A DNA stretch of 64,000 nucleotides from Methylococcus capsulatus (GTDB lineage Bacteria > Pseudomonadota > Gammaproteobacteria > Methylococcales > Methylococcaceae). Both the position numbers and the translations under genes were made by a program. The notes beneath the pieces were generated by a model. The model had not been told where the DNA came from. It saw nothing but the letters and a program-made list of their open reading frames with translations, and searched no databases. The stretch lies in contig NZ_CP104311.1 of the NCBI RefSeq assembly GCF_036864975.1, forward strand, positions 3,227,513 through 3,291,512, given 5' to 3'. Below, in pieces: positions 1-64,000 of the stretch (positions are counted from its first letter, which is position 1; the number at the start of each line of letters is the position of its first letter).

Positions 1-1
1 G

Positions 2-1438
2 CTCGACTGGAGGCTCGACAAAATCAACCTCATCCTCGTACGCGCCGGCAACATGGCCACCCCAGGATTCAGCGCACAGAGCTTAGGGTATGCCCAATAC
101 AAGCAATACGATCTCGCCTGCTGGTCGAACGATCCGGCGTATCCCGCGCTTCAGATCGCAGCGGCCGCCACCGCCAAGATCAATTTCCTGAAAAAGGGCG
201 CTTCTTATCTGTGCAGCGGCACCCTCCTGAATGACAAGGGCGATACCCAAACGCCCTGGTTCGCCACGGCCAACCACTGCCTGCCGGATCAGACCGTCGC
301 CGATACGGCCTCCTTCGAATGGTTCTGGCAGGCGACCGGCTGCAACGTCTCCGACACGGATTCACGCTACAGCCAAACCTTCGGCGGCGCGCAACTCCTG
401 TGGACCGAATTCTATCGGGAAACTTCGTTTCTCAGACTTCGGAATCCCCCGCCGGCCAATGTCTATTTTTCCAGCTGGGACACGGCCATCAGGGTCGGCG
501 AGGCCATATGGGGCGTGCATCATCCACGCGGCGACCACACCATGGTCAGCAAGGGGAAGGTCACAGCGCTGCAGATCACGTTCACCGACAGCGGCCAGGG
601 AGGCAGCCACATACTGGATGAAGTGCAATACATCTACGGCGGTACCGAAGGCGGCAGCAGCGGCTCCGGTCTGTTTGCAGTCTCCGGCGACAGTGCGTAC
701 TGGAAAGGCTCGCTGTTCGGCGGTTCGGCGGAAGACTACCAGAACAGTGTCTACAGCCATTTCGCCGGATATTACGAGCAGATCAAACCCTGGCTCACGT
801 CCTGCACGCTACCCTGGGGAGGCAGCATTCCGGGCGGCCAGAGCGTCACCGCCTACCAGAAACCCACCGCCAGCCGATGCGCTGCCGCGGCTGAAGTCCG
901 AACCTGCACCGACGGCCATCTCAGCGGAAGCTACACCTATGAAACCTGCGCCTACGTGGCAGGGGCGTCCTGCCCCCTACCCTGGGGCGGCAGCCTGGAA
1001 GACGGCCAGAGCGTCACCGCCTATCAGATCGACAGCGCCGTAACCTGCCCGTCGGTCGCGGAGGTCCGCAGATGTTCGGACGGCACCCTCAGCGGCAGCT
1101 ATGAACATCAGAGCTGCACGAGCTCCGTCGATCCGGCCTCCATGACCGTCCTCCATCCCGTTGGCGGCGAAACCTTTACCGCCGGAGAAGTCGTGCCGAT
1201 CCAGTGGCAACTGACCGGCTACGGCGCCAGGGCGAAGGTGACCATCGCCCTGTCCCAGAATGGCGGGAGGAAATGGAAGATCTTGAAATCCGGCACCAAG
1301 AATACCGGGAGCTGGAACTGGAAAGTCAAGAAGGGCCAGGTGACGTCCCAGGCGCTCATCAGGGTCTGTCTGCCCAGGACCCGGAAGACCCCGGCCGTTT
1401 GCGATGTCAGCGATGCCGTCTTTGCAGTCCAGAAGTGA
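2..1438 (+). CDS. Secreted trypsin-like serine protease (lysyl-endopeptidase type), 5' truncated
   Basis: The reading frame is open to the left window edge, so the N-terminus is missing; numbering here is from the Met at 53. An S1-type peptidase core is visible: TANHC (His75) and GGTEGGSSGSGLF (nucleophile Ser203), with the conserved GVHHPRGD segment of lysyl-endopeptidase relatives between them. Where the family usually has Asp in a DxxLLRL context, this protein has RETSFLRL (Glu), so the triad may be altered. After the protease domain come two tandem Cys-containing repeats (residues 251-299 and 307-355, each with LPWGG, GQSVTAYQ and LSGSY) and a C-terminal module (about 363-461) resembling Kre9/KNH-like beta domains. 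Probably exported; target unknown. Confidence 0.75.
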   Translation, partial: LDWRLDKINLILVRAGNMATPGFSAQSLGYAQYKQYDLACWSNDPAYPALQIAAAATAKINFLKKGASYLCSGTLLNDKGDTQTPWFATANHCLPDQTVADTASFEWFWQATGCNVSDTDSRYSQTFGGAQLLWTEFYRETSFLRLRNPPPANVYFSSWDTAIRVGEAIWGVHHPRGDHTMVSKGKVTALQITFTDSGQGGSHILDEVQYIYGGTEGGSSGSGLFAVSGDSAYWKGSLFGGSAEDYQNSVYSHFAGYYEQIKPWLTSCTLPWGGSIPGGQSVTAYQKPTASRCAAAAEVRTCTDGHLSGSYTYETCAYVAGASCPLPWGGSLEDGQSVTAYQIDSAVTCPSVAEVRRCSDGTLSGSYEHQSCTSSVDPASMTVLHPVGGETFTAGEVVPIQWQLTGYGARAKVTIALSQNGGRKWKILKSGTKNTGSWNWKVKKGQVTSQALIRVCLPRTRKTPAVCDVSDAVFAVQK

Positions 1439-1562
1439 TGCCGGCCCGTCGCAAACCGATTTCCCACAATGTATCAGGTCTTGAAAGACCACCGCTTTGG
1501 CCCCCACAATTCCATCAGTATCCCCTCCGACCCGGCCGTGTCTTTGGCAAGGAACGCGTGAG

Positions 1563-4376
1563 ATGAGCACTCAATCCGGACTATTTCCAAACAGCACCGC
1601 ATTTTCCGAAGACAACGCCGGTTTCGTCGAAGCACTGTATGAACAGTACCTGCGCGATCCGGAAGCCGTGGCGCCGGACTGGCGCGAGAAATTCCGCGCC
1701 TTTCGCGAAAGCAGGGCGGCCGAACCGGTCACTCCGCTCCCAAGCGGCGATGTCGACCGCGCCGTGCGCAAACAGGCAGCGGTGGACCGACTGATCAACC
1801 AGTATCGCACGCACGGCCATCTGTCGGCGGACAACAATCCGCTCAAGCCGGCTTTGCCTTCGCGCGAGCTGGACCCGGCCCGCTATGGCCTCGACGCCAG
1901 CGACATGGACACCGCGTTCTACGTGGACGTTCTGCAGAGCGACGAGAAGCTGCCGCTCAGAGACATTCTGGACACCCTGCAGGCAACCTACTGCCGGCAC
2001 GTCGGCGTCGAGTACATGCACATCATGGACTCCGAGATCCGGGATTGGCTCCGGCGGAAACTGGAAGGATCGCGCGCCCAAGACCGTTTCGACCGGGAAC
2101 AGAAGCGGGAGATACTGCGCCTCCTCACCGCGGCCGAGGGCATTGAGAAATACCTGCACCGGAAATACGTGGGGCAGAAGCGGTTCTCGCTGGAAGGCGC
2201 CGAAAGCCTGATCCCCCTGCTCGACGAACTGATCCAACGCTGCGGCGCCAGGGGCACACGGGAAGTCGTGCTCGGCATGGCGCACCGTGGCCGCCTCAAC
2301 GTCCTGATCAACATCCTCGGCAAGAAACCCGAACTGCTGTTTCGCGAATTCGAAGGTACCGTGAGCCAGGAAGGAGAGTCAGGCGACGTCAAGTACCACC
2401 TGGGGTTCTCCTCGGATGTGGCGAGTCCGGGCGGCCCGGTCCATCTGACCCTGGCGTTCAATCCCTCGCACCTGGAAATCATCGACCCTGTGGTCGAAGG
2501 GTCGGTACGGGCGCGCCAGGACCGGCTCACGGGCGATGCCGAGGCCGCCGTGGTGCCGGTACTCATTCACGGCGATGCCGCCTTCGCCGGCCAGGGCGTG
2601 GTCATGGAAACCCTCAACATGGCCGAAACCCGCGCCTATACCACCGGCGGCACGATACACATCGTTATCAACAACCAGATCGGCTTCACCACCAGCAATC
2701 CCTTCGACGCCCGCTCCACCCTGTACTGCACCGACGTCGCCAACATGGTCCAGGCGCCGGTGTTCCACGTGAACGGCGACGATCCGGAGGCCGTGCTTTA
2801 CGTCACCCGGCTGGCCGTCGACTACCGCATGAAATTCCGCCGCGATGTGGTGATCGACCTGCTTTGCTACCGCCGCCATGGCCACAATGAAGCGGACGAA
2901 CCAGCGGTCACCCAGCCCTTGATGTACCGCTTCATCCGCCGACATCCGCCGGTCCGAGCCTTGTACGCTGAACGGCTCATAGCTGAAGGCGTCGTCGCCC
3001 CGAACGAGCCGGCGCGAATGGATCAGGATTACCAGGACGCTCTCGCCCGAGGCGAGCCCGTGTCCAGACCGCTGCTCGGCGACTCCGCCGGCTATGTCAA
3101 GACCCGATGGGACCACTACCGGGGTACCGACTGGACTGCAGCGGCTGAAACCGGCCTGCCGATGGCGGACCTCGTCGCCATAGCAGAACGGATGACGGCA
3201 CTGCCCGCCGGCTTCGAAGCACACGCCCGGGTCGAAGCGATCCATGCCGCACGCCGGCGGATGGCGGCCGGCGAACTTCCCGCCGACTGGGGATTCGGCG
3301 AGATCCTCGCTTACGCCTCCCTGCTGTGGGAAGGCCGCAATGTCCGCCTGACGGGCCAGGACGTCGGACGCGGCACTTTTTTCCACCGCCATGCCATCAT
3401 CCACGAACAGCGTACCGGAGAGGTCTACGCCCCGCTCCAACACCTGAAGGCCGGCCAGGGGAGATTCGACATCTACGATTCGCTGTTGTCCGAAGAGGGT
3501 GTACTGGGCTTCGAATACGGCTACAGCAGCTCGGAACCCGACACTCTGGTGATCTGGGAAGCCCAGTTCGGCGACTTCGCCAATACTGCCCAAGTCGTGA
3601 TCGACCAGTTCATCTCCTCCGGAGAAACCAAGTGGGGCCGACTGAGCGGGCTGACCCTGCTGCTACCACATGGCTACGAAGGACAAGGTCCCGAACATTC
3701 CTCGGCCCGTCTGGAACGCTATCTCCAGCTCTGCGCCGGCGACAATATGCAGGTCTGTGTGCCGACCACCCCAGCTCAGATTTTCCACCTCCTGCGGCGC
3801 CAGCTGCTGCGTCCGTACCGCAGGCCGCTGATCGTGCTGACACCCAAGAGCCTGCTACGCCACAAGCTGGCCACCTCCAGCCTCTCCGAGTTCGCCCAAG
3901 GTAGCTTCCGCTGCGTGATCGACGAGACCGACCGCCATGAACCGGCCCGGATCACCCGCCTCGTGCTGTGCGCTGGCAAGGTCTATTACGACCTGCTGGA
4001 AACCCGGCGGCGGTACCAGCTGAACCATGTCGCCCTGGTCCGCATCGAGCAGCTTTATCCGTTCCCGCGAAAGGACTTTCTGGCCATGCTGGAACGCTAT
4101 CCCAATCTGCAGGAACTGATCTGGTGCCAGGAGGAGCCGGAAAACCAAGGTGCCTGGCATCAAATCAAACACCGTTTCCCCGGCATTCTGGACCGTTCCT
4201 TCGACATCGGCTATGCCGGTCCGCCGATGTCCGCCGCGCCGGCGGTCGGCCATTTCCGCCAGCATATCGAACAGCAGAAAATGCTGGTGGAACGTGCCCT
4301 CGTTCTTCCTGTCTCTCCCACTGCGACGACGGAAATAGCCCATGCGCATCGAAATCAGTGTTCCTCCTCTGCCTGA
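1563..4376 (+). CDS. sucA: 2-oxoglutarate dehydrogenase E1 component
   Basis: Thiamine-diphosphate-dependent E1 of the 2-oxoglutarate dehydrogenase complex (TCA cycle, cytoplasm), which decarboxylates 2-oxoglutarate and transfers succinyl to the lipoyl group of E2. 937 aa, near the usual ~930. Seen: N-terminal [43 protein letters not shown] and the C-terminal RIEQLYPFP segment. The start at 1563 is chosen because AAGGA at 1549-1553 lies 9 bases upstream and the protein then begins like other SucA; an in-frame codon at 1497 has no such support. The 3' end overlaps sucB by 35 bases. No E3 (lpd) follows, so E3 must be encoded elsewhere. Confidence 0.96.
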
Positions 4377-5487
4377 GTCGGTCAGCGACGCCACACTGCT
4401 GGACTGGCACAAGAACGTCGGCGAGACGGTGGGCAAGGGCGAAAACCTGGTCGACCTCGAAACCGACAAAGTGGTGTTGGAAGTTCCGGCCCCGGAGGAC
4501 GGGGTGGTGGTCGAACTGCGGGGCGGCAAGGGCGATGTCGTGGTCAGCGGCCAGCCGATCGCCGTGATCGACACGGCGGTTCGGCCCGCCACACCCGCCG
4601 CCGCCAGGGCGACGGACAAACCGGCAGCGGTGCTGAGCCCGGCGGTACGCCGCTTGGTTGCTGAACATGCCCTCGATCCGGCGCTGATTCCGGCCAGTGG
4701 ACGTGACGGACGGCTGACCAAACAGGATGTGCTGGATTTCTTGGAAACCAAACCCGCTGCAGAGAAGGTACGCCTGCCGCCCGGCGGGCGAAGCGAACGC
4801 CGGGTACCCATGAGCCGACTGCGCGCCAGGATCGCCGAGCGCATGCTGGAAGCCCAGCACCGGACCGCCACCCTGACCACCTTCAACGAGGTCAGTCTGC
4901 AGAAGGTGTTCGACATCCGCAACGCACACAAGGCCCGCTTCGAGCAGCAGCATGGCATCAAACTCGGCTTCATGTCGTTCTTCGTCAAGGCTTCGGTGGA
5001 AGCGCTGCGCCGATTTCCCATCGTTAATGCTTCCCTTGAAGGCGAGGAAATCGTCTACCATGACTATTACGACATCGGCATCGCCGTTTCCACGGACCGC
5101 GGGCTGGTCGTGCCGATCCTGCGCGATGCCGACCAGGCCGGTTTCGCCGGGATCGAGAAAGCGATCGCCGAATTCGGCCAGAAAGCGCGCAGCGGCAAGC
5201 TGAGCCTGGACGAACTCAGCGGCGGAACCTTCACCATCACCAACGGCGGCATCTTCGGTTCCATGCTTTCGACGCCGATCCTCAACCCACCGCAGAGCGC
5301 TATCCTCGGCATGCACGCCATCAAGGAACGGCCGGTGGTGGAAGACGGCCAGATCGTGATCCGGCCCATGATCTATCTGGCACTGTCCTATGACCACCGT
5401 CTCATCGACGGCCGTGATGCGGTCTCCTTCCTTTTTACCGTCAAGGAACTGCTCGAAGATCCCATCCGCCTCTTGCTCGAAGTGTGA
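4342..5487 (+). CDS. sucB: 2-oxoglutarate dehydrogenase E2 (dihydrolipoamide succinyltransferase)
   Basis: Core acyltransferase of the 2-oxoglutarate dehydrogenase complex, 381 aa. Domains in order: one lipoyl domain (residues 1-77, lipoyl Lys in [11 protein letters not shown]), a flexible linker, a peripheral-subunit-binding segment ([17 protein letters not shown], about 93-133), then the catalytic domain with [13 protein letters not shown] holding the active-site His and Asp. The start at 4342 is kept, despite the 35-base overlap with sucA, because the lipoyl fold begins at once ([12 protein letters not shown]). The PESV/DA signature and the sucA partner favour succinyl- over acetyltransferase. 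Ends 31 bases before the convergent ppk1. Confidence 0.95.
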
Positions 5488-5518
5488 GCCCAGGAAGGAT
5501 GCCAGCCCCGCCGGCCCG

Positions 5519-7876
5519 TCACACGGCTTTCTTGAGCGCCTCCAGCAGTTCCGCCTGGGCATCGCAATGGTGGACGTCGGGCAGCCGCTGATAGCTTCCG
5601 TCCGCACACAGTTGCCAGGAGTGGCAATCGTCTTTCAAATAAAGCTCCAGATCATTGCGTACCCGCTCGGCCAACTTCTTGTTTTCGATGGGAAAGCAGG
5701 TTTCCACCCGGCGGAACATGTTGCGCGCCATGAAATCCGCGCTGGCCGCATAGATCTCGGGCTCCCCGCCGTTCTCGAAGCAGTACACACGGCTATGTTC
5801 GAGGAACCGTCCGACGATGGAGCGCACCTCGATGTTCTCCGAAACACCAGGAATGCCAGGCCGTAAGCAGCAGACGCCGCGCACGATCAGTTTGACCTGC
5901 ACCCCCGCGCACGAGGCGCGGTAAAGCGCACGAATCAGCTTGGGCTCGACCAGAGAATTGATCTTGATGACGATCCTCGCCGGTCTTCCCTCCTTCGCAT
6001 GCTCGATTTCCCGCTCGATCTTGCGGATCAGGGTCTTGTGGAGGGTGAACGGCGACTGCAACAGCTTGTGCAGCTTGCCCATCTTGCCCAGGCTGGTGAG
6101 CTGAACGAATACCCGCTGCACGTCCTCACCCAGCGCCTTGTCGGAAGTCATCAGGCCATAATCGGTGTACATCCGGGCGGTGCGGGGATGGTAATTGCCG
6201 GTACCCAGGTGGGTGTAGTACCGCAGCGTCCGCCCTTCCCTGCGCAGGATCAGCAGGATCTTGGCATGGGTCTTGTAGCCGACGATGCCGTAGACCACCT
6301 GTACGCCGGCCTCCTGCAGGCGGGTGGCAAGCGAAATGTTGGCGCGTTCGTCGAACCGTGCCAGGAGTTCCACCACGGCGGTCACTTCCTTGCCGGCCCG
6401 AGCGGCCCGCGCCAGCGCATCGACGATGGGCGAATCCGGTCCGGTGCGGTAGAGCGTCTGCTTGATAGCGACCACCTGCGGATCGTCGGCGGCCTGACGC
6501 AGCAGATCAATGACAGGGATGAATGACTCGTAAGGATGGTGCAGCAGGATATCCTGCCGGCGCAAGACCTCGAAGAAATCCTGGTGCCCCGTGAGCTGCG
6601 CTGGCCACCCCGGCGTGAAGGGCGGATATTTGAGGTCCGGCCGGTCGACCAGATCATAGATCTCGCGGGCCCGGCTCAGATTGACCGGCCCGTCCACCCG
6701 ATAAAGGCGGTCCTCGCCGAGGCCGAACTGGCTCAGCAGGAACTCGACAACTGCGTCCGGGCAGTTGTCGGCCACCTCCAGCCGTACCTCGTCGCCGTAG
6801 TTACGGCTCGCCAGTTCGCCTTCGACCGCCTGCAGCAGATCATCGATTTCTTCCTCGTCCAGAAACAGATCGCTGTTGCGGGTCACCCGGAACTGATAGC
6901 ACCCTTTCACCTTCATGCCGTGAAAAAGGTCGTCGACAAAGGCATGAATGATGGACGAGAGGAACACGAAGTCGTGCAGCCTACCGCCGGTCACGCTCTT
7001 CGGCAATTGGATGATGCGCGGTAGCGCCCGCGGCGCCTGCAGGATGGCGAGATGGATGTTGCGACCGAAGGCATCCTTCCCGGCGAGGGAGATGATGAAA
7101 TTCAGGGCTTTGTTGAGGGGACGTGGGAACGGATGGGTCGGATCCAGCCCGATCGGACTGAGAATCGGCGCCAACTCCTCCTCGAAGTACCGCCGCAGCC
7201 ATTTGTGCTGGGCATCGGTCCAGTCGGAACGGCGGATGAAGCGGATGCCTTCGGCTTCCAGCGCGGGCAGTAACTCCTGATTGAGCACGCGGTACTGCTC
7301 AGCGACCAGTTCGTGGGCGCGTTCGCTGATAGCGGCAAGAACTTCCTGCGGCGTCATGTTGTCCGGCTCAGTGTGCGCCGCCCCGAGTTCTGATTTTTGC
7401 AGCAGGCCGGCGACCCTGATTTCGAAGAACTCATCCATATTGGAACAGGCGATGCTCAGGAAATTGAGCCGTTCCAGCAGTGGCGTCCGTCCATCCTTGG
7501 CCTGCTCCAGTACCCGGCGGTTGAACTCCAGCAGGCTGAGTTCCCGGTTCAGGAAGCCTCGTGAATCGTCCAGGCCGACGTCCTCCGCGGAAAGCTCCCC
7601 CACCCCGGCCAGACCCGTGGCGGCGGCCGATTCTTCGCGCCCTTTTCCCATGTCACCCACCATGAATTTGGCGGCCCTGACCATACGCTGGGCTTTCTGC
7701 CGGCTCAGGCCTGGAATCTTGGTGAGCCGGCCGACGTCGGCATCGGCAAGCTCCTCGACCGAAAAAATCCCGTGCTCGGCCAGCATGATCCGTGTGGACT
7801 TGCTGAGACCTTTGACTTTACTGATGACCAAACGTCCTTCCTCCTTCTCCGTTCTATTGCCTTCCACGGTCTCCAT
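5519..7876 (-). CDS. ppk1: Polyphosphate kinase 1 with N-terminal helix-hairpin-helix domain
   Basis: Reversible synthesis of inorganic polyphosphate from ATP. From about residue 107 this is canonical PPK1: GFLNRELSLLEFNRRVLEQA, NMDEFFEIRVAGL, KTHAK with the autophosphorylated His, and a second His in FLEHSRVYCFENGG. Unusually, residues about 17-73 form an extra module with two GLS-type hairpins (VKGLSKSTRIMLAEHGI and KIPGLSRQKAQRMVRAA), a helix-hairpin-helix pattern typical of DNA-binding or DNA-repair proteins, joined by a ~30-aa linker. The start is the ATG at 7876, sharing one base with the msrB stop (TGATG); a TTG one codon upstream is also possible. Coupled behind msrB. Confidence 0.93.
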   Translation of the reverse strand: METVEGNRTEKEEGRLVISKVKGLSKSTRIMLAEHGIFSVEELADADVGRLTKIPGLSRQKAQRMVRAAKFMVGDMGKGREESAAATGLAGVGELSAEDVGLDDSRGFLNRELSLLEFNRRVLEQAKDGRTPLLERLNFLSIACSNMDEFFEIRVAGLLQKSELGAAHTEPDNMTPQEVLAAISERAHELVAEQYRVLNQELLPALEAEGIRFIRRSDWTDAQHKWLRRYFEEELAPILSPIGLDPTHPFPRPLNKALNFIISLAGKDAFGRNIHLAILQAPRALPRIIQLPKSVTGGRLHDFVFLSSIIHAFVDDLFHGMKVKGCYQFRVTRNSDLFLDEEEIDDLLQAVEGELASRNYGDEVRLEVADNCPDAVVEFLLSQFGLGEDRLYRVDGPVNLSRAREIYDLVDRPDLKYPPFTPGWPAQLTGHQDFFEVLRRQDILLHHPYESFIPVIDLLRQAADDPQVVAIKQTLYRTGPDSPIVDALARAARAGKEVTAVVELLARFDERANISLATRLQEAGVQVVYGIVGYKTHAKILLILRREGRTLRYYTHLGTGNYHPRTARMYTDYGLMTSDKALGEDVQRVFVQLTSLGKMGKLHKLLQSPFTLHKTLIRKIEREIEHAKEGRPARIVIKINSLVEPKLIRALYRASCAGVQVKLIVRGVCCLRPGIPGVSENIEVRSIVGRFLEHSRVYCFENGGEPEIYAASADFMARNMFRRVETCFPIENKKLAERVRNDLELYLKDDCHSWQLCADGSYQRLPDVHHCDAQAELLEALKKAV

Positions 7877-8331
7877 CAATCGAACAGTTTCAGATACTCC
7901 TCATATCCGGCCTCCGCCAGTTCCTCTTTGGGGATGAAGCGCAAAGCGCCGGAATTGATGCAATAGCGCTTGCCTGTCGGCGCCGGCCCATCATCGAAGA
8001 CGTGTCCCAGATGGGAGTCTCCATATCTGCTGCGCACTTCGGTCCGGACCATCAGGTGGGAATGGTCGCTCAACGTGACGATGTGATCGGGCTCCAGCGG
8101 CCGGGTGAAACTCGGCCAGCCCGTTCCCGAATCGAATTTATCGATCGAGCTGAACAACGGCTCACCCGACACGATGTCCACGTAGATGCCTTCCCGATGG
8201 TTGTCCCAGTACGGATTGGCAAATGGTCGTTCGGTGCCGTTTCCCCGGCAGATCGCGTACTGTTCCTCGCTCAGCCGTTCTTTGATCTCTTCCTCCGTCG
8301 GCTTCCTGAAGCTTTCTCGGTCCCAACCCAT
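7876..8331 (-). CDS. msrB: Peptide-methionine (R)-S-oxide reductase
   Basis: Reduces the R epimer of methionine sulfoxide in oxidised proteins. 151 aa, a single MsrB domain: [31 protein letters not shown], and [11 protein letters not shown] with the catalytic Cys. The CxxC zinc pair present in many free MsrB enzymes is absent (SGEPLFSS occurs there), so this is the zinc-free form. The start at 8331 is supported by GGAG about nine bases upstream and by protein length; a longer in-frame extension runs into the riboswitch region and is not credible. Translationally coupled to ppk1 (TGATG). Confidence 0.93.
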
Positions 8332-8416
8332 AGCCGTGTCTCCGTCGAAATCTAAAAAAAATTCAATTATTGAACATTGGCGTTCCGGCTTCCATCCGCT
8401 ACAATCCGCGCCCTTC

Positions 8417-8622
8417 ACAGGTGTCGACCGGCGGACTAGCCGGTCGGTGAAACGGGAAGCCGGTGCGGATACCTTATCCCAATCCGGCGCTGCCCCCGCA
8501 ACGGTGATTGAGCCGGAACGTATCAAACGTTCCGAGGCGGATTCTTTATGCCACTGCGCGCATGCGCGGGAAGGCAGAACACCGCCCGGCGTCACGCCGC
8601 TCATCAGCCCGGAGACCGGCCT
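8417..8622 (+). promoter_or_regulatory. Cobalamin (B12) riboswitch aptamer
   Basis: The leader of the TonB receptor gene holds the conserved pieces of a cobalamin riboswitch in order: AAACGGGAAGCCGGTG near 8450-8465, GCTGCCCCCGCAACGGT near 8489-8505, GCCACTG and GGGAAGGC near 8550-8575, and the B12 box AGCCCGGAGACCGGCC at 8606-8621. Family knowledge: adenosylcobalamin binding represses downstream uptake genes. Boundaries are approximate. Confidence 0.93.
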
Positions 8623-8642
8623 GCGATTGACATGAAGACCCC

Positions 8643-8671
8643 GCGGAGGGCGAGGGTCGCGCCCCGCTTTT
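8643..8671 (+). terminator. Candidate intrinsic terminator in the riboswitch expression platform
   Basis: GCGGAGGGCG (8643-8652) can pair with CGCCCCGC (8660-8667) through a bulged 8-bp GC stem, directly followed by TTTT (8668-8671). It lies between the aptamer and the receptor start, where a B12-controlled terminator would sit. A second perfect 6-bp hairpin (8689-8694 with 8701-8706) follows. The U tract is short, so translational control remains possible. Confidence 0.45.
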
Positions 8672-8774
8672 GCCGGCAAACTACCCACCCTGCCGACCCG
8701 GGCAGGCCTTTCGACCTCCGCGAAACCGTTAACGCCATGCGGGTGTGCATGGCCATCCCATGCAGAGGTCCCAC

Positions 8775-10652
8775 GTGAAATTCCGGCTTTTCCTCTCGGC
8801 GCTCGGCGCCACGCTTTCCTTCGACATTCTGGCCATCGACAGCGACCCCGCGGAACTCGACACTGTGGTGATCACGGCCACCCGCACCGAAACGCCGAGC
8901 CGGCAAATCGGCAGCTCCGTCACCGTCCTGACCGCCGAGGACATCAAAGAGCGGGGCATCTATTCGGTCGACCAGATCCTGCGCATCGTTCCCGGCCTCG
9001 ACGTGGCCCAGAGCGGCGGTCCGGGGCGGGAGACCTCCGTGTTCCTGCGCGGCGCCAATTCGGGCCAGACCATCGTCCTGATCGACTGGACCGAGATGAA
9101 CGACCCGTCCTCCGCCAATGCCGGCTTCGACTTCGCCAATCTGACCGTCGACAACATCGAGCGCATCGAAATCCTGCGGGGGGCTGCCAGTTCGGTTTAC
9201 GGCTCGGAAGCCATCGGCGGGGTGATTAACATCATCACCAAGAAAGGCACTGGCAAACCGAAGCTGAAAGCCAGCGTGGACGGCGGCACCTACGACACGT
9301 GGCGGGTCATGGGCGACGTCGCCGGCGGCGATCCTAGCCTCAACTACAGCCTCACCGCCAGCCATCGCGAGATTCGCGGCTTTTCCGCCGCCGACCAGCA
9401 CTTTGGCGCCACCGAGCGTGATGGTTACCGCAACACCACCATCAGCACCCGCCTTGACGGCAAACCCGCCGACGACCTGGAACTGGGCTGGAGCCTGCGT
9501 TACGACGAAGGCTTCACCAAGCTGGACAACTACGATTTTCTGCGTAGACGCCCGGTCGACGACCCCAACTTCACAGGCACCACGAACGAGCTCTATACCC
9601 GCGGTTTCGGCACTCTCAAGCTGTTCGACAATCTGTGGGAACAGACCGCCGGCATAGCCTACACCCGTGTGGACCGCCAGTACGACAACGCCGCCAACCC
9701 GGACGACCCTTTCCCATTCCGCGCCGCCTACCTGGGCGAAAAGATCAAAGGCAATTGGCTCAATACGCTGCGTCCGCATGAAACCAACACGGTATCCTTC
9801 GGCATCGACGACGAGGAGGACACCATGACGATCGTGGAACCCTCGCCGTTCGTCAAGAGCTACAACACCCTGGGGTATTTTCTCGAAGACCAGATCAACC
9901 CCTTCGACGGGTGGTCCACCACGGTCAACGTACGGCATGACCACAACAATTTCGTCGGCGGCAAAACGACCTGGCGGGTCAGCCAGGTCTGGACCGCGCC
10001 GCACCTCGAAACGCGGTTGAAGGCCAACTACGGCACCGGCTTCAAGGTGCCCGCGCTCGCCCAGCTCTACGATCCCTTGTACGACACGGGAAACCCGAAC
10101 CTCCGTCCGGAAACCAGTACGAACTGGGACGTCGGCATCGAACAGCCGTTCTGGGGGGCCGTGAGAGGCAATGCCGGCATCGTGTATTTCAACAACCGTT
10201 TCAACGACCTGATCCAGTTCGATCCCGTCGCGTTCCGCATGGAAAACATCAACAATGCTACCGCCAAGGGCGTGGAGACCTACGTCGAACTGAATCCGCT
10301 GGCCGGCCTGGATATACGGGGCACCTATACCTACATGGAAAGCCGCGACCAGGATACCGGAACCCCGCTCTATCAAAGAGCCCGTAACAAAGGAGCATTC
10401 GATCTCAACTACCGCTTCGGCAGCGATGCCAACGTCCACGCCAACATCGTGATGGCCGGCCCCCGGCTCAGCACGGGAAACCGGATCGCGGCCGGTTATG
10501 TCATCCTCAACCTCGCGGCATCCTATGAGGTCAGCGACCGCCTATCGCTGTGGACCCGTGTGGATAATGCGCTCAACAAGTGGTATGAGGAAGTCTATGG
10601 CTACGGAGCCACGGGGGCTGCAGCTTACGGCGGTCTGAACCTGACCTATTAG
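8775..10652 (+). CDS. btuB: TonB-dependent outer-membrane receptor, vitamin B12 (BtuB-like)
   Basis: Outer-membrane beta-barrel importer energised by TonB. About 625 aa: short signal peptide, TonB box DTVVITATR, plug domain ([57 protein letters not shown]), barrel, and an aromatic C-terminus ending in LTY. Substrate assignment rests mainly on the cobalamin riboswitch upstream. The start is probably GTG at 8775 (AGAGG at 8764-8768 is well spaced and the signal peptide follows); ATG codons at 8745 and 8760 in the same frame are alternatives. Divergent from msrB; ends 10 bases before the convergent sspB. Confidence 0.88.
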
Positions 10653-10662
10653 GAAAAAAGCC

Positions 10663-11055
10663 CTATTTCACCACCCGCAGCGCCGGCCGCTTTTTCCGCG
10701 CCGGCTCCTGCGGTTCGGGCGAGGTGGGCGGTTCGCCGCCGGGCCCCTCTTCCTGGTCGAACACCATGCCCTGACCGTTTTCCCGCGCATACAGCGCCAT
10801 GACGGCCGATATCGGGATGTACACGCGGGTGGGCGTGCCGCCGAAACGGGCGCTGAACGTCACTTCGCTGTTGTTCATGTCCAGTTGCTGGACCGCCTGC
10901 GGGCGGAGATTGAGCACGATGCGTCCTTCCTGGACGTACTGCCGCGGCACGTCCACCGAAGGCACTTCGGCGTCGACGAGCAGATAGGGAGTGAAATCGT
11001 TATCGACCAGCCAGTCGTACACCGCCCGTATGAGATAAGGCTTGAGCGGAATCAT
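10663..11055 (-). CDS. sspB: ClpXP protease specificity-enhancing factor SspB
   Basis: Adaptor that delivers ssrA-tagged stalled-translation products to ClpXP. 130 aa: the globular substrate-binding domain (KPYLIRAVYDWLVDNDFTPYLLVD, FSARFGGTPTRVYIPISAVMALYAREN), an acidic/Pro-rich linker, and the short basic-hydrophobic ClpX-docking tail RPALRVVK. The start at 11055 overlaps the sspA stop by four bases (ATGA), the classic sspAB arrangement. Confidence 0.95.
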   Translation of the reverse strand: MIPLKPYLIRAVYDWLVDNDFTPYLLVDAEVPSVDVPRQYVQEGRIVLNLRPQAVQQLDMNNSEVTFSARFGGTPTRVYIPISAVMALYARENGQGMVFDQEEGPGGEPPTSPEPQEPARKKRPALRVVK

Positions 11056-11705
11056 GCGTTTTCCGGGGTAAGGCGGGCCGCCGCGCCGAACTCCCGCTCC
11101 TCGTCGCTCAGGCTCGCCTGAAACGAGTGACGTTCGAATAACCGGGCCGCGTAGGCTTTGATCGGCTCGGCCTGGCGCGGCAACTCGATGCCCAGCATGG
11201 GCAACCGCCATAGCAAGGGTGCCAGCGAACAATCGACCAGGCAGAATTCGTCACTCAAAAAATAGGGCTTGGCGGCGAACACGGGCGCGGCAGCGAGCAG
11301 GCTTTCCCGCAATTGCTTCCGGGCTTTCTGGGCACCGGCATCGGAGGTGTTTTCGATATCCTCGAGAAGACCGTACCAGTCCTGTTCGACCCGATGGACC
11401 AGCAAACGCGCCCGGGCCCGCGACACCGGATCCATCGGATGCAGCGGAGGGTGGGGGAAACGCTCGTCGAGATACTCCATGATGATGCGGGAGTCGTAAA
11501 GCACCAGATCCCGGTCGACGAGCGTCGGCATGGTGCCATAAGGATTCAGTTCGACCAGATCCTCGGGAGGGTCGCCCATGTCGACATATTCGATGTCCGC
11601 GGAAATTCCCTTTTCATGCAGCACGATCCGTGTACGATGACTGTACACGCAGGTCGGGGAACAAAACAGAGTCATCACGGATTTTCGGCTGGCCGCAGTT
11701 GCCAC
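11052..11705 (-). CDS. sspA: Stringent starvation protein A (GST-fold RNA polymerase-associated factor)
   Basis: 217 aa glutathione-S-transferase-fold protein that binds RNA polymerase in stationary phase and starvation. Seen: SVMTLFCSPTCVYSHRTRIVL, LNPYGTMPTLVDRDLVLYDSRIIMEYLDERFPHPPL, and KPYFLSDEFCLVDCSLAPLLWRLP, matching SspA throughout. The start is GTG at 11705 with AGAGG upstream; it reproduces the conserved N-terminus, so the internal ATG ten codons later is not preferred. Overlaps sspB by 4 bp; lies downstream of petABC, an order also known in other gammaproteobacteria. Confidence 0.95.
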   Translation of the reverse strand: MATAASRKSVMTLFCSPTCVYSHRTRIVLHEKGISADIEYVDMGDPPEDLVELNPYGTMPTLVDRDLVLYDSRIIMEYLDERFPHPPLHPMDPVSRARARLLVHRVEQDWYGLLEDIENTSDAGAQKARKQLRESLLAAAPVFAAKPYFLSDEFCLVDCSLAPLLWRLPMLGIELPRQAEPIKAYAARLFERHSFQASLSDEEREFGAAARLTPENA

Positions 11706-11940
11706 GTATCACACCTCTTTCATGTCGTGATCACGCCCGGAATCCCCTTCCTGATCATGGCCAACCGCGAACCGGCGGGCCGCGTCCCTGTGGGAGCGGC
11801 AGAACACCCGAGCCCTTTGGGGAATCCCCATCCTGGGGTTCCCGGACCGCTCGCCCGGTTGCAGCGAATCCGTGCGTTGAGCCGGACGGATCGGGCCGCT
11901 TGGAGCGCCCCCGACTGGTCCGGATTGTATCATGATCGCT
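11706..11940. other. Intergenic region with imperfect dyads (possible dispersed repeat)
   Basis: 235 bases between petC and sspA. No convincing gene. It contains an imperfect inverted repeat (GGGAATCCCCA at 11820-11830 against TGGGGTTCCC at 11834-11843) and a GC-rich stretch whose conceptual translations look like commonly mis-annotated intergenic repeats. It presumably also holds the sspA promoter, which I could not place with confidence. Confidence 0.35.
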
Positions 11941-12663
11941 TCAGGCGATGTCCTTCCAGTATTCCTGCTTGAGCCGGTAGAGAACGAACGCCAGAACGAT
12001 CAGCACTGCGATCACGTATTTGCCGATGCGCAGCCGGTCCAATTGGGCGGGTTCAGCGGCATAAACCAGGAAATTGACCAGATCGGTCACTATCCCGTCG
12101 AACTCCTCGGCCGGCAACGTCCCCTGACTGACATGTTTCAGGCCGACGATGGCTTCCACACCGCCGCCTTTCTTGATCACCGGACGCTGGGCACCCTGGA
12201 GCGAGGCGAATACGTTCGGCATGGCTACCTGCCGGAAGAAAGCATTGTCCACGCCATTCGGCCGTGACGGATCCAGGTAAAAGCCACGGAGATAGCTGTA
12301 GATCCAGTCGGGATGGCGCGAACGCGCGATCAGCGAAAGATCGGGCGGAGCGACCCCAAACCAGCGTTCCGCATCGGCGGCGCGCATGGCACTGAGCATG
12401 CTGTCCTGCGGTTTCGCTTGACCCCGCAGGAAATCACGCTCCAGCACGCCGTCCTCCAGCTTCAGATCGTGCGCCATGCGTGAATAGCGCAGATGCTTGA
12501 GGGAATGGCAACCCTGGCAGTAGTTTACATACGTCACGGCCCCACGCCTGAGCGACTCCTTATCGAAGACGTCGATGTCGACATCCTCCAGCGGCATGAC
12601 GCTCTCCACGGCCAGTGCAGTGCCGGCTACCAAAGTCAGAAAAAGTCCGGCGATTCGTCTCAT
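11941..12663 (-). CDS. petC: Ubiquinol-cytochrome c reductase, cytochrome c1 subunit
   Basis: Membrane-anchored c-type cytochrome of the bc1 complex; passes electrons from the Rieske cluster to soluble cytochrome c. 240 aa: Sec signal peptide (MRRIAGLFLTLVAGTALA), heme motif CQGCH, a likely Met ligand in QVAMPNVF, and a C-terminal transmembrane anchor (KYVIAVLIVLAFVLYRLKQEYWKDIA, within the last 30 residues). The start at 12663 overlaps the petB stop by four bases (ATGA). Last gene of petABC. Confidence 0.95.
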   Translation of the reverse strand: MRRIAGLFLTLVAGTALAVESVMPLEDVDIDVFDKESLRRGAVTYVNYCQGCHSLKHLRYSRMAHDLKLEDGVLERDFLRGQAKPQDSMLSAMRAADAERWFGVAPPDLSLIARSRHPDWIYSYLRGFYLDPSRPNGVDNAFFRQVAMPNVFASLQGAQRPVIKKGGGVEAIVGLKHVSQGTLPAEEFDGIVTDLVNFLVYAAEPAQLDRLRIGKYVIAVLIVLAFVLYRLKQEYWKDIA

Positions 12664-14039
12664 TTTTTTATTCCGCAAAATTCCCGGGCTTTGTCCAAAC
12701 AAGCGGCGAACCCTGCGTCAGCCCTTCTGTACCATTCGGAATTCTCCGCCGCGGCGATGCCCCGCCGCACCCATTCCCAGACAATGCCTTCTCGCTTTGC
12801 CAGCGGAATCACGGCTTCGGTCAGACGCTCCGGCAGAGGACTGGTTTTGTCCTTCCGGCTGTACCAGGGCATCAGCAGGAAAAAGGCGAAGTAATTGAGC
12901 GCAAAAAACCGGGCAAGGAACGTGGTGGCGGGCGTCACCGGCTTGGTGCCCAGGATGCCGAGCCCGATGAAGCTCAGGACGAAAAGGGTCAGGGCAGTCT
13001 TGTAATAGGCGCCCCGGTACCGTATCGAGCGTACCTGGCAGCGGTCCAGCCATGGCAGTCCGAACAGCAACAGGATCGACGCCCCCATGGCGATGACGCC
13101 GCCGAGCTTGTCCGGTACCGACCTAAGGATCGAATAGAACGGCGTGAAGTACCAAACCGGCGCGATGTGTTCCGGGGTCTTCATGGGATCGGCCGGCTCA
13201 AAGTTGGGGTGCTCCAGGAAATAGCCCCCCATCTCCGGTGCGTAGAACACGACCAGGGCGAACAGAATCACGAACACCGCGATGGCGTACAGATCTTTCA
13301 CCGTGTAGTACGGATGGAGAGGAATACCGTCCAGCGGAACACCATAAGCATCTTTTTTCTCCTTGATCTCGATCCCGTCCGGGTTACCCGAGCCGGAAGT
13401 GTGCAGCGCAGCCAGATGCAGCACCACCAGCAGCACGATGGCCAGCGGAATCGCCACCACGTGCAAGGCAAAAAAGCGGGTGAGCGTGGCATCGGCCACC
13501 ACGTAATCCCCCCGCACCCAGGTGGCGAGATCCTCGCCGATCACCGGTATGGCGCCGAACAGCGAAATGATCACCTGCGCCCCCCAGTAGGACATCTGTC
13601 CCCACGGAAGCAGGTAACCCATGAAGGCCTCGGCCATCAGGAGCAAAAAGATCACCATACCGAACAGCCAGAGCAGTTCCCGGGGCTTCTTGAACGAACC
13701 GTAGAAGAGCGCCCGGAACATGTGCAGATAGATCACGATGAAAAACGCCGACGCACCCGTCGAATGCATGTAGCGCAGCAGCCAGCCCCATTTGACGTCG
13801 CGCATAATGTATTCGATCGAATCGAAAGCGAGACCGGCATCGGGCTTATAGTGCATCGCCAGAAAGATGCCGGTGACGATCTGGTTGACCAGCACGAACA
13901 GTGCGAGCGAGCCGAAGAAATAAAGCAGGTTGAAATTCTTCGGCGCGTAGTACTGGGTCAGGTGATCACGGACGAAGGCGCTCACCGGAAGACGCTGGTC
14001 CACCCAGTCCATGACGGCTTTCATTCTCTCGTTGGGCAT
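12660..14039 (-). CDS. petB: Ubiquinol-cytochrome c reductase, cytochrome b subunit
   Basis: Integral-membrane subunit of bc1 with the two b hemes and the Qo and Qi quinone sites. 459 aa. Heme-ligand His pairs are visible in RYMHSTGASAFFIVIYLHMFR and FFALHVVAIPLAIVLLVVLHL. The Qo motif is PVWY (HIAPVWYFTPFY) rather than PEWY, a variant known in beta/gammaproteobacteria. After the usual end near LLMPWYSRKDKTSPLPER there are about 60 further residues, soluble and charged with two Cys, longer than I expect. The start at 14039 shares one base with the petA stop (TGATG). Confidence 0.95.
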   Translation of the reverse strand: MPNERMKAVMDWVDQRLPVSAFVRDHLTQYYAPKNFNLLYFFGSLALFVLVNQIVTGIFLAMHYKPDAGLAFDSIEYIMRDVKWGWLLRYMHSTGASAFFIVIYLHMFRALFYGSFKKPRELLWLFGMVIFLLLMAEAFMGYLLPWGQMSYWGAQVIISLFGAIPVIGEDLATWVRGDYVVADATLTRFFALHVVAIPLAIVLLVVLHLAALHTSGSGNPDGIEIKEKKDAYGVPLDGIPLHPYYTVKDLYAIAVFVILFALVVFYAPEMGGYFLEHPNFEPADPMKTPEHIAPVWYFTPFYSILRSVPDKLGGVIAMGASILLLFGLPWLDRCQVRSIRYRGAYYKTALTLFVLSFIGLGILGTKPVTPATTFLARFFALNYFAFFLLMPWYSRKDKTSPLPERLTEAVIPLAKREGIVWEWVRRGIAAAENSEWYRRADAGFAACLDKAREFCGIKK

Positions 14040-14635
14040 CAGTCCTCCTCCTCGCCGGCAACCCCGATCAGGATCCGGGAGTCGCTGAGGTATTTGTAGG
14101 GTGGGATGTCCAGATTCTTTGGCGCCGGCACCCCCTTGAACACGCGGCCGGCCAGATCGAAGCGGGAGCCGTGGCAAGGGCAAAAAAAGCCGCCGGGCCA
14201 GTCGGGGCCGAGATCGGCCGGCGCCACTTCCGGACGGAAGGTCGGGGCACAGCCCAAATGGGTACAAACGCCGATCGCCACGAAAACTTCGGGTTTCACC
14301 GCGCGAACGATATTGGTCGCCGCTCTGGGCTGATCGGATTCCTTCGACAGGGGATCGCGCAGCACGTCTTCGCCGAGCGTGGCCAGACGATCGAGCTCCT
14401 GCTGGGTCCGGCGCAGAATCCATACGGGTTTGCCGCGCCAGAGCACACGGATGAGCTGGCCCGGTTCGAGTTTGCTGATATCGACATCGACCGGGGCGCC
14501 GGCGGCCTGAGCCTTGGCACTGGGCTGCATGGAGCCGACGAACGGGACGGCGACCATGCCGGCGCTGACGGCACCGATCATGGTTGCGGCTTGAGTCAGG
14601 AACCGGCGCTTCTCCGAATCGACGCCTTCTGTCAT
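14039..14635 (-). CDS. petA: Ubiquinol-cytochrome c reductase, Rieske iron-sulfur subunit
   Basis: 198 aa Rieske protein of the bc1 complex. An N-terminal basic stretch with a twin Arg ([20 protein letters not shown]) precedes the single transmembrane/Tat-type anchor. The 2Fe-2S ligands are in CTHLGC and CPCHGSRFD. The start at 14635 has GGAG eleven bases upstream. Its ATG overlaps the stop of a small upstream ORF (ATGA), so translation may be coupled to that leader. First structural gene of petABC. Confidence 0.95.
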
Positions 14636-14694
14636 GGTGAAAATTCTCCAGCGGTGGTTGGGAGCGCTCTTACCTCCCTTTGGAAACAATCCAT
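14632..14694 (-). CDS. Putative 20-residue leader ORF coupled to petA
   Basis: An ATG at 14694 is preceded by a perfect Shine-Dalgarno AAGGAGG (14703-14709 on the plus strand) with an 8-base spacer. The frame runs 20 sense codons and ends with a TGA overlapping the petA ATG as ATGA. The peptide ([10 protein letters not shown] then ten more residues) is not recognised. A second SD-like AAAGGGAGG and a GGGAG/CTCCC hairpin lie inside it. It could be a coupled leader peptide or chance; the strong SD and exact overlap argue for translation. Confidence 0.45.
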
Positions 14695-14724
14695 TTCGAA
14701 ACCCTCCTTATTGTTTGGCCGCCG

Positions 14725-14754
14725 ATTGTGTTGCATAGTGTGCGGTTTGGTCAA
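14725..14754 (-). promoter_or_regulatory. Candidate sigma70 promoter for petABC
   Basis: On the minus strand TTGACC (14749-14754) is followed after 18 bases by CACAAT (14725-14730), about 90 bases before petA and upstream of the leader ORF SD. A perfect TATAAT also occurs at 14768-14773 but without a matching -35. Prediction by eye only. Confidence 0.35.
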
Positions 14755-14872
14755 GCCAAATTGCATTATTATAACACCCAGGGGCTGTGGCCTCCGGCCC
14801 GCCCGGGGACGGTTTCCGCGGCGGGTTACTTACCGATACCCTGGTGAACCCGAGTGAAACGGCATGGTGCGC

Positions 14873-16183
14873 TTAACGGTGCCTGATCCGGTATTCGGCT
14901 GAACGGGCATGCGCCCCCAGCCCTTCGCCCCAGGCCAGCAGCGAAGCTGTACGGCCCAGTTGGTCTGCGCCATCTGGCGAACAGTAGATCAGGCTGGAAC
15001 GCTTCTGGAAATCATAGACGCCCAGCGGCGACGAAAAACGCGCCGTGCCCGAAGTCGGCAGGACGTGGTTGGGACCGGCACAGTAATCGCCGAGCGCTTC
15101 CGCGGTATAGCGCCCCATGAAGATGGCCCCGGCATTGCGGATCGACCGCACCAGGATTTCCGGGCTCTCCACCGAGAGTTCCAGATGTTCCGGCGCAATG
15201 CGATTGGCGACCGCCGCCGCCTGCGCCAGATCATCGACCAGGATCATTCCACCGCGCCGTTCCAGCGAGGTGCGGATGACCTCAGCGCGCTCCATGCCGG
15301 GCAACAGGCGCTCGATGCTCGCCTGTACCGCCTCCAGATGGGCTGCATCCGGGCTGATCAGGATCGCCTGGGCGTCCTCGTCATGCTCCGCCTGGGAAAA
15401 CAGATCCATGGCGATCCAGTCCGGCTCGGTCCGCCCGTCCGAGATCACCAGGATCTCCGACGGGCCTGCGACCATGTCGATTCCCACCTGCCCGAACACC
15501 AGCTTTTTGGCAGTCGCCACATAGATGTTGCCGGGACCGACGATCTTATCGACCCGCGGCACCATTTCCGTCCCATAAGCCAGAGCGGCGACGGCCTGTG
15601 CGCCACCGATGCGGAAGACCCGGTCCACTCCGGAAATGTAGGCGGCCGCCAGGACCAGAGCGTTCAATTCTCCCCGCGGAGCCGGCACCGCCATGATGAG
15701 CTCTGGCACGCCCGCGACCTTGGCAGGAACCGCATTCATCAGTACCGACGAAGGATACGCGGCCTTGCCACCGGGCACATACAGGCCGACCCGGTCGAGC
15801 GGCGTGATCTTCTGTCCCAGCAAAGTGCCGTCGGCTTCACGGTAGTCCCAGGAATCGAGCTTTTGCCTCTCGGCATAGGCCCGGATGCGCTCCGCCGCTT
15901 CCCGCAGGGCTTTGGCTTGCTCGGCGGGCAGCGCCTGCCAGGCCGATTCCAGCACATCACGCGGCAGCTCGAGCGCCGCAGCGGTATCCACGACGAAATG
16001 GTCGAAACGCGCCGTGAGCTCCACCAGGGCCGAATCGCCTTCGCGGCGGATGCGGCCGATGATCTCGGTCACGCGCTGGTGGATGTCGGCGTCTTCGCTT
16101 TCGCTCCAGGCAAGCAGCCGGTCCAGTTGCGATGCAAAGTCTGCATCCGCGGTGTAAAGCCGTTTGATTTTCACTTCGGTCAT
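14873..16183 (-). CDS. hisD: Histidinol dehydrogenase
   Basis: Final two oxidation steps of histidine biosynthesis (L-histidinol to L-histidine with two NAD+), zinc enzyme. 436 aa with family signatures: [71 protein letters not shown] and [11 protein letters not shown], and near the end [20 protein letters not shown]. Start ATG at 16183, four bases after the hisG stop, so co-transcribed with hisG. Confidence 0.97.
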
Positions 16184-16187
16184 AAAC

Positions 16188-16829
16188 TCACCTCTCCCGA
16201 GCGGCCCGCGCCGAAACGATCCGTGCCAAATGGCCCGCGAGTTCCGTGATAGGCCCGTGCTTCATCTTCATGGCCGCTTTGTTCACCACTAGGCGACTGC
16301 TGATGTCCATGATCAGCTCCTGCGGCGCCAGGCCGTTTGCGCGCAAGGTGTTGCCGGTATCGACCAGATCGACGATGCAGTCCGCCAGCCCCACCAGCGG
16401 CGCCAGCTCCATCGAGCCGTATAGCTTGATGACTTCGGCCTGCACGCCGCGGCGGGCGAAAAAACGCTTGGCGGTGTTGACGTACTTGGTGGCGACCCGC
16501 AGACGGCGACTGGCCGTCGGCCGGCCCGGCGGCCCTGCGGTCATCAGCCGGCAGCGCGCTATTCCCAGATCGAGCGGCTCATAGAGTCCTTCGCCTTCAT
16601 ATTCCACCAGGACATCCTTGCCGGCAATGCCGAGATCGGCCGCGCCGTATTCGACATAGGTGGGCACGTCTGCCGCCCGGATGACGACCAGTTGCACGTC
16701 ATCCCGGTTGGTCGGAAGGATCAGCTTTCGGCTTTTATCGGGGTCCACCGACGGCACGATGCCGGCCTCGGCCAGGAGTGGCAGAGCTTCTAGGTAAATG
16801 CGGCCCTTGGAAACGGCAATGGTCAGCAT
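16188..16829 (-). CDS. hisG: ATP phosphoribosyltransferase, short (HisZ-dependent) catalytic subunit
   Basis: First committed step of histidine biosynthesis: ATP + PRPP to phosphoribosyl-ATP. 213 aa, the short HisG_S form lacking the C-terminal regulatory ACT-like domain, which needs HisZ; hisZ is in this window at 29.6 kb. Signatures: [34 protein letters not shown], and [15 protein letters not shown] binding PRPP. The start at 16829 gives the standard N-terminus; it follows murA by five bases. Confidence 0.96.
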
Positions 16830-16834
16830 GGCGG

Positions 16835-18455
<1,621 letters not shown>

Positions 18456-18457
18456 GG

Positions 18458-18955
18458 CTATTTCTTCTTACCCGATTCGCCCTGGGATTTGTCCCCGCCT
18501 TCCGCCTTATTGAACAGGAAACGGCTGATGACTTCCTCCAGGACCAGCGCCGATTGGGTCAGTTCGATCTGCCCGCCGTCACCCAGATAGTCATCACTTC
18601 CGCCCGGTGTCAGGCCGACGTACTGCTCCCCCAGTAGACCAGCGGTCAGGATGCTGGCACTGGTATCGCTGGGGAGAGTGTCGTACTGCCGGTCGATGCG
18701 CATTTCCACGACCGCCTCATACGAGGTCTTGTCGAAAGACACCGACGTGACCCGCCCGATCCGCACCCCGCCCATGGATACTGCCGCCCGGGGCCTCAGA
18801 CTTCCGACGTTCTGGAACCGCGCGGTGATCCGGTAGCCTTCGGCGCCAGTCTCGAATTCGCTGAGATTGCTTACTTTCATGGCGAGCAGAAACAGCGACG
18901 CCAACCCCAGGGCGACGAATATTCCCACCCAGATTTCGATCGTTTTCGAATGCAC
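18458..18955 (-). CDS. mlaD: MCE-domain phospholipid transport protein MlaD
   Basis: 165 aa inner-membrane-anchored MCE protein that forms the periplasmic hexamer of MlaFEDB. An N-terminal transmembrane helix (TIEIWVGIFVALGLASLFLLAMKV) precedes the MCE domain (YRITARFQNVGSLRPRAAVSMGGVRIGRVTSV, GLLGEQYVGLTPGG). A charged Gly/Lys-rich tail ends the protein. It sits three bases after mlaE, within mlaFEDB. Confidence 0.95.
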   Translation of the reverse strand: MHSKTIEIWVGIFVALGLASLFLLAMKVSNLSEFETGAEGYRITARFQNVGSLRPRAAVSMGGVRIGRVTSVSFDKTSYEAVVEMRIDRQYDTLPSDTSASILTAGLLGEQYVGLTPGGSDDYLGDGGQIELTQSALVLEEVISRFLFNKAEGGDKSQGESGKKK

Positions 18956-18958
18956 GCC

Positions 18959-19750
18959 TCAATCCTTTCCAAACATCAGGGCCGTGAGCACGAAGTCGCA
19001 GCCCAGCACTGCGAATGCCGAATAGACCACCGACCGCGTCGTCGCCCGGCTGACGCCCTCCGAGGTCGGCGTGGCATCGTAACCTTCGAATACGGCGATC
19101 CAGGTGACGACCGCGCCGAACACCAGGCTCTTGATGACGCCGTTGACGATGTCCTCGTCGAAATCGATCTTGGCCTGCATCTGCGACCGGAACGCGCCCT
19201 CGTCCACCCCAAGCAGACCGACACCGACAAAATAGCCACCCAGCACGCCGATGATGCTGAACAAGGCCGCCAGCAGCGGCATTGACAACACACCGGCGAA
19301 ATAGCGTGGCGCGATGATCCGTTTCACGGGATCGACCGCCATCATTTCCATGCCCGAAAGCTGCTCGGTCGCCTTCATGAGGCCGATTTCCGCCGTCAGG
19401 GCGGAACCGGCCCGGCCCGCAAACAGGAGCGCAGTCACCACGGGACCGAGTTCGCGCACCAGCGATGCGGCCACCATCACGCCCAGACTCTCCTCCGCAC
19501 CGAAATCCGAAAGGACGTAATAGCCCTGCAGGCCGAGCACCATTCCGACGAACAGTCCTGAAATCACGATCAGCAGGATGCTCAGCACGCCGACCGAATA
19601 CATCTGGACGATGAGGAGGTTAAGGCGCGCGACCAACCCGGGCAATCCCGTCAGTACATGCAGGATGAACAGATGGGCCCGCCCCAGCTTACGGATGCTG
19701 ACCAGGGCCGACTGGCCGAGAAGCTGGAACGGCTTCAACACGATATTCAT
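18959..19750 (-). CDS. mlaE: ABC transporter permease MlaE
   Basis: 263 aa MlaE-family permease of the Mla phospholipid transporter. Multiple hydrophobic segments ([60 protein letters not shown]) and the family segment [24 protein letters not shown]. The ATG shares one base with the mlaF stop (TGATG). Confidence 0.96.
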
Positions 19751-20574
19751 CAGCTCGCCACGAAACCCAACAGGTCGCTCGCGTAATCCTTGGAAGGATA
19801 ATGGAAATGGACCGGTCCGTCCGGCAACCCGTCCATGAACTGCCTGATCCAGGGCGAATCCGACCGCGCCAGCTCCGCCGGTGTGCCGCGCCCCACCACT
19901 TTGCCACCCGAGATCAAATAAACATAGTCCGCGATGGAAGCGGTCTCTTGCACGTCGTGCGACACCACGATACTGGTCAAACCCAAACCATGGTTGAGAT
20001 CGTGGATCAGTTGCACCAGTACCCCCATCGAAATGGGATCCTGACCGGTGAACGGCTCGTCGTACATGATCATCATGGGATCAAGCACGATGGCTCGCGC
20101 CAGCGCGACTCGCCGGGCCATGCCGCCCGAAAGTTGAGCCGGCATCAGATCGCGCGCTCCGCGCAAGCCCACCGCCTCGAGCTTCATCAGCACCAGGGTA
20201 CGGATCATGGACTCCGGCAGTCGGGTGTGCTCGCGCAAGGGGAAAGCGACGTTCTCGTAGACCGAAAGATCGGTGAGCAGCGCTCCACTCTGGAACAGCA
20301 TGCCCATACGCTTGCGCAAGGCGTAAAGTTCGTCCAGGCCCAGGCGGTGCACATTGATCCCAGCCACCCGGACAGTGCCGCTGTCGGGGCGGAGCTGGCC
20401 GCCTACGAGCTTGAGCAGCGTGGTTTTGCCGGTACCGCTGGGCCCCATGATCGCAGTGATCTTGCCACGGGGAATGTCGAGGTCGATCTTGTCGAAAATC
20501 TTGCGACCATTGCGGGAAAAACTCAGGCCGCGGATGGAAACGAGCGCCGGGGTGTCCGAAGGCTGGAAGGTCAT
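19750..20574 (-). CDS. mlaF: ABC transporter ATP-binding protein MlaF
   Basis: 274 aa ATPase energising MlaFEDB. Walker [13 protein letters not shown]-loop region [25 protein letters not shown], signature [14 protein letters not shown], Walker [14 protein letters not shown] and the switch His in VVSHDVQE. The start at 20574 ([17 protein letters not shown]) is preferred over an upstream in-frame codon. First gene of the mlaFEDB-murA-hisGD run; a candidate promoter lies upstream. Confidence 0.95.
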
Positions 20575-20625
20575 TGGGCCGCTATGCGCGTCGTATCGTC
20601 TGTTCAAAACGCAAAAAAGGCCTGT

Positions 20626-20654
20626 ATTTTCGGGACTTGGGTGGGTTCAGTCAA
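20626..20654 (-). promoter_or_regulatory. Candidate sigma70 promoter for the mla operon
   Basis: Minus strand TTGACT (20649-20654), 17-base spacer, GAAAAT (20626-20631), about 50 bases upstream of the mlaF start in the 137-base gap behind the serS cluster. Predicted by eye. Confidence 0.35.
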
Positions 20655-20711
20655 CTCGAACCGCCCCTGCGCCGGCGAAAAACCTTTTCCAATCAAAATC
20701 ATCAGAACAGC

Positions 20712-22996
<2,285 letters not shown>

Positions 22997-23000
<4 letters not shown>

Positions 23001-23683
23001 CCCGTCCCCCTTGCCAACACCAGCCCCAGGCTGAGAAACACCACGGCGGCGAACGCCGACAGCGTGAAGGCGCCCCAAAGCTGGAGCGGCCCCCGCAACT
23101 CGGTACCCGTTAAAACCAGGGCGGCCAGCGTACCCACCACGATGAGACCGGTCAGTGCCACCAGCGCGAGCGATTCGATCTGCGGACCCAGTCCGGCCCG
23201 CGCGAATGTGTGAGCCGCAGCGAAACCGGCCAGCAAGGACACCCCACAGGCGGCTCCGAATATCCGCAGTCCGGGCCCGCCGGCAAGGGCTGCAATCTCG
23301 CCGACAGCCAGGCGGCGTGCCAACACCGCCCCGACCCAAACCGCCGCAAGACACAGAATGATGCTCAGCAGGACATTGAGCGCCGCCTTCAGCAGGCTTC
23401 CCTCCTCGAACAGTGCCAGCGTCTCCAGGGAGAACGTCGAAAACGTAGTGTAGGCACCGAGGAAGCCGACCAGCGCGGCGGCCCGGTATTCCGCCGCCAG
23501 AGCGAAACGCTGGACCATCAATACCGACAAAAGCCCCATGAGAAACGAACCGCTGACGTTGATGAACAGGGTTCCATGCGGAAAATCCCGTCCCAGCCAA
23601 CCATACAGGCCATTGGAAACCCAGAAGCGCGTCAACGCCCCGACGGCTCCACCCAGAGCGATCGCAAGCAGAGACAGATTCAT
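22997..23683 (-). CDS. crcB: Fluoride channel CrcB/Fluc with a C-terminal membrane extension
   Basis: Residues 1-125 are a complete CrcB/Fluc fluoride exporter: [52 protein letters not shown]. Usual length is about 125 aa, but this frame continues to 228 aa with three further hydrophobic segments ([60 protein letters not shown]). No stop or start separates the halves. Overlaps mtnA by four bases (ATGA) and the next small ORF by four. No fluoride riboswitch is visible because the gene is internal to the operon. Confidence 0.9.
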
Positions 23684-24738
23684 CGGGCTTTTCCACGCAG
23701 AGCCGCCATGGTGTGGGGCGAAGGATTCGCCACCACCCCCGCCTCCGTGACGATGGCGTCGATCAGCGCTGCCGGAGTCACGTCGAACACCGGATTCCAG
23801 GCGTCGATCACGCTGTCGCTGCCGAGGAAGACGGGATGCAGCAACTCGCGCGGATCGCGCTCTTCCACTACGATGTCCCCGCCAGCTGCCGTCGCCCAGT
23901 CCACTGTCGAGGTCGGTGCCACCACCATCAGCTTCACTCCGTGATGTCTGGCCAGCACCGCCAGCGAATACGTGCCGATCTTGTTCGCGACATCGCCGTT
24001 GGCCGCGATCCGGTCAGCACCCACGACCACCCAGTGTACGGCACCCGATTTCATCAACCAGGCGGCGGCGGAATCGGCCAGCAGAGTCGCCGGGATCCGG
24101 TCCTGACCGAGTTCCCAGACCGTCAGCCGCGCCCCCTGGGACCAGGGTCGGGTTTCGGTGGCATAGACTCGCTCCAGCGCGCCACGCCGCCAAGTGCTGC
24201 GGATCACGCCCAGCGCAGTGCCATATCCACCGGTCGCCAGCGCGCCCGTGTTGCAATGCGTCAGTACCCCTTTACATCCGGCCAGGATATCTGCGCCGAG
24301 TTCGCCCATTGCCAGGTTGGCGGCGAGATCGTCTTCGTGAATCCTGCGGGCTATGGCCAGGAGCGCCGGCACCGGATCGCCTTCGATAGCGGCCATGGCC
24401 TCGCGCATGCGATCCAGCGCCCAGAACAGATTGACGGCGGTGGGCCGGGATCGTGCCAACACGGCGAAATCATCCTCGATCGCCCGTTTCCAGTGGGCGG
24501 GATCGCGAGCGTAAGCGGCTCGCGCGCCGAGGACCACCCCATATGCCGCGGCGATGCCGATGGCGGGCGCCCCGCGGACCCGCATGCTGGCGATCGCTTC
24601 CGCGACACCTTGCGCTGTGTCGAAAGTCTGGTAAACCATATCTCCCGGCAACAGGCGCTGGTCAAGCACCTCCAGGCCACGGTCCGACCACTTCAGGGCC
24701 TGGACGGCGGAAACTGCGGAAATCGAATGTTCTGACAC
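23680..24738 (-). CDS. mtnA: S-methyl-5-thioribose-1-phosphate isomerase
   Basis: Methionine salvage: isomerises methylthioribose-1-phosphate to methylthioribulose-1-phosphate. 352 aa, eIF2B-like fold. Catalytic features: [34 protein letters not shown] with the active-site Cys, and [21 protein letters not shown] with the active-site Asp. The start is GTG at 24738 without a strong SD. Heads the mtnA-crcB-serS run; its substrate is the product of mtnP at 36.6 kb. Confidence 0.95.
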
Positions 24739-24836
24739 AGTAAGGGAGTCCTCGAGCGATTCTATGGCTGCCGGCGAGGCGCAAGAAGGATTTTACGGGC
24801 TGACGGCACGGTTGGCCATGGACGCCGGGGGACGGT

Positions 24837-25589
24837 TCAGGGCGCCGCCTGCCTCCTTTGGCGCATCACTTCATACAGAACTATGCCGGTCGCCACCGAA
24901 AGATTGAGACTCTCCACCCCGCCCAGCATCGGTATCCGCAACAGGAAGTCGCAGCGCTCACGTGTCAGGCGCCGCAGCCCTGCCCCTTCGGCGCCCATCA
25001 CGATGACCAGCGGAAAGCGGAGATCCAGCTCATACAGCGTCTGCTCCGCCTCACCCGCCGCCCCGGCCACCCAGTAGCCGCGCTGCTTGAATCGATCCAG
25101 ACAGCGGGCGAGGTTCGTCACCCGGTAGACCGGCACCGTCTCGGCGGCGCCCGAAGCGACCTTCGCCACCGTGGGTGTCAGCCCGACCGACTGGTCCTTG
25201 GTGACCACCAGCCCTTTCACCCCCACGGCATCGCAGGTACGCAGGCAAGCTCCGAGGTTGTGGGGATCCTGCACGTGATCGAGCACGAGATAGAGCGGAT
25301 GGCCATCGGCGGCATCCAGTGCATCGAGCAACTCGGCCTCTCCCTGCTCCCTCGGCAGATCGAGTTCTATGAGGATGCCCTGGTGTTTACGGGGATCGGC
25401 CAGGCGATCGAGTTGTTTCCGATCCGCCCGGACAATCTCCACCCCCAGTTCGCCCAACCGCACCGCCACGGCCTGGAGGCGGTTTTGCATGCGATGATCG
25501 TCCAGCCAGGCCTTGACTATCTTGTCGGGCGAGTATTCCAGAGCCGCCTCAGCGGCGTGAATGCCCCAGACACGGCGCGCTTCGGTCAT
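24837..25589 (-). CDS. rlmB: 23S rRNA (guanosine-2'-O-)-methyltransferase RlmB
   Basis: SPOUT methyltransferase that 2'-O-methylates G2251 in the 23S rRNA P loop. 250 aa: N-terminal substrate-binding domain (VWGIHAAEAALEYSPDKI) then the knotted SAM domain with LVLDHVQDPHNLGACLRTCDA, VMGAEGAGLRRLTRERCD and the C-terminal knot SLNLSVATGIVLYEVMRQ. Overlaps rnr by four bases (ATGA), the usual rnr-rlmB pair. Confidence 0.96.
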   Translation of the reverse strand: MTEARRVWGIHAAEAALEYSPDKIVKAWLDDHRMQNRLQAVAVRLGELGVEIVRADRKQLDRLADPRKHQGILIELDLPREQGEAELLDALDAADGHPLYLVLDHVQDPHNLGACLRTCDAVGVKGLVVTKDQSVGLTPTVAKVASGAAETVPVYRVTNLARCLDRFKQRGYWVAGAAGEAEQTLYELDLRFPLVIVMGAEGAGLRRLTRERCDFLLRIPMLGGVESLNLSVATGIVLYEVMRQRRQAAP

Positions 25590-27880
25590 TTCTTGCCCCG
25601 CTTCCGGGTGCGCTTTCTGCGCTTGGACTGTGGCTCGGTGACCTCGGCAGTCTTCTTGACCAGATCGAGGTCGATCTTGCGCTCGTCGAGATCGACCCGG
25701 GCGACTTTGACCCGCACGGTATCCCCCAGCCGGTATCGAACGCCAGTGCGCTCTCCGGTGAGGCGATGACCGATGGGATCGTAGTGGAAGAAATCCTTGT
25801 CGAGGTTGGAGATGTGCACCAGTCCCTCCACGAAGATGTCGCGCAGTTCCGCGAAAAAGCCGAACGAGGTGACGGCCGAGATGACGGCGTCGAACTCTTC
25901 GCCCAGCTTGTCCAGCATGAATTCACATTTGAGCCAGCTCACGACGTCACGGCTGGCCTCGTCGGCGCGGCGTTCGCAGGTCGAGCAATGTTCGCCGGCC
26001 AGCACCAGATCGTTGTGGGAATAGGCGAATTCGCTGACCTTGGCTTTACTCAGGACATGTTTGATGGCGCGGTGTGTCAGCAGGTCGGGGTAGCGCCGGA
26101 TCGGCGAAGTGAAATGGGTATAGGCGTCGGAAGCCAGGCCGAAATGCCCTTTCTTGTCCGGACTGTACACGGCCTGCGCCAGCGACCTAAGGAGCACAGT
26201 CTGCACCAGGTGCTCATCAGGCCGACCTCGGATGGCTTCGATCAGCTCGGCATAATGTCTGGGCTCGGGTTTGTCTCCGCCACCCAGGCTCAAGCCGACT
26301 TCCCCGAGGAAGGTACGCAGATCGGCCAGGCGCTCCGCCGTCGGACCCTCGTGGACGCGCAGCAAATGCGGCACCTTGCTCTTCGCGAGGAAGCGGGCCG
26401 TTGCCATGTTAGCAGCGATCATGCACTCTTCGATGAGACGGTGGGCATCATTCCGAACGACCGGTACGATGGTGTCGATCTTACGTCCGGCGCCGAACAC
26501 GATCCGGGATTCCTGGGTCTCGAAATCGATGGCGCCGCGCTCGTCCCGCGCCCGCCGCAGGACCCGATAGACTGAATAAAGGTTTTCCAGGTGCGGCAGC
26601 AGCGTTTGGTACTGCCGCCGGAGCGCTTTGTCGCCATCGACCAGCATGCGTGCAACCTGGGTATAGGTCAGACGGGAGTGGGACCGCATGACGGCCTCAT
26701 AAAACCGAGCGCGGCCGATATTGCCTTCGTCGTCGATGATCATCTCGCAGACCATGCACAGACGGTCCTGCTCGGGGTTGAGCGAACACAACCCGTTGGA
26801 CAGGACCTCAGGCAGCATTGGGATCACCCGTTCGGGGAAATACACCGAAGTGCCGCGGTTATGGGCCTCCTGGTCCAGGGCCGTGCCCGGCTTGACGTAA
26901 TGCGAAACGTCGGCGATCGCGACATACAACTTCCAGCCCTTTGGGGTACGGCGGCAATACACGGCGTCATCGAAATCGCGCGCGTCTTCGCCGTCGATGG
27001 TGACCAGGGGAAGTTCGCGCAGATCGATCCGACCGGCCTTGGCCTCCTCCGGCACTTCCGGGGCCAGACCGGCGATCATGGCCTCGACCTCTTCCGGCCA
27101 CTGGTTCGGCAGATTGTAATTGCGGATCGCTACCTCGATCTCCATGCCAGGCGCCATGTGGTCGCCCAGGATCTCCACGATCCGTCCGATGGGTTCGCGC
27201 CGCGCGGTCGGCTGCTCGACGATCTCGACCACGACAATCTGGCCGTGCCTCGCACCGGCGAGGGCATTTTCCGGCACCAGGATATCGAGGGAGATGCGTT
27301 TGTTGTCCGGAACGACATAAGCGATGTCGTTCTCGATGTAGAGCCGGCCGACGGTGCTGTGGGTATTGCGCTCCAGAACCTGGACCACCGCGGCTTCCCG
27401 CCGCCCCCGGCGGTCGATGCCGCGCACACTGACGACCACCCGGTCGTCGTGGAACAGCGCGCGCATGTCCTTCGGCGAGAGGAACAAGTCGGCGCTGCCG
27501 TCGTCGGGATGGAGAAAACCGAATCCGTCGGGATGGCCGATCACCCGGCCGGCGATCAGATCCTTGGCATTGACCACGCAGAAACGGTCACGGCGGTTAC
27601 GCAACAGCTGCCCGTCACGTTCCATGGCATTGAGGCGGCGCCGCAGTGATTCACGGTCTTCCGCGTCATCCACGCCGAGCGCATCGGCGACCTCCTCCAG
27701 GTTGGCCGGCGCGCCGATGTCCTGCAGCACCTTGAGAATCAATTCCCTACTGGGGATCGGACGTTCGTACTTCTTCGCCTCCCTTTCGGCATACGGATCC
27801 TTATGGCGGAATTCCCGCTCCCTGCTGGCGGCGTTGGCTGAAGACGTATTCAAATCGCTTTCCTGATCCTTGATGCTCAA
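25586..27880 (-). CDS. rnr: Ribonuclease R (3'-5' exoribonuclease)
   Basis: Processive RNB-family exonuclease degrading structured RNA, rRNA and trans-translation targets. 764 aa: an N-terminal helix-turn-helix segment (PIPSRELILKVLQDIGAPANLEEVADAL), cold-shock domains, the RNB core (IDGEDARDFDDAVYC with catalytic Asp residues), the S1 domain (YRLGDTVRVKVARVDLDERKIDLDLV) and a Lys/Arg-rich tail. The likely start is TTG at 27880, with GAGAG upstream; no ATG gives the conserved N-terminus. Divergent from tRNA-Leu. Confidence 0.95.
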   Translation of the reverse strand: MSIKDQESDLNTSSANAASREREFRHKDPYAEREAKKYERPIPSRELILKVLQDIGAPANLEEVADALGVDDAEDRESLRRRLNAMERDGQLLRNRRDRFCVVNAKDLIAGRVIGHPDGFGFLHPDDGSADLFLSPKDMRALFHDDRVVVSVRGIDRRGRREAAVVQVLERNTHSTVGRLYIENDIAYVVPDNKRISLDILVPENALAGARHGQIVVVEIVEQPTARREPIGRIVEILGDHMAPGMEIEVAIRNYNLPNQWPEEVEAMIAGLAPEVPEEAKAGRIDLRELPLVTIDGEDARDFDDAVYCRRTPKGWKLYVAIADVSHYVKPGTALDQEAHNRGTSVYFPERVIPMLPEVLSNGLCSLNPEQDRLCMVCEMIIDDEGNIGRARFYEAVMRSHSRLTYTQVARMLVDGDKALRRQYQTLLPHLENLYSVYRVLRRARDERGAIDFETQESRIVFGAGRKIDTIVPVVRNDAHRLIEECMIAANMATARFLAKSKVPHLLRVHEGPTAERLADLRTFLGEVGLSLGGGDKPEPRHYAELIEAIRGRPDEHLVQTVLLRSLAQAVYSPDKKGHFGLASDAYTHFTSPIRRYPDLLTHRAIKHVLSKAKVSEFAYSHNDLVLAGEHCSTCERRADEASRDVVSWLKCEFMLDKLGEEFDAVISAVTSFGFFAELRDIFVEGLVHISNLDKDFFHYDPIGHRLTGERTGVRYRLGDTVRVKVARVDLDERKIDLDLVKKTAEVTEPQSKRRKRTRKRGKK

Positions 27881-27904
27881 TGTGTTCTCTCGAATGCCTG
27901 GTTG

Positions 27905-27933
27905 TTGACAGTGATAGTGGAGCTCGTTATGAT
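27905..27933 (+). promoter_or_regulatory. Strong sigma70 promoter for tRNA-Leu
   Basis: TTGACA at 27905-27910, exact 17-base spacer, TATGAT at 27928-27933; predicted transcription start near 27940, about 30 bases before the tRNA. Confidence 0.8.
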
Positions 27934-27969
27934 ACCAGCTCTAGCAAGGCTTTCGGGCCTCATCATCTT

Positions 27970-28054
27970 GCCGAGGTGGTGAAATTGGTAGACACGCATG
28001 TTTCAGGTACATGTGAGGCAACTCGTGGAGGTTCAAGTCCTCTCCTCGGCACCA
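27970..28054 (+). tRNA. tRNA-Leu (anticodon CAG)
   Basis: 85-nt class II tRNA: acceptor stem GCCGAGG pairs with CCTCGGC, D-arm GGTGAAATTGGTAGACACGC, anticodon stem-loop CATGT-TTCAGGT-ACATG (anticodon CAG), long variable arm, T-arm GGAGGTTCAAGTCCTCT, and genome-encoded CCA. It lies between purA and rnr on the opposite strand to both; the same placement is known in pseudomonads. Confidence 0.97.
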
Positions 28055-28116
28055 GCTATCCCCCTTGCTCGTTCGAGCACCCTTTCCAGATTTGATCAGA
28101 TACCTGTTTTGTGAGG

Positions 28117-28136
28117 GTGTCCGCGCTGGCGGACAC
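28117..28136. repeat. Perfect 8-bp inverted repeat between tRNA-Leu and purA
   Basis: GTGTCCGC (28117-28124), 4-base loop, GCGGACAC (28129-28136). No T tract on either side, so a Rho-independent terminator is not clear; it may act as an RNA 3'-end stabilising hairpin for either converging transcript. A smaller 6-bp hairpin (28066-28079) follows the tRNA directly. Confidence 0.55.
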
Positions 28137-28163
28137 ATCGTGCCATTTTCCATTTCTTTGCAT

Positions 28164-28191
28164 GCGGGCCTCCTCCCTGGAGGAAACCCGC
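28164..28191 (-). terminator. Terminator-like hairpin downstream of purA
   Basis: GCGGG and CCTCC pair with GGAGG and CCCGC across an asymmetric internal loop, starting 12 bases beyond the purA stop. It lacks a U tract, so it is at most a weak or Rho-assisted terminator. Confidence 0.3.
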
Positions 28192-28202
28192 ATTCGGACC
28201 TG

Positions 28203-29570
<1,368 letters not shown>

Positions 29571-30791
29571 TCAGGTGTTTTTGGCCACAACAGGACAGAC
29601 CCGCCAGCGCTCGCCGTCGAACCGCAACTCGCTGCGGAACCCGTGAGCTGCCGCATCGCCCTGCTGGCCTGGAAGAGCCTCTATCACGGTCCGTCCGGCG
29701 TCGCGCAATTCGCGGATAGCCGCGATCAGGGCTGGCTCGGAGGCAGCAGGAGCGAATATGCCTTCTCCGCTGCCGGAAAAAGATTCGCCGAGACCGGACA
29801 GTCTGAGAATGACCTTGAGATCGGCACTGAATCCCGTTGCCGGGCGCGCTCGCCCGAACACCTTACCGATGTCGTCATACCGCCCGCCGCGGGCAACTTC
29901 CCTGCCATAGCCTGGCACGAAAGCGGCGAAAACCACGCCGGTCTGATAACGGTACCCCCGCAATTCGGCCAGATCAAAATTAACGGGAACTTCGGGGCAG
30001 CACTCACCGAGCCGTTCCGCCAGCATGGCCATTTCTTCCAGCGCCAAGTGCACCGCGGCATTGGCCTCGGACAGGCATTCCCGCGCTCGCTCGATGACCC
30101 CTTGACGACCGTTGAGGTCGACCAAGTCCGTAAACATGCGGGCCAGCCGTGGAGCGATGTCCATGCTTGCGACGGCCGCGGTGAGCTCAGGGCGCGCCTT
30201 CTGCTGCAAGAGGGAAAACAACTCGCCCTCCTGCTCCCCGGTCAGGCCAGCCTGGCGTGCCAAGCCACGGAATATGCCGACGTGTCCTAAATCCAAATGG
30301 ATTTGCTCGACACCGGCCGTCGTCAGAACCTCCAGCATCAGGCGAATGATCTCAAGATCACTGGCCCGACCGCCGTGGCCGTAAAGCTCGGCGCCGAACT
30401 GGATGGGGCTACGCGATTTTTCCAGACGATCGGCCTGGGTATGCAGCACGGAGCCCAGATAGCAAAACCGGCCCGGCATGTCGCCGGCATGGGTGCGGGC
30501 ATCGATTCGGGCGACCTGCGGGGTCATGTCGGCGCGGATGCCGAGAAGACGCCCACTGGCCTGATCGATCAGCTTGAACGTCTGGATATCCAGGTCATGA
30601 CCAACCCCAGTCAATAGTGAGTCGATGAACTCGATCAGGGGTGGCATCACCAAACGGTAACCCCAGGCGGCGAAGCGGTCGAGTACCTTTCGCCGAAGCA
30701 GTTCCAGTCGCTCGGCTTCCTCGGGCAGGAGCTCTTCAATGCCTTCCGGCAAAAGCCAGCGATCATCGGCTGGGTAAGAAAAAGGAAACAT
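29571..30791 (-). CDS. hisZ: ATP phosphoribosyltransferase regulatory subunit HisZ
   Basis: Histidyl-tRNA-synthetase paralogue that cannot charge tRNA; forms a hetero-octamer with short HisG and mediates histidine feedback. 406 aa. Seen: LPEGIEELLPEEAERLELLRRKVLDRFAAWGY, LGIRADMTPQVARIDAR and FCYLGSVLHTQ (class II motifs in altered form), and YQTGVVFAAFVPGYGREVARGGRYDDIGKVFG near the C-terminus. The start at 30791 gives the standard N-terminus. Its partner hisG is at 16.2 kb, not adjacent. Confidence 0.93.
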   Translation of the reverse strand: MFPFSYPADDRWLLPEGIEELLPEEAERLELLRRKVLDRFAAWGYRLVMPPLIEFIDSLLTGVGHDLDIQTFKLIDQASGRLLGIRADMTPQVARIDARTHAGDMPGRFCYLGSVLHTQADRLEKSRSPIQFGAELYGHGGRASDLEIIRLMLEVLTTAGVEQIHLDLGHVGIFRGLARQAGLTGEQEGELFSLLQQKARPELTAAVASMDIAPRLARMFTDLVDLNGRQGVIERARECLSEANAAVHLALEEMAMLAERLGECCPEVPVNFDLAELRGYRYQTGVVFAAFVPGYGREVARGGRYDDIGKVFGRARPATGFSADLKVILRLSGLGESFSGSGEGIFAPAASEPALIAAIRELRDAGRTVIEALPGQQGDAAAHGFRSELRFDGERWRVCPVVAKNT

Positions 30792-30918
30792 AAGGAATCG
30801 TGGAGTCGGGCCGCAATCAACCGGCCCTTGCCGCAATACCGTGGGGCTAAAGACGTCGGTAATGGAATTATAGCGGAGGAATCGTCGGTGTGCCCGTGGC
30901 GACGGGCACCCGGCCTCC

Positions 30919-31782
30919 TCACTTACCGGTGGACTTCTTGAAATACCTGAAGAACTCGGAATCAGGCTCAAGCACGAGGGTATCGTCTTCGTGGATCGCA
31001 GCACGGTAAGCCGAAAGGCTGCGATAGAGACTGAAGAACTCCTTGTTCTTGCCATAGGACTGGGCGTAAATATCGGCCGCAGCCGCCTCTCCTTCGCCGC
31101 GCTTGAGCTCGGAATCCCGGTAGGCATCGGCCAGGATCACTTCCCGCTGACGGTCGGCATCCGCGCGAATCCGTTCCGCCGCCTCGGCACCGCGGGAGCG
31201 GAAATCACGGGCCACTCGCGCCCGCTCGGCCTCCATCCGCCGATACACTGAAGAACTGACCTCACTCGGCAGATCGATACGCATGACGCGAACGTCCACT
31301 ATCTGGATACCCAGTTGCTCCGCCACCGGACTCGCCGCACTGCTCAGCACGTCCCGGATCTGCGAACGTTCGGACGACACCAGTTCCCGGATGGTGCGCT
31401 TGCTGAATTCGCTGCGCATCGCGTCCTTGACGATCTGATCCAGGCGGATGTTTGCCTGGATCACGTCGCCCGCGACGGTCGTGTAATACTTGGCTACGTC
31501 CTTCACTCGCCACTTCACGAAAGAGTCGACGATGACGTTCTTTTTTTCGGACGTCAGGAAGCGCTCCGGCCTGGACTCCAGGGTCAGAATCCGCCCGTCG
31601 AACTTCTTGACGTTGTTGAGGAAGGGCACCTGGAAATAAATCCCGGGCGTATAGTCGGATTGCACGATTTCGCCCAGGCGGAACCTGATCACTTTCTGGG
31701 TTTCGGAAACGGTGAACATCGACAGCGATGCCAGCACCGCTGCCGCACCGGCCACCGCCATGATTACCTTAGCCTGTGCCAT
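30919..31782 (-). CDS. hflC: HflC, membrane protease modulator (SPFH protein)
   Basis: 287 aa SPFH/prohibitin-family inner-membrane protein; with HflK it cages FtsH and modulates membrane protein degradation. One N-terminal membrane helix (VIMAVAGAAAVLASLSMFTV), then the SPFH domain (RFRLGEIVQSDYTPGIYFQVPFLNNVKKFD) and a long charged helix ([32 protein letters not shown] is the core). Start shares one base with the hflK stop (TAATG). Confidence 0.96.
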   Translation of the reverse strand: MAQAKVIMAVAGAAAVLASLSMFTVSETQKVIRFRLGEIVQSDYTPGIYFQVPFLNNVKKFDGRILTLESRPERFLTSEKKNVIVDSFVKWRVKDVAKYYTTVAGDVIQANIRLDQIVKDAMRSEFSKRTIRELVSSERSQIRDVLSSAASPVAEQLGIQIVDVRVMRIDLPSEVSSSVYRRMEAERARVARDFRSRGAEAAERIRADADRQREVILADAYRDSELKRGEGEAAAADIYAQSYGKNKEFFSLYRSLSAYRAAIHEDDTLVLEPDSEFFRYFKKSTGK

Positions 31783-32987
31783 TAATGTCCCCTCCCGTCT
31801 CTACCGCGGCTCGATGCACGCGCGCCGCCGGTCTTGGCTCCTCCGTCCTGGCCATCGCTGTGCGCCGGCATGGACACGCTGCCGGTTTCCGTCTCCGAAG
31901 CCGTGGCATCGGCGCCGCCCTGTCCCGACCTGATCTTATCCAGCGGCAAATAGACCACGTTGTTCCCACTCTTCACGTCCAGCAGCAGGGTATTGGCATG
32001 CCCTATCACTTCCTGCATCGATTCGATGTAAAGACGCTCACGCATCACATCCGGCGCTTTCTCGTATTCGCCCAAGAGGCGCTCGAACCGGCCCGCTTCG
32101 CCGCGCGCCCGGGCGACGACCTTTTCTTTGTAGCCTTCTGATTCTTGAATCAGGCGCGACGCTGCGCCGCGCGCCTTGGGAACCACCTCGTTCGCATAAG
32201 CCTCGGCTTCGTTTTTGAGTCTTTGCTCGTCTTCACGCGCCTTGATGGCATCCTCGAATGCCGCCTGCACCTCTTCCGGCGGCTGGGCATCCACCAGATT
32301 GACGGTGATGACCCGAATGCCTGCATGGTACTGATCGAGAATCTGCTGGATTTCGGCTTTGATATCCGAGGCGATGCTGCTGCGCCCCTCCGTCAGCACG
32401 AAATCCATGGTGCTGTTACCGATCACCGAACGCTCTGCACTCTCGGTGACCTGTTTCAGCGTACCCTCGGGATCCAGGACGTTGAACAGATATTCTTTCG
32501 CGTCCTTGATCTGGTATTGCACGGCCAGACGGACATCGACGATGTTTTCGTCCCGCGTCAGCATGAGCGCCTCACGCGGCACCGAACCCAACGAGCCGAC
32601 CGCCTGCTGGCGCCCGCCCGAACGGTAACCGACCTCGACGAAGCGCTGCTGTTCGACATTCACCACCGTCACGGCCTCGACCGGGGACGGCCAGTGCCAG
32701 TGCGGACCAGGCTGGGTGGTTTCTACGTATTTGCCGAAACGCGTGACGACACCGCGGCTGCCCTCGTCGACGATGTAAATACCGGTCAGACCCCACACCG
32801 CCACGGCGGCCGCACCGATCATGCCGGCGAGCCGGGGCGCGTCCCCGCCGCCGGGACCGCGCCTGAACAACTTGTTGATGCGGTCCTGCAGACTGCGAAG
32901 AACTTCATCCAGATCCGGAGGGGTATCCTGCTGGTCGCGCCCGCTCCACGGGTCTTTCTTTCCACCGCCCGGTTCATTCCAAGCCAT
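31782..32987 (-). CDS. hflK: HflK, membrane protease modulator (SPFH protein)
   Basis: 401 aa partner of HflC. A Gly/Pro/Asp-rich cytoplasmic N-terminus (WNEPGGGKKDPWSGR), one membrane helix (IGAAAVAVWGLTGIYIVDEG), the SPFH domain (VTRFGKYVETTQPGPHWHWPSP) and a long coiled-coil helix (ARARGEAGRFERLLGEYEKAP). The C-terminal ~60 residues are Gly/Ala/Ser-rich and low complexity. Directly precedes hflC. Confidence 0.96.
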   Translation of the reverse strand: MAWNEPGGGKKDPWSGRDQQDTPPDLDEVLRSLQDRINKLFRRGPGGGDAPRLAGMIGAAAVAVWGLTGIYIVDEGSRGVVTRFGKYVETTQPGPHWHWPSPVEAVTVVNVEQQRFVEVGYRSGGRQQAVGSLGSVPREALMLTRDENIVDVRLAVQYQIKDAKEYLFNVLDPEGTLKQVTESAERSVIGNSTMDFVLTEGRSSIASDIKAEIQQILDQYHAGIRVITVNLVDAQPPEEVQAAFEDAIKAREDEQRLKNEAEAYANEVVPKARGAASRLIQESEGYKEKVVARARGEAGRFERLLGEYEKAPDVMRERLYIESMQEVIGHANTLLLDVKSGNNVVYLPLDKIRSGQGGADATASETETGSVSMPAHSDGQDGGAKTGGARASSRGRDGRGH

Positions 32988-33091
32988 GTGAACACTCCTG
33001 TGACGATCTATTAGCCATTGCTTTCGAGTTGCAATATTGCCCGGATTATCCCGGAAATCCTTCCAACATACAAAAATCCCCAGCGGAATCG

Positions 33092-34390
33092 TCAGTGGCT
33101 CACGGTGAGCGGGTCTTCGCAGCCGGCGCGCCCGGGCCCGTCCCCGATGGCAAGGCGCAAACCGCGGGCGCTGGCTGGAAATTCCACGGACAGCCGCCAG
33201 CCACCTTCGCCATCGGGCTCATCGGACAACACCCGCGCCTCACGATAGAGGCGTGCCCTGAGTTCGCCCTGGCCCGCCGTCAGAGTCAGGCTGCGGCGCT
33301 CGCCCCCCCCGCCTACGATCTCCTCCAGAAGTCCCATGAGCAACGCCAGACCGGCGCCGGTCCGGGCCGAGATCCAGACCCGGACCGGTCGCCCCGATGC
33401 ATCGCGCTCGACGTGCGGAACCACGCCTTCCAGGCGGTCGATCTTGTTGTACACTTCGACGCACGGGATCCGCTCGGCACCGATCTCTGCCAATACCCCA
33501 CGCACCGCGACGATGGTGTCGTCCATCCGCTCATCGCTGGCGTCGACGACATGCAGCAGAAGATCCGCCTCGGCCGATTCCTGGAGGGTGGACCGGAACG
33601 CCGCAACGAGTTCGTGGGGGAGATGGCGGATGAAACCCACGGTATCCGCCAGCACCAGGTTCAGACCGCCGGTGCTCAGACGGCGCAGGGTCGGATCGAG
33701 GGTCGCGAACAGCTGGTCCGCCGAATAGACGTCCGCCTGCGTCAAGGCATTGAACAAGGTCGACTTGCCGGCGTTGGTATAACCGACCAGGCCGACCACC
33801 GGAACTTGCGCCCGGCGGCGCGCCTGCCGACCCTGATCGCGCTGGCCCTCCACTTGCTGCAGCCGCTTCTGAATCTGGCGGATCCGGTTGGCAAGTAGGC
33901 GCTTGTCGGTTTCGAGCTGGGTTTCGCCGGGACCGCGCAGGCCGATACCCCCTTTCTGGCGCTCGAGGTGAGTCCAGCCTCGTACCAACCGGCTGGAGAG
34001 GTGTTTCAGCTGAGCCAGTTCGACCTGGAGCCGTCCCTCGAAAGAGCGCGCACGCTGGGCAAAGATGTCCAGGATGAGGCCGTTGCGGTCGACCACCCGG
34101 ACATTCAATGCCTTTTCGAGATTGCGCTCTTGACTCGGCGTGAGCGAGTGATTGAAGAGCAGCAGTTCGGCCTGCTGCGCCTTGACCGTACCGGCCAGTT
34201 CTTCCAGTTTGCCCTGACCGATGTAATAGCGGGGATCGACCGCACGCAGCCGTCCCGTGAGCGTCGCCACCGGCTCCGCCCCGGCGGAAATGGCCAGGAG
34301 CCGCAGCTCATCCAGATCCTCCTGATCCGGCGCGGCCAGCGGCATGTGCACCAATACCGCGCGTGATCCGGTATCCGGCCTATCGAACAA
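33092..34390 (-). CDS. hflX: Ribosome-associated GTPase HflX
   Basis: 432 aa TRAFAC GTPase that splits or rescues stalled 70S ribosomes after stress. N-terminal HflX domain (YYIGQGKLEELAGTVKAQQAELLLFNHSLTPSQERNLE region), coiled linker, then the G domain: VGYTNAGKSTLFNAL (G1), DTVGFIRHLPHELVAAF (G3), VYNKIDRLE (G4). Follows hfq by 47 bases as in other gammaproteobacteria. Confidence 0.97.
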   Translation of the reverse strand: MFDRPDTGSRAVLVHMPLAAPDQEDLDELRLLAISAGAEPVATLTGRLRAVDPRYYIGQGKLEELAGTVKAQQAELLLFNHSLTPSQERNLEKALNVRVVDRNGLILDIFAQRARSFEGRLQVELAQLKHLSSRLVRGWTHLERQKGGIGLRGPGETQLETDKRLLANRIRQIQKRLQQVEGQRDQGRQARRRAQVPVVGLVGYTNAGKSTLFNALTQADVYSADQLFATLDPTLRRLSTGGLNLVLADTVGFIRHLPHELVAAFRSTLQESAEADLLLHVVDASDERMDDTIVAVRGVLAEIGAERIPCVEVYNKIDRLEGVVPHVERDASGRPVRVWISARTGAGLALLMGLLEEIVGGGGERRSLTLTAGQGELRARLYREARVLSDEPDGEGGWRLSVEFPASARGLRLAIGDGPGRAGCEDPLTVSH

Positions 34391-34437
34391 CCGACGCCCT
34401 CACGACGACGGCTCCCTGAGGCACATCTTCTGCCGCC

Positions 34438-34686
34438 TCATTCGGTCTCTTCGTCGCCACTTTCACCCGCATGTGGCACACGCACTGGGCGGCCCGGCAC
34501 GATGGTCGAAATCGCGTGTTTGTACACCATCTGGCTGACGGTGTTCTTCAACATGATCACATACTGGTCGAACGAATCCACCTTTCCCTGCAACTTGATT
34601 CCGTTGACGAGATAGATCGAAACCGGAACATGTTCCTTCCGGAGTGTATTCAGGAATGGATCTTGCAGATTTTGGCCCTTCGACAT
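34438..34686 (-). CDS. hfq: RNA chaperone Hfq
   Basis: 82 aa Sm-like hexameric RNA chaperone for small-RNA regulation. Sm1 ([38 protein letters not shown] core) and Sm2 with [10 protein letters not shown] are intact; the acidic tail GESGDEETE is short. The start at 34686 has GAGGAGAAAGAGG upstream; an in-frame start five codons earlier lies within that SD and is rejected. miaA, its usual upstream neighbour, is not here; nagZ is divergent. Confidence 0.97.
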
Positions 34687-34965
34687 CCTCTTTCTCCTCA
34701 TTGTTTTTGGATTGGATTACCTTCCCATCCAAGACTCGACACAAATTAACAGAATTACACCGGCTTAGCCATCTGCACAATCTTGAGACAAACCGTTTGC
34801 AATTCAAGCCTTCCCGTCAAAATTTTCTGCCGCACCAGGGCATGTTCCCCTGATGCCTGCCTCGTCACCGGCCCGAGTCGGCCCTTTTACAATTTAACGG
34901 AAATCACCGCCGTCCGACCTCTGTTCTATGGTTTACAATGCCGGCCCCGGAACGAAGAGAGCCCC

Positions 34966-35996
34966 ATGAACTCCACACCTTCCCCGCGCTGCGTGATGTT
35001 CGACCTTGTCGGGACCAGAATGTCCGACAGCGAGCATGAATTGCTGTGCCACCCCGCCGCCGGGGGGCTGATCCTGTTCAGCCGCAACTATGAATCACCG
35101 GACCAATTGATGGCTCTGGTGGCGGAAGTCCGCGACCTCCGGCCCGACATCCTCATTGCCGTGGATCACGAAGGCGGACGGGTCCAGCGTTTCCGGACGG
35201 GCTTTACCCGACTGCCGCCGGCAGCCGCGTATCTCAATGCGGATGGCGAAACCGGGCTGGCGGCGGCCGCAACGGCAGGCTGGCTGATGGCAGCGGAGCT
35301 GCGCGCCGTAGGCGTGGACTTCAGCTTCGCGCCAGTGCTCGACGTCGATAGTGGCGTCAGCGCCATCATCGGCGACCGTGCCTTCGCCCGCACCCCGGAA
35401 GAAGTCACTGCCGTCGCCCGCGCCTTCACTGCCGGCATGCGTCGGGCGGGCATGGCGGCGGTGGGTAAACACTTCCCCGGTCACGGCGGCGTGGCTGACG
35501 ATTCGCACCTCACACTGCCTGAAGACCGCCGCGAATTCGAGGAACTGCTCGCCCGCGATCTGCTGCCCTTTTCGACATTGATTAGCGAGGGCCTCGAAGG
35601 CATCATGCCGGCCCACGTACTGTACCCCCGCATCGACACCCACACGCCATGCTTTTCTCATTTCTGGCTGCAGACCATCCTGCGTGAACGGATGAATTTC
35701 GACGGCGCGATCTTTTCGGATGACCTGTCCATGGCCGGCGCCGCCCGGGCCGGTGATTATCCCACTCGTGCGCTGGCGGCGCTCGATGCGGGCTGCGACA
35801 TGTTGGTGGTCTGCAACAATCCCGAGGCGACGACGGCCATTCTGCAGGCACTGGAAAACCGTCCCGCATCCCCCGGCGGCGCCCGCCGTCTCTCCGCCAT
35901 GCACGGTCGCTTTCCAATCGACCGTGGCGAGTTGCTGGCGAGTACCGACTGGCGCAATGCCGTCGACCGCATCCGATCTCTCACCGGCTCTGCCCA

Positions 35997-36000
<4 letters not shown>
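34966..36000 (+). CDS. nagZ: Beta-N-acetylhexosaminidase NagZ
   Basis: Cytoplasmic GH3 enzyme of peptidoglycan recycling, removing GlcNAc from GlcNAc-anhydroMur-peptides. 344 aa: LILFSRNYESPDQL, VDHEGGRVQRF, FAPVLDVD, the catalytic loop KHFPGHGGVADDSH and nucleophile Asp in SDDLSMAGA. The start at 34966 is preferred to an upstream in-frame ATG at 34783, which adds 61 unrelated residues. Ends overlapping hpt by four bases. The 279-base gap to hfq holds no gene. Confidence 0.96.
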
Positions 36001-37302
<1,302 letters not shown>

Positions 37303-37308
37303 CCCGGA

Positions 37309-37755
37309 TCAGCCACAGCCGCCGACGGCTACCCTGACCTGTTTACGGCACCAGTAAATGCGCCCCCCGGCTTCGGCCAATGCGACCACAGGGCTGCTCT
37401 CGTTCATTTTGATCCGGAACGAAACCGAAGGCATCGCTCCGTCCAGGAACTCGAAAGATGCCACCAACGGGCGGGGATTGTGCACCACCAGGAGATGCAG
37501 CGCAGCGGTGCGCCCGAGACGGCTCTCCAGCGTCACCGGCACGAGGGCGCCGTTTTCCGCGCTCTCGGGCACGTCCAGCACCAGCAAGGCGGTTTCTTCC
37601 GGCTTGCGGCCGGCGGTGAGTACGCGCACAGCGGCATCATAGGCAGCCGAATCGGCCTCCCCCCCGAAAGCAGAGGGGCTGCCAGAAAGCCGCCATATGG
37701 CGATGCCTTTCAGCGCGGAGAGGACGAAACGGCGTCGGGAGAAGTCGAAGCTCAT
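37309..37755 (-). CDS. soxY: SoxY, sulfur-carrier protein
   Basis: 148 aa periplasmic thiosulfate-oxidation carrier subunit. Twin-arginine signal at the N-terminus (FSRRRFVLSALKG), SoxY beta domain (PVTLESRLGRTAALHLLVVHNPRPLVASF core), and the C-terminal swinging arm ending VRVAVGGCG with the substrate-carrying Cys. The start at 37755 places the RRRF motif at residues 7-10. Unusually it is divergent from soxZ, with which it forms the SoxYZ heterodimer; no other sox gene is in the window. Confidence 0.9.
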   Translation of the reverse strand: MSFDFSRRRFVLSALKGIAIWRLSGSPSAFGGEADSAAYDAAVRVLTAGRKPEETALLVLDVPESAENGALVPVTLESRLGRTAALHLLVVHNPRPLVASFEFLDGAMPSVSFRIKMNESSPVVALAEAGGRIYWCRKQVRVAVGGCG

Positions 37756-37766
37756 CGGGAAATGCC

Positions 37767-37789
37767 AAGCTTGCCGGTACGGCAAGCTT
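37767..37789. repeat. Perfect 10-bp inverted repeat between divergent soxY and soxZ
   Basis: AAGCTTGCCG (37767-37776), GTA, CGGCAAGCTT (37780-37789). It lies in the 76-base gap shared by both start regions, so it is a candidate operator for a common regulator, or a hairpin in one leader. No T tract follows. Confidence 0.6.
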
Positions 37790-37831
37790 ACCGTTACCTT
37801 AAATGCCCAGCCAGGTCCCGCCGGTTCCTGC

Positions 37832-38134
37832 ATGAAAATCCGTACTAAGACCACCGACGGCATCACGACCGTCCGTTTGCTGATCACCCACCCGATGGAG
37901 ACCGGCCGCCGCCGGGATGACACTAGCGGCGAGGTTGTTCCGGCCCATTACATCGAGGAACTCACCCTCGAGCACGAAGGCAAGCCGGTGGTGCGCTGCC
38001 GCCTCAGCACCGCCGTGTCCAAAGATCCGTACTTCTCTCTGCAATTCCGCGGCGGCCGGCCGGGGGAGCGCATCCGGGTGAGCTGGACCGACAATCTCGG
38101 CAAAACCGAATCGCAAGAAGCCTTCATCGACTGA
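37832..38134 (+). CDS. soxZ: SoxZ, sulfur-carrier partner
   Basis: 100 aa, partner of SoxY; immunoglobulin-like periplasmic protein without its own signal peptide (SoxYZ is exported as a dimer by the SoxY Tat signal). Signatures: VRLLITHPMETGRRRD, VPAHYIEELTLEHEGKPV and SKDPYFSLQFRGG. The start at 37832 (MKIRTKT) matches the family. Its TGA directly abuts the convergent prfC stop, forming TGATCA. Confidence 0.94.
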   Translation: MKIRTKTTDGITTVRLLITHPMETGRRRDDTSGEVVPAHYIEELTLEHEGKPVVRCRLSTAVSKDPYFSLQFRGGRPGERIRVSWTDNLGKTESQEAFID

Positions 38135-39715
38135 TCACAGCTCTCGGGTCGCACTGAAGCGGATGTCCGGCCAGCGCTCCTCGGTCAGTGCGAGATTGAC
38201 CCGGCTGGTGGCGAGATAGACCAGATAGCCGCTGCCGTCCTCGGCTAGGTTGTCGTAGACCTTGCGCTTGAATTCCTCAAGCTTCTTGGGATCGCTGCAC
38301 GACACCCAGCGTGCCGTAGTCACCGGCACCGCGTCGTAGACACAATCCACGTTGTATTCGGACTTGAGCCGGAACGCCGTCACATCGAACTGCAGCACAC
38401 CCACCGCACCCAGGATCAGATCGTTGTTGCGCAAAGGCTTGAACAACTGGGTCGCCCCCTCCTCGCTCAGCTGCTGCAGGCCCCGCTGCAGCGCCTTGGA
38501 TCGCAGCGGGTCCTTCAGCACCACGCGGCGGAACAGTTCTGGCGCGAAGTAGGGGATCCCCTCGAATTTCAGGTTCTCGCCCTGGGTGAAGGTGTCGCCG
38601 ACCTGGATGGTACCGTGGTTATGCAGGCCTATGATGTCGCCAGGATAGGCCTCTTCCACATTCTCGCGGCTGTCGGCCTGGAAGGTGATAGCATTCGCCA
38701 CCTGCATCGCCTTGCCGCTGCGGACGTGGAACAGCCGCATGCCCTTGGTGTACTTGCCCGAGCATACCCGCAGGAAGGCAATGCGGTCGCGATGAGCCGG
38801 GTCCATGTTGGCCTGGATCTTGAATACGAAACCTGAGAATTTTTCCTCCCCCGGAATCACTGGGCGCTCCCGGGCCTGGCGTGCCTGCGGCGGCGGCGCG
38901 TATTCGGCGAAAGCATCGAGCAGTTCGAGGATACCGAAATTGTTGATCGCCGAACCGAAGAACACCGGCGTCTGGCGTCCCGCGCGATAGGCCTCCAGGT
39001 CGAACGCGTGACTGGCCCCACGCACCAGCTCGATTTCCATCCTCAGCTCTTCGGCCTGATCCCCTAGGAGTTCATCCAGCTTCGGGTTGTCCAGCCCCTC
39101 GACGATCTCGCCCTTGACTATGCGGTCGCCGTGCGAGGCGCTGAACAAATGGATCGCATCCTCGTACAAGTGGTAAACGCCCTTGAAACGCTTGCCCATA
39201 CCGATCGGCCAGGTGATGGGCGCACACTGGATGTCGAGGATCCGCTCGACCTCGTCGAGCAGTTCCACCGGCTCCCGGCCCTCGCGGTCCAGCTTGTTGA
39301 TGAAGGTGAGGATGGGCGTGTCGCGCAGGCGACACACCTCCATCAGCTTGATGGTCCTCTCCTCCACGCCCTTGGCGCTGTCGATCACCATGAGGGCGGA
39401 GTCAACCGCCGTCAGTGTGCGATAGGTGTCCTCGGAGAAGTCCTCGTGGCCTGGCGTATCGAGTAGGTTGAAGATACGGTCGCGGTGCTCGAACTGCATC
39501 ACCGAGGTCGTGACCGAGATGCCGCGCTGCTTCTCCATTTCCATCCAGTCCGAGGTGGCATGCCGCGCCGCCTTGCGGCCCTTGACCGAACCCGCAAGCT
39601 GGATCGCGCCGCCGAACAGTAGCAGCTTTTCGGTCAGCGTGGTCTTGCCAGCGTCGGGGTGGGAGATAATGGCGAAGGTTCGCCGCCGCTCGATTTCGAA
39701 GTCAAGAAAGGGCAT
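38135..39715 (-). CDS. prfC: Peptide chain release factor 3
   Basis: 526 aa translational GTPase that recycles RF1/RF2 and supports post-peptidyl-transfer quality control. G domain: [15 protein letters not shown] (G1), RGISVTTSV (G2), [14 protein letters not shown] (G3), [10 protein letters not shown] (G4). Domains II and III follow ([23 protein letters not shown]). ATG at 39715; convergent with soxZ with no spacer. Confidence 0.97.
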
Positions 39716-39798
39716 GGAACAGGCTTGCGGAAGGAAAACTATTTATTTTAAGCCAAATCGCCGTCCGGACGGGCACGACGAAACGTCGCTGAAAAAAC

Positions 39799-41733
39799 TC
39801 AGGCGGGAACTCGCTCCGGCGGATCGGCAAAAAACGCCCGCACGACGCCGGGGTCGCGGGTGATGCGCATCGGTGGCAGGCTGTCCAGGAACACCCGCCC
39901 ATAACTCTTGGACGTGAGCCGGGGATCGGCCAATACCAGCACACCGCGGTCGTCCACGTCCCGGATCAGCCGGCCGGCACCCTGTTTGAGGGTGATGACG
40001 GCGGTCGGGAGCTGGAACACACCGAAAGGGCTGTGACCGCGCCTGCGGATGGCTTCCAGCCGGGCGCTGACGACCGGATCGCCGGGCGATGCGAATGGCA
40101 GCTTGTCGATCACCACACAGGACAGCGCCTCGCCACGAACGTCGATCCCTTCCCAGAAGCTGGCGGTCCCGAGCAGCAGGCCGTTGCCCGAGGCGCGAAA
40201 CGCGTCCAGCAGCCGAGCCTTGGGCTGAGTGCCCTGGACGAACAGCGGAAATTCGCTCTTACCTTCCAGGATGGAGGCTGCCTCGGCCAGGGCTTGATGG
40301 CTGGTAAACAGCAGAAATGCACGGCCCCGGCTCGCTTTCAGCACCGGCCAGGCTGCCCGCAGCACGGCCCGGGTATAGTCACAGCCCCCCGGCTCGGGCA
40401 GGCCCGGCGGCAGGTACAGGAGGCTCTGACGGCGGTAGTCGAAGGGACTCTCCCAGCGCCGACAATCGGCGTCGGCGATGCCGAGCTGGCGGGAGAAATG
40501 CTCGAAGCGCCCGGACACGCTCAGCGTCGCCGAGGTGAAAATCCACGTCGCCTGCCGCGCCTTGCGGAAGCGCGCGAATTCGCCGGCGATATCCAGCGGC
40601 GTCCGGCTCAGGGTAAATCCGCGACGATGGGTCTCGAACCAGCGCACCGATTCCTCGGTGTCTTCAGCCAGGAAGGTCTCCAGCCTTTGGATGAACTCGT
40701 CACAGCGCTTCCAGCAGGATTCCAGACCTTTGCCCCGTACCGCCGCGAGCTTGAGCTGCGCAGCCAAGGTGAGCAACGCTTCCTCCATGCGCTTGAGCCC
40801 GGCGCTTACGTCCTCGTTTCCGGCCACGGCGTGCCAAGCCTCCCGCCGCTGTTCGGCGCCCAACATGGTGCGAATGGCCGTAAGCTCGGCCTTGAGCAGG
40901 GTCGCGGCATCGGCCAGCCCGCCCATGTCCGGTGCATCCTTGGTGCGCTCGATCAGGGTGTCGTCCGCCAGTTCACCGAGCTGGCGGCTACTCAGGCTGA
41001 CCCCCAGGAACTGTGTGGCGGTTTCGCCGAACTGGTGGGCCTCATCGATGATGATGACGTCGGCCTCCGGCAGCAGATCGCCGAATCCGTCGGTCTTGAC
41101 CGCCCAGTCGGCCCACAGCAGATGGTGGTTGATGACAATGATCTGCGCCTCTTGGGCAGCCTTTCTGGCCTGGACCACAGGACAGTCTCCGTAGAGCGGA
41201 CAGTCCTGTCCCAGGCAGTTTTCGGCGGTGGAAGTGACCGAGCGCCACAGCGGCGAAGCCTCCGGCACATCGCTCACCTCGGCGACGTCGCCGCTACGGG
41301 TCGTCTTCGCCCAGCGCCGGATGCGTTCGAGCTGATCGGCTTCCTCGGCGCTGAACCCGGCGCGAAATCCGAAATCGACGACGTTTTCCAGCCGGTAGGG
41401 ACAGAGGTAATTCGACCGGCCCTTGAGCAGAGCGACATGCGCAGGCGCACCCAGCGCCTGCCGCAGCAGGGGCAGATCCTTCTGGAACAGTTGATCCTGC
41501 AGATTCCGGGTGCCGGTGGAGACCAGCACCCGCTTGCCGCTCAGCAGGGCCGGCACCAGATAGGCGAAGGTCTTGCCGGTGCCGGTGCCGGCCTCGGCGA
41601 TCAGACAGCGGCCCTCGCGGATGGCCTGTTCCACTGCCCGCGCCATACCGGACTGGGCCGCGCGCGGCCGGAAACCCGTCAGCACATGCGCCAGGGGGCC
41701 ATCCCCAGCGAAAGCCTCGTCGACAGCGCTCAT
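39799..41733 (-). CDS. yoaA: ATP-dependent helicase, DinG/YoaA family
   Basis: 644 aa XPD-like superfamily 2 helicase with a 4Fe-4S domain. Walker A AEAGTGTGKTFAYLVP, DEAH box DVIIIDEAHQFGE, iron-sulfur Cys in YLCPYRLE and CLGQDCPLYGDCPV, and helicase motif VI region LKQGAGRLIRDVDDRG. Length and layout fit YoaA better than the longer DinG. Works in DNA-damage tolerance in relatives. Eight bases after the TPR lipoprotein gene. Confidence 0.9.
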   Translation of the reverse strand: MSAVDEAFAGDGPLAHVLTGFRPRAAQSGMARAVEQAIREGRCLIAEAGTGTGKTFAYLVPALLSGKRVLVSTGTRNLQDQLFQKDLPLLRQALGAPAHVALLKGRSNYLCPYRLENVVDFGFRAGFSAEEADQLERIRRWAKTTRSGDVAEVSDVPEASPLWRSVTSTAENCLGQDCPLYGDCPVVQARKAAQEAQIIVINHHLLWADWAVKTDGFGDLLPEADVIIIDEAHQFGETATQFLGVSLSSRQLGELADDTLIERTKDAPDMGGLADAATLLKAELTAIRTMLGAEQRREAWHAVAGNEDVSAGLKRMEEALLTLAAQLKLAAVRGKGLESCWKRCDEFIQRLETFLAEDTEESVRWFETHRRGFTLSRTPLDIAGEFARFRKARQATWIFTSATLSVSGRFEHFSRQLGIADADCRRWESPFDYRRQSLLYLPPGLPEPGGCDYTRAVLRAAWPVLKASRGRAFLLFTSHQALAEAASILEGKSEFPLFVQGTQPKARLLDAFRASGNGLLLGTASFWEGIDVRGEALSCVVIDKLPFASPGDPVVSARLEAIRRRGHSPFGVFQLPTAVITLKQGAGRLIRDVDDRGVLVLADPRLTSKSYGRVFLDSLPPMRITRDPGVVRAFFADPPERVPA

Positions 41734-41741
41734 CTTATGTT

Positions 41742-42266
41742 TTATTTTTCCGCTCCGCCCATGAGCCGGCCCGCTTCTTCGATCAGCGCCTGGCTTTTGT
41801 CGAGGAGATCCGGATTGCCTTTGGCCAACACCTTGGATTTGCGCGCCAGATCAAGCGCTAGGCGCGGTTGCTGCTGTGCCATACGGACGGTCGCCAGACG
41901 GTACCACAACTCGGGATTGCGCGGCTGCATGCGGATAGCGCGCTCCAAGGTGGTGGCGGCATTGTCGAGCTGGCCGGTTGCTTGCGCCTTGTCGGCATCG
42001 GAAATCAGGGCCGCTACGGCGGGGGTCGGCGCCGGCTGCTTCTTCGCGCCTGCCGAAGCTCTGGGAGCCGGCTTGGTGGGCTGGGCCGACGGTTTCGGCT
42101 TGGGACTGGGCGCCGGCGATGCCGTGGGGACCGGGCGAACACTCGGGGCAGACGGCCTGACCGCCTTACGCTGCGCACATCCCGCTGAAACGGCCAGGCA
42201 CAGAGCCACTGCCAGCCACCGGCAGGGTAGCCCATGGAAGCGCCGGGAATCGATGTGGAAATTCAT
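41742..42266 (-). CDS. Small TPR lipoprotein
   Basis: 174 aa. Signal peptide with lipobox (ALCLAVSAGC; lipidated Cys about residue 30), a ~50-residue Pro/Ala/Lys/Ser linker suited to spanning the periplasm, then one to two TPR-like helical hairpins (ATTLERAIRMQPRNPELWYRLATVRMAQQQPRLALDLARKS region). Relatives often sit next to yoaA/dinG-like genes and contribute to envelope functions; precise role unknown. In the same direction as yoaA, 8 bases upstream of it. Confidence 0.8.
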   Translation of the reverse strand: MNFHIDSRRFHGLPCRWLAVALCLAVSAGCAQRKAVRPSAPSVRPVPTASPAPSPKPKPSAQPTKPAPRASAGAKKQPAPTPAVAALISDADKAQATGQLDNAATTLERAIRMQPRNPELWYRLATVRMAQQQPRLALDLARKSKVLAKGNPDLLDKSQALIEEAGRLMGGAEK

Positions 42267-42311
42267 GAGGGAACCCCGGTAGTTGAAGCCCGCACAGTTC
42301 GCTCCGTTAAC

Positions 42312-43085
42312 TCAGCCGCTGCCGAACAGGGCGTGATAGTTCCGTGTCGTCCGCTCCGCCACCGCGGCCAGCGAAACGCCTCGAAGCTCGGCGAGCATGC
42401 CTGCGACATGGCGGACATGCTGTGGATAGTTCGGTTTGCCCCGCAGCGGCACTGGTGCCAGGTAGGGGGAATCGGTCTCGATCAGATAGCGGTCGTCCGG
42501 CACCCGGCGGGCGACGTCCTGAACGGTTTCGGCGGTGCGGAACGTGACGATACCCGAAAAGGATATAGAAAAATTCAGATCGAGCGCGCGGCGTGCCGTA
42601 TCCCAGTCTTCGGTGAAGCAATGGAACACGCCCCCCACCTCGCCCGCATCTTCTTCCTCGAGGATGCGCAAGGTGTCGGCGCGGGAATCGCGGGTATGGA
42701 CGATCAGCGGCTTGCCGGCGAGTCTGGCGGCACGAATGTGGGTGCGGAAGCGATCGTGCTGCCAGGCAAGGTCGCCCACGCTGCGGAAATAGTCCAGGCC
42801 GGTTTCGCCGATGGCGACGACACGGTCGTCATCCGCCAGTGCGGCCAGGCGTTCGGCGCTCGGCTCCTCGATATCGGTTTCATTGGGATGCACGCCGACC
42901 GAAACACACACGTTCGGGTAGGGTTCGATGAGCCGGCGCATGGCGGGATAGTCTTCTAGATTAATCGCTACGCACAGCATGCGGTCGACGCCTTCGGCGC
43001 CGGCCTCCGCCATGAAACGCGAAAAATCGCCACCGAACGGTTTCAAATCGAGGCGGTCGAGATGGGCGTGGGAGTCGATGAACAT
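42312..43085 (-). CDS. tatD: TatD-family metal-dependent hydrolase
   Basis: 257 aa TIM-barrel hydrolase (YcfH/TatD group; DNase or D-aminoacyl-tRNA deacylase activities known in the family). Metal ligands visible: DSHAHLD, GETGLD, VHTRDS, HCFTED and ETDSPYLAP. Follows pilZ by 38 bases at the end of the holB-pilZ-tatD run, an arrangement conserved in gammaproteobacteria. Confidence 0.93.
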   Translation of the reverse strand: MFIDSHAHLDRLDLKPFGGDFSRFMAEAGAEGVDRMLCVAINLEDYPAMRRLIEPYPNVCVSVGVHPNETDIEEPSAERLAALADDDRVVAIGETGLDYFRSVGDLAWQHDRFRTHIRAARLAGKPLIVHTRDSRADTLRILEEEDAGEVGGVFHCFTEDWDTARRALDLNFSISFSGIVTFRTAETVQDVARRVPDDRYLIETDSPYLAPVPLRGKPNYPQHVRHVAGMLAELRGVSLAAVAERTTRNYHALFGSG

Positions 43086-43123
43086 CGGATCGGGAACAAC
43101 GGGGCGGGTTCTGCCTGCAGAGC

Positions 43124-43480
43124 TTACATGGTATGGGTCGGCTGATCCGATTCAAGGTGCCCGGGGAGATAACTCTCGATCAAGGCCTTGGTGACGCCAG
43201 CATCCTCTTCGTTGAACTGTACGCCGATGCCGGCAGAACGGAAACCGGCGGCCCCCTTCGGGGTGATCCAGACGACCCGCCCCGAGATCGGGATCCGCTC
43301 AGGCTCGTCCATCAGCTGCAGCAGCATGAAGACCTCGTCGCCCAAGCGGTAACTGCGAGTCGTGGGGATGAAGAGGCCGCCATTCTTGACTGTCGGCATG
43401 TACGCGGCGTAAAGCGCATTCTTGTCCTTGATGGTCAATGCCAGAATACCCTGGCGGGCGCCCGCCTGCTCTTCGCTCAA
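43124..43480 (-). CDS. pilZ: PilZ-domain protein (type IV pilus assembly type)
   Basis: 118 aa. PilZ fold (LTIKDKNALYAAYMPTVKNGGLFIPT, YRLGDEVFMLLQLMDEP, GRVVWITPKGAAGFRSAGIGVQF). The N-terminal RxxxR motif for c-di-GMP binding is not evident, as in the pilus-biogenesis PilZ that binds PilB/FimX. Coupled to holB by ATGA, a placement known from pseudomonads. Confidence 0.92.
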   Translation of the reverse strand: MSEEQAGARQGILALTIKDKNALYAAYMPTVKNGGLFIPTTRSYRLGDEVFMLLQLMDEPERIPISGRVVWITPKGAAGFRSAGIGVQFNEEDAGVTKALIESYLPGHLESDQPTHTM

Positions 43481-44487
43481 TGCCGTGCTCCCCGTGATCC
43501 GAGCCGGCTCCAGTTTATCAGGATATCTTCCATGATCAGCTGCCGGTTGGCCTGGCCCTCCAGATTGCGGCGGGCGGCATCGACCTCGTCGAGGTGGGCA
43601 AACAGGGTGCGAAGATTCAGACCCGCCGCCGCTTTCCGCAGTCCCGGCTCCAGATCGGCATTGGCCAAGCGCAATGCCCCCGGTGCTTCAGTACTGCCGA
43701 TACGGATGAGGTCAGCGATCCAACCGTGCAACCAGGTCAGGACGGTCTCGCCATCCTCCTTCGCCCAATGCTCGGCCACCGCGAGCGGATCGCTCTCTTC
43801 CCTCAGCACGGCCAGCCAGTCATCGAAGAGCCTCCTTCTGCGCTGGGCCAGATCGCCGCCGTGCAGCTCGGCCGCTTTGAGCGGTGCGCCGCCTGCCATC
43901 GCCAGCAAAGCTTCGGCATCTTCCCCGACGCCTTGTCCATGCAGCCAGCGCAGCGCATCCTCCCGCGCAGGCAACCTCACCTCCAGACGCTGGCAGCGGC
44001 TGAGCACCGTCGCTGGCAGCTGCGCTGGTCGCTCGCTGATGAGGAGGAAAAGCGTATGCGGGTCGGGTTCTTCCAGCGTTTTCAGCAGACTGTTCGCCGC
44101 CGCTATGTTCATGGCATGCGCCGGACGGATGACCACGACCCGCGAAGCGCTGTACTGCGGTTTGAGCGAAAGCCTGTCGATCAGCCGGCGGACCGGATCG
44201 ATCGTGATGCGTTTGCCGGCCTCCTCCGGTTCGATGTGGAGATAGTCCGGATGATTGCCCGCTACGGCCAAGTGGCAGGCCTGACAGGTCCCGCACGCCC
44301 CTTCGGCCGACGGGCTGATACACAGGAGCCGGCGGGCAAAATCGTCGGCCAGTACTCCCTTTCCCAGGCCGGCAGCACCTGAAATCAGCAAGCCCTGCGG
44401 CAAACGTCCCGCCTCCAGATACGCCGCCAGCCGGCGGCGCGCCGGCACCAGCCACGGATAGCAACCGATGGGATCAGACACAACCAT
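43477..44487 (-). CDS. holB: DNA polymerase III delta' subunit
   Basis: Clamp-loader subunit, 336 aa from the ATG at 44487. AAA+ fold with modified Walker A (SGAAGLGKGVLADDF), zinc-binding Cys cluster (CGTCQACH plus an upstream Cys), and sensor-1 region SLLKTLEEPDPHTLFLLISERPAQLPATVLSRCQ. The chosen start overlaps tmk by 14 bases; GTG at 44481 is an alternative. Coupled to pilZ downstream. Confidence 0.92.
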   Translation of the reverse strand: MVVSDPIGCYPWLVPARRRLAAYLEAGRLPQGLLISGAAGLGKGVLADDFARRLLCISPSAEGACGTCQACHLAVAGNHPDYLHIEPEEAGKRITIDPVRRLIDRLSLKPQYSASRVVVIRPAHAMNIAAANSLLKTLEEPDPHTLFLLISERPAQLPATVLSRCQRLEVRLPAREDALRWLHGQGVGEDAEALLAMAGGAPLKAAELHGGDLAQRRRRLFDDWLAVLREESDPLAVAEHWAKEDGETVLTWLHGWIADLIRIGSTEAPGALRLANADLEPGLRKAAAGLNLRTLFAHLDEVDAARRNLEGQANRQLIMEDILINWSRLGSRGARH

Positions 44488-45100
44488 CCAACAGGGAATC
44501 CAATTGGGCAGCGATGGCCGCCTGCACCAGGACCAAGGGCCGGTCGGCATCGATCACCCGTATCCGATCCGGTTCCGTTCGCGCCAGCGCCAGATAGCCC
44601 TCGCGGACACGGGCGAAAAAGGCGCTGTCTTCTCTTTCCAGCCGGTCCGGACCGCTGCGCTGGTGCGCCCGCCTCAAGCCGATGTCCACCGGAGCATCCA
44701 GCAGCAGAGTCAGATCGGGCCTCAGCCCGGCCTGAATCCAGTCCCGCAGGAAATCAATGATCCCCGGCTTGATACCTCGCCCTGCGCCCTGATAGGCATA
44801 GCTGGCGTCGGTGAAACGGTCGCAGACCACCCAGGCACCCCGCCGCAAGGCGGGTTCGATCACTTCCCGAAGATGATGCACGCGGGCCGCGAATAACAGC
44901 AGCAACTCGGCTTCCGGTCTCAGAGGGTCCTGATGCAGAAAAATCCCCCGCACCGCCTCACCGAAAGCGGTGCCGCCCGGCTCCCGCGTCGCGATGACCT
45001 CCAGACCCCGGGCGCGCAGCCGGCTCACCACGAAATCGAGATTCGTGCTCTTGCCGACACCTTCGCCCCCCTCCAGCGTGATGAATTTGCCCGCTGTCAT
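44474..45100 (-). CDS. tmk: Thymidylate kinase
   Basis: Phosphorylates dTMP to dTDP. 208 aa: P-loop EGGEGVGKSTN, DR(F/Y) motif CDRFTDASYAYQGAGRG, and LID-region Arg residues around QRSGPDRLEREDSAFF. The start at 45100 overlaps the mltG stop by four bases. Within pabC-mltG-tmk-holB. Confidence 0.96.
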   Translation of the reverse strand: MTAGKFITLEGGEGVGKSTNLDFVVSRLRARGLEVIATREPGGTAFGEAVRGIFLHQDPLRPEAELLLLFAARVHHLREVIEPALRRGAWVVCDRFTDASYAYQGAGRGIKPGIIDFLRDWIQAGLRPDLTLLLDAPVDIGLRRAHQRSGPDRLEREDSAFFARVREGYLALARTEPDRIRVIDADRPLVLVQAAIAAQLDSLLDGCV

Positions 45101-46095
45101 GGTTGCCCGACCTTCTGGTAAACCTCTACCGCCTGTCGGTGTTCGTCCCAGGTCCGCGAGAAGCGGTGGCCGCCGTCCCCCCGTGCCACGTAGTACAGGC
45201 TGTCGCCCGGTGCCGGGTTCAGCGCGGCCCGCAGCGAAGCCAGCCCCGGCGCGGCGATCGGCGCCGGCGGCAGACCGCGGTGAAGATAGGTGTTGTAGGG
45301 CGTGTCGGTCCTGAGGTCTTGGCGCCGCAGATTGCCGTCAAAGCGGTCGCCCAGGCCGTAGATCACGGTCGAATCGACCTGCAAAGGCATACCGGTGCGG
45401 AGCCGCCTAACCAGCACACCGGCCACTTCGGCCTTTTCACTGGGCAGGGCGGTTTCTTTCTCGATGATGGAAGCCATGATGAGTGCATCGTCCGGCGTCC
45501 GGTAGGGAAGGTCCGGCGCCCGCCGCGCCCATTCCGCAGCGATGACCTCCGCCATCCGTCGGTGAGCGCGCTTGAGAATCTCAATGTCCGGAGTGCCCTT
45601 GATGAAGAAATAAGTATCAGGGAAAAACCGCCCTTCCGGATCTCCTTCCGGTATTCCCAGCTCCCGCATCAGCACGGCGCCGTCGCTCTCCGCCGTGAGG
45701 AGATGCTCGAGACCCGGCTGGGCCCGCAGCGCCGCCAGCATCTGCCGGAAAGTCCAGCCTTCGACCAGGGTCACGGCATGCTGTCGGACTTTCCCGGAAG
45801 CGAACAGCATCAGCAACCGGCGCCGGTCCAGACCCGGCGGAATCTCGTATTCCCCCGACTGTAGCTTGCGCGCCAGACCTTCCTGCCAGGCCAGCAGCAT
45901 GAACCACCAGGGCTCATCGATCACGCCGGCATCCTTTAGTGCCAGAGCCACGTCCTTCAGCCCCTGCCCCCGCGCGATCTCGAATACGACTGGCTCAGTA
46001 TTGGCGAGCGGCCGTTCGGTGGACTCGCTGAAATCCTTCACCGCCGCGCCGGCCGCGAACACCATTGCGGCGAACAGCAGCACCGTGCGCTTCAT
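45097..46095 (-). CDS. mltG: Endolytic murein transglycosylase MltG (YceG)
   Basis: 332 aa; cleaves nascent glycan strands in the periplasm. N-terminal membrane helix/signal (VLLFAAMVFAAGAAV), a LysM-like segment (FEIARGQGLKDVALALKDAGVI), then the YceG domain with ASIIEKETALPSEKAEVAGV holding the catalytic Glu, and LQVDSTVIYGLG. Overlaps pabC and tmk by four bases each. Confidence 0.95.
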   Translation of the reverse strand: MKRTVLLFAAMVFAAGAAVKDFSESTERPLANTEPVVFEIARGQGLKDVALALKDAGVIDEPWWFMLLAWQEGLARKLQSGEYEIPPGLDRRRLLMLFASGKVRQHAVTLVEGWTFRQMLAALRAQPGLEHLLTAESDGAVLMRELGIPEGDPEGRFFPDTYFFIKGTPDIEILKRAHRRMAEVIAAEWARRAPDLPYRTPDDALIMASIIEKETALPSEKAEVAGVLVRRLRTGMPLQVDSTVIYGLGDRFDGNLRRQDLRTDTPYNTYLHRGLPPAPIAAPGLASLRAALNPAPGDSLYYVARGDGGHRFSRTWDEHRQAVEVYQKVGQP

Positions 46096-46922
46096 CCGGC
46101 CACGACCTCAGACAGCTGATGGATTTCCGAGCTCCGGTTCAGCATCATCGTCAACGCGCCCACCGGGTAATTCTTCTCCGCCAGCCGTGCAACCGGCCAA
46201 ATGCCGATGACGCAGTTGGTCAGAAAAACCTCATCGGCCGCTGCCAGTTCTTCCGGCCGGATACGCCTTTCGCTCACCTCGACCCCTCGAGACCGGGCGA
46301 TTTCCAGCACCAAGCGCCGCATCACACCAGCCACGCCGCAGCGGTCGATCAGCGGCGTCTCGAGCCTCCCGGACTTCACCATGAAAACGTTGCTCATGGT
46401 ACCCTCCACGAGAAAGCCCTCGGTATCGCACATCAAGCCTTCCTGGAACTCATCGGTCCACTCCCCCCGTCCCAGTACCTGCTCCAGACGATTCATATGC
46501 TTAATCCCGGCCAGCGCGGAATTGATGCCGAGCGGCGTACGGCACAGCCTCACACTCACGCCGGAGCGGTAATAATCCTGCGGAAACTCGGGAGCGGGAT
46601 GAAGCGACACCACGCGCGTCGGCTCCCCTTCTGCCACGGGCCGGTAGCCGCGACCGCCGATGCCTCGTGTAATCTGTATCTTGATGACGCCTTCGACCGC
46701 TGCCGATCCCAGCCGTCGCAGATCGGCGGCCAGCGCCTCGTCCCCTGGATAACGGATGCCGAGACGAGAGCAGGCATCTGCCAAACGGCCGATATGCCAG
46801 GGCCAAAGCATGGCTTTTCCCGCACGCAGGCGCAGGGTGGTAAAAGTGCCGTCGCCGTATTGAAATCCCCGGTCTCGCACATCGACACAGCCGCAGGAAC
46901 GGCCGTTGACAAGGATGCTCAT
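46092..46922 (-). CDS. pabC: Aminodeoxychorismate lyase
   Basis: 276 aa PLP fold-type IV enzyme making p-aminobenzoate for folate. Seen: RGFQYGDGTFTTLR, PLP Lys in GVIKIQITRG, KHMNRLEQVL and EGTMSNVFMVKSG. Assignment as PabC rather than branched-chain aminotransferase rests on the fabF-pabC-mltG-tmk context. The start at 46922 gives the standard N-terminus. Confidence 0.93.
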   Translation of the reverse strand: MSILVNGRSCGCVDVRDRGFQYGDGTFTTLRLRAGKAMLWPWHIGRLADACSRLGIRYPGDEALAADLRRLGSAAVEGVIKIQITRGIGGRGYRPVAEGEPTRVVSLHPAPEFPQDYYRSGVSVRLCRTPLGINSALAGIKHMNRLEQVLGRGEWTDEFQEGLMCDTEGFLVEGTMSNVFMVKSGRLETPLIDRCGVAGVMRRLVLEIARSRGVEVSERRIRPEELAAADEVFLTNCVIGIWPVARLAEKNYPVGALTMMLNRSSEIHQLSEVVAG

Positions 46923-46978
46923 CGGCGGAATCCGGCAGAGGTGGCAACAGGTGCGGAAGCCTGAGATGGCCCCAGCGC

Positions 46979-48220
46979 CTAACTGAATTTCTTGAAAATC
47001 AAAGTAGCGTTGGTGCCACCGAAGCCGAAGGAGTTGGACATGACCACTTCGAGATCCTTTTCCCTGGCGGTATGAGGCACATAATCCAAGTCGCACTCCG
47101 GATCAGGCGTATCCAGATTGATGGTCGGCGGCACCACGTGGTCCCGAATCGCCAGGACCGAGAAGATCGCCTCGATTCCACCTGCCGCACCGAGCAGATG
47201 GCCGGTCATGGACTTGGTCGAGCTGATTGCCGTCGAGTACGCATGCGGGCCGAGCACCGCTTTCATGGCACGGGTTTCCGCAAGGTCGCCAGCAGGCGTC
47301 GACGTACCATGGGCGTTGATGTAGTCGATGTCTTCCGCATTCACGCCCGCATCACGCATCGCATGCATCATGCAGCGTGCCGCACCGTCGCCATCCTCCG
47401 GCGGCTGGGTCATGTGATGGGCGTCGCCTGACATGCCGAAGCCGATCAGCTCCGCGTAGATGCGGGCGCCGCGCTTTTTGGCATGCTCCAACTCCTCCAG
47501 CACTACCACGCCGGCACCGTCACCCAGCACAAAGCCGTCGCGGTCCTTGTCCCATGGACGGCTCGCCCGCGCCGGGTCGTCATTGCGGCGCGACAAGGCA
47601 CGGGCCGAGATGAATCCACCCAGGGCCGTCGGTGAGCTTGCCATTTCGGCACCGCCGGCCAACATGACGTCGGCATCGCCATACTGAATGACCCTGGCCG
47701 CGCTGCCAATGCTATGGGTCGCCGTGGCACAAGCAGTGACGATCGCGTAATTCGGGCCTTTCAGGCCGTACTTGATGGAGAGGTTGCCGGAAATCATGTT
47801 GATGATGTTGGCCGGCACGAAGAAAGGGGAAATCTTGCGGGGGCCGCCCTTGAGAAAGACGCCGTAGCCATGCTCGATGCCCGTGATCCCGCCGATACCG
47901 GAGCCGACGCAGACGCCGAAGCGGTCCGCATTGGCCTCGGTGACCTCCAGCCCCGAATCTTCGAACGCCTGGCTGCCCGCCGCCATGCCATAGTGGATAA
48001 AGGTATCCATCTTCTTGGCTTCTTTTTCGGACAGATACCGGGTCACGTCGAAGTTGCGCACGCTGCCGCCGAAACGGGTGGCGAATTCGGAGACATCGAA
48101 ATGCTCGATCGGGCCGATTCCACTGCGGCCGTTCAGGATGCTGTCCCAGCTTTCGGGGACATTGATGCCCACCGGACAGACCATACCCAGTCCGGTGATG
48201 ACGACGCGACGCTTGCTCAC
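46979..48220 (-). CDS. fabF: 3-oxoacyl-ACP synthase II
   Basis: Chain-elongating beta-ketoacyl-ACP synthase, 413 aa thiolase fold. Catalytic Cys in [14 protein letters not shown], His in [12 protein letters not shown] and [12 protein letters not shown], and a C-terminal [14 protein letters not shown]. Also seen: [13 protein letters not shown] start. Follows acpP after 78 bases. Confidence 0.97.
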
Positions 48221-48298
48221 GCTGACACCTGGAGGTAAACGAAAGAAGACCCCACCGGATGACGATGTCCCGTGGGGCTGATGGAACAGAAAGGCGGA

Positions 48299-48529
48299 TC
48301 AGGTATGGCTCTGGATGTAATCGATCGCCTGCTGAACCGTGGTGATCTTTTCGGCGTCCTCGTCGGGAATTTCGCATTCGAACTCTTCTTCGAGCGCCAT
48401 CACCAGCTCGACCGTGTCCAGAGAATCGGCGCCCAGATCGTCCACGAAGGAGGCCTCGTTCGAGATCTCGTCCTTCACGCCCAACTGTTCGGCGAAGATC
48501 TTCTTTACACGTTCTGCTATATCACTCAT
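48299..48529 (-). CDS. acpP: Acyl carrier protein
   Basis: 76 aa acidic four-helix carrier of fatty-acid intermediates. The 4'-phosphopantetheine Ser is in [21 protein letters not shown] at 48529. Its own promoter is likely upstream, fitting its high expression relative to the flanking fab genes. Confidence 0.98.
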
Positions 48530-48571
48530 TGTTTTTTGTCCTCAGTGTTATTCAAGTTTAGAGGTGCGGAG

Positions 48572-48599
48572 ATTTTAGTGTGAATTCCCGCGAACACAA
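48572..48599 (-). promoter_or_regulatory. Candidate acpP promoter
   Basis: Minus strand TTGTGT (48594-48599), 16-base spacer, TAAAAT (48572-48577), about 42 bases before the acpP ATG in the fabG-acpP gap. Predicted by eye. Confidence 0.4.
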
Positions 48600-48621
48600 G
48601 CACTCTGGCGTAAAAAGCCAC

Positions 48622-49359
48622 TCAGGGCATGAACATACCGCCATTGACATGGAGGGTTTCGCCGGTAATGTAGGCGGCATCGTCGGAACACAAAAAAGCC
48701 ACGGCCGCGGCGATCTCCTCGGCCTGTCCCAGCCGTCCCAGGGGAATCGATGCCAGCAGGGCCGTTTTGTGTGCCTCCGGCAAAGCGCGGGTCATGTCGG
48801 TATCGATGAAGCCCGGCGCCACCGAATTCACCGTTATGCCGCGCGAGCCGATCTCCTTGGCCAGGGACTTGGTAAAGCCGATGATACCGGCCTTCGCCGC
48901 CGCATAGTTGGTCTGCCCGGCATTGCCGGTCAATCCAACGACAGAAGTGATGTTGACAATGCGGCCGGTGCGGGCTTTCATCATGCCTTTGAGGCAGGCC
49001 TTGCTCATGCGGTAGACGGACGACAGATTGGTGTCTATGATCGCATCCCAGTCTTCGTCTTTCATGCGCATCAGCAGACCGTCACGGGTAATGCCGGCGT
49101 TGTTGACCAGAATCGTCGGAACGCCGAATTCGTCACTGACGGCGGCCACGAAGGATTCGACCGCGGCGGGATCGCTCACGTCCAGCACCCGCCCGCAGCC
49201 GTTCACGCCGGCATCGCTCAGGCCGGCTCCGATCGCCGCGGCGCCGTTTTCCGAGGTGGCGGTGCCGATGACTGTATTGCCGGCGCGCGCCAAACGATGG
49301 GCGATCGCTCGTCCTATACCCCGGCTGGCACCCGTGACAATGGCTATCTGATCGGTCAT
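48622..49359 (-). CDS. fabG: 3-oxoacyl-ACP reductase
   Basis: 245 aa NADPH-dependent short-chain dehydrogenase of fatty-acid elongation. Cofactor motif TGASRGIG, NNAG, catalytic Ser in NITSVVGLTGN and YAAAKAG (Tyr/Lys). Start at 49359 overlaps fabD by four bases (ATGA). Confidence 0.97.
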   Translation of the reverse strand: MTDQIAIVTGASRGIGRAIAHRLARAGNTVIGTATSENGAAAIGAGLSDAGVNGCGRVLDVSDPAAVESFVAAVSDEFGVPTILVNNAGITRDGLLMRMKDEDWDAIIDTNLSSVYRMSKACLKGMMKARTGRIVNITSVVGLTGNAGQTNYAAAKAGIIGFTKSLAKEIGSRGITVNSVAPGFIDTDMTRALPEAHKTALLASIPLGRLGQAEEIAAAVAFLCSDDAAYITGETLHVNGGMFMP

Positions 49360-50312
49360 TGAATCGACTCCAAAGCTTTGTTCAACGAATCCTGATCCAC
49401 GATGGCAAGCGTTGCTTCGCCGCTGACGATCCGTTTGTTCAGGCCAGCCAGGACCTTGCCCGGCCCGCATTCCACGAAGCGCCTCACGCCCTGATCGCTG
49501 AGGAAGCGGATGGTTTCCGACCAGCGTACCGGATGGGAAATCTGCTGAGCCAGCACCGCCCGGATCACCTCCGGCGACGGATGCATGGCGACGTCGACGT
49601 TGTGGACCACACCGATCCGGTCACGGGGCGATTCGAAGGAGGTTTCTGAAAGCAGGGCTGCGAATTTTTCTGCAGCCGGCGTCATCAGCGCGCAATGCGA
49701 GGGCACACTGACCGGCAGCAACACCGCCCGTTTCGCCCCCAGTGCCTTGGCAGCCGCAATCGCGCGCTCGACCGCCTGGCTCGCGCCGGCAATCACCACC
49801 TGACCCGGTGCGTTGAAATTGGCCGGCGTCACCACCGAATCCTGGGTGGAGGCTTCTTTACAAGCCGCCACGACCTGCGGATCCTCCAGACCAAGGATAG
49901 CGGCCATGGCCCCTGCGCCGGGCGGGACCGCTGCCTGCATCAGCCTGCCGCGATGGGCCACCAGTCTCACCGCGTCAGCGAAGCCGAGCGCGCCGGCGGC
50001 GACTAATGCCGAATACTCACCCAGGCTGTGGCCCGCCATCCAGGCGGGTCGACGATCGGTTGCCTTGCACCAGATCCGCCAGGTCGCGACCCCAGCGGCC
50101 AGCATCGCCGGCTGGGTGTTGACGGTCTGATTGAGTTCTTCCTCCGGCCCCTCCTGGACCAGACGCCAGAGGTCGAAACCGAGTATTTCCGAGGCCTCGG
50201 CATAGGTCTCACCGACTACCGGATGCGCTGCGGCGAGATCGGCCAGCATACCGATGGACTGGGAGCCCTGCCCCGGAAAAAGGAAAGCGAGGCTGTTGTC
50301 GATATTGGGCAT
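49356..50312 (-). CDS. fabD: Malonyl-CoA:ACP transacylase
   Basis: 318 aa; loads malonyl groups onto ACP. Nucleophile Ser in AGHSLGEYSALVAAG, FPGQGSQ at the N-terminus, catalytic His in SVPSHCALM. Coupled to fabG; 14 bases after fabH. Confidence 0.97.
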   Translation of the reverse strand: MPNIDNSLAFLFPGQGSQSIGMLADLAAAHPVVGETYAEASEILGFDLWRLVQEGPEEELNQTVNTQPAMLAAGVATWRIWCKATDRRPAWMAGHSLGEYSALVAAGALGFADAVRLVAHRGRLMQAAVPPGAGAMAAILGLEDPQVVAACKEASTQDSVVTPANFNAPGQVVIAGASQAVERAIAAAKALGAKRAVLLPVSVPSHCALMTPAAEKFAALLSETSFESPRDRIGVVHNVDVAMHPSPEVIRAVLAQQISHPVRWSETIRFLSDQGVRRFVECGPGKVLAGLNKRIVSGEATLAIVDQDSLNKALESIQ

Positions 50313-50326
50313 TACAAAAGCTCTTT

Positions 50327-51292
50327 TTAATAGCGCAGAAGAGCGGAGCCCCAGGCGAAACCGCCGCCGAAGGCCTCCATCAGCACGGTTTGTCCGCGTT
50401 TGATGCGGCCGTCGCGGACGGCTTCGTCGAAAGCGAGAGGAATCGATGCGGAAGAGGTGTTGCCCTGTTCATCCACCGTCACGACCACCCGCTCCATGGG
50501 CAACTGAAGTTTCTTTGCGGTCGCCGCGATGATGCGGATATTGGCCTGATGGGGTACCAGCCAGTCCACGTCGGACTTCTGAAGGCCGTTCTGCTCCAGG
50601 GTTTCATCGACGATGCGACCGAGTGTGTTCACCGCGACCTTGAAAACTTCGCTGCCCTGCATGCGGATGGTGCGACTTTCGTCACTGCCTTCGCCGTTGC
50701 TGGCGGGATTGGGCAGATAGAGCAGATCCTGGTAATGGCCGTCGGAATGGATATGGGTGCTCATGATGCCGGGCTCGGTGGCAGATTCGAGCACCACGGC
50801 CCCGGCACCGTCACCGAACAGTATGCAGGTCGAGCGGTCGTCCCAGTCTACGGAACGGGAATTGACTTCGGTACCGACCACCAGCACGCGGTTGGCATTG
50901 CCGGCGGAGATGTACTGGTCGGCGATGCTCAACGCGAAGATGAACCCCGAACACGCCGCCTGCACGTCGAACGCCGCGCAGCTTCGCACGCCCAGACGCT
51001 GCTGTAGGAGGCATGCCGTGCTGGGAAAAACCCGGTCCGGCGAACTCGTCGCGAGGATGATCAGATCGAGATCGTGCGGATCGATGGCGGCTGCTTCCAG
51101 CGCCTGCCGGGATGCGATTTCGGCCATGCTGGATGCCGTTTCGTCGGCGGCCGCGATATGTCGGCGGCGGATGCCGGTGCGCTCGACGATCCATTCGTCC
51201 GACGTTTCGACCCGCATGGCGAGATCATCATTGGTCACCACCTGCCGGGGAAGGTAGCCGCCGGTGCCCGCGATGCGGGAATAGCGGGTCAC
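50327..51292 (-). CDS. fabH: 3-oxoacyl-ACP synthase III
   Basis: 321 aa; condenses acetyl-CoA with malonyl-ACP to start fatty-acid synthesis. Catalytic Cys in [13 protein letters not shown], His in [11 protein letters not shown], Asn in [18 protein letters not shown]-or-ATG-initiated [15 protein letters not shown] matches the family. Overlaps plsX by four bases. Confidence 0.97.
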
Positions 51293-52308
51293 GCCAGATT
51301 CCTCGCGGCGAAGGCATCCGTCACCCGCTCGCCGATACGATCCGGAACGGCTTTCTCGACTTCTTTCACTGCGATTGCGACGGCATTGGCGAAGGACAAG
51401 CGGTCCGCATTGCCGTGACTCTTGATCACGATGCCGCGCAGACCGAGGAGACTGGCACCGTTATACTGGCGCGGATCGATCCGGCGCTTGAAGGCATTGA
51501 GTACGGGCAGCGCCACCAAACCTGCCAGTCTACTCAATAAACTGCTGGAAAACTCCCTCTTGATGAAATGAGAGATCATTTTTGCCAGACCTTCACTGCT
51601 TTTCAACGCGACGTTTCCAACGAAACCGTCGGTCACGACAATGTCGACGCTGCCCTTGAAAATGTCGTCGCCCTCGACGAAACCGATGAAATTGACGTGG
51701 GCTCCACTGAGCAGTTCAGCGGCCCGCTTCACCTGCTCGTTCCCCTTGATCTCCTCTTCGCCGATGTTGAGGAGCCCGACCGTGGGATGCTCACGTTCCT
51801 CTACGGCCCGGACCAGCTCATAACCCATAACGGCGAACTGATAAAGATGCTCGGCAGTGCAATCAACGTTGGCACCGAGATCGAGGACATGGGTATGCCC
51901 CGTCATGGAAGGCACGGCCGCGATGATTGCCGGACGGTCGATACCCGGGATGGTCTTGAGGACGAACTTGGCGATCGCCATCAGCGCACCGGTATTCCCT
52001 GCGCTTACGCAAGCATCGGCCTCGCTTCGCTTGACCAGATCGATAGCCACCCGCATGGACGAGTCCTTCTTATTGCGAAGCGCCTTGGACGGCTGATCGT
52101 GCATTTCCACGACCTGCGACGCATGGTGCACCTTCAGTCGATCCCCGAACCGGAGCTGGGCGTCCTTGAGATACCCTCTCAGCACGGATTCGTCACCGAC
52201 CAGGATCAGCCGCAGCGAGGGATTCCGCTCCAAACTGTCCAGAGCCGCCGGCACCACGACTTTAGGTCCGTGATCACCCCCCATCGCGTCCAAAGCGATG
52301 GTCGTCAT
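51289..52308 (-). CDS. plsX: Phosphate acyltransferase PlsX
   Basis: 339 aa; converts acyl-ACP to acyl-phosphate for phospholipid synthesis. Seen: [33 protein letters not shown], and [18 protein letters not shown]. The start at 52308 ([11 protein letters not shown]) matches relatives; an ATG six codons upstream is possible. Between rpmF and fabH, the standard order. Confidence 0.95.
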
Positions 52309-52385
52309 ACCGTCACCGCGCCGCATGCACCGCCATCAAGAGTCCAATAGAAGGGTGTCGAACCGCCGGACCGGAGGGTTTACGC

Positions 52386-52580
52386 TTATTCCTCAGTCTC
52401 GTCGCCGCGCTTCGGCGTGATGACGCGGCGGCCACGATAATAGCCGTCCGGGCTCACATGGTGGCGCAGATGGGTTTCGCCGGTGTTCGCCTCGACGGAC
52501 AGGGCACTCGCGATCAATGCGTCGTGCGACCGCCGCATGCCGCGCTTCGAACGGGTCTTGCGATTTTGTTGAACAGCCAT
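52386..52580 (-). CDS. rpmF: 50S ribosomal protein L32
   Basis: 64 aa basic ribosomal protein. [21 protein letters not shown] is the conserved N-terminus; [15 protein letters not shown] the C-terminal part. The four zinc Cys of some L32 are absent, i.e. the Cys-free form. Nine bases after yceD. Confidence 0.97.
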
Positions 52581-52589
52581 GATGACTCC

Positions 52590-53105
52590 TTAAGAAAACT
52601 TGCTATCGTTGTTTTTCAGTTGCGCCAGCACGGCAAACGGGTTTTCCCTCTTCCCGTTTTCCGCCTGCGGCCCAGGCGGCGCATTATCCCCACAGACTGC
52701 GTGCTGCGGTATCGGCGGGACGGCCAGCACGAGTTCATCCTGAACCAGGTCGGATAGCCTAATCGGCGCTCCGCCATCGAACAGCAGCGGCTCGCAAGAC
52801 GCCGGCAGGCGGTCAGCCTCCTCCAGCGAAGCCACGACACCTAGCGCAACCCGCAATCGCACCGACCATGGCAGCCGATCCAGGCAGAGCTGACACTGCA
52901 GCACAAGATCCGCCTCGACCCAACCGGTCACCACCGACCACCGGCCGTCCTTGCCGAACTCCAGCTCGACCCGGATGCTGCCGGTTCTTTCAAACAGGAA
53001 CTCCTCAATTCGGTCGAAAAGCGCCAGCGGCAATTCCCCCACCACCCGCCGACGCTTGTCGGCAAACCCCAACGGATCGACGAATTCAGGCAAGTAGGAA
53101 AGCAT
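52590..53105 (-). CDS. yceD: YceD/DUF177 protein (23S rRNA accumulation family)
   Basis: 171 aa. DUF177: LPEFVDPLGFADKRRRVVGELPL at the N-terminus, VLQCQLCLDRLPW with a CxxC, VQDELVLAVPPIPQH, and NPFAVLAQLKN at the end. Conserved partner of rpmF; linked to 23S rRNA levels in relatives. The ATG at 53105 aligns with family N-termini, but it lies only nine bases after a strong -10 element, so its mRNA may be leaderless. Confidence 0.92.
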   Translation of the reverse strand: MLSYLPEFVDPLGFADKRRRVVGELPLALFDRIEEFLFERTGSIRVELEFGKDGRWSVVTGWVEADLVLQCQLCLDRLPWSVRLRVALGVVASLEEADRLPASCEPLLFDGGAPIRLSDLVQDELVLAVPPIPQHAVCGDNAPPGPQAENGKRENPFAVLAQLKNNDSKFS

Positions 53106-53114
53106 AATCGTGTA

Positions 53115-53144
53115 ATAATACAGGCAAAATCCAACTTCTGTCAA
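53115..53144 (-). promoter_or_regulatory. Strong sigma70 promoter for yceD-rpmF
   Basis: Minus strand TTGACA (53139-53144), 18-base spacer, TATTAT (53115-53120). The predicted start, about 53108, is roughly three bases upstream of the yceD ATG. Confidence 0.7.
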
Positions 53145-53161
53145 AGCAAGGGAACATCGCG

Positions 53162-53761
53162 ATGCAGACTCCCCCGCAGCAGTCGAAGCCGCTCCTCCTG
53201 GCCTCGGGTTCGAGTTACCGCCGCCAACTGCTCCGCAAACTGGGTCTGCGCTTTACCGCGGTCTCACCGAACATCGACGAAGCGGCCAAGCCGGGAGAGG
53301 CTGCGGAAGATCTCGCCTTGAGGCTGGCCTGTCAGAAAGCACGGGCACTGGCAGCCGCCTATCCCGACCATTTGATCATCGGCTCGGATCAGGTGGCCGT
53401 GCTGGGGGATTCGAGACTGGGCAAGCCTGGTACTCATGAGAATGCGGTCGCCCAGTTGGCGAGGGCATCGGGGAATACCGTGACATTCCTGACAGGACTG
53501 TGCGTGTACGACGCGGTCTGCGGGATCAGCCATACCGGCCTGGACCGCTGCCGGGTCCATTTCCGTCGCCTGCACCGGGACCAGATAGAGCGCTACGTCG
53601 CCGCCGACCAACCCTACGACTGCGCCGGCGCTTTCAAGTCGGAAGGACTGGGCATTGCCCTCATCGAACGCTTCGAAGGTGACGATCCGAACGCTTTGGT
53701 CGGTCTTCCCCTGATCCTGCTGACGGAAATGCTGAAACGCTTTGGCGTCGCCGTCTTCTGA
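53162..53761 (+). CDS. Maf-family nucleotide pyrophosphatase (YceF type)
   Basis: 199 aa; Maf proteins hydrolyse non-canonical or modified nucleoside triphosphates (YceF: 7-methyl-GTP). Seen: [24 protein letters not shown], and [39 protein letters not shown] precedes the ATG. Divergent from yceD, as in enterics. Confidence 0.94.
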
Positions 53762-53783
53762 ACGACTCCGGCAGGATGCGGCG

Positions 53784-54428
53784 TCAGTTCAGGCGATTGT
53801 AGTATTCGATCACCCGGTTGAGGTAATCCCGGGTTTCGGGAAAAGGCGGAACCCGGTTGCCATATTTGATGATGTTATTTTCGCCGGCATTGTAGGCAGC
53901 GACCGCCAAGCTGACATCGTTGAACATGCCGATCAGGTCACGCAGATAGCGGGCCCCGCCGTAGACGTTCTCCACCGGGTCGGTCCGGTCCCGCACGCCG
54001 TAGCGTGCCGCGGTGTCCGGCATCAGCTGCATCAGACCCACGGCGCCCTTGCCCGAAACCGCCTCCGAGTTGTATGCCGACTCGGCCTGGATCATCGCAT
54101 GCAGCAGCAGGGGATCGAGATTGTAGCGCTCGGCCACTTCGGCGATCAGCGGCGCCAGCATTTCGCGGCTGCGCTCCAATGCCCCGACCTTGAAGGCGAC
54201 CGGAGCCGCAGCCCGGCGGGACGGCTCCGGCTCATATGCGGGTGGCGGTGACCCCAACCGGGCCGACACCTTAGTGGTAGCGATCAACCGGTAGCCGCTA
54301 TGTTGGGGGCGGTCGGTGTAATAGACATGGCCTTTCTTGTCGACGAACTTGTAGACATCCGCCGAGACCTGCGCCGCCGGCAACCCTCCCAGCAGCAGCG
54401 CAATCCAAAGACGTCGTTTCATCCACAT
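53784..54428 (-). CDS. Periplasmic lytic transglycosylase with DUF4124 domain
   Basis: 214 aa. Signal peptide (RRLWIALLLGGLPAAQVSA), a small DUF4124 module (VYKFVDKKGHVYYTDRPQHSG), a linker, then a family-1 SLT domain: catalytic Glu in AMIQAESAYNSEAVSGKGAVGLMQLMP and AVAAYNAGENNI. The start is either the ATG at 54428 or the one two codons later (54422); neither has a good SD. Cleaves peptidoglycan; cellular role not assignable. Convergent with maf, 22 bases apart. Confidence 0.9.
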   Translation of the reverse strand: MWMKRRLWIALLLGGLPAAQVSADVYKFVDKKGHVYYTDRPQHSGYRLIATTKVSARLGSPPPAYEPEPSRRAAAPVAFKVGALERSREMLAPLIAEVAERYNLDPLLLHAMIQAESAYNSEAVSGKGAVGLMQLMPDTAARYGVRDRTDPVENVYGGARYLRDLIGMFNDVSLAVAAYNAGENNIIKYGNRVPPFPETRDYLNRVIEYYNRLN

Positions 54429-54497
54429 GTTTTTACGTCGTTTTCTCGAATCGGAACGAGCGGGTTTATACCACCGCTCCGTTCGGCCGGACAAGCC

Positions 54498-55712
54498 TCA
54501 AGGCGACACTTTGACCGGCCGCACCCGCGATGCAGCCAGCACCGCCCGCCTTCGCGCCTCTTCCAGCGTATCCGCCGCCGCCAGCGCCACGCCCATACGC
54601 CGCCGCGGATGGGCCTCCGGCTTGCCGAACAGGCGAACCTCGGATTCCGGCACAGCCAGCGCCTGCTCCAGCCCCTCGAACGCGATGCCTTCCGCTGCCA
54701 TCCCTCCGTAAATGACGGCGCTAGCGCCGGGACGCCTCAGGGCGGGATCGAGCGGCAATCCCAGAATCGCGCGCACATGCAGTTCGAACTCGTTCTGCGT
54801 TTGGCTGACCATGGTCACCATGCCGGTATCGTGCGGCCGGGGGCTCACCTCGCTGAACCACACCTCATCCCCCCGAACGAACAGTTCGACACCGAACAGC
54901 CCGCGCCCTCCCAAGGCATCGACCACGGTGCGGGCGATCGCCTCGGCGCGTTCCCTGGCCTTAGGACTCAGGGGCTGTGGCTGCCAGCTTTCCACGTAAT
55001 CCCCGGCCTGCTGCCGGTGCCCTACGGGCTCACAGAGCGCGATCCCGGCGTCACCTCCGGAAGCGAGGGAACGCACCGTCAGCAGGGTAATCTCGAAGTC
55101 GAAGTCGATCCGGCCTTCGACGATGACACGGCTCGCCCCGACCCGCCCGCCCTCCCGCGCGTGATCCCAGGCCGGCTGGACATCGGAGGGGCTCTCGAGC
55201 AGGGATTGACCCTTCCCGGAGGACGACATGACGGGCTTGACGAAACAAGGAAAGCCGATCTTTGCCGCCGCCTCGGCCAAGGCTGCACAGGAATCGGCAA
55301 AGGCATAGGGTGAGGTCGGCAGGCCCAGTTTTTCCGCCGCCAGCCGCCGGATGCCTTCGCGGTTCATGGTGAGTTGCACAGCGCGGGCATTGGGAATAAC
55401 CTCCGCCAGCCCCGCCCGCTCGATCTCGATCAAGGCATCGGTGGCGATCGCTTCGATCTCGGGCACGATGAAATGGGGACGCTCGGACTCGACCAGGCGA
55501 TGGATCTCTCCTGGGTCTGTCATGTCGATGACGTGGGCGCGGTGGGCGACCTGCTGCGCCGGCGCGCCGGGATAGCGGTCGACCGCGATCACCTCGGCGC
55601 TGTAGCGCTGGAGGGAGATCGCCACCTCCTTGCCGAGTTCGCCGCTGCCCAGGAGGAGTACCCGGGTCGCACCGGGCGTGTTTGGGGTTCCTATGCGCAT
55701 AGCTGAAGTCAT
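54498..55712 (-). CDS. purT: Formate-dependent phosphoribosylglycinamide formyltransferase
   Basis: ATP-grasp enzyme making formyl-GAR from GAR, formate and ATP in purine synthesis; a formate route that suits a C1-using organism. 404 aa: [45 protein letters not shown] (ATP-grasp), and [14 protein letters not shown]. The start at 55712 has no clear SD; ATG at 55700 is an alternative. 99 bases after the oxidase gene. Confidence 0.95.
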
Positions 55713-55811
55713 GAATGGCTCAAGGGAATCGGCCGCCGCCAAAACACGGCGGAAGGCCAAGGGTTGCGGGCGAGGAATTGTAGCCAGCCCACATACGCTT
55801 GGCCATGCCAT

Positions 55812-57503
55812 CTATTCGATGGAAAATTCGCGCATCATGCCCATGTCCTCATGCTCCAGGTTGTGGCAGTGGTACATGAACAAGCCTTTGAAGTCCTGGA
55901 ACGGCTTGATCAGACGGATCCGCTCGCCGGGCATCGCCAACACGGTGTCCTTCCAGCCGGTGTCGACGAAACCGTCACGAACGCTTGCATAATCGCCCAG
56001 CACCGCGCTGTTCACGGTGCGGCTGATGATCTGGAAGGGCTGGCCGTGCAGGTGGATGGGATGCGCCATGGACATCATCATCCCCATGCCGCCGCTCCCG
56101 CCCATCATCCCCATGCCGCGATGCCCCATCATGCCCATTCCCATGCCACCGTGCATGCCCATGCCATGCCCGCCGCCGTGCTCCATGCCATCTTCCGGAC
56201 CACCGTGGCCGTGGAATATCTCCAGCAATTGAACGCTGCCCAACGGAATCCTCTCGAACGGCTGCAGATCGTCATGGGCATAGGGGCGCCGATTGAGCAG
56301 CATGGACATCGGTCCTTCCGAAATCTCCAGGGGCACCGGTTTGTCCGGATTGGCAGTATCGGCCAGGGTGTAGCGGGAAATCTTTGCAAGGCGCCGTGGC
56401 AGGCCGGGACTTTCGCTCACCCGCCGGCCCACCCGAACCGTAAACAACGGGTAATCGCTGCCGGGGGGCAGAGCACTGTGCATCATCTCGCCCATCATCC
56501 GCCGCGCCATCATAGGAAAAGCTCCCGAAAATGGCAGGCTCCGCATGACCAGCTGAGAGCCGACGGCGCGCCCGCTGAAATCCATCCACACGTCCAGACG
56601 CTCACCCGGCGCGAGCATCACGTAGGGCTTGCTTTCCGGCGTTTCCAGCAGGCCGCCGTCGGTACCGATGACCGTCACAGGCGTGGCATCATCCCAGCCC
56701 AGCTTGTAGATGCGGGCGTTCGAGCCGTTCATGAGCCTGAACCGGTAGGCCCGGCTCGCTACCTCGACCGCGAAATCCGGGCGGCCATTGACCAGAATGC
56801 GGTCACCATGGAACCCCATCATCCGCTCGTGCATATGGCGGACATAGACGAGCTGGTTGTCAGCGTCGAAGCGCCGGTCCTGCAGTACGATGGGGATCTC
56901 GTATTCCCCCGCCGGCAGACCGAGCGCCGCCTCCTCTTCGTCGTTCACCAGAATGCCGCCGGCCAGGCCGTGATAGACCTGCCGTCCCGTGAGCTCGTGG
57001 GGATGCGGATGATAGATATTGAAACTCGCCCGGTTGAGCACCTCGAATTCGTAGACGAACGTCTCTCCCGGCTCCATCGCATACATCGGGTGACCGTCCA
57101 TCAGCGCCGGGACGTGCATACCGTGCCAATGGGCGATGGTCGGCTCGGACAGCTCGTTGCGGAAATGGATGCGCACCTTCTGCCCCTTATGCAGGCGCAT
57201 GAGCGGACCCAGATAAGATCCCGGCAGTTGGGTCAGTGTGTCTTCCGGGCCTTTCATCAGCCGCCCGGCATACTGCAGAACCCGGGTCGGCTGACCAGGC
57301 AGGATGGATACCGCGGACTGGCGGGCCGCCAGCTCGATTTCCACGTCTGGTTGAAATGCGGGCGATGCTTTGTTCGGGCTGAGTTTCGGACCGCCCGCCA
57401 TGGTCATCGCCTGCGCCCAGGCCGGCACTCCGGCGAAAGCGAACAGCCCAAGACTGGTATGGCGGAGAAAACGGCGGCGTGACAGATGGATGCTGGACGG
57501 CAT
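55812..57503 (-). CDS. Multicopper oxidase with Met-rich insert (CueO-like)
   Basis: 563 aa three-cupredoxin oxidase. Tat signal SRRRFLRHTSLG at residues 8-19. Copper ligands: HWHG, HPHPHE, HPIHLHG (481-487) and HCHNLEHEDMGMM. A 50-residue insert at 431-480, just before HPIHLHG, holds about 15 Met and 6 His in Gly-rich repeats (GMGM, GGMGMGMMG), the kind of Met-rich segment used by CueO to handle Cu(I). Probably periplasmic cuprous oxidase/copper tolerance. Divergent from the NlpE-like gene. Confidence 0.92.
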   Translation of the reverse strand: MPSSIHLSRRRFLRHTSLGLFAFAGVPAWAQAMTMAGGPKLSPNKASPAFQPDVEIELAARQSAVSILPGQPTRVLQYAGRLMKGPEDTLTQLPGSYLGPLMRLHKGQKVRIHFRNELSEPTIAHWHGMHVPALMDGHPMYAMEPGETFVYEFEVLNRASFNIYHPHPHELTGRQVYHGLAGGILVNDEEEAALGLPAGEYEIPIVLQDRRFDADNQLVYVRHMHERMMGFHGDRILVNGRPDFAVEVASRAYRFRLMNGSNARIYKLGWDDATPVTVIGTDGGLLETPESKPYVMLAPGERLDVWMDFSGRAVGSQLVMRSLPFSGAFPMMARRMMGEMMHSALPPGSDYPLFTVRVGRRVSESPGLPRRLAKISRYTLADTANPDKPVPLEISEGPMSMLLNRRPYAHDDLQPFERIPLGSVQLLEIFHGHGGPEDGMEHGGGHGMGMHGGMGMGMMGHRGMGMMGGSGGMGMMMSMAHPIHLHGQPFQIISRTVNSAVLGDYASVRDGFVDTGWKDTVLAMPGERIRLIKPFQDFKGLFMYHCHNLEHEDMGMMREFSIE

Positions 57504-57918
57504 AACCCCTCCTCTTCGACCTCGAGGTCACTTTAGTTATGGCAAACCTTCCCCTGCTGCAGGCACTGCCAGCCGGGAGGTTAGTGCTGGACGGGCCTCG
57601 CACGCACAGCGAACGGATGCCCTTGGCAGCATTGTATATAAGTTTCCGATGATATCGACATCCGGTCCCCAATGCGGTGTACCGAACCCCCTCGTCCTAA
57701 AGCCACCGGGCTGCTCTTGCAACAGCACACCCAGACCGCGCAGGACCTGCCGCCGTTGCCATCCGAACAACCGGCCGGATATGCCCCGAACGTAACGAGT
57801 ATGTGAAAATTAGACCCTGGCGCGCGGAACCTTGGCCTTACGCAAACTTCGCGTCCGTTGACACCGGCGCCGAGCAAATCGACCTTCGGTAACCCCAATG
57901 CAGACATTGAACGGAAAA
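57504..57918. other. 415-base divergent intergenic region between copper genes
   Basis: No convincing gene. Contains GAGGAGGGG as the oxidase ribosome-binding site, a perfect 12-bp palindrome GACCTCGAGGTC (57518-57529), an interrupted AACCTTCCC/GGGAGGTT dyad near 57544-57583, a TATATAA stretch near 57637, and TTGACA at 57858-57863 without an obvious -10. These are candidate control sites for copper-responsive regulation; none matches a known consensus well. Confidence 0.4.
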
Positions 57919-58434
57919 ATGATCAAAAAGGCATCCTTCCTCGTTTTCATCGCGCTGCTGGGCGCGATCCCGCCGGCCGGGGCGGAAAGCGACAAAGAGC
58001 TACAGGAAAAAGCCCTCAAGGCACGGGAACTGGGCCACCATGGTGGCATGGACCATGCGGCGCATGCCGACGAGGAAACGAGGGGCAAATTCCGCGGCGT
58101 CTTCTACGGCTACCTGCCATGCCAGGAAGACAACTGCGACGGACTGAAAATGACCTTGTCGCTGAACGACAAAGACCGTTACCTGCTGGTGATCCAACCG
58201 GCGAAGCCGCAAAATCGGGAATCCTTCGAAAAAGGCAAATACCAGTGGGACGAGAAGAACGGCATCGTGCTGCTGACCCCCAACAAAGAGGCACCGCCGC
58301 GCCGCCTCGCCATCAAGGATGAGAGCACCCTGATCTATCTGGCCAGTGACGGCAAGCCGCTGCCCGGCGACCAGGACCGGTACCGGCTGGAGCGGAGCGA
58401 CAAGGCCGGCAACCGGGAAATGCACATTCATTGA
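57919..58434 (+). CDS. NlpE-like, His-rich periplasmic protein
   Basis: 171 aa from ATG 57919 (ATG 57898 in frame is an alternative). Signal peptide (KKASFLVFIALLGAIPPAGA) without a lipobox. A His-rich segment (HHGGMDHAAHADE) precedes an NlpE N-terminal-like domain: FRGVFYGYLPCQEDNCDGLKMTL resembles the YxGxLPCxDC signature of NlpE copper/surface-sensing lipoproteins, but with two extra residues in the Cys motif. The C-terminus is MHIH. Divergent from the multicopper oxidase, suggesting a copper role. Confidence 0.75.
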   Translation: MIKKASFLVFIALLGAIPPAGAESDKELQEKALKARELGHHGGMDHAAHADEETRGKFRGVFYGYLPCQEDNCDGLKMTLSLNDKDRYLLVIQPAKPQNRESFEKGKYQWDEKNGIVLLTPNKEAPPRRLAIKDESTLIYLASDGKPLPGDQDRYRLERSDKAGNREMHIH

Positions 58435-58530
58435 TGACGCCGGAACTGCCGCACCGGCAAAATCCTGCTGACTTGCGCAGCCATATCCCGATAAAATGGA
58501 AAATTTTCCAGCCGCCCAAACGATCCCTCC

Positions 58531-60282
58531 ATGCGCACCTCCCAATTCCCCTTGAGCACCCTGAAGGAAACCCCCTCCGACGCCGAGATCGTCAGTCATC
58601 AGCTGATGCTGCGCGCCGGCCTGATCCGGAAACTGGCGGCGGGGCTGTACACTTGGCTGCCGCTGGGACTGAAGGTGCTGCACAAGGTCGAACGGGTGGT
58701 GCGCGAGGAGATGGATAGAGCCGGGGCCTTGGAAGTACTGATGCCGGTGGTCCAGCCCGCCGAGCTGTGGCAGGAATCCGGCCGCTGGGAGCAGTACGGA
58801 CCGGAGCTGGCACGTTTGCACGACCGCCATGACCGGCCATTCTGCCTCGGGCCGACCCACGAGGAAATCATCACCGATCTGGCCCGCAACGAATTGAAAA
58901 GCTACCGGCAGCTCCCGGTCAACTTTTACCAGATCCAGACCAAATTCCGCGACGAGATCCGACCGCGCTTCGGGGTGATGCGGGCGCGCGAGTTCATCAT
59001 GAAAGACGCTTATTCCTTCCACCTCGATCAGGAGTCGCTGACCCAGACCTACGATGCCATGTACGTGGCCTACAGCAACATCTTCAGCCGGCTGGGGCTG
59101 AAGTTCCGCGCGGTGCTGGCGGACACCGGTGCCATCGGCGGCAGCCATTCGCACGAGTTCCACGTGCTGGCCGATTCCGGCGAGGACACCATCGCCTTCT
59201 CCACGGCCAGCGATTACGCCGCCAACGTCGAACAAGCCGAGGCGGTCGCACCCATAGCGACGCGCCCAACACCTACCGCCGCACTGCTCAAGGTGGAAAC
59301 GCCGGGCAAGAAAACCATCGCCGACGTAAGCGAATTTCTCGGGGTCCCGGCTGCCAAGATCCTCAAGACCATCGCGGTCATGCAGACCATCGTTGACGCC
59401 GACGGGTTGGACCGGGACGTGTTCGTGAAGGTCCTGCTGCGTGGCGACCATGAGCTGAACGAGATCAAGCTGGGAAAGGTGCTGGGACGCTTCCGCTTCG
59501 CCAGCGAGGAAGAGATCGAACGCCACATGGGCTGCCGTCCCGGCTACATCGGCCCGCTGAACCTGCCGGCCGGCACGGCTTTCGGCCCGGTCTATGCCGA
59601 CCACGCCGTGGCGGTGATGAGCGATTTCGTCTGCGGCGCCAACGAGGCCGGCTACCACTTCACCGGTGTCAACTGGGAGCGCGATCTGCCGCTGCCGCAG
59701 GACGAGTATGTGCGTGATCTCCGCAACGTGGTCGAGGGCGACCCCAGTCCGGACGGCCTGGGCACCCTGCGGATCGCACGAGGCATCGAGGTCGGCCACA
59801 TCTTCCAGCTCGGCACGAAGTACAGCGCGGCGCTGAACGCCACCGTACTCAACGAGGAAGGCCGCAGCCAAGTCATGCTGATGGGCTGCTACGGCATCGG
59901 CGTTTCCCGGGTCGTCGCGGCGGCGATCGAGCAGAACCACGACGAACGCGGCATCATCTGGCCGGAAGCCCTGGCGCCATTCCAGGTAGCGCTCTGCCCG
60001 ATCAACATGCAGGCTTCGGAGCGGGTACAGGCGGCCACCGAGCGGCTCTACGCCGAGTTCTCGGCCGCCGGCTTCGAGGTGCTGTACGACGACCGCAAGG
60101 CCCGTCCCGGCGTGATGTTCGCCGACATGGAGCTGATCGGCATTCCGCACCGTATCGTCATCAGCGAGCGCGGGCTGGACGCAGGCACGCTGGAATACAA
60201 GGGCCGCCAGGATGCCGACAGCCAGCCGATCGGCATCGACGGGGTCGTCGAATTCCTCCGCGACCGTTTGGAAACCCGGTAA
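58531..60282 (+). CDS. proS: Prolyl-tRNA synthetase
   Basis: 583 aa class II synthetase of the bacterial type with the INS editing domain inserted (about 225-405). Class motifs: [45 protein letters not shown] (motif 2), and [20 protein letters not shown] (motif 3). A C-terminal anticodon domain ends at FLRDRLE. ATG at 58531, 96 bases after the NlpE-like gene. Confidence 0.97.
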
Positions 60283-60338
60283 GCATCACCTGCATTCGTA
60301 TAGAATGCGCAAGTTTCAGCCACGACTTTAGAAATCCT

Positions 60339-60898
60339 GTGGAAAATTTTCACGGCACAACCATCGTTTCCGTCCGCCGGGGAGACCGGGTGGTCATCGG
60401 CGGGGATGGCCAGGTCACGCTCGGCAATACGATCATGAAAGGCAACGCACGGAAGGTGCGCCGCCTCTACAACGGCCGAGTACTGGCGGGTTTCGCCGGT
60501 GCCACGGCCGATGCCTTCACCCTGTTCGAGCGCTTCGAGGGCCAGTTGGAAAAGCACCGCGGCAACCTCACCAAGGCCGCGGTGGAGTTGGTCAAGGACT
60601 GGCGCACCGATCGTATGTTGCGCCGTCTGGAAGCCCTGCTGGCCATCGCCGACGACAAGGCTTCGCTGATCATTTCGGGTAACGGTGACGTGATCGAGCC
60701 GGAAAACGGCCTGATCGCGATCGGTTCCGGTGGCCCCTTCGCCCAGTCGGCGGCACGCGCGCTGCTGGAAAACACCGAGCTCGACGCCCGCGACATCGTC
60801 GAGCGGTCATTGATCATCGCCGCCGACATCTGTATTTACACCAACCACAATCTGACCATCGAAGAACTCGAGACCGGCCGGAATTCCGGTAATCCAGC

Positions 60899-60902
<4 letters not shown>
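60339..60902 (+). CDS. hslV: HslV, ATP-dependent protease proteolytic subunit
   Basis: 187 aa threonine protease (20S-proteasome-like) of HslUV. The catalytic Thr is exposed after processing in [25 protein letters not shown]; also [17 protein letters not shown] and [25 protein letters not shown]. The start is GTG at 60339 with no clear SD. Overlaps hslU by four bases (ATGA). Confidence 0.95.
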
Positions 60903-62221
<1,319 letters not shown>

Positions 62222-62223
62222 CC

Positions 62224-62589
62224 ATGAACGATCCGATGCCTCTCACCATCACCCTGCACCGGGAAAGTCGCGTGCTCGAGATCACCTTCGACGACGGCAG
62301 CCGCTTCGAGCTGCCCTGTGAATACCTGCGGGTATATTCCCCCTCGGCGGAGGTGCGCGGTCATGGCCCAGGCCAGGAAACCCTGCCACTGGACAAAGAA
62401 GACGTGACCATCACGGCGCTCGATCCGGTCGGCCATTACGGCATCAAACCAACCTTCAGCGACGGCCACGACACCGGTATCTATACCTGGAAGCTACTGT
62501 ACGATCTTGGCCGGCATTACCACGCCCTCTGGCAAGAATACCTCGGTAAAGTGGCGGCGGCGGGCTGCAGCCGCAAGGCCGGCCATTGA
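62224..62589 (+). CDS. DUF971 (GBBH-like N-terminal) domain protein
   Basis: 121 aa. [38 protein letters not shown] and [31 protein letters not shown] are the DUF971 pattern, homologous to the N-terminal zinc domain of gamma-butyrobetaine hydroxylase and linked to iron-sulfur proteins in some lineages. Begins 3 bases after the hslU stop; a conserved neighbour of hslU and ubiE in proteobacteria. Function not established. Confidence 0.9.
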
Positions 62590-62618
62590 CCCCACGCCCC
62601 TTCGAGAACCCAACCCCC

Positions 62619-63365
62619 ATGAGTGAAAATACCACCCACTTCGGCTTCCGCACCGTACCCGAGCACGAAAAGGCGAGCATGGTCCGCGCCGTGTTCGATT
62701 CCGTCGCCGGCAAGTACGACGTCATGAACGACCTGATGTCCTTGGGCATCCACCGGATTTGGAAGCGGATCACCGTGGACCTGGCGCATGTCCGCTACGG
62801 CGAGAAGGTACTGGACCTGGCCGGAGGCACCGGCGACCTGACCGCCCTGTTCCGCAAGCGCGTCGGCGCCAAAGGCTTCGTGGTGCTGTCCGACATCAAC
62901 GCGGAAATGCTCAGACGCGGCCGCGACCGTATCATCGACGATGGTCTTGCCGAATCGGTGGCCTACGCCCAGATCGACGCGGAAAAACTGCCCTTTCCGG
63001 ACAACAGCTTCGACTGCATAAGCATCGGTTTCGGCCTGCGCAACGTCACACACAAGAACCAAGCCCTGAAGTCCATGTACCGGGCCCTCAAGCCGGGGGG
63101 ACGGGTCATCGTGCTGGAATTCTCCGAAGTTCATAATGAACTACTCAAGAAGGCCTACGATCTTTATTCGTTCAAGGTCTTGCCGTTTCTGGGCAAGCTC
63201 GTCGCGAACGACAGCGAGAGCTACCGTTACCTCGCCGAGTCGATCCGCATGCACCCCAACCAGGAGAAGCTCAAGACCATGATGGAGGGGGCCGGCTTCG
63301 AGCGCTGCGAATACTTCGACCTCATGCAGGGCATCGTTGCCGTGCACCGGGGCTATAAGTTCTGA
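62619..63365 (+). CDS. ubiE: Ubiquinone/menaquinone C-methyltransferase
   Basis: 248 aa SAM-dependent class I methyltransferase of quinone synthesis. [37 protein letters not shown] motif [32 protein letters not shown] and [15 protein letters not shown]. The start at 62619 ([10 protein letters not shown]) is preferred; a TTG 11 codons upstream overlaps the previous stop. Followed by ubiJ, the usual ubiE-ubiJ-ubiB order. Confidence 0.96.
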
Positions 63366-63367
63366 AG

Positions 63368-64000
63368 ATGGCGGGAATGCTGAAACTCCTGATGGCGGCC
63401 GCCTTACGCGGGGCCATGGAGAAAGCTCTGTCGCGTCACATCGCCCTCGGCACGTCCAGCCGGGCACGGCTGGAAGCCCTGGCGGGCAAGACCTTGGCCC
63501 TGGTGCTGACGCCACCCGGTGTTGGCGTCCTGTTCTGCCCTACCCCTGACGGCATACAAGTGCTGCAGGAAAGCACCGACATGCCCGATGCGGTGATCGC
63601 GGGTTCACCCTTCACGCTGGCGCGGCTGGCGCTGAGCCGGGACCGTATCAGCCCCGGCACGGCCGGACCGCTGGTGCTGGAAGGCGACACCGAAACCGCA
63701 AGACAGTTCTCCGCCTTGCTGCAAGACCTGGACATCCCTTGGGAAGCGATGTTCGCACGCTATCTGGGGCCGACGGCGGCCAGGAGCATCACGGACGCCG
63801 GTCAGGCGTTCCGCGACTGGAGCGCCGACCTCGCCACCACCCTGCGGTTGGACATCCGCGAGCTGCTGCAGGAAGAAACCCGGATCGTCCCCGCCGGCCC
63901 CGAGGCCGACGCGCTGTACACGGCGGTCGACCACCTGCGCGACGGCATCGCAAGGCTGGAAGCCAAGCTCGGCCGTATCGAAAAAACACTGCCTGCCGCT
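63368..64000 (+). CDS. ubiJ: UbiJ, ubiquinone biosynthesis accessory factor (SCP2 domain), 3' truncated
   Basis: An ATG at 63368, two bases after the ubiE stop, opens a frame that runs through the window end (211 codons seen). The N-terminal half is SCP2-like (LALVLTPPGVGVLFCPTPDG, IAGSPFTLARLALSRDR, LVLEGDTETARQFSALLQDLDIPWE), the C-terminal part a charged coiled coil (YTAVDHLRDGIARLEAKLGRIE). This fits UbiJ, which binds lipids and scaffolds the Ubi complex. It should end shortly beyond the window. Confidence 0.9.
   Translation, partial: MAGMLKLLMAAALRGAMEKALSRHIALGTSSRARLEALAGKTLALVLTPPGVGVLFCPTPDGIQVLQESTDMPDAVIAGSPFTLARLALSRDRISPGTAGPLVLEGDTETARQFSALLQDLDIPWEAMFARYLGPTAARSITDAGQAFRDWSADLATTLRLDIRELLQEETRIVPAGPEADALYTAVDHLRDGIARLEAKLGRIEKTLPAA

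Follow-up and report, generated by a model that had tools for sequence, protein, structure and literature searches.

Polyphosphate kinase 1 (PPK1) of the Methylococcus family carries an N-terminal helix-hairpin-helix (HhH) domain, and this HhH-PPK1 is a genuine and conserved domain architecture that is new for a known enzyme. The gene lies in a 64,000-nucleotide stretch of the Methylococcus capsulatus genome, referred to as the window. HhH and enzyme are encoded in one frame, the HhH is under as strong a constraint as the catalytic part, and close relatives of it outside the fusion sit on small proteins with lysine-rich tails, some of which are encoded beside ppk1. A role of the HhH in tethering polyphosphate synthesis to nucleic acid is plausible from these analyses.

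Domain architecture of HhH-PPK1

The open frame spans 5519-7879 on the minus strand (Table 1). In a Pfam search of this frame, HHH_5 comes first and is followed by all four PPK1 domains. HHH_5 (PF14520) matches residues 5-55 of the 770-residue protein with about 49 bits against a gathering cut-off of 27 (E 6.8e-13), in keeping with the N-terminal two-hairpin HhH and subsequent linker proposed by the first-pass annotation. The PPK1 model TIGR03705 matches over its full length with 957.5 bits against a curated cut-off of 465.85. His522 and His541, which we take from E. coli PPK1 to be the catalytic pair, are invariant across 26 aligned fusions; the enzyme is intact with both histidine motifs, as had been claimed. 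Compared with polyphosphate kinase 1 (TIGR03705 / NF003918), the protein shares all four Pfam domains and the two histidine motifs, but differs in about 90 added N-terminal residues with the HhH. The second PPK1 of the same genome (C1:1200708-1202777) has no HhH domain. A full-length model was too poor (pLDDT 59.4) to locate the HhH relative to PPK1 and was left out of the evidence. The upstream MsrB frame has about 130 residues N-terminal of its SelR domain, which may reflect an internal start or a further domain.

Table 1. Features of the HhH-PPK1 locus, in window coordinates
Feature	Position	Strand	Remarks
HhH-PPK1 gene	5519..7831	-	encodes 770 aa; start probably TTG; stop at 5519-5521
HhH domain, residues 5-55	7667..7819	-	Pfam HHH_5; hairpins VKGLSKSTR and IPGLSRQKA
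Linker, residues 59-90	7562..7657	-	acidic, net charge -6, poorly conserved
PPK1 core, residues 93-751	5579..7555	-	Pfam PP_kinase_N to PP_kinase_C
H522, KTHAK motif	6266..6268	-	active-site histidine (role as in E. coli PPK1)
H541, YTHLGTGNYH motif	6209..6211	-	active-site histidine (role as in E. coli PPK1)
GGAGG, Shine-Dalgarno-like	7840..7844	-	8 bases ahead of the TTG start
MsrB (peptide-methionine (R)-S-oxide reductase) gene	7876..8688	-	same-strand upstream neighbour, 44 bases from the ppk1 start
2-oxoacid dehydrogenase acyltransferase (sucB-like) gene	4342..5487	+	neighbour, convergent with the HhH-PPK1 gene

The start codon is most likely the TTG at 7831-7829. Of 32 fusion rows, which include some duplicate genomes, 29 (25/28 and 4/4) have a TTG, GTG or ATG six codons ahead of the KG in the first hairpin, and the three exceptions (L028, L029, and L031) have a GTG at -9 instead. 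The Methylococcus rows, that of the window included, have a further ATG 15 codons upstream of the TTG. In L008 and L034, an in-frame TGA between this ATG and the start column excludes the earlier start. Given the conserved start column and the TGA codons, the protein most likely has 770 residues, of which 5-55 form the HhH; the frame and the fusion of the first-pass annotation thus stand, while its start is moved to the TTG 15 codons further in.

Pooled over 15 related pairs, which have rows in common and are not independent, pN/pS is 0.061 for the HhH, 0.082 for PPK1, and 0.373 for the linker. The HhH module is therefore translated and constrained as strongly as the catalytic part. A late start near residue 105 or an artefactual start, which would leave the module untranslated, is ruled out by this equal constraint and by the conservation of the HhH at the protein level across the family.

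Distribution and history of the fusion

Of the 38 genomes sampled from the Methylococcus family (f1), 31 contain HhH-PPK1. An assembly quirk is ruled out, as the HhH and PPK1 share one frame in all of these 31. Among the remaining seven, three have the HhH in a frame broken off at a contig end (G026, G030, and G035), two have a PPK1 without HhH and without an HhH relic upstream of ppk1 (G009 and G010), and in two no fusion was seen (G017 and G033).

The HhH profile was searched against 201 genomes of the order (A3), 369 of the class (A3), and 398 of the phylum (A4), which make up 942 distinct genomes (G000-G941), with the best 150 or so rows of each search ranked by score. The same domain order was found in none of the 904 genomes outside the family among the matches listed; a strongly diverged fusion may rank below these. 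A further search (A2) against the 369 class genomes, with a query joining the HhH to the beginning of PPK1, gave listed matches spanning both parts only in the two Methylococcus genomes of the sample; outside Methylococcus, no listed match starts before model position 44, and the best has 116 bits. Among frames matched by the HhH, six long ones, five outside the family (G069, G646, G509, G626, and G877) and a second frame of G012, do not match the PPK1 profile beyond its HhH part. Pfam identifies those of G069 and G646 as NusA and that of G626 as a DNA ligase. Frames of about 505 residues were assigned to NusA by size and resemblance, the two longer ones being confirmed by Pfam. In searches of an open-access literature collection, no paper on an HhH-polyphosphate kinase fusion was found.

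In a tree of the PPK1 core, a supported group (100/99) unites the 20 fused rows with the two HhH-less rows of the family. The tree holds 43 of 48 chosen rows, since the motif was not found in L119, L036, L053, L057, and L064. The label 'fused' requires three changes on this tree, two of them forced by starred branches, and the history may consist of one gain and two losses of the HhH. The two rows in which a separate HhH gene lies next to ppk1 pair together (98/93).

A different N-terminal fusion was observed in the sister family f8, where PPK1 frames of 943 and 922 residues (L159:959-3787 in G179 and L163:536-3301 in G148) have an N-terminal SAM-methyltransferase domain, as checked with Pfam on both. 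PPK1 frames of 923-946 residues occur in 11 of 16 rows of genus g31 among the matches listed.

Fold and charge of the HhH domain

A model of the HhH alone, built from an alignment of 22 rows, has a pLDDT of 88.2 and adopts the predicted (HhH)2 fold, which agrees with the fold expected at first pass. The ten best Foldseek matches include RAD51-type rows with TM scores of 0.83-0.87, and acidic repeat 2 (AR2) of NusA has 0.82; no match reached E 0.001, for which the small size of the domain is blamed. A second structural comparison gave Z scores of 11.6 for RAD51 (61 residues, rmsd 1.7) and 11.5 for NusA and RadA, with 61-62 residues aligned; the tool itself cautions that in helical bundles a Z below about 13 may reflect no more than a common arrangement. 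As modelled, the HhH fold is as near to the N-terminal domains of RAD51 and RadA as to NusA AR2. A profile search against the PDB placed the C-terminal repeats of NusA on top (2.6e-12), followed by RAD51/RadA, eL32, and UvrC, and TIGR01954, the NusA C-terminal repeat model, scores 22.5 bits, below its curated cut-off of 48.15. The HhH thus shares the (HhH)2 fold and a significant sequence match with the RAD51/RadA N-terminal domain and NusA AR2 (HHH_5, PF14520), but is fused to a polyphosphate kinase and is basic, whereas the NusA repeat is acidic.

Across the 26 fusions, the net charge of the HhH is +2 to +7 (+6 in the window protein) and that of the PPK1 core is -2 to -14. The linker has 28-41 residues and a net charge of -8 to +3, with no lysine-rich tail. 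The third hairpin position is Ser, Thr or Asn in most fusions and Gly in some lineages, so that the classical GhG is weakened in most of them. In the DNA-contacting GhG of HhH hairpins, this third position is held by the second Gly (PMC3783174).

HhH-K proteins with lysine-rich tails

Outside the fusion, the domain occurs across the phylum sample in small proteins in which the HhH is followed by a lysine-rich tail, here named HhH-K. They were tallied in at least 37 genomes of 17 families. The tails of all 37 tallied proteins were inspected and are mostly +13 to +46 in charge; that of L171 is broken off at a contig end. Many HhH-K hairpins have GIG, unlike most fusions.

Some HhH-K genes adjoin polyphosphate genes. 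In two families related to f1, an HhH-K gene of 143 codons (L113 in G039) or 147 codons (L114 in G037) lies immediately upstream of ppk1; the proteins match HHH_5 with E values of 7e-12 and 3.8e-12, and their tails are 37% Lys with net charges of +17 and +19. In G055, ppk1, ppx, and HhH-K follow one another on one strand. The same order is found in G067, with ppx split, at L158:6388-8979, by a transposase-like gene that has HTH_38 and rve. In G521, HhH-K is followed by ppx, which converges on ppk1. HhH-K lies within 5 kb of ppk1 in 5 of 37 genomes (four families) and within 21 kb in 9 of 37 (six families), one of the nine being G462, whose PPK1 match is in two pieces that are both below the cut-off. 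With the three families of the order counted once, a crude uniform model gives the linkage within 5 kb a binomial p of about 0.003, which is suggestive, not proof. As a rough control by eye, the distance between the NusA-type HhH and PPK1 exceeds 20 kb in 13 of 13 near-complete genomes (G002, G003, G004, G010, G012, G016, G017, G018, G019, G021, G029, G043, and G059).

A position beside ppk1 as a general rule for HhH-K is ruled out, as 28 of the 37 genomes, some represented by short contigs, have no linkage within 21 kb. G463 and G664 have an HhH-K and no PPK1 match. Polyphosphate genes are absent among the HhH-K neighbours examined in four genomes, which encode an aldehyde dehydrogenase, a TPP enzyme, and a HlyD/MacB-type exporter (G311, L175), an ABC transporter, MscS, and a PLP enzyme (G434), a lytic transglycosylase and UPF0149 (G503), and an FAD oxidoreductase and an AMP-binding enzyme (G463).

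The HhH-K tails of family f119 have long KGKGKG runs (L165, L166, and L169), and in G311 the HhH-K gene sits between the aldehyde dehydrogenase and MacB-type exporter genes. In family f127, gene sizes and order around HhH-K are similar in two genera (L187:6925-7269 and L190:9450-9815); the neighbours in L187 are an ABC transporter with a substrate-binding/permease fusion, an MscS channel, and a Cys/Met PLP enzyme. Two proteins encoded away from ppk1 and kept outside the tally of 37 (L224:1665-2390 in G687 and L225:1098-1805 in G722) have a helical-looking N-terminus, a middle rich in Lys, Ala, and Pro, and a C-terminal HhH with HHH_5 scores of 39.8 and 36.3 bits. They resemble the AlgP/PhaF type with an HhH added; the phasin match was obtained for one only and is below the cut-off.

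Possible roles of the fused HhH

The HhH fold is known best for contacts with nucleic acid or protein. We lean, with less than even confidence, towards a basic HhH that anchors PPK1, and hence polyphosphate synthesis, to nucleic acid. The HhH would contact chromosomal DNA or possibly RNA, and the flexible acidic linker would keep PPK1 and the nascent polyphosphate at the nucleoid, with the enzyme itself standing in for the lysine tail as the polyphosphate holder. This anchoring is favoured because of the basic charge, the fold resembling the RAD51 N-terminal domain, and the lysine-tailed relatives encoded beside ppk1 or ppx in some genomes; from these we infer DNA binding and tethering by the fused HhH, and the role of the lysine tail. 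The first-pass annotation had also considered a DNA-repair partner, to which nothing found points. In PMC10990931, the N-terminal lobe of RAD51 is described as binding the DNA of nucleosomes, with Lys64 and Lys70 placed close to the backbone. In the ungapped profile match, Lys70 corresponds to Lys46 and Lys64 to Pro40 of the window HhH, and all 22 rows of A4 have Lys or Arg at the Lys46 position. Because E. coli NusA also has Lys at this position, Lys46 supports but does not prove a DNA contact and does not discriminate between the two domain types. Against anchoring also stand the NusA repeats, a protein-binding domain, as top PDB sequence matches, the equal structural closeness of NusA, Z scores within the range of the tool's caution, the lack of a lysine tail in the fusion, the replacement of the second hairpin Gly by Ser, Thr or Asn in most fusions, and the HhH-K genomes that have no ppk1 linkage within 21 kb or no PPK1 match.

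The main rival to nucleic-acid anchoring is a NusA-like protein contact, in which the HhH would dock like AR2 onto a transcription factor, RNA polymerase or a partner in the degradosome, so that PPK1 is recruited to complexes of transcription or RNA decay. We consider it rather unlikely, even though the NusA repeats match as closely as stated above in sequence and are structurally as near as RAD51, an AR2-SuhB protein complex is among the listed structural matches, and the best-matching NCBIfam PPK1 model is titled RNA degradosome polyphosphate kinase. The fused HhH is basic, whereas the aligned E. coli NusA stretch has a net charge of -7 by our count, and lysine-rich tails on the non-fused relatives suit the binding of a polyanion better than docking. 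A basic domain attached to an enzyme that makes a polyanion, and lysine-rich relatives adjoining ppk1/ppx, would also suit an HhH that binds the growing polyphosphate chain or contributes an oligomer contact and thereby alters processivity or the nucleation of granules, independently of nucleic acid. The PPK1 core and nearly all linkers are acidic, however, such a role departs from the contacts for which the fold is best known, and the full-length model is too poor for a docked position, which leaves this role improbable. That the HhH is a functionless passenger kept by chance is very unlikely: G009 and G010 demonstrate that the domain can be lost, but its constraint equals that of the catalytic part and it is kept in most genomes of the family.

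HhH-K and HhH-PPK1 might further be two forms of one undescribed tether between chromosome and polyphosphate that is widespread in Pseudomonadota. We regard this wider proposal as doubtful, if conceivable. The HhH would hold the nucleoid, and the polylysine tail, or PPK1 in Methylococcaceae, would hold polyphosphate. HhH relatives on lysine-rich proteins beside polyphosphate genes of some other bacteria hint at such holding of polyphosphate to the chromosome, and make HhH-K a new candidate family for polyphosphate organisation.

Comparison with known granule proteins

The sections of PMC9239181 on polyphosphate granules state that how and why they associate with the nucleoid is so far unclear. 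In these sections, AlgP of Pseudomonas aeruginosa is a DNA-binding H1-like protein that is found with polyphosphate granules and required for their even spacing, and its function as a granule-chromosome tether is the authors' speculation (PMC9239181). Its N-terminus is described there only as predicted helical, and its tail consists of KPAA repeats. The proteins reported here and the AlgP/PhaF type of H1-like granule proteins have in common a proposed link between a polymer granule and the chromosome, and the lysine-rich tail is common to HhH-K and the AlgP/PhaF type. HhH-K is similar to AlgP in plan but different in family, and the HhH tether, if true, would be a second solution beside AlgP and unrelated to it. 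With the natural covalent fusion of an HhH to the synthase, and free-standing relatives adjoining ppk1/ppx in some lineages, it might be possible to abolish tethering in a simple setting while leaving catalysis untouched. Compared with AlgP as described in that source, HhH-PPK1 has an HhH and lacks a long lysine-rich tail, and would represent the covalent version of an AlgP-like plan.
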